Source of the DNA: a virus
Direction: 5' to 3' (one strand)
IMG/VR virus record: IMGVR_UViG_3300006923_000126
Coordinates: 1 to 23,908 of that record
DNA: 23,908 nt
Each line of letters starts with the position of its first letter. The first letter of the stretch is position 1. Below are positions 1 to 23,908 of the stretch, one piece after another. The notes below the pieces were generated by a model, which made no database searches, was not told the DNA's origin, and worked only from the letters and a program-made list of their open reading frames with translations. A program made the translations under genes and the position numbers.

Positions 1-813
1 AACATCTCCTTCGTTATCGTGTTTTGCGTCTGAGGTAGATCTATCATGATTACCTGCAATCATATACACGTTAGTTAAATTATTAACTGCTGCTAAAAAG
101 TCTCTTAATATTTCATAAGCTAAAATAACGACGTGGTGCCCATATAATCCTTTCCCCATACTTTTCCATGAGTTAATGTGATTAAGTCCCGTAAAAGACT
201 CTATAAAGTCTCCTAGGAAGATTATGGATACCTTTTCATACCCTCGCTCGTTTACTTTATCAGCTATCTGTCTTAAATACTTAATTACAGTTTTGTAATT
301 AAAGTCTTGGGTTTTTGCTAGTTTCTGTATATCTGCTCCAATATGTAAATCTGCCAGACAAAGAACTCCATGATTAGTGCCTGGGGTTCTTTTTATATTT
401 GCAGTAGATATCGCAGAATTTAGTTTTTTCCTAATTTCTAGATAGTCAATTTCTTCTTCACGTGGTTTTAAAGAAAGCTTAACTTGATAGTTAGTCTTCT
501 TTCCTTTTTGTGAAGTAACATCCCACGCGTTACATGTGTAACCAGTTACTTCGAATTTTTTTAAATCAATTCGAAAAAAATTTATTGCCTCTGCTAAAGA
601 GGTTATAGGTTTTTCTCCTTTGTAATTGTATGTTGTTGGTACTCTAGTATCTTCTGCTGTACTTTGTTTTGCTACTTTAGCGACTTTTCTTCTTAAAGTC
701 CTATGGGAAAATATATTTCCCGTGTGGTGATCTTGTACTATTTCTGCTATTTTACTGTAACTTAGGTCTGGGCTTTCTTGAAGCTTTTCTCTAATCAGGT
801 CTTCTAATTTCAC
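1..813 (-). CDS. calcineurin-like metallophosphoesterase with N-terminal HTH-like region, 3' end cut by window
   Basis: This gene reads leftward from a GTG at 813 for 271 codons and runs off the window edge. An in-frame stop lies eight codons upstream and no ATG lies between, so GTG is the likely start. Metallophosphoesterase motifs are plain: DLH at residues 155-157, GDFIE at 201-205 and GNHD at 254-257. These ligands bind two metal ions in this superfamily. The first 55 residues (SYSKIAEIVQ, then a basic RTLRRKVAKVAK segment) look like a helix-turn-helix. A middle stretch at about 72-116 resembles an accessory domain seen in phage phosphoesterases. Related phage proteins are suspected DNA or nucleotide phosphoesterases; the substrate here is unknown. 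It is separated from the upstream structural gene by a terminator, so it probably has its own promoter. Family is confident, function is inferred. Confidence 0.85.
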   Translation of the reverse strand, partial: MKLEDLIREKLQESPDLSYSKIAEIVQDHHTGNIFSHRTLRRKVAKVAKQSTAEDTRVPTTYNYKGEKPITSLAEAINFFRIDLKKFEVTGYTCNAWDVTSQKGKKTNYQVKLSLKPREEEIDYLEIRKKLNSAISTANIKRTPGTNHGVLCLADLHIGADIQKLAKTQDFNYKTVIKYLRQIADKVNERGYEKVSIIFLGDFIESFTGLNHINSWKSMGKGLYGHHVVILAYEILRDFLAAVNNLTNVYMIAGNHDRSTSDAKHDNEGDV

Positions 814-897
814 GATTGAATGTTTTAAAGTTTCTCAAAAATAAGAAAAATATAGGTCTTATACCAAATTTTCTTCTGTTTACCAAATTTTTAATTC

Positions 898-931
898 AAA
901 AAAAAGGGACAGTTTTCACCGCCCCTCTTTT
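898..931 (-). terminator. intrinsic terminator after the 261-aa structural gene
   Basis: On the minus strand an 8-bp stem (GGGGCGGT pairing with ACTGTCCC, with G-T pairs) closes a GAAA tetraloop and is followed by eight T residues. An A-rich arm on the other side can extend the stem into the T run. It lies 47 bases after the stop of the 261-aa gene and before the metallophosphoesterase gene. Confidence 0.85.
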
Positions 932-977
932 GAACTAACAATAAAAACTAACAAACAATTATATTATATAACTATGT

Positions 978-1763
978 TTATTTTAGTTTTTCAACCTGTG
1001 TAACAATAGCGGCTGGTGTTACAGTAGAGTTACCATCTGCTACATAAACTTCAATAATAAAGTCATCGTAGTTTTTAGCATTACCCACTGCTTTTGATTT
1101 AGACACTTTTGTTCCTTCGATTAAAACTAAATCGTAATTTCCAGATACTGTAGATACCGGCTGCTTGATGTTTGTACCACCAAGACCAAATAAACCACCG
1201 TCAATGAATCCAGCTTTTTCTGCTTCAGCTACTTTTGCTTGAGTTCCTACAGAAGGAACAGCAGCAGTACTGTAAGCAAATGAACTAGCGTCATTACCAG
1301 CTAGTCTAAAGTGAGAATCAATTGGAGCTGTAATTGTAATAACAGCACTTGAGATACTAGCACCAAAACCAGCAAACTCAGAGCTTGACTTAGCAAACTC
1401 AGCATCCATAAGAGCTTTGATAGCTGCAGCACTTGCACCTTCAAAAGTCTTTACTGGAAGGTTCGCAGTACCTTTAGTAGTATTAATGATTTTTACGTAC
1501 GCACTACCTGAATCTAATGCAATAGTTGCAGTAGAGGATTGTGCTGTACCAGCGCTATAAGCTATAGCGGTAACTTTTTTAATGTCACCTTCGCTGATTG
1601 GACCTACGTTTTTAGTACCATAAAATAATGATACATTATCGTCGCCACTTGTTAATGATGCTACTCTTGTAGCTCCATCTTTAACGTAACCGAACTTTGC
1701 TGCTTCGAAAGCACTAGCCGCGGCTGCGTCACTGTTAATGATTAGGACTTCTTTTTTTGCCAT
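978..1763 (-). CDS. putative abundant virion protein (head decoration or fibre candidate)
   Basis: This is a 261-aa protein rich in Ala, Ser, Thr, Gly and Val, with alternating beta-like segments and no cysteine. It has no signal peptide or membrane segment. I do not recognise a named family. Its surroundings argue for an abundant virion component. It sits in the head gene block, carries a leader identical over 35 bases to that of the major capsid gene (also beginning Met-Ala), and is followed by a strong terminator, so it forms its own short transcription unit. The composition would suit a beta-rich capsid decoration protein or head fibre. A tail or cargo protein cannot be excluded. The ATG at 1763 is supported by the shared leader. 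The coding sequence is less A/T-rich than its neighbours, as in the capsid gene. Confidence 0.6.
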   Translation of the reverse strand: MAKKEVLIINSDAAAASAFEAAKFGYVKDGATRVASLTSGDDNVSLFYGTKNVGPISEGDIKKVTAIAYSAGTAQSSTATIALDSGSAYVKIINTTKGTANLPVKTFEGASAAAIKALMDAEFAKSSSEFAGFGASISSAVITITAPIDSHFRLAGNDASSFAYSTAAVPSVGTQAKVAEAEKAGFIDGGLFGLGGTNIKQPVSTVSGNYDLVLIEGTKVSKSKAVGNAKNYDDFIIEVYVADGNSTVTPAAIVTQVEKLK

Positions 1764-1792
1764 GATAAATAAATATTAAAGATTAAAAATTA
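1758..1792 (-). promoter_or_regulatory. 35-base leader shared with the major capsid gene
   Basis: These bases cover the first two codons (ATGGCA) and the 29 bases before them, and they match 4842-4876 exactly. The leader is almost pure A/T, with no Shine-Dalgarno sequence. Similarity stops abruptly upstream (T here, A at the capsid gene), and the coding sequences diverge right after the second codon. It could be a translation-enhancing 5' UTR, a late promoter, or both. Confidence 0.75.
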
Positions 1793-1798
1793 TATAAA

Positions 1799-2527
1799 TT
1801 ACTCAGATTGAGATCCCTCAATTGAATTGGTTTGGTATCTCGGAGCCTCTGTTGCTTCTAATAAATGTTTAACTGTTAAATCTACTATCTCTTGGTGTGT
1901 ATGTTCTGCTAGCTCGCAATCTTGGTTCGAAGATAAAGAAATTTCTGATGGCTCCCTAATGTAATCTAAGCCTACACCTTTTAATAGGAACCTTTTGTTC
2001 GTAAATACTTTTATAAATGTATCAGAAATTATACCCATTGGGCTTTTATGTGTTGATTGTGTAAAGGGACTTGCAAGCAAATTATACGCATCATCAGGCT
2101 CAACAATTCGTAGAACAACTTCTTTTTTGTAATTGTCTGCTTCTATTTCAATTTCGCCTGCTGAGATGTTTGCTCCTAGTTTAGCTCTACCACAATCATC
2201 ATAATATATTTTAACTCTTGAGTTAATTAAAAACATATAGTCAGTTGGTAAATCAAAATCTTCATGATCAACATCTGCGTCCATAGACGAGACATCATCA
2301 CTATAATCTAATACTGTAAGCACACGTAAATCGTCAATACGTTTTTGTGTACCATAATACCCCGATTGTTTTGGATCTGATTTTAACCAAAAGCGTTGTT
2401 TTATAAAACGCTCTTGCATTTTATTTAAAGCAAAGTCCAACTCCTCTGGTAAAAAAGTATCAAAGGAATTAGAACCTACTTTTTGTAGACCTTGTTCTAC
2501 AGCAAAATGCATTTCTGCTACCGTCAT
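1799..2527 (-). CDS. putative head-to-tail connector or neck ring protein
   Basis: This 242-aa acidic protein begins with a helical segment (VAEMHFAVEQGLQKV, then PEELDFALNKMQERFIKQRF). Many small phage adaptor or connector proteins that dock under the portal start this way: a helix, a short linker with a Pro-Glu, then an aromatic and basic helix. A beta-rich middle follows and the C-terminus is helical. It lies two bases downstream of the neighbouring head gene and is probably co-transcribed with it. In crAss-like genomes, ring and adaptor genes sit downstream of the capsid gene, which fits. I found no catalytic motif. A connector role is inference from the N-terminal pattern and position; another minor virion protein remains possible. 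Confidence 0.5.
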   Translation of the reverse strand: MTVAEMHFAVEQGLQKVGSNSFDTFLPEELDFALNKMQERFIKQRFWLKSDPKQSGYYGTQKRIDDLRVLTVLDYSDDVSSMDADVDHEDFDLPTDYMFLINSRVKIYYDDCGRAKLGANISAGEIEIEADNYKKEVVLRIVEPDDAYNLLASPFTQSTHKSPMGIISDTFIKVFTNKRFLLKGVGLDYIREPSEISLSSNQDCELAEHTHQEIVDLTVKHLLEATEAPRYQTNSIEGSQSE

Positions 2528-2529
2528 AA

Positions 2530-3339
2530 TTAACTAAAAGTTTTTAGACGCGCTTTTAAGGTTGTTAATACATCCGAGTTTTTCTTGTCTTTTATAAACA
2601 AAATAGCCTCTTCCATAGAGTCTCCTAAAGCGACATCTCCATTTAATATAGTGTTACCTACCTTACGTAGGACTTCTCTTGTAATACAATCGTTAATGAA
2701 CGCTTGATGCTCTAAGTTTTTGTCTGTAGCATAACCAAGGAACTGTGTAGGATCAGCTTCTACTTCTCCTTCTAGTGTAATTTCCTTTTGTGCCGCATCC
2801 ATTGTCTTAGGTTCATACCCATAAACTTGTAATAGTTGATCCATCTTGGATACATTAGCGGTTACCTTTATAAACTCTTTGTACGCTTCTTTTCTTTTCG
2901 TAACTCCAGCGAGTTTTTTGATTTTCTCAATTTTGGTATCATAGATAAAATACTTATAACCTCTATTAGATTTCATTTCTTTTTCATCTTGCGCTACGTA
3001 AGGGTGCGCACATGCGAATTTCCATCTTATGTAATCCATTAAATTTAATGGCTCTCCATTTTCATCTACTCCTACTTCTAGATCAGTTCCTCTAGATTCA
3101 ATAGTAACAGTCATGTTATGAAAATATTTTTTTACCTCTTTCATAAAATTAATGTCAGATGCATCGACACCAATTATTTGAGGCATATATTTTTTTTGTT
3201 CCGCAAAGGTTAAGCCCGTTTGGGAATCTCCATTGCTAGAAAAAGTGGAACCTATTTTTCGTTTAGCTTCTGCATAAACGTGTTCCGGTAAATTTGTTGC
3301 GTTAGCTTTTCGTTTTAAAACTACTTTTCTTGAACTCAT
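2530..3339 (-). CDS. crAss-like structural protein downstream of the capsid gene (auxiliary head protein candidate)
   Basis: I start this gene at the ATG at 3339, giving 269 aa (MSSRKVVLKRK). A longer reading to 3363 would need a TTG directly next to the capsid terminator and is less likely. The N-terminus is very basic, the middle mixes charged helices and beta segments (MTVTIESRGTDLEVGVDENG), and the C-terminus is helical and lysine-rich. There are no enzyme motifs or membrane segments. The position between the major capsid gene and the connector-like gene suggests a virion protein, perhaps an auxiliary capsid or capsid-interior protein, since a basic N-terminus can contact packaged DNA. 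It lies after a hairpin terminator, so it either has its own start of transcription or depends on read-through. Function is inferred from context only. Confidence 0.55.
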   Translation of the reverse strand: MSSRKVVLKRKANATNLPEHVYAEAKRKIGSTFSSNGDSQTGLTFAEQKKYMPQIIGVDASDINFMKEVKKYFHNMTVTIESRGTDLEVGVDENGEPLNLMDYIRWKFACAHPYVAQDEKEMKSNRGYKYFIYDTKIEKIKKLAGVTKRKEAYKEFIKVTANVSKMDQLLQVYGYEPKTMDAAQKEITLEGEVEADPTQFLGYATDKNLEHQAFINDCITREVLRKVGNTILNGDVALGDSMEEAILFIKDKKNSDVLTTLKARLKTFS

Positions 3340-3360
3340 GATTTTATTTTCTATGTTAAA

Positions 3361-3398
3361 CAAAACAGTAGAGGGGAGTAAAAATACTCCCCTAACTG
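3361..3398 (-). terminator. strong hairpin terminator after the major capsid gene
   Basis: On the minus strand a perfect 9-bp stem (AGGGGAGTA with TACTCCCCT) closes a TTTT loop. An outer CAGT/ACTG pairing extends it, and TTTTG follows. It begins 10 bases after the capsid stop codon and should isolate the capsid transcript from the genes beyond it, at least in part. Confidence 0.85.
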
Positions 3399-3407
3399 CT
3401 TATAAAT

Positions 3408-4847
3408 TTATGATTTTACACACTCTAAGTGTAGACAGTTTGTAGCTCGTCTAATTGCGATACCACATTCTTTCATAAAGTGAACTGATGCACCATCAAC
3501 GTCGTTAGCTCTTAAAGAGTTACCGCTGTTGAATCCTGGAGGTACTGAAGCACCTGCAACTGCCCATCTTACTAATTCTCTACCTTTTCTAGATACCATC
3601 TGTACGTTGGTTTCACCATCGTAAGTTGACATGTCTAAGAAAATCATTCTGTAAGATTCCATTGGTAATCCAGTCACTGGGTGTTTTGGACTATTCAATG
3701 CTCTTGCACCATGATCAAATAAAGGTAAGTGTCTCACTGTTACAGTGTGACCATCAATATGTCTGTATGAAGTAAAGAAACCTCCTAATTGCAATGTTGA
3801 ACCTGACCCTGTAACAAAGTTAGAAGGATCTGTGTTCTTGATATAAGTACCAGAACTTAGTTCAGATTTCATTGCGTTATCGAATTCTTCCATACCACCT
3901 AAACCTGTAAACAATACAATGTTCATGTCTTGAGCATCAGAAGCACCATATAATGCATCTCTTACTACAGACTTGATTTTTGTAGCTGTTAATGTAGAGT
4001 AAGTATCTACGTTAGGAATTTGCTCTAATACACCAGAACCAAGTGGAATTGGTTTTCCGTTGTCGTCTTTCATGTGAATAACACCTTCAGAAGATCTGTT
4101 GTATTTAGAATACCAAAGAGCGTATTCAGTTTCTTCTTTCCATCTTAGCATGTGCTGATATTCTTCGAAGTCATACCATAAAGCAGTTTTTCTACCGTCT
4201 ACGTTAAATTCAAAGTTTACAACTCTATCAGGAGCATTACCTTCATAACGGTAAGACTTTCTGATAAGAGAAATCTGGTTTCTCATTTTAGATGGAGCAA
4301 CCCAGTTGCTCTCGTTACCAACTGATCCAGAGATCGCTGTTGGCGCGAATAATTGTACCCAGTTTTTACCAGCTACGTCAGATGATCCGATTGAATCGCC
4401 CTCATCTGCAGTAACCAATTGTAGAGTATAAACCCACTGTCCACTTGCGTTTTCATATGGATCATCCATTACTCTCGCCTGGATTCCGTTTTCACTCTCA
4501 ATAATGTATTGTTTGATAAACCACTTGCTATCAAATGCTACTTTAAATCGTGTGTAATTTGCACCTGTTCCAGAAACTAATGAACTGGATCTAACTGCCT
4601 TGTTTAGTCTACCCATTACTGGATAATCGTACTCAATGTCGTTGATATACTTTACTGAACCAGTTCCTTCAGTAAGAAAAGAAAGAGGAAACCTCTTGTC
4701 TTCTTTTCCTGCCAAGTGAGTGATCACAGGTGAAAGTACATCAGGCTGAGTAAGAAGAGCACTCGCTAACGAGTTCTCATCTGTCATTCCTTCAGCGTTG
4801 AAGAAATCTTCGTATAAACGAAGTCTTTTTGCGTTGTCTGCTGCCAT
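3408..4847 (-). CDS. major capsid protein (crAss-like, HK97-fold family)
   Basis: This 479-aa protein builds the icosahedral head. The N-terminal pattern, a short helix, then LASALLTQPDVLSPVITHLA and a LPLSFLTEGTGSVKYI-like stretch, resembles crAss-like major capsid proteins, as does the later GLGGMEEFDNAMK segment around residues 315-327. The length is typical of that family. There is no signal peptide or membrane segment. It follows the scaffold gene by 40 bases and is followed by a strong terminator. Its leader is shared exactly with the 261-aa gene at 978. The coding region is more G/C-rich than the surrounding accessory genes, as expected for a highly expressed gene. The start is fixed by the shared leader. 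The scaffold and portal upstream make the assignment firm, though the fold itself is family knowledge, not seen directly. Confidence 0.85.
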   Translation of the reverse strand: MAADNAKRLRLYEDFFNAEGMTDENSLASALLTQPDVLSPVITHLAGKEDKRFPLSFLTEGTGSVKYINDIEYDYPVMGRLNKAVRSSSLVSGTGANYTRFKVAFDSKWFIKQYIIESENGIQARVMDDPYENASGQWVYTLQLVTADEGDSIGSSDVAGKNWVQLFAPTAISGSVGNESNWVAPSKMRNQISLIRKSYRYEGNAPDRVVNFEFNVDGRKTALWYDFEEYQHMLRWKEETEYALWYSKYNRSSEGVIHMKDDNGKPIPLGSGVLEQIPNVDTYSTLTATKIKSVVRDALYGASDAQDMNIVLFTGLGGMEEFDNAMKSELSSGTYIKNTDPSNFVTGSGSTLQLGGFFTSYRHIDGHTVTVRHLPLFDHGARALNSPKHPVTGLPMESYRMIFLDMSTYDGETNVQMVSRKGRELVRWAVAGASVPPGFNSGNSLRANDVDGASVHFMKECGIAIRRATNCLHLECVKS

Positions 4848-4876
4848 GATAAATAAATATTAAAGATTAAAAATTA
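4842..4876 (-). promoter_or_regulatory. 35-base A/T-rich leader of the major capsid gene
   Basis: The leader is identical to the one before the 261-aa gene at 1758-1792. On the minus strand it reads as T/A runs ending in TATTTATTTATC directly before ATGGCA. No Shine-Dalgarno sequence is present, which is usual for Bacteroidota, where A-rich unstructured leaders favour translation. A promoter inside it is possible, but no TAnnTTTG box is visible. Confidence 0.75.
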
Positions 4877-4887
4877 AAAATTTGTGT

Positions 4888-6024
4888 TTACCCTAATAAC
4901 TTGTCTAAAGTTGGAATATTAGGTCGACCATTGCTAGTCTTGTTATACCCTCCTTTATTGCCTTTCATTCTTCTAGAAGCAGTTGGCTTACTTGATTTTA
5001 ATTTAGCCTTCAAACTTGCCGCTTGCTTTGTATTTACTTTGGCGCTTACTAACTTTGAAATATCAAGACCCTTATACATAAGGTACTCCATTGCTAATAT
5101 GGATTCTTGATCAAGTTTTTCTCTATCTATAAGTCGTTGGCTTCTCCCTTTGTTATCAACTGGTGTTGCCATCCAACTATAAAATTTCTTTTTGTCACTC
5201 TCAGGAATTGTAAAGTCTCTTAGTCTACCTTTATTAATGATAGTTCCAATCTGACCCCAAGTCTCTTGAGTCTGTCTTGCATTTTCTTGAGCTTGCTCTT
5301 GTTGCTTTTTTACTAAACTTTCTTTTTCTTTGATCTGATGAGCTGCTAATTTTTTAACTGCTCTTTCTGAATTTTTGAGTAAAAGTCCAGCATCTTCATA
5401 GTCTTGAATTGTTTCTGAAATTTCCTCTGGCTCAAATCCTTGCATTTGCATAAAGTTTTCTACCACCTTACGTTGCATTCCTTTGTCTTCTTTGTTTAAT
5501 TGCAGCTTTCCAAAATCTATTTCTTTTGCTGCTACTTTAAAGAACTTATCTGGATCTCCACCAGATATTCTGTAATTTAAATATTCCTGAATATCAGGAA
5601 ATGATTGAAACACAGATGCAAATTGCTCTTCTGCAATTTTTTCTGCCATAGCCTTTGTTAAATTAGCTATGCCGTCGTAGTCATCTGCAAACTCTCCTTC
5701 TATATCATATCCCATTCTTTCTTTTAATGTAGATATAATAGTTGCTTCTTCTTCAGTTTCTTCTTCTTCAGTTTCTTCTTCTAATGCATCTGCAGCTTCT
5801 TGCAAATCAACATCAAAATCTGAACCTCTTTTATCACCCTCTTGAATTTCTTCTGAGGCTTCATCTGTAGTTTCTTCAACTGTTTCATCAGTTGTAGGAG
5901 TTTTAGTTTCTACGTTTTCTGGTGTTTCTGATTCTTCTGTAGATTCTTCTGCTGGTGTTGGCTGATCATCTAAGAGTGCGCTAACACTAATCTTGGATAA
6001 ATCTAAATTGTCTTCTTTACTCAT
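4888..6024 (-). CDS. putative capsid scaffolding protein
   Basis: This 378-aa protein has a strongly polarised charge pattern. Residues 20-95 are mostly Glu, Asp and Thr and look disordered, residues 100-260 are helical and probably coiled coil (KEKESLVKKQQEQAQENA), and residues 340-365 are Lys/Arg/Ser-rich (SLKAKLKSSKP, SRRMKGNKGG). Scaffolding proteins of tailed phages often bind the inner capsid surface through a basic C-terminal helix and are otherwise helical and elongated. The gene sits between portal and major capsid genes, the classical scaffold position. No protease motif is visible, so proteolytic self-removal is not indicated. The identification rests on position, charge pattern and helix content; an internal core or cargo protein is the main alternative. 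Confidence 0.65.
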   Translation of the reverse strand: MSKEDNLDLSKISVSALLDDQPTPAEESTEESETPENVETKTPTTDETVEETTDEASEEIQEGDKRGSDFDVDLQEAADALEEETEEEETEEEATIISTLKERMGYDIEGEFADDYDGIANLTKAMAEKIAEEQFASVFQSFPDIQEYLNYRISGGDPDKFFKVAAKEIDFGKLQLNKEDKGMQRKVVENFMQMQGFEPEEISETIQDYEDAGLLLKNSERAVKKLAAHQIKEKESLVKKQQEQAQENARQTQETWGQIGTIINKGRLRDFTIPESDKKKFYSWMATPVDNKGRSQRLIDREKLDQESILAMEYLMYKGLDISKLVSAKVNTKQAASLKAKLKSSKPTASRRMKGNKGGYNKTSNGRPNIPTLDKLLG

Positions 6025-6058
6025 GTCAAAAATAATTAAATTATACTAAATTTCTATA

Positions 6059-6104
6059 CATAAAGATCTATAAGCACGATGTGTTTATATAGAGTCTTTT
6101 TATG
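6059..6104 (-). other. long imperfect hairpin between portal and scaffold genes
   Basis: On the minus strand CATAAA pairs with TTTATG, then GA with TC and TCTATA with TATAGA, with small bulges and a loop of about 12 bases. It covers the last codons of the portal gene and the intergenic gap. There is no T run after it, so it is more likely an RNA-processing or stability element than a terminator. Confidence 0.4.
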
Positions 6105-8367
6105 TTTGTTTCTTACTTAATGCCTTCTTCTGAAGGTCTAATTTTTTGTTTTCAAGGCGTTCTTTTGATTGCATTTCTCTTTCTTTCTGTGAAAGTTTCT
6201 CTCTTTCGATTCTAACTTTTTCAAGATCTACTGCATCATTAATGCCATTGTTATTCATATCCTGGTCTACAGTCTTCGCTGCTATCTCAAGTTCTTTGAC
6301 TTCAATTTTGTTATCTCGGTCTAATTGATTTTGATTAGCTTCGAAATCTTGAGCTGCTTGCGCGGCTGCTGCCTGAGCTTCAAGTTGTTGTGATTGCATT
6401 TGTTGAGCCTGTTGTTGTTGAGCTTGTTGTATTGCTTTTTCAGCAGCATCAACTTCATTAAGCTTTTCTTTAATCTGTGCAAAGTTGCTAGAGTCTAATA
6501 TCTCTGCAATTGTACCAGGTTGTGATCCATTTTGAGCAAATGATAATGTAAGCTGTTTAAGCTGTTGTATTTTATCATTCTCAATAGAGTTGTTCTTAAC
6601 AAACACTCCATACTCTGCTTCTTGGAATAACTCAGCGTCTATATCTAATATAGCTTCTCTGTAGTCTCCGGTAATGTATTGTGTTTTCTTACCATCTTTC
6701 CAAGCAACTTTAGATGTATCAAGAAGTCCATTAAACTCTCTTTCTACATATTTATCGAAACGTCTAAACAATTCTTCTGTCATTACAGAGCTTTGGAAGA
6801 CTGCTCTTTCTGTGGCTCCAATACCATCAGATGCATGCACTTGTCCTTTTCTATGTCTAGAGATACCAATAAGCTCTTCCCACTCTTGTTTAACAGACTG
6901 AAGCAATTGAAACTGAGCGGCTATATATTGCCCTAAACTCATATCCAATACTTGGAATTGATTAAACGTAACAGCTTCCCCTCTTTTACCTTCTGCTGTA
7001 GAATCTATAAAAGCATATCCCATCGCGTCTGCGTAGTACATAAACTTTTCTTCGTCCCAACCGTGTCTTTTAGGAATAGTGTTCATTTCCATTAACATGA
7101 TCTTGTCTTTGTTTTTAGCAATGGACAGCTCTAGTCTATAGTGGAAGATATTATATAAGATTTGGTAGGGTACCCCCATCGAAACGACTGATATTTGATC
7201 TGAATGTCGATTAGAGTAGATACGACCGTTATAAGGGAGTTTACAAACGGACAAGTTTGACATTTCGTTTCTTTGTACTTGATGAGGTCGAATATTAACG
7301 AAGATATCTCCGTCTATTCTATACCCTTCCCAAACCTGATTAACCCAATAATATTCTATAGATTCATGTGCGTCAGAATCTATTTTGTATTTTTCATCTA
7401 CAATCATTTGCTGCTCCTGTCCTACTTCATCGTAATAAGTTAAGATACCAATTCTAGCAAATGATTTCCATACTACATGTAGTACTTCAGCGAACCTTTC
7501 TGTATCCATAGATCTAGAATCGCGATTAAACGGAGATAATATACCATTCATCGTTTTACCACTAGGGTTTTCTAATCTATCTATTTCATCTGGTTTTAGT
7601 ACATCATAAAAAGAATCCACAATAGCATTTACACTCATCATCTTTCTTCTGATTGCCCAATCTCCATCTTCAATAAATTGAATGTCTGGAGATTTTTCGT
7701 AATCAAGATCAAGCGGAGATACTATTTCGTATTCTACTTCATTCATACAAATGTCTTTATATGAGTAGACTTCACCAGATACTAACCAATCAAAGAATCC
7801 CATCTGTAGATGATCGGGTAGTTCTAGTTTATCTATCATATAATCCAAGGCTTCTTGTCCCATAATAGCTCTTGCATCTTTGTAGTTAGTAAGAATTTCT
7901 TCTTTTAACTCTTCTAATGGCATTTGCTCTTGCGAAGGCTCCCCTGTATTCATACCCATTTCATTAAGTTCATTAATAAACTTTTGCTCTAGGTATTTTT
8001 TAAGTTCTTGTTGTAATAGTTTTTGTTGGTTATCCTTCATGTCTGAATTACGGATAACAACTTGATGTGCAAAAGGACGTTTAGATTTTTCCCCTAATAA
8101 TAAATCTACAACAGGTTTAATAATGTTGTAGCTTCTTAGTTTAGCCGGAAATCCTTTTACTTTGTGTTTTTCGGAATTGTAGGGATTAGTTACATAGTTG
8201 TAATCTGCTTCTACCAAGTTTCCGTTATATGCGTCGTAGTATTTATGCAATGCAGCTTTATGTTGACTAGAAAAAGAACTTCTGTCAATAAAAGCTTCTA
8301 TTGTATTTTTCCCCCACTCTTTAGTCTTTCGACTGCGAGGAATTTTTTGTTTTGGGATTCTACTCAT
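6100..8367 (-). CDS. portal protein
   Basis: This 755-aa protein is placed between the large terminase and scaffold genes and has the length and layout of crAss-like portals. The portal is a twelve-subunit ring at one capsid vertex through which DNA enters and leaves. The first 600 residues form a mixed alpha/beta body. Residues from about 640 on are long helices with Gln/Ala-rich stretches (QQAQQQQAQQMQSQQ) and then a charged coiled coil, as expected for an extended portal barrel or crown inside the head. Residues 703-714 form a DxNxNGxxDxxD loop resembling EF-hand or thrombospondin-type calcium sites. The start follows the terminase stop by 12 bases. A TAGATTTG box overlaps that stop, but it is too near the start codon to be a convincing promoter. 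Confidence 0.85.
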   Translation of the reverse strand: MSRIPKQKIPRSRKTKEWGKNTIEAFIDRSSFSSQHKAALHKYYDAYNGNLVEADYNYVTNPYNSEKHKVKGFPAKLRSYNIIKPVVDLLLGEKSKRPFAHQVVIRNSDMKDNQQKLLQQELKKYLEQKFINELNEMGMNTGEPSQEQMPLEELKEEILTNYKDARAIMGQEALDYMIDKLELPDHLQMGFFDWLVSGEVYSYKDICMNEVEYEIVSPLDLDYEKSPDIQFIEDGDWAIRRKMMSVNAIVDSFYDVLKPDEIDRLENPSGKTMNGILSPFNRDSRSMDTERFAEVLHVVWKSFARIGILTYYDEVGQEQQMIVDEKYKIDSDAHESIEYYWVNQVWEGYRIDGDIFVNIRPHQVQRNEMSNLSVCKLPYNGRIYSNRHSDQISVVSMGVPYQILYNIFHYRLELSIAKNKDKIMLMEMNTIPKRHGWDEEKFMYYADAMGYAFIDSTAEGKRGEAVTFNQFQVLDMSLGQYIAAQFQLLQSVKQEWEELIGISRHRKGQVHASDGIGATERAVFQSSVMTEELFRRFDKYVEREFNGLLDTSKVAWKDGKKTQYITGDYREAILDIDAELFQEAEYGVFVKNNSIENDKIQQLKQLTLSFAQNGSQPGTIAEILDSSNFAQIKEKLNEVDAAEKAIQQAQQQQAQQMQSQQLEAQAAAAQAAQDFEANQNQLDRDNKIEVKELEIAAKTVDQDMNNNGINDAVDLEKVRIEREKLSQKEREMQSKERLENKKLDLQKKALSKKQT

Positions 8368-8379
8368 ATCTTTACAAAT

Positions 8380-10341
8380 CTACGTAAAAAATCTCCGATT
8401 AAAAAAAGAATCTTCTGTTTGATCCATTTCTGCCTCGAACTCTTTATTATAGAGATCTTTCATATGAAACATACCAACTAATAAAGACGAAACGCGGTCA
8501 AAGTTTCCTTTTGTATTATATTTAATTAATTCATCTATTAATGCAATATCATAGATATAATGCAGGTTTAGCTTCCTTTCGCCGTTTTCCTGCTGTCCTC
8601 TTGGTGTTTTCAACCAATCACGCAGATATATTTCTGCCTGGTTCTTTCTTTGCTTAGATCCCATAGATGTACCATAGGTTCTATTTAATTTTCGTATCCT
8701 AACACCTGATGTTTTATCAAACAACTCTGCCTCTGGTAATAGGTAATGCAGAAGTTTCTTTCGTTTTGCATAAGGTATAACTTCTCCTCGATCATTCTCA
8801 AATCCTATACGTGCATTGTAGTATTGGGCTAACAAAAATAAATTGTAATTATATTCATCCTGTGATTCTGGTCTTCCTACGTATGAGGCTACAATCATAT
8901 CATCAGGCTTTGACATATTGTTAATTCGTTTCATTACATATGCAGAACCAAGTGATGCTCCATATCCATCTGATCCATACGGGTCATGAACAATAAAATA
9001 CAAATCATCTGGTATTGCTTCTTGTTTATAAGCAGGTGATTGGTATATAACTACCGCACCTGTAGAATTATCTGTTTTATTTAATGGAAACTTTTCTATC
9101 GGGCGCACACGCGGATCAGGTCTAAACTCTATACCTTCGGGCGCTTCAACTAATACTCCAGCTACAGCCATTTGTTTATGTAAACCTGTTCTCATAAGCT
9201 GGTTACGCCAATCAACTAAGGATGCTCCAGGAAACATATTACCTCTTTGTTGTAAAAAGGCTTCTTTAGGCATCCAAGGATATTCTGTAATATATTTATC
9301 TAATGTAGATGCATCTTTAGCTTCTCTTTTAAGCTGCTCTCTTTTTGCCTCTTCCTCTTGTTTTGCTTGTTTAGATAAAGAGTTACCATCTTTATCCATA
9401 TATCCAATTTTATTTTGATAGGATGGAAAAAAGAAACCGCAGTTACTTCCTTGTGCTCCCTCATCCCAGATATTATCAAATGGGTATAGATCATAGGCTT
9501 CAGGGTTATAGAACATAGATTCAAAATCTATTGTACCACCATCCATATCACCACCTGTTCCAAACAATACAATCTGACCAGTAACTACACCACCATCTTC
9601 CACACAAGGACGTGTAGCAAGATATGATGCTTTTAAATTATCAAATGCTCCACACTCTTCAAAGATTACAAGACTTGCATCTTTACCCCTTGCAGCATCT
9701 GGATTGTCTTTAAACGTAATTGCTTCTACCTCAGACTTATAGCCCTTTTCTACAGGTTGTTTGTTAATGTACTCAAGATAGCTAGCACGTTTATGGTTAA
9801 TCTTATCTACCCCCTGTCTTCTTTTTTGCCATCCTGTATGCTCATTTAAAAAGTTCATGTAATCTGTAACCATGGTCATAATACCTTTTGGATACAAATA
9901 TTTTTTATCATGCGCACACAATAGCGTGTAAGAATTTTTTCTTGTGTTGTATATGTTAGCAGCGATTGCAGCATTCTTGTAAGAAAATCCTTTACGCCGA
10001 GCTTTAGCAACTATAAGATGCTTGCCTTCGGCAGCGGCTTTTTCCATAGCATGAAAATACTCGTAATCACCATCCCAGAATCCAGGAAAAGAAACAGTTT
10101 TAAAACCACCGGCTTTTTTACCTTCAACGGCTTCAGTTAGTTTTATCTGGCAAAAATTCATGTAAAAATAATGATGTCCTGTAATACGTATATCTCCAAC
10201 TGAATATCCTTCTCGGCATCTTCTTAGTTGTTCGTACCAGTACTCATAGTAAGGCGCACTACCTGGAGGGTCCCCGCAGTATAGTCCGTGTTTTAGAAAT
10301 TTTAAACCCTCTCTTCTAAATTCATTTGTGTTTACAAACAT
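8380..10341 (-). CDS. terL: terminase large subunit (TerL)
   Basis: This 653-aa enzyme is the packaging motor: an N-terminal ATPase drives DNA into the prohead and a C-terminal RNase H-like nuclease cuts concatemers. A variant Walker A reads ARRKGFSYK at 114-122. Walker B is LVIFEE at 224-229, with Glu 229 as probable catalytic residue. The coupling motif is LFGTGG at 259-264. Nuclease acidic residues appear as VHDPYG (Asp 453), GFENDRG (Glu 515, Asp 517) and FDRVSSLLVGM (Asp 615), the last being a typical TerL ending motif. The gene starts one base after the stop of the zinc-ribbon gene and precedes the portal by 12 bases, the standard packaging order. No interruption or missing key residue is seen. 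Confidence 0.92.
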   Translation of the reverse strand: MFVNTNEFRREGLKFLKHGLYCGDPPGSAPYYEYWYEQLRRCREGYSVGDIRITGHHYFYMNFCQIKLTEAVEGKKAGGFKTVSFPGFWDGDYEYFHAMEKAAAEGKHLIVAKARRKGFSYKNAAIAANIYNTRKNSYTLLCAHDKKYLYPKGIMTMVTDYMNFLNEHTGWQKRRQGVDKINHKRASYLEYINKQPVEKGYKSEVEAITFKDNPDAARGKDASLVIFEECGAFDNLKASYLATRPCVEDGGVVTGQIVLFGTGGDMDGGTIDFESMFYNPEAYDLYPFDNIWDEGAQGSNCGFFFPSYQNKIGYMDKDGNSLSKQAKQEEEAKREQLKREAKDASTLDKYITEYPWMPKEAFLQQRGNMFPGASLVDWRNQLMRTGLHKQMAVAGVLVEAPEGIEFRPDPRVRPIEKFPLNKTDNSTGAVVIYQSPAYKQEAIPDDLYFIVHDPYGSDGYGASLGSAYVMKRINNMSKPDDMIVASYVGRPESQDEYNYNLFLLAQYYNARIGFENDRGEVIPYAKRKKLLHYLLPEAELFDKTSGVRIRKLNRTYGTSMGSKQRKNQAEIYLRDWLKTPRGQQENGERKLNLHYIYDIALIDELIKYNTKGNFDRVSSLLVGMFHMKDLYNKEFEAEMDQTEDSFFNRRFFT

Positions 10342-10342
10342 T

Positions 10343-10744
10343 CTACTCTTTTGTAATTTTTCTTTTTTCTTGTGTATAATCCTTTTGCTCTACAGTATGC
10401 TTACCATCCTTTACTGTAGATATAACTAAATAAAAACTTTCACCGTGTTCGTATTGATAATGACAATACTCTTTTAACCCTTTTAAATCTGATTCTCTTT
10501 CAATTGTACCACTAAAGTTTTTACCTTCATTATCAGGAAACATAAAATGTGCAGCACCGTAAGGAAGATGTTCCGGCTTTGGTACTTTAGGCATTTCTTT
10601 ATAAATAATAGTAGTTGCTCCACATGCGGGACAAAACTTTTCTAATAATATATTACCTTCATTTACTTCTGTAATATTTAAGTTGCTTTGCTCACACTTA
10701 CACAGTTGGTCTGAATTTGCAGTTAATTGAATATCTTCTTTCAT
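10343..10744 (-). CDS. small zinc-ribbon protein upstream of TerL
   Basis: This 133-aa protein has four cysteines arranged as a zinc ribbon: CKC at 15-17 and CPAC at 38-41, separated by a beta-like stretch. The rest has a beta and helix mix (HGESFYLVISTVKDGKH) and a basic C-terminal tail. No known enzyme motif is visible. The stop lies one base before the TerL start, so translation is probably coupled, and the gene follows a possible small terminase by 9 bases. That context makes a packaging accessory or DNA-binding role reasonable. Transcription regulators and nucleases can also carry such ribbons. The ribbon is seen in sequence; the role is inferred. Confidence 0.6.
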   Translation of the reverse strand: MKEDIQLTANSDQLCKCEQSNLNITEVNEGNILLEKFCPACGATTIIYKEMPKVPKPEHLPYGAAHFMFPDNEGKNFSGTIERESDLKGLKEYCHYQYEHGESFYLVISTVKDGKHTVEQKDYTQEKRKITKE

Positions 10745-10753
10745 TATTTTATT

Positions 10754-11320
10754 TTAATCTTCGAATAATCCTTTTGTTCCTCCTCCTCGGATCTTAGATT
10801 CATTTGCTACTTCTTTTTTAACTTTCTCTTCTAAAGAATTTATAGTATCAATGGCTTTTGGTAATTGTTCTGATACCTCTAAAAGCCTTTTTACATCACG
10901 CATTATACTACCCACATCTCTTTCTTCGTCTCCATCGACAGTGTCTAAAGCTATTTGTATTTGTTCATTCAAAGCGTTTATAACTCTTGATGAGGTTAAT
11001 AGCCCCTCTTTAATTGCCTTTAATGCTGATATTGTAGGTGTTCGCTGTAAGTTATTGTACTTGTCCATCCCTCGTTTAACATCATCTGTGATAGCGGTAT
11101 CAATCTTGAGGTCTTCAAGGAGTCTTCTTTTTCGCTCTGCTTCTGGATATATTGAATAGGGCGATCTGTAGTCGCACATAAAATATATGAAGGAGAGATA
11201 CTTAAATGCTGTTCTTTTTTTTCTGTCTTTGTCATTTACTATTATTTTTTTGAACTCAGGTATAAGTCTAGCCTCAGTCTCTATTACTATTTGGAAATTT
11301 TCTTCTTTGAAAAGTTTCAT
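10754..11320 (-). CDS. conserved-looking phage protein, small terminase candidate
   Basis: This 188-aa protein has a central segment with aromatic residues (AFKYLSFIYFMCDYRSPYS), a middle helical region, and a long C-terminal coiled coil (MRDVKRLLEVSEQLPKAIDT, then EEKVKKEVANES). The tail ends in a Gly-rich, acidic GLFED. The gene lies two positions upstream of TerL in the same operon, and small terminases are usually encoded just before TerL. The coiled coil would suit ring assembly. I see no clear helix-turn-helix, so the assignment is weak and a structural or regulatory protein is equally possible. The first 47 bases overlap the 3' end of the HU-like gene in another frame; the ATG at 11320 is still the only good start. 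Confidence 0.45.
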   Translation of the reverse strand: MKLFKEENFQIVIETEARLIPEFKKIIVNDKDRKKRTAFKYLSFIYFMCDYRSPYSIYPEAERKRRLLEDLKIDTAITDDVKRGMDKYNNLQRTPTISALKAIKEGLLTSSRVINALNEQIQIALDTVDGDEERDVGSIMRDVKRLLEVSEQLPKAIDTINSLEEKVKKEVANESKIRGGGTKGLFED

Positions 11321-11522
11321 GATTTAAATTTTTAACTCTATTTGGATTACAATGGAATAAACCAAAATAAGGAAGTCTTATACCTTCGAATTCACCTTTA
11401 CCCATTCGGTATGCTACATACTCAAACTGTGATTCGATGATGGACCTCAACTCTTTAGTTGTTCCTCCCATTTCATCTTTAATTTCTTTTATCAGTTTTT
11501 CTTTGATCTTATTCTGTGCCAT
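11274..11522 (-). CDS. HU/IHF-like small DNA-binding protein candidate
   Basis: This is an 82-aa protein. Its first half is a pair of helices (KEKLIKEIKDEMGGTTKELRSIIESQFEYVAYRM) followed by a turn and beta strands, EFEGIRLPYFGLFHCNP. This matches the beginning of HU/IHF proteins, where two helices are followed by a strand around a conserved GFG.F motif; here it reads YFGLF. The DNA-gripping arm is short or missing, because the C-terminus is only about 20 polar residues. Such proteins in phages bend or coat DNA. The ATG overlaps the stop of the basic 50-aa gene by one base, so translation is probably coupled. The last 47 bases overlap the next gene. Confidence 0.5.
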   Translation of the reverse strand: MAQNKIKEKLIKEIKDEMGGTTKELRSIIESQFEYVAYRMGKGEFEGIRLPYFGLFHCNPNRVKNLNHETFQRRKFPNSNRD

Positions 11523-11674
11523 TACTTAGAATTATTATTCTTATGAAATTTAGGAGAAAACTGTTTTTTCTTTTTTCTTGATAATGCAAACTCAATTTCT
11601 TGCTCAAGCTGCACATCGTTGACATAAGAAAAATCTTCCTTCACTGATCTTTTTTTTGGTTTATTACGACCCAT
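11522..11674 (-). CDS. very basic 50-aa protein
   Basis: This small gene encodes a 50-aa protein starting MGRNKPKKRSVKED, with a short acidic helix (VQLEQEIEFALS) followed by RKKKKQ and a polar Lys/Asn tail. Its start ATG overlaps the upstream stop by one base (TAATG) and its stop overlaps the next ATG in the same way, so it is locked between two genes of the operon, which strongly supports translation. The charge suggests nucleic acid binding. I do not recognise a family. Confidence 0.7.
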   Translation of the reverse strand: MGRNKPKKRSVKEDFSYVNDVQLEQEIEFALSRKKKKQFSPKFHKNNNSK

Positions 11675-11856
11675 TATTCCTTGTATTTAATATAATATCT
11701 GATTATCCATTCGTCAGTATAGTCAGGAACCGCGTAAATATTGTACTTAAAATCAATATCAAGTTTAGTAAGCTCCACCTCCTGAATTTCAATGAACATG
11801 AAGACTGCTTCCAGCGAATTAACCGCGACCTCGATAAAATACTCATTACTCTGCAT
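11674..11856 (-). CDS. hypothetical 60-aa protein
   Basis: This small acidic and aromatic protein has a beta-like pattern (YFIEVAVNSLEAVFMFIEIQ, then DFKYNIYAVPDYTDEWIIRY). I start it at the ATG at 11856; a longer reading would use a TTG at 11871. With the ATG it overlaps the upstream winged-helix gene by 11 bases, and it touches the next gene through a TAATG junction. No family is recognised. Its place in a run of overlapping small genes suggests an early accessory function. A beta-rich fold binding a host protein is conceivable but unsupported. Confidence 0.6.
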   Translation of the reverse strand: MQSNEYFIEVAVNSLEAVFMFIEIQEVELTKLDIDFKYNIYAVPDYTDEWIIRYYIKYKE

Positions 11857-12196
11857 GTATTTGAAATTCAAAACTTAAGATATAACTTACAAGAGTGTCC
11901 TCTTCAGGAACTCTAAATACTATAGGATGAAAAGAATACTTTCTGGTTTCTTTATCATACAGTAGTACATTTTTATCTTTTAATGCTTTGATCGCATTAT
12001 TTAATACCGCTCTGCTCCACCCCAATTCTGAGGCAGCTTTAATACGATTGTCTTTTGTACATGGGTTGTTTTTATCTATACTAGATAAAACATATACGAC
12101 ATCTAATTCAGTCTTTGTTAATTTGAGCAATCCGTTAATAGCCGATAAGTAGTCTTTTCGGATTCTTTGCTTAGTTGTTGGAATTTGTATCTTCAT
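11846..12196 (-). CDS. winged-helix DNA-binding protein
   Basis: This 116-aa protein looks like a single winged-helix domain. Residues about 20-35 (LLKTKTEL-like helix, LDVVYVLSSID) are followed by KDNRIKAASELGWSRAVLNNAIKALKDKNVLLYD. That is a turn, a recognition helix (SRAVLNNAIKALKDKNVL) and a wing (YDKETRKYSFHP). The layout recalls the larger RepL-like gene at 12951, so the two may be diverged relatives, with this one acting as a repressor, transcription regulator or replication accessory. Its first 26 bases overlap the Acb2-like gene in another frame, implying coupled expression. The winged helix is well supported by pattern; target and role are unknown. Confidence 0.65.
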   Translation of the reverse strand: MKIQIPTTKQRIRKDYLSAINGLLKLTKTELDVVYVLSSIDKNNPCTKDNRIKAASELGWSRAVLNNAIKALKDKNVLLYDKETRKYSFHPIVFRVPEEDTLVSYILSFEFQIHAE

Positions 12197-12470
12197 TGTA
12201 CTTAATTACTTTTTCTATTTTTCTTGATAGTCTTTTAGCCATCAGTTGTCTAACATTCTTTAAGAGAAGAATTATACATTGGTTTTCTGCACTGAAGTTC
12301 TTTTTTTGTAAAGTGTAAAAACGATCAATAAGTATATTAATTACTTCTTCATTCGTAGTTCCTTCTTGAAATGCACCTGCTAGTTTCTCTGTGAATTTTA
12401 TAGTTTGGAATCTTTCGTTATCTGCAAAATCAGTAACTTGATATTCGACTCCTGGTTTAATTATTTTCAT
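12171..12470 (-). CDS. possible Acb2/Tad1-type hairpin protein (anti-CBASS or anti-Thoeris sponge)
   Basis: This 99-aa protein has a short beta-like N-terminus (KPGVEYQVTDF, then FQTIKFTEKLAG) and a helical hairpin beginning GTTNEEVINILIDRFYTLQK, with a second helix starting ENQCIILLLKNVRQLMAKRL. I recall the pattern GTTNEEVL..LIDR..L...EN...I..L......R as that of a widespread small phage protein family carrying the Acb2/Tad1 hairpin domain. Characterised members trap cyclic oligonucleotides made by CBASS or Thoeris defence systems. The usual LEEA and R-rich end is altered here, so ligand binding is uncertain. A Bacteroidota-type promoter lies 41 bases upstream, so it is probably the first gene of its own transcript. 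The family assignment is from memory of a motif, not from a search. Confidence 0.45.
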   Translation of the reverse strand: MKIIKPGVEYQVTDFADNERFQTIKFTEKLAGAFQEGTTNEEVINILIDRFYTLQKKNFSAENQCIILLLKNVRQLMAKRLSRKIEKVIKYNEDTNSNN

Positions 12471-12510
12471 TGATTTCTTTTTTTAACTTAATAATCGCGA
12501 TGTTTTATTA

Positions 12511-12541
12511 CAAATATATCAAGAAATCATATAAAACGAAA
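12511..12541 (-). promoter_or_regulatory. Bacteroidota-type promoter for the 12470-to-left operon
   Basis: On the minus strand a perfect -7 box TATATTTG (12518-12511) is preceded, with a 19-base spacer, by TTTC (12541-12538), one base off the TTTG -33 box. A transcript would begin near 12504 and give a leader of about 34 bases before the ATG at 12470. The whole gene-free gap 12471-12678 is A/T-rich and holds nothing else convincing, apart from a weak bulged hairpin at 12661-12688. Confidence 0.65.
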
Positions 12542-12678
12542 GAATCTTTTATGAACACGTGTATTATAGGGAGTTTTTGTGATAAAATAATAGAATCTGT
12601 GGTAGTTATTAACAATTACTGTTTATTTATTAACTTCATAAGTGATAACAATGGATAATCTAAAGATAGAAGATATGC

Positions 12679-12954
12679 CTACTCTTTAATTTCGTTTACC
12701 TCTAAAACTTTATCTACTAAACTACCTGGTGTTTGTTTCATAATAGAAACCCAAAACTCTGGATCAAGTTCGTAAATGATTTTGCTCATTTCTACCCAAG
12801 CTTTTTCTGTAGCCTCTTTTGTTTTTAGATCTAGTGGTGTACCAGTTCCTAGGTTTGCCCAATTGATAGCATTACGTTCTAATACCTTATCAATTGCTTT
12901 TCTTGTTTTCTTATTGGTGTGGTACGGTGTAAGAGTATGTCCTGCTTTTTTCAT
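12679..12954 (-). CDS. hypothetical 91-aa protein
   Basis: This 91-aa, mostly helical protein has a basic start (KKAGHTLTPYHTNKKTRKAIDKVL) and an acidic tail (VLEVNEIKE). Its ATG overlaps the TGA of the RepL-like gene in an ATGA junction, so translation is coupled. It contains no catalytic or metal-binding motif and no membrane segment. I do not recognise a family. Being co-expressed with a replication-initiator-like gene, it may modulate that protein, but this is guesswork. It is the last gene before the promoter-bearing gap. Confidence 0.65.
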   Translation of the reverse strand: MKKAGHTLTPYHTNKKTRKAIDKVLERNAINWANLGTGTPLDLKTKEATEKAWVEMSKIIYELDPEFWVSIMKQTPGSLVDKVLEVNEIKE

Positions 12955-13403
12955 GATTTAAATTTTAACAAATCCTCTCGAACAAGGTTTTCTATTAATT
13001 GTATTCTTTCTTTGTTTTCGTTTTTAGAAAAGTATAGTGGATTTACTATATATGTGCCTCGTTTATTTCCGCGAATAAGTAAGTTCTTTTTTACCAATGC
13101 ATGGAATGCACGTTTAATTGTTGCGTCCTGGTAGACTGTTTCGAAACCACTTACTTTGTAAATGATGTCTTTGAAGTTGTCTCTAACTTTAGCATTAGAA
13201 AAAACTATATTATTAGAATCCATTCTCTCGCACAAGTAATCTATTAAATCACGAGGACACGCAGCTAGACCAGCTAGTGCATACATGCTACCGTGATATC
13301 TTTTAGTACTTCTACAGGGAATACTTTTGTATTTGTAAATAGGAATGGTGATACCATCCTTATACTTTATACCTGTCATATACTTTATTTTATAATTCTT
13401 CAT
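12951..13403 (-). CDS. RepL-like winged-helix replication or regulatory protein
   Basis: This 150-aa basic protein has a central helix-turn-helix (DNFKDIIYKVSGFETVYQDA, then TIKRAFHALVKKNLLIRGNK) followed by a wing and strand RGTYIVNPLYFSKN. The end of the wing, xGTYxVNPxYF, is typical of RepL replication proteins of Gram-positive plasmids (PF05732); RepL-like genes have been reported in crAss-like phages and linked to plasmid-like maintenance. The upstream part MSGSMYALAGLAACPRDL-like region (YALAGLAACPRDLIDYLCER) fits the first helices. It sits beside the repeat-rich divergent region, so it could bind there as an initiator or as a repressor. It starts directly after the stop of the 48-aa gene. 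Fold likely; RepL family probable. Confidence 0.6.
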   Translation of the reverse strand: MKNYKIKYMTGIKYKDGITIPIYKYKSIPCRSTKRYHGSMYALAGLAACPRDLIDYLCERMDSNNIVFSNAKVRDNFKDIIYKVSGFETVYQDATIKRAFHALVKKNLLIRGNKRGTYIVNPLYFSKNENKERIQLIENLVREDLLKFKS

Positions 13404-13550
13404 CTACTCTATTATGACCAAACCTTTCAGTTTACCGGAACAAGAGTAAACTACTTCTATGTCTACATGTTCCTTTACTTTTGTCTGTTCAAATACTATT
13501 TTTATATAATCCCCTGCTCCGTTCATTTCAAGTACAGACCAATCATTCAT
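13404..13550 (-). CDS. 48-aa first gene of the leftward operon
   Basis: This small protein begins MNDWSVLEMNGAGDYIKIVF and ends LKGLVIIE. It looks like a compact beta-rich domain: GDYIKIVFEQ, HVDIEVVYSC and KLKGLVIIE read as three strands. Its TAG stop is immediately followed by the ATG of the RepL-like gene, with no gap, which supports translation and coupling. Two in-frame ATGs do not compete; the first, at 13550, fits the phasing. I recognise no family. It may regulate the initiator encoded next to it. Confidence 0.65.
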   Translation of the reverse strand: MNDWSVLEMNGAGDYIKIVFEQTKVKEHVDIEVVYSCSGKLKGLVIIE

Positions 13551-13575
13551 TTACCAAAAATAATAAAAATATTCC

Positions 13576-13604
13576 TTGCACAATATAATTTTGTTTATTA
13601 TATT
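13576..13604 (+). promoter_or_regulatory. candidate rightward promoter next to the operator repeats
   Basis: TTGCAC and TATATT are spaced by exactly 17 bases, a sigma-70-like layout. A TAATTTTG string inside the spacer also matches the Bacteroidota -7 box, but without a good -33 box. The direct repeats begin 19 bases downstream, where a bound protein could block elongation. A second candidate, TTG then TATATTGC, lies near 13769-13800. Confidence 0.35.
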
Positions 13605-13622
13605 CAGTTTTGTTGACAAGTT

Positions 13623-13664
13623 AGGTACATCTCAGTCACCTTTAAGGTACACCTCAGTCACCTT
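13623..13664. repeat. two 20-bp direct repeats, operator-like
   Basis: AGGTACATCTCAGTCACCTT (13623-13642) and AGGTACACCTCAGTCACCTT (13645-13664) differ at one base and have a 22-base period, so they lie on nearly the same face of the helix. Each copy has inverted ends, AGGT and ACCT, separated by 11 or 12 bases, and the second copy is extended to AAGGT/ACCTT. This is the form expected for tandem binding sites of a dimeric regulator. Confidence 0.75.
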
Positions 13665-13848
13665 AAAAACACCATAATCTTCTATTCCTTAACGTATTAG
13701 CTTATTTTCTATTCCTATTATATAGATGTTTATGTGTCTTTATATAAATTATAATTATTACTTTACTGTTGTTTAAATAAAATATTCTTCTGTATATTGC
13801 ACAGCTCAGTTGAGAATCTGATTAATTTTCTACACTTATTACACTTAC

Positions 13849-13923
13849 ATGGTAGCAGATACAAATTGTTTTAAAGATTCAGGAAGAGGTCGTCATATAC
13901 CAAAAAAAATTTTATACATCTAA
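13849..13923 (+). CDS. possible 24-aa peptide in the divergent region
   Basis: An ATG at 13849 opens a 24-codon frame (MVADTNCFKDSGRGRHIPKK, then ILYI) ending in TAA. It contains a basic GRGRHIPKK stretch and is preceded by an A/T-rich leader. Nothing but length and composition supports it, and it could be a chance frame in regulatory DNA. Confidence 0.2.
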   Translation: MVADTNCFKDSGRGRHIPKKILYI

Positions 13924-13940
13924 AATTGTGAATGCATATA

Positions 13941-13958
13941 CCACCTAATGTAAACTCC
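13941..13958. repeat. distant copy of the 18-mer repeat
   Basis: CCACCTAATGTAAACTCC differs at two positions from the copy at 14309-14326. It lies 56 bases before the first rightward gene, so the repeat family brackets that gene on both sides. Confidence 0.5.
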
Positions 13959-14013
13959 CCCTCCTAAATATGGCGGAACAAAGTGTCCCGTGTTAATTTA
14001 AATCACTTGTATT

Positions 14014-14205
14014 ATGGAAAATGTATTAACTATTGCCAACGTAACTGAAATCCGTGAGGATAAAAACGGTAACGATTACTTCTTAGTATCGACAGAGGGA
14101 TACTTCGACAAAGACGAGACTTACTTTATGGGTCAGTCTCTATTCCTTAGAGATACTGCTAATCACGGTCGGTTCAAAGTCGGCGGGAAAGTAGTGGCGG
14201 AGTAA
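14014..14205 (+). CDS. 63-aa first rightward early protein
   Basis: This 63-aa protein reads as a small beta-rich domain: VLTIANVTEIRED, DYFLVSTEGYFD, then ETYFMGQSLF and RFKVGGKVVAE. The pattern, strands around a short acidic turn, suggests an OB-like or SH3-like barrel. Its N-terminus loosely resembles that of the SSB-like gene at 15621 (a strand, a D/N-K turn, a strand, then GF or GYF). It is more G/C-rich than its surroundings and forms a single-gene unit, with the repeat-rich leader before it and a strong terminator directly after it. No function is recognised. An early nucleic-acid-binding or host-directed protein is plausible. Confidence 0.65.
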   Translation: MENVLTIANVTEIREDKNGNDYFLVSTEGYFDKDETYFMGQSLFLRDTANHGRFKVGGKVVAE

Positions 14206-14211
14206 ACGAAT

Positions 14212-14236
14212 AGGGGCTAACGCCCCTTTTCTTTCT
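14212..14236 (+). terminator. intrinsic terminator after the first early gene
   Basis: A 6-bp G/C-rich stem (AGGGGC with GCCCCT) closes a TAAC loop and is followed by TTTTCTTTCTTT. It starts 7 bases after the stop codon. Confidence 0.85.
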
Positions 14237-14265
14237 TTGTACTGTCCTGCCCCTAAACAACAACC

Positions 14266-14290
14266 AACTGTTCTGTCCTGTCCTGTCCTA
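14266..14290. repeat. tandem TYCTG pentamers
   Basis: The segment reads as five successive five-base units: AACTG, TTCTG, TCCTG, TCCTG, TCCTA. Further TGTCCT strings occur at about 14243 and 14464. The length is short, so this may be either a protein-binding array or slippage. Confidence 0.6.
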
Positions 14291-14308
14291 TACAACAAAC
14301 TAATACAA

Positions 14309-14348
14309 CAACCTACTGTAAACTCCTAAACAACCTACTGTAATCTCC
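14309..14348. repeat. two tandem 18-mers, iteron-like
   Basis: CAACCTACTGTAAACTCC (14309-14326) and CAACCTACTGTAATCTCC (14331-14348) differ at one base and have a 22-base period, the same spacing as the operator-like repeats at 13623. A third copy is at 13941. The regular phase suggests binding sites for one protein. Confidence 0.65.
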
Positions 14349-14352
14349 CACA

Positions 14353-14364
14353 AACAACGTTGTT
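14353..14364. repeat. perfect 12-bp palindrome
   Basis: AACAACGTTGTT is fully self-complementary and lies five bases after the second 18-mer. It is a good shape for a dimeric DNA-binding protein and has no T run to make it a terminator. Confidence 0.6.
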
Positions 14365-14553
14365 CTGGGTGTATTTACGACAGCCAGGCACATACAATAC
14401 ATTTCAACCCTATTTAACAGCACAACACACAACTGACTATTAATTATATAGACATTAATCTGTACTGTCCTTAAATAGCACCATACAATTCATCACATTA
14501 ATCACTCATTAATTTACAATTACAATTTGTTTAATCCTTAATAATTACATCAC

Positions 14554-14769
14554 ATGGAAAAACCAACTAAATTAAAGTACAAGCATCACATCTTATTAGA
14601 TACAGGTGTAGTATGTGTTCATTACCACAACAGTAGTGAAGTCAAAGTTTATAATGACTATAGAGAGTTTGCTCTTGAGCATCCAAAGCCTGCGTATCAA
14701 CATTCACAGTTCTGGATTAAAGTTAAATCCTATCTTAAGAGTATAGGTATAACACGACAAACATCATAG
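14554..14769 (+). CDS. hypothetical 71-aa early protein
   Basis: This 71-aa basic protein begins MEKPTKLKYKHHILLDTG and includes VVCVHYHNSSEVKVYNDY and SQFWIKVKSYLKSIG. A beta hairpin followed by a helix is likely. There are no cysteine pairs or catalytic motifs and no membrane segment. It is followed two bases later by the coiled-coil gene, so the two form an operon whose promoter must lie in the repeat-rich region upstream. I do not recognise a family. Its basic charge would allow nucleic acid binding, but nothing specific supports this. Confidence 0.65.
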   Translation: MEKPTKLKYKHHILLDTGVVCVHYHNSSEVKVYNDYREFALEHPKPAYQHSQFWIKVKSYLKSIGITRQTS

Positions 14770-14771
14770 TC

Positions 14772-15044
14772 ATGGATTATGACAAAGCTGCTATTGAAGC
14801 TTTACGAAAAAAAGTAGAAGAGCTTCAAACAGAAAACGCATTGTTACTTAAATTTAACAATAGACAGATCGATAATATAATTGATTGGTTAAATGCTAAG
14901 GTTAGAGACAATTTCACTGATAATGATGTTTACGAAAGTGACATAAAAGAAGTGATAACTGAACTAAATAAATTACGCAATTATAACCATTTAATTACTA
15001 AACTAAATAAATTACGCAATTATAACTTAATTACTAACATTTAA
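14772..15044 (+). CDS. small coiled-coil protein with a duplicated C-terminus
   Basis: This 90-aa protein starts with a leucine-zipper-like helix (AIEALRKKVEELQTENALLL), has a central helix and a charged stretch, and ends in two near copies of KLNKLRNYN(H)LIT. The repeat exists at the DNA level as an in-frame tandem duplication, so the C-terminus is probably dispensable or tolerant. It starts two bases after the preceding stop. It may act as a dimer. No family is recognised. Confidence 0.65.
   Translation: MDYDKAAIEALRKKVEELQTENALLLKFNNRQIDNIIDWLNAKVRDNFTDNDVYESDIKEVITELNKLRNYNHLITKLNKLRNYNLITNI
14962..15036 (+). repeat. in-frame tandem duplication inside the coiled-coil gene
   Basis: The first unit is 39 bases (14962-15000) and the second 36 (15001-15036). 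The first 26 bases of each are identical; the second then lacks a CAT triplet before TTAATTACTA. Near identity implies a recent event. It adds 12 or 13 residues without breaking the frame. Confidence 0.85.
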
Positions 15045-15048
15045 TATT

Positions 15049-15165
15049 ATGCTAGATACTATGGATTTTGTACAACTCTTCGGAGTTGCACTGTACTGCG
15101 CATGTCTTGTAGCATTTGCTGTTTCATGGACTATTGCAATGTATAGAGTAATCACTGACTCATAA
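15049..15165 (+). CDS. 38-aa single-pass membrane protein
   Basis: This short gene lies four bases after the coiled-coil gene. The protein starts MLDTMDFVQLF, has an unbroken hydrophobic segment from about residue 10 to 31 (LFGVALYCACLVAFAVSWTI), and ends MYRVITDS. The length of the segment fits one membrane-spanning helix, with a short cytoplasmic or external tail. Two cysteines occur inside the helix. Small hydrophobic early proteins in phages can act in superinfection exclusion or as holin-like factors, but no specific function can be claimed. A terminator 45 bases downstream closes the operon, which supports a real gene here. Confidence 0.6.
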   Translation: MLDTMDFVQLFGVALYCACLVAFAVSWTIAMYRVITDS

Positions 15166-15209
15166 GAAAATAACCGTCCTAATAACGGATCAAGTGATGA
15201 CCAACAATT

Positions 15210-15242
15210 AAGAGAGTAGATTAGGCTGCTCTCTTTCTTTTT
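15210..15242 (+). terminator. intrinsic terminator closing the 14554-15165 operon
   Basis: A 10-bp stem (AAGAGAGTAG with CTGCTCTCTT, one G-T pair) has a six-base loop and is followed by TCTTTTT. Directly after it, an exact 12-mer tandem TTTTTAAATCAA occurs twice (15238-15261) in the leader of the next gene. Confidence 0.85.
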
Positions 15243-15269
15243 AAATCAATTTTTAAATCAATAAATAAC

Positions 15270-15515
15270 ATGTTACAAACAATCAATGAAGACACCATTC
15301 TTCAAAATATTGAGGCAGGACGTTTCAGTGTTTTAAAATTGGATGAAGACCAGAGATACAATGATTTAATCAAAGTGTATCCTAAATCATGGCACTCACA
15401 AATTAAACAAGCATTTAGAATGCAGTGTAGTGATATGATAGAAGAATTAATTACATATTCTACAAACTTTAAGACATCATTTAACTTGTCTAAAAGTAAA
15501 AGAATATTTGGTTAA
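15270..15515 (+). CDS. hypothetical 81-aa early protein
   Basis: This 81-aa protein starts MLQTINEDTILQNIEAGRFS and contains a conserved-looking YNDLIKVYPKSWHSQIKQAF segment, then an acidic helix and a basic tail (SKSKRIFG). It appears helical throughout, with no membrane segment or metal-binding motif. It is a single gene between a terminator and a structured RNA region, and its leader contains the exact 12-mer tandem and an AATAAATAAC start context. No family is recognised; a small regulatory or host-directed protein is possible. Confidence 0.6.
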   Translation: MLQTINEDTILQNIEAGRFSVLKLDEDQRYNDLIKVYPKSWHSQIKQAFRMQCSDMIEELITYSTNFKTSFNLSKSKRIFG

Positions 15516-15528
15516 TATGTAAAATAAG

Positions 15529-15601
15529 TATAAATTGTAACTGTCTTACGGCAGATACTTTGGTTTATGGTTCTGCCTAAGATATTAGAACCGCAATTAT
15601 A
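15529..15601 (+). ncRNA. structured RNA element, possible pseudoknot, upstream of the SSB-like gene
   Basis: Stem 1 pairs CTTA-GGCAG (15545-15554, one bulged C) with CTGCCTAAG (15573-15581) around an 18-base loop. The last four loop bases GGTT (15569-15572) can pair with AACC (15589-15592), giving an H-type pseudoknot. As an alternative, GGTTCT (15569-15574) can pair with AGAACC (15587-15592), which excludes stem 1. An outer helix, TAT-AATTG (529-537, bulged A) with CAATTATA (594-601), encloses all. No T run follows, so it is not a simple terminator. It lies 20 bases before the next ATG. Confidence 0.5.
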
Positions 15602-15620
15602 ATACAATAAATTATCAATT

Positions 15621-16163
15621 ATGGTACGAGTACAATCAATTTCAGAAGTTTATCAAGACACAAACAAGAAGAACTTCAAAGTAGTAACGTTAGAATCACC
15701 TGGTTTCAGAGAAGTAGCTGATCCAATGACAGGTGAAATTATTTATGCATTAGCTGCACCTAAAGTCACAAAGAAATGTGTGTGGGAAGCATCTTATTTA
15801 GATGACACCAAGCACTACCTTTATGATGCGACCGCTGGTCAAGCCGTTTACGGTACAATTGTAACAGCTCAAACAGATGAGTATACAATTACTGGAAGCG
15901 ACGGTGTAGAGAGAACAGTTAGCACTTACACAGGTTTCGTTGACGGAACTAATGAAGATGCAAACTTTGAGTCTCTTATTAATTCAATGCTTAAATCAGC
16001 TGGACGTGAACTTCCAGAGAATGCTATTCCAAAGCAAGAGATTGCTAAGGAACACATTGCTGCTAATAAAGCAGGCGAACAAATCGACATGGTTAATCAA
16101 ATAGATGACTTAGCTAAAGTCTCTGCAGAAGAGGTAGCAAATGATCTTGAAGACCAGTTTTAA
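15621..16163 (+). CDS. putative single-stranded DNA-binding protein
   Basis: This 180-aa protein has a beta-rich first two thirds (RVQSISEVYQD, NFKVVTLESPGF, KHYLYDATAGQAVYGTIVTA, EYTITGSDGVERTVSTYTGF) and a helical linker, then an acidic tail ending EEVANDLEDQF. Phage and bacterial SSBs often have an OB-fold followed by a flexible acidic tail with a terminal Phe (E. coli SSB ends DDDIPF, T7 gp2.5 ends in Phe), which binds partner proteins. The layout, early position and nearby PolA fit an SSB. The OB-fold is not proven by eye, and the gene at 23677 is a competing candidate. A structured RNA precedes it and a strong terminator follows, so expression seems tightly defined and probably high. 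Confidence 0.5.
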   Translation: MVRVQSISEVYQDTNKKNFKVVTLESPGFREVADPMTGEIIYALAAPKVTKKCVWEASYLDDTKHYLYDATAGQAVYGTIVTAQTDEYTITGSDGVERTVSTYTGFVDGTNEDANFESLINSMLKSAGRELPENAIPKQEIAKEHIAANKAGEQIDMVNQIDDLAKVSAEEVANDLEDQF

Positions 16164-16173
16164 TTAATTAATT

Positions 16174-16209
16174 AGAGGGATATCACATAGTGTGGTGTCT
16201 CTCTTTTTT
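16174..16209 (+). terminator. strong terminator after the SSB-like gene
   Basis: A 14-bp stem with some G-T pairs (AGAGGGATATCACA with TGTGGTGTCTCTCT) closes a TAG loop and is followed by TTTTT. It starts 10 bases after the stop codon. Confidence 0.85.
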
Positions 16210-16223
16210 AACACCTAAGCATC

Positions 16224-16430
16224 ATGAATGAATTATTTGACAACTGTGTAGAATTCCTACACTGGCTTAAGCCGTACTTTGGTATGAGCTACAAAGAAAT
16301 CAACATCTGGATATTTGTTATTATTGAGCCTATCATTTTCATTGTGATGTGCTGGTACATAATAAGACTGAGAAGAATTAACAAGAGTCTACTCTTTAAC
16401 ATCAAATTCTTTGAATCAAAGTTAAAATAA
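16224..16430 (+). CDS. 68-aa single-pass membrane protein
   Basis: This small protein has an amphipathic N-terminal segment (MNELFDNCVEFLHWLKPYFG), a hydrophobic helix at about 28-47 (IWIFVIIEPIIFIVMCWYII) and a basic C-terminal tail (RLRRINKSL). Positive residues after the helix predict an inside C-terminus. A Glu-Pro pair sits inside the membrane helix, which is unusual and may kink it. The gene lies 14 bases after a terminator and 25 bases before the DNA-binding-like gene. Holin-like, spanin-like or exclusion roles cannot be told apart; no lysis gene is visible in this window. No family is recognised. Confidence 0.6.
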   Translation: MNELFDNCVEFLHWLKPYFGMSYKEINIWIFVIIEPIIFIVMCWYIIRLRRINKSLLFNIKFFESKLK

Positions 16431-16455
16431 ACTGAATCTAATAAAGAAATATAAT

Positions 16456-16758
16456 ATGTCTAAATTATTTATAACCAACACCAAGCGGTCAGGTAGACCA
16501 AGAACAAATTTTACAAAAGGACCAATAACTAAAGCAGAGTACACCTTTGCTTACAAGTTTGTTGATACAATGGTAAAAGAAAACGTACGTTTTAGTGTAT
16601 TAGAATTACAAAGCGCAATGTATGCCATCACGGGTAAGATTAGAACCACAACAACTATTTGTAGAATGGTAAATGAGCTACTCAACGATCCTGATGTAGG
16701 ACGTAAACCTAACTGGTTTATAAAACAAGCAATAAGAGTTAAAAATTTAATTAATTAA
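16456..16758 (+). CDS. 100-aa basic protein, DNA-binding candidate
   Basis: This 100-aa, Lys/Arg-rich protein has an N-terminal GRPR (KRSGRPRTNFTKG), the core of an AT-hook that contacts the minor groove. A helical region follows (EYTFAYKFVDTMVKENVRFS, then LELQSAMYAITGK, and TTTTICRMVNELLNDPDVGR) whose spacing would fit a helix-turn-helix. Its stop lies two bases before the DNA polymerase ATG, so it is co-expressed with PolA and may be a polymerase accessory or an origin-binding protein. The family is not recognised. The AT-hook is only three or four residues and may be chance. Confidence 0.55.
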   Translation: MSKLFITNTKRSGRPRTNFTKGPITKAEYTFAYKFVDTMVKENVRFSVLELQSAMYAITGKIRTTTTICRMVNELLNDPDVGRKPNWFIKQAIRVKNLIN

Positions 16759-16760
16759 CT

Positions 16761-18608
16761 ATGAATTATTTGATAAGCAACAACCCTCAACAAGAAGTGT
16801 ATTCAGGATTAGTCTCTACTACACTTGACGATGTTATACCGCATCTAAAACAGCAAGCCATTGTAGGTTTCGATACAGAAACTACAGGTTTGAGGTTCGA
16901 TAGTGAAGAGTTGTTGCTTGTTCAAATATCGTCTAAGGATCACAACTATTTAATTGACGCACAAACTGTTGACATTACACCAATCAAAGGACTGTTCGAG
17001 TCTAGACATGTAATTAAAATAGCACACAACGTCAAGTTTGACTACAAGTTCTTAAGACAAGCAGGTATTACATGTCAGAATACATATGATACTATGCTTG
17101 TAGAACAAGTCATTAATTGTGGGAAGACATCTCTTAAGAATTCGTTACAAGCGCTCTTAGAGAGGTATTTAGACATATTTATGGATAAGAACACACGTTC
17201 TTCATTTATTGGACACAAGGGTAAGTTTAGTAAAGCACAGTTATTTTATGGTATCGAGGATACTGCCAATCTAATCAAGCTTAGAGAACTACAACTACAG
17301 ACTGTTGATGATTTAGAGCTTAATGAAGTTATTAAACTGGAGAATGAAGTAGCATTAGCCTTTGCAGACATCGAATTCAACGGTATACATTTAGATAAAG
17401 ACAAGTGGGAAAAAAACTACAAGAAAGTTAAGATAGATCTTGACAACGCTGTAGAAGAACTTGATATGTATATTGAATATGATCCGTTGTTTGAAAAGCA
17501 TAAGCTACCTTATTTACAGATGGATATGTTTACACCAGTTGAAGAGCTACGTAAAACAGATATACTATGGTCTTCACCATCACAAGTGTTGAAGTTATTT
17601 CAAACTGTAGTGCCTTTGTTAGAGAGTGTAAATGGTAAATTATTGCTAATGCATACGGATGATCATCCTATCATTGGTAAGTATATTAAATATAAAGAGA
17701 AAGCAAAGCTTTACAATGCCTATGGTCCTGACTTCTATAAGTATTTACATAACGATGGACGAATCCACACCAACTTCAGACAGATTCTTAATACAGGTCG
17801 AGTTAGTTCGTCTAAGCCTAACATGCAACAGATACCTGCCTCCAACTCGTATAGAAATGCGTTTACAACTGGACATAAGCAGTGGGTGTTTGTATCATCC
17901 GATTTTGCTTCGCAAGAGCTATGTATCATTGCCTATGGATCACAAGATCCTGTCTGGCTTGATGCTCTTAAAGAAGGAAAGGATTTACATTCCATATGTG
18001 CTGACTTAATATTTGGTCGAGTGTGGCGTGATGCAGAGGGTGATGACAAGGAACGTAAAAGACTACGTACAGCTGTGAAAGCTATTAACTTTGGTCTTGC
18101 TTACGGCATGTCAGAGTTTAAACTTGCTGATACTCTGCAGATTACAACCGAAGAGGCTAAGGAAATGATAGACAAATACTTTACAGTGTTTCCATCTATT
18201 AAGAAGTTCCTTACCAGACTGGGTAACTTTGGTAAAGACAATGGTTACATAAGAACCTTTAAGCCTTACCAAAGGATACGATGGTTTGAGGAATGGGGGA
18301 AAAACAAAAGAGATTTCTCTATTCTAGGATCTATCGAACGTGCATCTAAGAACACACCTATTCAAGGTACAGGTGCCGATATGACTAAGCTTGCACTCAT
18401 TAAAGTAAGAGATGTAATAGCACAAAATAATTATCCTGTCAAATTAGTAATGACTGTACATGATCAGATTGACACAGTAGCTCACGTTGAGTTTGCTGAA
18501 CAGTGGTCTGATATCTTGAAAAAGACTATGGAAGAAGCAGCATTACATATTATAGACAATGGATTGTTAAAGAGTGACACTAACATATCAAACGCATGGG
18601 AAAAATAA
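16761..18608 (+). CDS. polA: family A DNA polymerase with 3'-5' exonuclease
   Basis: This 615-aa replicative polymerase has both proofreading and synthesis domains but no 5'-3' exonuclease. Exo I is FDTET (Asp 38, Glu 40), Exo II has Asp 94 (HNVKFDYKF) and Exo III is YGIED at 163-167. Polymerase motif A is SSDFASQEL (Asp 381, Glu 386). Motif B (RTAVKAINFGLAYG) has Arg 436, Lys 440, Phe 444 and Tyr 448. Motif C is MTVHDQID, with catalytic Asp 568 but Gln 569 where Glu is usual. Phe 444 predicts ordinary discrimination against dideoxynucleotides. The length is shorter than E. coli Pol I, as expected without the 5' nuclease. Some crAss-like groups use PolA, others PolB, and this places the phage in the PolA set. 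Confidence 0.93.
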   Translation: MNYLISNNPQQEVYSGLVSTTLDDVIPHLKQQAIVGFDTETTGLRFDSEELLLVQISSKDHNYLIDAQTVDITPIKGLFESRHVIKIAHNVKFDYKFLRQAGITCQNTYDTMLVEQVINCGKTSLKNSLQALLERYLDIFMDKNTRSSFIGHKGKFSKAQLFYGIEDTANLIKLRELQLQTVDDLELNEVIKLENEVALAFADIEFNGIHLDKDKWEKNYKKVKIDLDNAVEELDMYIEYDPLFEKHKLPYLQMDMFTPVEELRKTDILWSSPSQVLKLFQTVVPLLESVNGKLLLMHTDDHPIIGKYIKYKEKAKLYNAYGPDFYKYLHNDGRIHTNFRQILNTGRVSSSKPNMQQIPASNSYRNAFTTGHKQWVFVSSDFASQELCIIAYGSQDPVWLDALKEGKDLHSICADLIFGRVWRDAEGDDKERKRLRTAVKAINFGLAYGMSEFKLADTLQITTEEAKEMIDKYFTVFPSIKKFLTRLGNFGKDNGYIRTFKPYQRIRWFEEWGKNKRDFSILGSIERASKNTPIQGTGADMTKLALIKVRDVIAQNNYPVKLVMTVHDQIDTVAHVEFAEQWSDILKKTMEEAALHIIDNGLLKSDTNISNAWEK

Positions 18609-18650
18609 CAAGCTCAGATTAAAAATATAATACTTAAAACAATATAGATC

Positions 18651-18851
18651 ATGAAATTACATGAAGTACCTAGAAACTCAAGGATAAGAGTTATTAGTAA
18701 TACTAAAGTTCCACCTGGAGCTCCGGAAATTAAAGTTGAACAAGAATTAAATTTTAGTCATATTGATGGAATGTATTCTTACTGTACTACAGATGCAGGA
18801 CAGGTTGTACATATAGCTGCATGGTCTGAAGTAGAAATAATAAATAAATAA
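18651..18851 (+). CDS. small beta-barrel-like phage protein of unknown function
   Basis: This 66-aa protein starts MKLHEVPRNSRIRVISNTKV, contains an acidic middle and a conserved-looking HIDGMYSYCTTDAGQVVHIA, and ends AAWSEVEIINK. It reads as four or five short strands, possibly an SH3-like barrel. I recall small phage proteins with the pattern LHEVPRN...HIDGMYSYC...AAW.EVE, so the family is probably widespread, but I know of no assigned function. It lies between the polymerase and a second conserved phage protein, in the replication operon. Two residues with metal-binding or active potential (His, Cys) may matter. Confidence 0.6.
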   Translation: MKLHEVPRNSRIRVISNTKVPPGAPEIKVEQELNFSHIDGMYSYCTTDAGQVVHIAAWSEVEIINK

Positions 18852-18868
18852 CCTTTAAAAATATAAAT

Positions 18869-19468
18869 ATGGGATTTGACGTATACGGATTAAAACCACA
18901 CAATCCAAAGAACCTAGTAAAGCCAGAGATAAACTGGTCAGCAAAACCAACAGATGAAGAAAAAGAAGAGTTCTTCGCTGCATTAGAAAATTATGAAAAG
19001 AACGTACCAGGACATTACTTTAGAAACAATGTATGGTGGTGGCGTCCTTTATGGGACTACATAGATAACCATACAGAGGTTCTTAGTGACACACAAATGG
19101 AAGAAGGATCAAGTAACAGCGGTGCAACAATAAGTGAGGAGGAATCTATTGAGCTTTCGTTAGCATTACATAAGCTGATAGATTCAGGACATACTAAAAA
19201 GTATGAGGATATTCATATGTTAGAGTTTAATCTAGCACAAGAACACAATGAAGAGCTAGAAAAACAACGTAAAAAAGTACATGTAAGAGTTGTAGAAGTT
19301 ACAGGTAATGAGGGAATAGCACCTAAAGACTATCCTGCCCCTTACAAAAAAGAATGGGATGATTTATGGGCTCGTAAAGCTTGGGCTGGTAGTTATCCTT
19401 TTAGTGAAAATAATATAAAAGAATTTGCTGACTTCTGCTATCAATCAGGCGGATTTGAAATTTGGTAA
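18869..19468 (+). CDS. conserved phage hypothetical protein (MGFDVYGLKP type)
   Basis: This 199-aa acidic protein begins MGFDVYGLKPHNPKN and has a tryptophan-rich stretch, YFRNNVWWWRPLWDYI, around residues 50-65. I recognise the pairing of MG(F/M)DVYG with YFRNNVWWWRPLW as common to many phage hypothetical proteins, with no established function. The middle is highly acidic and helical (ISEEESIELSLALHKLIDSG, then LEFNLAQEHNEELEKQ) and the C-terminus is aromatic (FADFCYQSGGFEIW). The tryptophan cluster could bind nucleotide or sugar, but no motif proves it. Its stop lies two bases before the DUF932-like ATG, in the same operon. Confidence 0.65.
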   Translation: MGFDVYGLKPHNPKNLVKPEINWSAKPTDEEKEEFFAALENYEKNVPGHYFRNNVWWWRPLWDYIDNHTEVLSDTQMEEGSSNSGATISEEESIELSLALHKLIDSGHTKKYEDIHMLEFNLAQEHNEELEKQRKKVHVRVVEVTGNEGIAPKDYPAPYKKEWDDLWARKAWAGSYPFSENNIKEFADFCYQSGGFEIW

Positions 19469-19470
19469 TT

Positions 19471-20190
19471 ATGAATGGATTTAAAACAACAAGAGATGCA
19501 GTACTAGCACAGCCGGTACCATCAGCTACAAATACTTACGGTCCTGTAGCACACGAAACACTGTTTGAGCGCGTCGAATCAGAGATAGCTCGTAACAATT
19601 GGACTGTAGACGATATTAGTTATAGAGGTGCGATGAACAACGATGTTGTTATTGCATATTATACTCTTGCAACTAAGAGTAATTTACCTGTCAAGCCTAT
19701 GATAGGTATCATAAACTCATACAACAAGACACGACGTGTAGGAATTGCATGTGGTGCTAGAGTAATGATTTGTATGAATGGTATGATATCAGGAGAGGCT
19801 ATTGCAGCTAAAGTGCATCGTTCTAAAGTGATGGATCACTTAGATCAGATGATACATGTCACTCTAGGGTCATTGAGAAAGACCTTTGGAGAGATTAACA
19901 AAGATATAAATGATTTAAAAGAGCATCGATTAGATGGTATGACAGAGGTGTCTCACATTCTTGGAGAGCTTTACGTACGTGATAGTATACTAACACCTAC
20001 GCAAGCATCCGTAGTTAAGAATGAAATCTCTGACTCTGTGCATTTTGCTATGCAAGAGGATACAGACTCTTTTAACTCATGGAACCTATATAATAATGTA
20101 ACTGAGGCTTTGAAACGTTCACATCCATTGAACGAATTCAAGGATTACCACAAGGTGCATGATTATTTTAAAAACTATATAAACCTATGA
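19471..20190 (+). CDS. DUF932-like phage/plasmid protein
   Basis: I start this 239-aa protein at the ATG at 19471; an earlier TTG at 19462 would overlap the upstream stop. The middle (MIGIINSYNKTRRVGIACGA, then RVMICMNGM) matches what I know of DUF932 proteins, which are found on phages and plasmids near replication genes: an NS.D.S.R..I..G..V.VCSNGM core. The C-terminal half is helical (RKTFGEINKDINDLKE) and contains a long linker before the end. DUF932 function is unproven; single-strand annealing or DNA-protection roles have been suggested. The stop overlaps the SF2 helicase start in an ATGA, so the two are translationally coupled, which points to a shared role in replication or recombination. 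Confidence 0.65.
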   Translation: MNGFKTTRDAVLAQPVPSATNTYGPVAHETLFERVESEIARNNWTVDDISYRGAMNNDVVIAYYTLATKSNLPVKPMIGIINSYNKTRRVGIACGARVMICMNGMISGEAIAAKVHRSKVMDHLDQMIHVTLGSLRKTFGEINKDINDLKEHRLDGMTEVSHILGELYVRDSILTPTQASVVKNEISDSVHFAMQEDTDSFNSWNLYNNVTEALKRSHPLNEFKDYHKVHDYFKNYINL

Positions 20191-21422
20191 AAATAGACGT
20201 AAAGAAACTTGCACGTCAAAGACGTGTAGTTGACGTTTGGAAGCAGTCAGGTTACAAAGGAACTCTCGAAGCCGTAACAGGCTTTGGGAAGACCTATGTA
20301 GCGTGTCTTATTATACAAGACATGAACAAGAAGTTGCCTGATAATACAACACTAGTTGTAGTTCCAACCAGATACTTATTTGAACAGTGGAAAGAGGTAA
20401 TTACAAACCTTGAACTAAAGAACGTAAAGATCCAAGTAATCAATACCGGTGTTAAAGGTATGAGCTCTGTAGATCTGCTAGTTCTTGACGAGGTGCATAA
20501 TTATGCCTCTGATGTGTTCAAGACTATATTTTCTAACGTTCACTATCATTACATACTAGGGCTTACAGCTACGTTAGAGCGTAGTGACAAGAAGCATTAT
20601 ATTATAGAACAATACTGTCCTGTTATAGACACGATCAGTATGAAAGAAGCGCTTGATATGGGGTATGTATCTAATTTCAAGGTATATAATCTAGCTCTAG
20701 AGCTTAATGACAAAGACAGGTATGCATACGAAAAACTACACGACGGATTTAATAAGTATTTCAAGTGGTTTGATTTTAATTTCCAAGCTGCTATGAAATG
20801 TTTAAAGTCTCAAGAATATAGAGATCACTATGCGGCTAAGACAGGGTATGATGTAAATGGTATCATGACAGCTGCAGTTCAGTGGTCTAAAAATATGCGT
20901 AATCGTAAGACATTTTTGTACAATCACCCTTCTAAGTTTTTGGCTGCGAAGGAATTAATTGATACCTTTGATGTCCCTACGATCACATTTTCAGAGACCG
21001 TAAAATTTGCTAACGAGCTTACAAAAACGTTGCAACCCTGGGCAGTTTCTTATCATTCTAAGATGAAACCCTATGCTAAACAAATGGCAATAGAGAATTT
21101 CAAGGATCCAAGAAGCGACATCAAGGTAATATCAACAGCTCGAGCCTTAGACGAAGGTTTTGACATACAAGGAGTATCCATGGCAATAGTATGCAGTGGT
21201 ACATCTACATCAAGACAAGATCTTCAGCGTACAGGTAGAGCTATTCGTTGGGCACCAGGTAAGACTGGTTTAATGATAAACTTGTACATAGCAGATACAC
21301 AGGACGAGAAGTGGTTACGACAGCGTCAGAAGAAAACGATTAATGCGACTCACGTTAATTCAGTTAAAGAAATCAAAGAGGCTTTGAGTCAAGCTTCTCT
21401 AGAATATTTAAACGTAATATAG
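20187..21422 (+). CDS. SF2 DNA helicase (DEVH type)
   Basis: This 411-aa superfamily 2 helicase has a clear motif set. Motif I is TGFGKT at 31-36, motif Ia VVVPTRYL, motif II LDEVHN with DEVH at 101-104, and motif III GLTATL with TAT at 127-129. Motif VI is RQDLQRTGRAIR at 343-354. The N-terminal Q-like region is short. It resembles the compact helicases of crAss-like and other phages used in replication, recombination or fork remodelling, like T4 UvsW. The protein uses ATP to move along or remodel DNA. It is coupled to the DUF932-like gene upstream and is followed one base later by the winged-helix-like gene. The family is sure; the exact role is not. Confidence 0.9.
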   Translation: MKIDVKKLARQRRVVDVWKQSGYKGTLEAVTGFGKTYVACLIIQDMNKKLPDNTTLVVVPTRYLFEQWKEVITNLELKNVKIQVINTGVKGMSSVDLLVLDEVHNYASDVFKTIFSNVHYHYILGLTATLERSDKKHYIIEQYCPVIDTISMKEALDMGYVSNFKVYNLALELNDKDRYAYEKLHDGFNKYFKWFDFNFQAAMKCLKSQEYRDHYAAKTGYDVNGIMTAAVQWSKNMRNRKTFLYNHPSKFLAAKELIDTFDVPTITFSETVKFANELTKTLQPWAVSYHSKMKPYAKQMAIENFKDPRSDIKVISTARALDEGFDIQGVSMAIVCSGTSTSRQDLQRTGRAIRWAPGKTGLMINLYIADTQDEKWLRQRQKKTINATHVNSVKEIKEALSQASLEYLNVI

Positions 21423-21423
21423 T

Positions 21424-21987
21424 ATGTTATTAAACACTCCGAAGCAATACGTAGACTATTTGTGCAAACACAATATAAGTCCTACACAATTTCTATTCTT
21501 ATATATTATTTATGAAAACGACTATGCATCCTTGTATAAGTACGTACATGAGAATGGTGGTTTTGAATTGAAAGATTTAGAAGACTTAGCTGATCGTGGG
21601 TATTTAATTAACGAGGGAAGTAGCAATACTTCTTGGGCGGATAATTATCGTGTTACTAACAAGTTCATAAAAGAACTATACAACACTGATATATCTACAG
21701 CATATGACGAATTCTTTGAGGCTTATCCACTACAGATCTACATTAATGGTAAGAAATTACCTGGTAGAAATGCTACAATGAAAACCAGAACTTTTTACAA
21801 GAAAAACATTGCACCTAAACGTGCTTTGCATACTAAAGTAATGGAATGTTTAGAATGGGCAAAGAACAATGCTCAAATACACATGGGCATGGAAAAGTGG
21901 ATAGAAACAGAACAATGGAAAACAGTAGAACAATTAATGAAAACAGATATAGATGGATTTGAATCTCCAAACGACAAAGTTTACTAG
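21424..21987 (+). CDS. winged-helix-like replication protein, loader candidate
   Basis: This 187-aa protein has an N-terminal region of helices resembling a winged helix (TPKQYVDYLCKHNISPTQFL, then LYKYVHENGGFELKDLEDLA, DRGYLINEG and YRVTNKFIKEL). A middle segment DEFFEAYPLQIYINGKKLPG is followed by a helical C-terminus rich in Trp and acidic residues (WIETEQWKTVEQLMKT). It lies between an SF2 helicase and a DnaB-like helicase and overlaps the latter by 35 bases. Helicase loaders and DnaD-like proteins often combine a winged helix with a helical domain and lie next to the replicative helicase. A loader or primase-accessory role is therefore the best guess. No ATPase motif is present, so it would not be a DnaC-type loader. 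Confidence 0.5.
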   Translation: MLLNTPKQYVDYLCKHNISPTQFLFLYIIYENDYASLYKYVHENGGFELKDLEDLADRGYLINEGSSNTSWADNYRVTNKFIKELYNTDISTAYDEFFEAYPLQIYINGKKLPGRNATMKTRTFYKKNIAPKRALHTKVMECLEWAKNNAQIHMGMEKWIETEQWKTVEQLMKTDIDGFESPNDKVY

Positions 21988-22915
21988 TTTACAAATAAAG
22001 ACAGCAGAACAAGCTATTAAAGAAGCCGACAAGTTTCTCTACGAAGGAGCAACAGGTCAGCGTCCCTTCTTAGCTACACGCTGGCAGAAAGTAAACACTA
22101 TGCTACTCGGGGGTTTTCATTTCGGTCAAACCTATTTCATTGCAGGAGCATCAGGTCATGGTAAATCATTCTTTACCAACATGTTGCACACTGACTTTAC
22201 ATCTAATTATTTAGGTAATCAAGATGTGAAGGTTTTACATTTTTCCTTCGAGATGCATGCAAAGGACGAGATGATTCGTAAGATGAGTCAACTAGGTAAA
22301 GTAGACTATCGCAAATTAGTTTCATCCGACAATCCTTTGACAGAACAAGAACTTGAAGAACTTAGAAATGAGTACTCCAGGATGAAAAATGAAAACGTTT
22401 ATTATGTAGAAACCCCTTCTAATAGGGATAGAATCTATGCAACTATCAATGATTTTTGCAAAGAGTTTAAAGACTCTAAGGTTGTTATCTCATTAGACCA
22501 CACCTTGTTAGTTAACCCTAACCCCGGTGAAAACGAAATACAATCTCTTGCTGAGTTGGGTAAAATGTTTATCCAGGTAAGAAAAGAATTTCAAACATGT
22601 AACATTCTTATTGGTCAGATGAATGACAAGATGGAGAGTAAGGAGCGGAGAGATCCAACTAACCCTTCATTGCATTATCCAACTAAGACAGATATACATG
22701 GTTCAAAACAAATTTATCACGCAGCTGATGTAGTGATGGTATTACACCAGCCGATATTATTAAACATAGAGCACTATGGTAAGAAGAGATTTCCTACCAC
22801 TGATCTTGTTGCCTTACACTGTTTGAAGAACAGAACAGGTACAGCAGGTCTAGTACGCCTTAAGAATAATCTATCACACGGTAGGTTTGAAGATTACAGT
22901 TCAACTTTATTTTAA
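21953..22915 (+). CDS. DnaB-like replicative helicase, RecA-fold domain
   Basis: This 320-aa protein corresponds to the C-terminal ATPase domain of DnaB-type (SF4) helicases, with a short N-terminus instead of the usual primase-binding domain. Walker A is GASGHGKS at 65-72. The catalytic Glu region is HFSFEM at 96-101 (Glu 100). Walker B is VVISLDH, with Asp 182. GQMND at 221-225 stands for the sensor motif, and KNRTGTAGLVRLKNN near the end contains the arginine finger region. In a hexamer it would unwind DNA ahead of the polymerase. No primase appears in the window. The ATG at 21953 overlaps the previous gene by 35 bases; no later start could retain the whole domain. Confidence 0.85.
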   Translation: MDLNLQTTKFTSLQIKTAEQAIKEADKFLYEGATGQRPFLATRWQKVNTMLLGGFHFGQTYFIAGASGHGKSFFTNMLHTDFTSNYLGNQDVKVLHFSFEMHAKDEMIRKMSQLGKVDYRKLVSSDNPLTEQELEELRNEYSRMKNENVYYVETPSNRDRIYATINDFCKEFKDSKVVISLDHTLLVNPNPGENEIQSLAELGKMFIQVRKEFQTCNILIGQMNDKMESKERRDPTNPSLHYPTKTDIHGSKQIYHAADVVMVLHQPILLNIEHYGKKRFPTTDLVALHCLKNRTGTAGLVRLKNNLSHGRFEDYSSTLF

Positions 22916-22925
22916 AATTAATTAT

Positions 22926-23597
22926 ATGGAATTACCAAAAACAGTAGTAAAATCAAAAACAATTAACCCTAGCCTCTTGACTATATTTGGTCAATCAAAG
23001 GCAGGTAAGACAACAATGTTGTCAAAACTCGAAGGGTGTCTAATTATAGATACCGAACGAGGTAGTAAATACCTTGACGCTTTAAAAGTAGAGGTAACAT
23101 CAACATCAGATTTAAAAAAACTAGTAGGTGCACTTAAAGCAGAGCCTAATAGATATAAATATATTGCGCTTGACACAATTGACAATGTAGTATCATGGAT
23201 AGAGAAAGATATTGCAAGAGAAAACAATTTAGATTCTTTTGCTAAACTTCCTTTTGGTGATGGTTACAATCAAGTGCGTACAAGAGTTATGGGTTTAATT
23301 GACGCCCTATTAACTTGTAGTGAACATATCATTCTTGTAGGGCATAGAAAGAAGACAATCATAGGAACGGACTCAGTAGAAGTTAACGTAAGCAGTTTAG
23401 ATCTTTCAGGTAAACTTAAGAATTATGTCATGGCTAAGTCAGATGCAATTGGTTTTGTATATAGAAACGAAGAAAATGTGTTGAGCATTTCTTTTGAAGC
23501 TTCCAACGAAATAGAAGCAGGTACACGTTTACCTCATCTAGCAGGTAAGATTTTACCCTTCGATTGGAAGAAAATATATAAAACAAGTATAAAATAA
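22926..23597 (+). CDS. Sak4-like RecA-fold ATPase
   Basis: I start this at the ATG at 22926 (223 aa), 10 bases after the preceding stop, and not at a TTG inside that gene. Walker A is GQSKAGKTT at 22-30 and Walker B ends in YIALDT (Asp 83). The size and the motif layout match phage AAA_24/Sak4-type proteins, which are RecA-like and promote single-strand annealing recombination, often beside an SSB. A short C-terminal part has beta-like segments (GFVYRNEENVLSISFEASNE). It follows the DnaB-like helicase in the same operon and precedes a possible SSB by 79 bases, a known arrangement. A role in recombination-dependent replication or repair is inferred from family knowledge. Confidence 0.75.
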   Translation: MELPKTVVKSKTINPSLLTIFGQSKAGKTTMLSKLEGCLIIDTERGSKYLDALKVEVTSTSDLKKLVGALKAEPNRYKYIALDTIDNVVSWIEKDIARENNLDSFAKLPFGDGYNQVRTRVMGLIDALLTCSEHIILVGHRKKTIIGTDSVEVNVSSLDLSGKLKNYVMAKSDAIGFVYRNEENVLSISFEASNEIEAGTRLPHLAGKILPFDWKKIYKTSIK

Positions 23598-23676
23598 CAG
23601 AAGATTCTGCTGTTTATTTTGTATATTAGTAGTCAATATAACAATAAAACAAAATTTTAATTTTTAAAAAGCAATT

Positions 23677-23908
23677 ATGTATCAATTACAAGAAACACAA
23701 ACAAGCGCTCCTAGTTATAAACTAATGAGCCCGGGTATCAACGAGAACGTTCAACTAGTAGATGTCACTTTTGACACTCTTAGACAAGACGGAACAGGTG
23801 GTAACGTTGTTAGATTCTACTTCCAAGATGAAGAAGGAGCTAAATTTACACATACACAAATGGAAGTTACAAGTTTAGAAAGACTACAAGAGTCTTCTAA
23901 GAATGCAG
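23677..23908 (+). CDS. likely OB-fold or SSB-like protein, 3' end cut by window
   Basis: The first 77 codons lie in the window and the frame stays open at its end. The start (MYQLQETQTSAPSYKLMSPG) is followed by strands INENVQLVDVTFDTL, GNVVRFYFQDEEG and AKFTHTQMEV. Phage SSB-like or DUF669-type proteins next to Sak4 ATPases share this form: a short tail, then V.L..V....... (N/G)....F.F....G....... . An A/T-rich leader of 79 bases precedes it, with a TTAATTTTTAA string also found in the capsid-type leader. The C-terminus, which would show whether an acidic tail exists, is outside the window. It competes with the gene at 15621 for the role of SSB. Confidence 0.5.
   Translation, partial: MYQLQETQTSAPSYKLMSPGINENVQLVDVTFDTLRQDGTGGNVVRFYFQDEEGAKFTHTQMEVTSLERLQESSKNA

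Follow-up and report, generated by a model that had tools for sequence, protein, structure and literature searches.

A compact H-type pseudoknot (15558-15592) is predicted ahead of a gene for a protein resembling single-stranded DNA-binding proteins (SSBs) in a 23,908-nucleotide stretch of viral DNA, the whole of which is termed the window. As shown by covariation among related phages, two helices are conserved over large evolutionary distance in a constant position upstream of a single gene in the replication cluster, and the pseudoknot structure is well supported by these sequence comparisons. By analogy with gene 32 of phage T4, we favor, at a probability of about 0.55, the reading that the pseudoknot and the A/U-rich linker behind it form a translational operator of the SSB-like gene, through which surplus SSB would shut off further synthesis in the manner of gp32. 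Such an operator would probably be autogenous.

The region examined (15529-15601) lies between a small gene and the 180-codon SSB-like gene, and the two genes form a unit bracketed by terminator-like hairpins (Table 1). No terminator was found between the pseudoknot and the SSB-like gene. As terminators flank the unit and none lies between its two genes, the second gene probably carries the element in its transcribed leader. The pseudoknot is not followed by a U-tract on its 3' side and is therefore not a terminator. The phage terminase is approximately 39% identical to those of Flavobacterium phage FpV4 and gut crAss-like phages, and the window phage is therefore classed, on sequence, as crAss-like. 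A direct repeat (aactaaataaattacgcaattataac, 14960-15036) was also observed at the end of the ORF at 14772-15044.

Table 1. Coordinates of the pseudoknot, its linker and the surrounding features in the window.
Feature	Position	Strand	Remarks
Terminator-like hairpin ahead of the two-gene unit	15210-15235	+	
Small upstream gene	15270-15515	+	ORF; in L004 and L039 a homologue also lies ahead of the SSB gene
Competing upstream strand (stem 1 of the first-pass annotation)	15543-15555	+	Pairs with 15572-15583; conserved in nearest relatives only
S1 5' strand, CUUUGG	15558-15563	+	Pairs with 15576-15581, one U-U mismatch; equivalent helix covaries in distant relatives
Loop 1, UUUAU	15564-15568	+	From sequence; varies among relatives, in most of them 2-5 nt
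S2 5' arm, GGUUCU	15569-15574	+	100% paired in close relatives
Loop 2, G	15575		
S1 3' strand, CCUAAG, inside the S2 loop	15576-15581	+	Invariant in close relatives; CC-containing in nearly all distant ones
Loop 3, AUAUU, A/U-rich	15582-15586	+	In relatives 4-7 nt, for the most part A/U-rich
S2 3' arm, AGAACC	15587-15592	+	100% paired in close relatives; AGGACC in L002 and L003 keeps a G-U pair
A+U-rich linker from pseudoknot to start codon	15593-15620	+	28 nt, 86% A+T
SSB-like gene, predicted OB fold, C-terminal tip EDQF	15621-16163	+	AlphaFold2, Foldseek, VIA-align
Terminator-like hairpin 3' of the SSB gene	16174-16204	+	

The pseudoknot is built from S2 (GGUUCU/AGAACC) and from S1, in which the CCUAAG of the S2 loop pairs with an upstream CUUUGG. 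It is the strongest pseudoknot ahead of any ORF of the window, and its own p is only about 0.01. S1 is weak in the window clade, where it contains a U-U mismatch or, in another register, G-U pairs, and the energy model makes a nested alternative more stable than the pseudoknot in this clade. Because S1 is imperfect here, the pseudoknot in the window itself is proposed partly by analogy with relatives.

The first-pass annotation had described a pseudoknot-capable RNA before the SSB-like gene, with a 9-bp bulged stem, an enclosing outer helix (AATTG/CAATT), a GGTT/AACC pairing and an alternative stem that excludes the first. All of these pairings can be drawn within 15529-15601. The general idea of a leader pseudoknot near an SSB-like gene in a crAss-like phage holds, at a distance of 28 nt to the start codon; the choice of the pairings that matter does not. 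The alternative stem, which contains the GGTT/AACC pairing, corresponds to S2, the core of the conserved pseudoknot, and the second helix (the loop CCUAAG with the upstream CUUUGG) had been overlooked. The bulged stem (15543-15555/15572-15583) is the nested minimum-energy hairpin of the window, in a region (15500-15640) whose fold is unexceptional (z = -1.26; 21 of 200 shuffles fold equally well). In the five closest leaders, 83% of its cells are paired versus 80% in shuffles; an inner pair is lost in three of them (L002-L004), and in L004 it is broken by a change of GGCAGA to ACAGA. The outer helix carries an unmatched C in L002, L003 and L005. As both helices are lost in L004 and unseen in distant clades, they were rejected as the conserved core. 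The bulged stem, which is limited to the nearest relatives, overlaps S1 and S2 and might compete with the pseudoknot.

Five IMG/VR contigs encode the window protein at 91-100% identity. Four share a common leader, while the upstream sequence of the fifth, L004, differs; despite its replaced flanks, L004 retains TTTGG, GGTTCTGCCTAAG and AGAACC exactly. TTTGG is invariant in all five, in which S2 is fully paired with a single change, to G-U, and S1 is paired except at the U-U mismatch common to them all and, for L004, at the outermost pair as well. The pairs barely vary among these close relatives, which alone therefore prove nothing about structure. In L004, but not in the other close relatives, the small gene is followed, ahead of the pseudoknot, by a short ORF (2819-2935) encoding a lipoprotein-like signal (MKRVLVILILSLVLGACG...).

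More distant leaders were taken from 59 contigs found by a scan with a piece of the window DNA polymerase, and extra ones (e.g. L097) from a further scan with the SSB-like protein family; all leaders derive from metagenomic contigs. The same architecture recurs, in different sequences, in phages whose polA is only 55-65% identical. Examples are AUGGU guu GGGGAC u ACCAU caagu GUCCCC (L044), AAUGGC guaa GGUGAC g GCCAUU aaca GUCACC (L089), UGGUU aa GAGGAC AACCA ucaaua GUCCUC (L042), AAGGU uaa GGAGAC u GCCUU uuaauuu GUCUCC (L039) and GAGGU caac(g) GUUACU ACCUC uuucaa AGUAGC (L097). S1 spans mostly 4-6 bp, loop 1 mostly 2-5 nt, S2 5-7 bp, loop 2 0-2 nt and loop 3 4-7 nt; loops of these lengths pose no steric problem for an H-type pseudoknot. 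The 3' end of the pseudoknot lies 21-32 nt before the start codon across relatives (42 in L071), and their linkers are 74-96% A+T. In other clades the upstream gene is replaced while this spacing stays nearly constant, and the element therefore belongs to the downstream gene.

Presence of the pseudoknot is patchy. It is lacking in L108-L115, which have mostly unstructured, often A-rich leaders (with other possible hairpins in L110 and L111), and in L054, L060, L066, L070, L072, L077 and L081; L082 retains the S2 hairpin alone. Several other structures were noted in these contigs. Ahead of the gene of the second protein family (described below) in L054, L066, L070, L072 and L077, another conserved hairpin (GCAC-loop of 12-GUGC, e.g. 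GCACAAUGUUAUAACCGUGC) replaces the pseudoknot. Upstream of the SSB-like gene in L104, L105 and L107 there are a GGUGCAGUAUUGCACC hairpin and a GGGUUG..CAACC hairpin, with a loop (ACGC/ACGU) pairable with UGCGU further upstream; read by eye, this leader may be a version of the conserved pseudoknot in which loop 1 has gained a hairpin. In L053, L057 and L059, an unrelated small gene (ORF at 5098, 7796 and 10018) has a compact H-type pseudoknot candidate (GUGGC ua GAGAGU GCCAC gaaa ACUCUC) approximately 40 nt ahead of it, and a similar one precedes the ORF at 9186 in L045. Finally, a conserved, pseudoknot-capable noncoding element (GGGGAGUUCCCGCACACUCUCUUACUCAGUGCGGG in L066) is found at L066:1406-1440, L070:813-847, L077:1220-1254 and L054:500-534, followed by a T-run (a terminator-like stretch) and a shared GACCTTYAC.

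Enrichment was assessed with a pseudoknot descriptor of fixed geometry and free sequence, with leaders scored against dinucleotide shuffles at a threshold of p<=0.02. The descriptor was shaped after some leaders had been seen and carries no sequence content. Pseudoknots were found in 13 of 24 target leader clusters from both of the protein families described below, versus 22 of 385 clusters of other ORFs (odds ratio 19.5, Fisher p = 1.7e-9). One control leader, L102, is actually a target copy, so the test is slightly conservative. The generic descriptor matches 192 places in 1.25 Mb of strand and is therefore too unspecific on its own for genome annotation.

Covariation was measured in a structure-guided alignment of 14 sequences, with loops N-padded so that MAFFT leaves no gaps. 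In this alignment, which was fitted to the structure and includes only pseudoknot-bearing members, 94.9% of cells pair versus 59% in shuffles, and the covariation score is 0.831 versus 0.201 shuffled and at most 0.170 slid. The first-pass annotation had proposed compensatory changes in relatives as a check, and the corrected structure has them: 10 of 12 pairs are changed on both sides. All five innermost S2 pairs occur as 3-4 pair types across clades, and when S2 arms are exchanged between clades, pairing falls from 100% to 52%.

The window protein and its family have no PHROG or Pfam match. A first structure prediction from five near-identical sequences reached a pLDDT of 37; AlphaFold2 with 22 divergent homologues modelled the core (residues 1-130) at approximately pLDDT 86. 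Bacterial SSBs rank first in Foldseek, with the top 24 chains all SSBs (best probability 1.00, E 3.7e-3). Over residues 1-78, VIA-align scores PriB and SSB at Z 4.2-5.5; its list consists mainly of SSB/PriB-like folds, with OB or barrel folds scattered among them, all with middling Z, and is not decisive alone. Matches to titin in PDB profiles were put down to sequence composition. A short acidic tip ending in a hydrophobic residue is present in the window clade and the L039 clade (EDQF) and in L104, L106 and L107 (EDAAF-like), and is absent in several distant members of the family. The 15621 protein is thus reasonably supported as SSB-like by modelling, with a fold closest to the SSB/PriB OB fold at modest scores, and is a putative DNA-binding protein.

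The pseudoknot precedes two protein families, both near polA: the SSB/PriB-like OB-fold proteins and a second family that includes L042, L044 and L058 (alignment A6). No known relative of the second family was found, and no similarity between the families is detectable (hhalign probability 0.4%). They are mutually exclusive, with 31 loci carrying one, 30 the other and none both, although some of these records overlap. Among loci containing a polA match, both are upstream of polA, and members without the pseudoknot occur in both. DNA and protein searches of phage isolates found neither protein in cultured relatives at the sensitivity of those searches, and a scan of genome contigs found no relative.

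The element was also compared with known signals. No tRNA was found in the window region, and no Rfam 15 covariance model matched the window or 12 relatives at gathering score, so a tRNA-like element or known RNA family was rejected. This covariance-model search, also suggested by the first-pass annotation, thus yielded no family above cut-off, known riboswitches included. The annotation's further suggestion of a metabolite sensor or small RNA accords neither with this result nor with the fixed position before replication genes. The best sub-threshold score at the locus was that of the cyanobacterial ribosomal protein S1 leader (RF03151), at 17.2 bits versus a cut-off of 39.9 (E = 1.9); this score is at chance level, and the alignment involves the non-conserved stem, where several of the model's pairs go unmatched. 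The preQ1-I and SAM-II riboswitches are likewise compact H-type pseudoknots shortly upstream of a start codon. Unlike these, the present element has replication genes downstream and no conserved ligand-pocket sequence, as its stems are freely exchanged between clades. The STAXI motif (RF01728) is a pseudoknot found near SSB and other DNA-handling genes (PMC2864571). It differs in being a tandem array of two or more pseudoknots (usually three), frequently with UUCG loops, and belongs to Enterobacteriales, whereas the present element occurs as a single copy at a fixed distance before one gene; the STAXI model gave no match to E = 5 in window 15200-15900.

Other sources of conservation were considered and rejected. 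A coding ORF ending GGTTCTGCCTAA is a frame without a proper start and does not occur in L004, and a Bacteroidetes-type -7/-33 promoter box at TACTTTGG is not upheld in L004. For a frameshift signal there is no common arrangement: in the window the upstream gene stops short of the element, and in L039 its end falls inside it.

The closest parallel is with gene 32. To our knowledge, the regulation of an SSB by itself by way of a leader pseudoknot is a textbook case whose known examples come essentially from T4-like phages. The gene 32 leader consists of a pseudoknot, an A/U-rich, less structured stretch and the start codon; in T4 and RB69 the pseudoknot nucleates gp32 binding and more monomers spread over the A/U-rich ribosome-binding region, and some relatives carry the operator pseudoknot whereas RB49 apparently lacks it (PMC535899). 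The window phage and its relatives share this layout before an SSB-like gene, as well as the patchy presence. They differ from T4 in phage order and presumed host, and PHROG and Pfam searches found no gp32 homologue here, the predicted fold resembling bacterial SSB/PriB instead. In addition, the linker is shorter (21-32 nt, 42 in L071, versus more than 40 in T4), and a second, dissimilar protein family also carries the pseudoknot; repression is inferred here. Of the UUAAA/UAAA units of the T4-type A/U-rich stretch, the window linker has one UAAA, and many leaders in these phages are A/U-rich and of low complexity.

According to the operator reading, SSB present in excess of the available single-stranded phage DNA would bind the pseudoknot. 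It would then cooperatively coat the 28-nt A/U-rich strand across the ribosome entry site, and SSB synthesis would remain off until replication exposes more DNA. Both the control of translation by the pseudoknot and autoregulation by the 15621 protein are suggested by the gene 32 parallel. The recurrence of the pseudoknot in divergent clades with unrelated stem sequences speaks for this operator, as do the enrichment, the covariation, the OB-fold product, the acidic tips, the bracketing terminators and the T4/RB69-like layout. Against it stand the weak S1 and more stable nested alternative in the window clade, the pseudoknot-free members, the linker shorter than in T4 and the second family: the same pseudoknot before two families without detectable similarity fits self-recognition by one family poorly, unless both are SSBs.

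This last point leaves room for a common trans-factor, such that a cis-acting translational element, for example for ribosome standby or timing, is read by the host ribosome, a ribosomal protein or another phage protein. A common factor is the simplest account of an element shared by two families that replace each other, and both have similar GG/CC-containing S1 helices (AAGGU/ACCUU in L058; AAGGU/GCCUU in L039). We nonetheless consider this account rather unlikely given the fixed association with an SSB in one family, SSB being the textbook self-regulating phage gene. Moreover, the proteins of the second family could themselves be SSBs that have diverged, and operators of the gp32 type are tolerant of sequence change (PMC535899). 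An mRNA processing or stability element, marking or blocking nuclease action where the small gene gives way to the SSB gene and setting their differential expression, would suit a position between two genes of one terminator-bounded unit and the lack of a U-tract; it is improbable in view of the nearly constant start-codon spacing and the replaced upstream gene. Folded single-stranded DNA has been considered for STAXI (PMC2864571), and the present element adjoins replication genes, so that a folded single strand for priming, or a protein-binding inverted repeat, might lie at the gene start by chance. This is very improbable: S1 pairs with a loop, a duplex inverted repeat leaves the S1 covariation unexplained, and the position relative to one gene's start codon is constant. 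Least probable are chance pairings from searching A/T-rich leaders. Given the number of descriptor matches and the window's own p, a single example proves little, but chance would not account for the enrichment or for the variety of pair types in S2 across clades.

The best reading is therefore of an element that would work like the T4 gene 32 operator without homology to it, having arisen separately. More tentatively, and at somewhat less than even odds, this class of pseudoknot may have stayed before the polA-near gene while the gene itself was swapped for one of a dissimilar family. The RNA operator would then be older than the protein, both proteins or one common trans-factor would read its shape rather than its sequence, and control through an SSB operator would be separate from that of T4. 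A covarying pseudoknot before SSB-like genes of uncultured crAss-like phages suggests either repeated origins of this strategy or a distribution far wider than assumed. As the pseudoknot is absent from Rfam, it would constitute a new RNA family with predictable stems, and the second protein family is pointed to as a candidate SSB. The system would also allow the question of how a single-stranded DNA-binding protein that is indifferent to sequence selects its own message to be addressed in an unrelated case.
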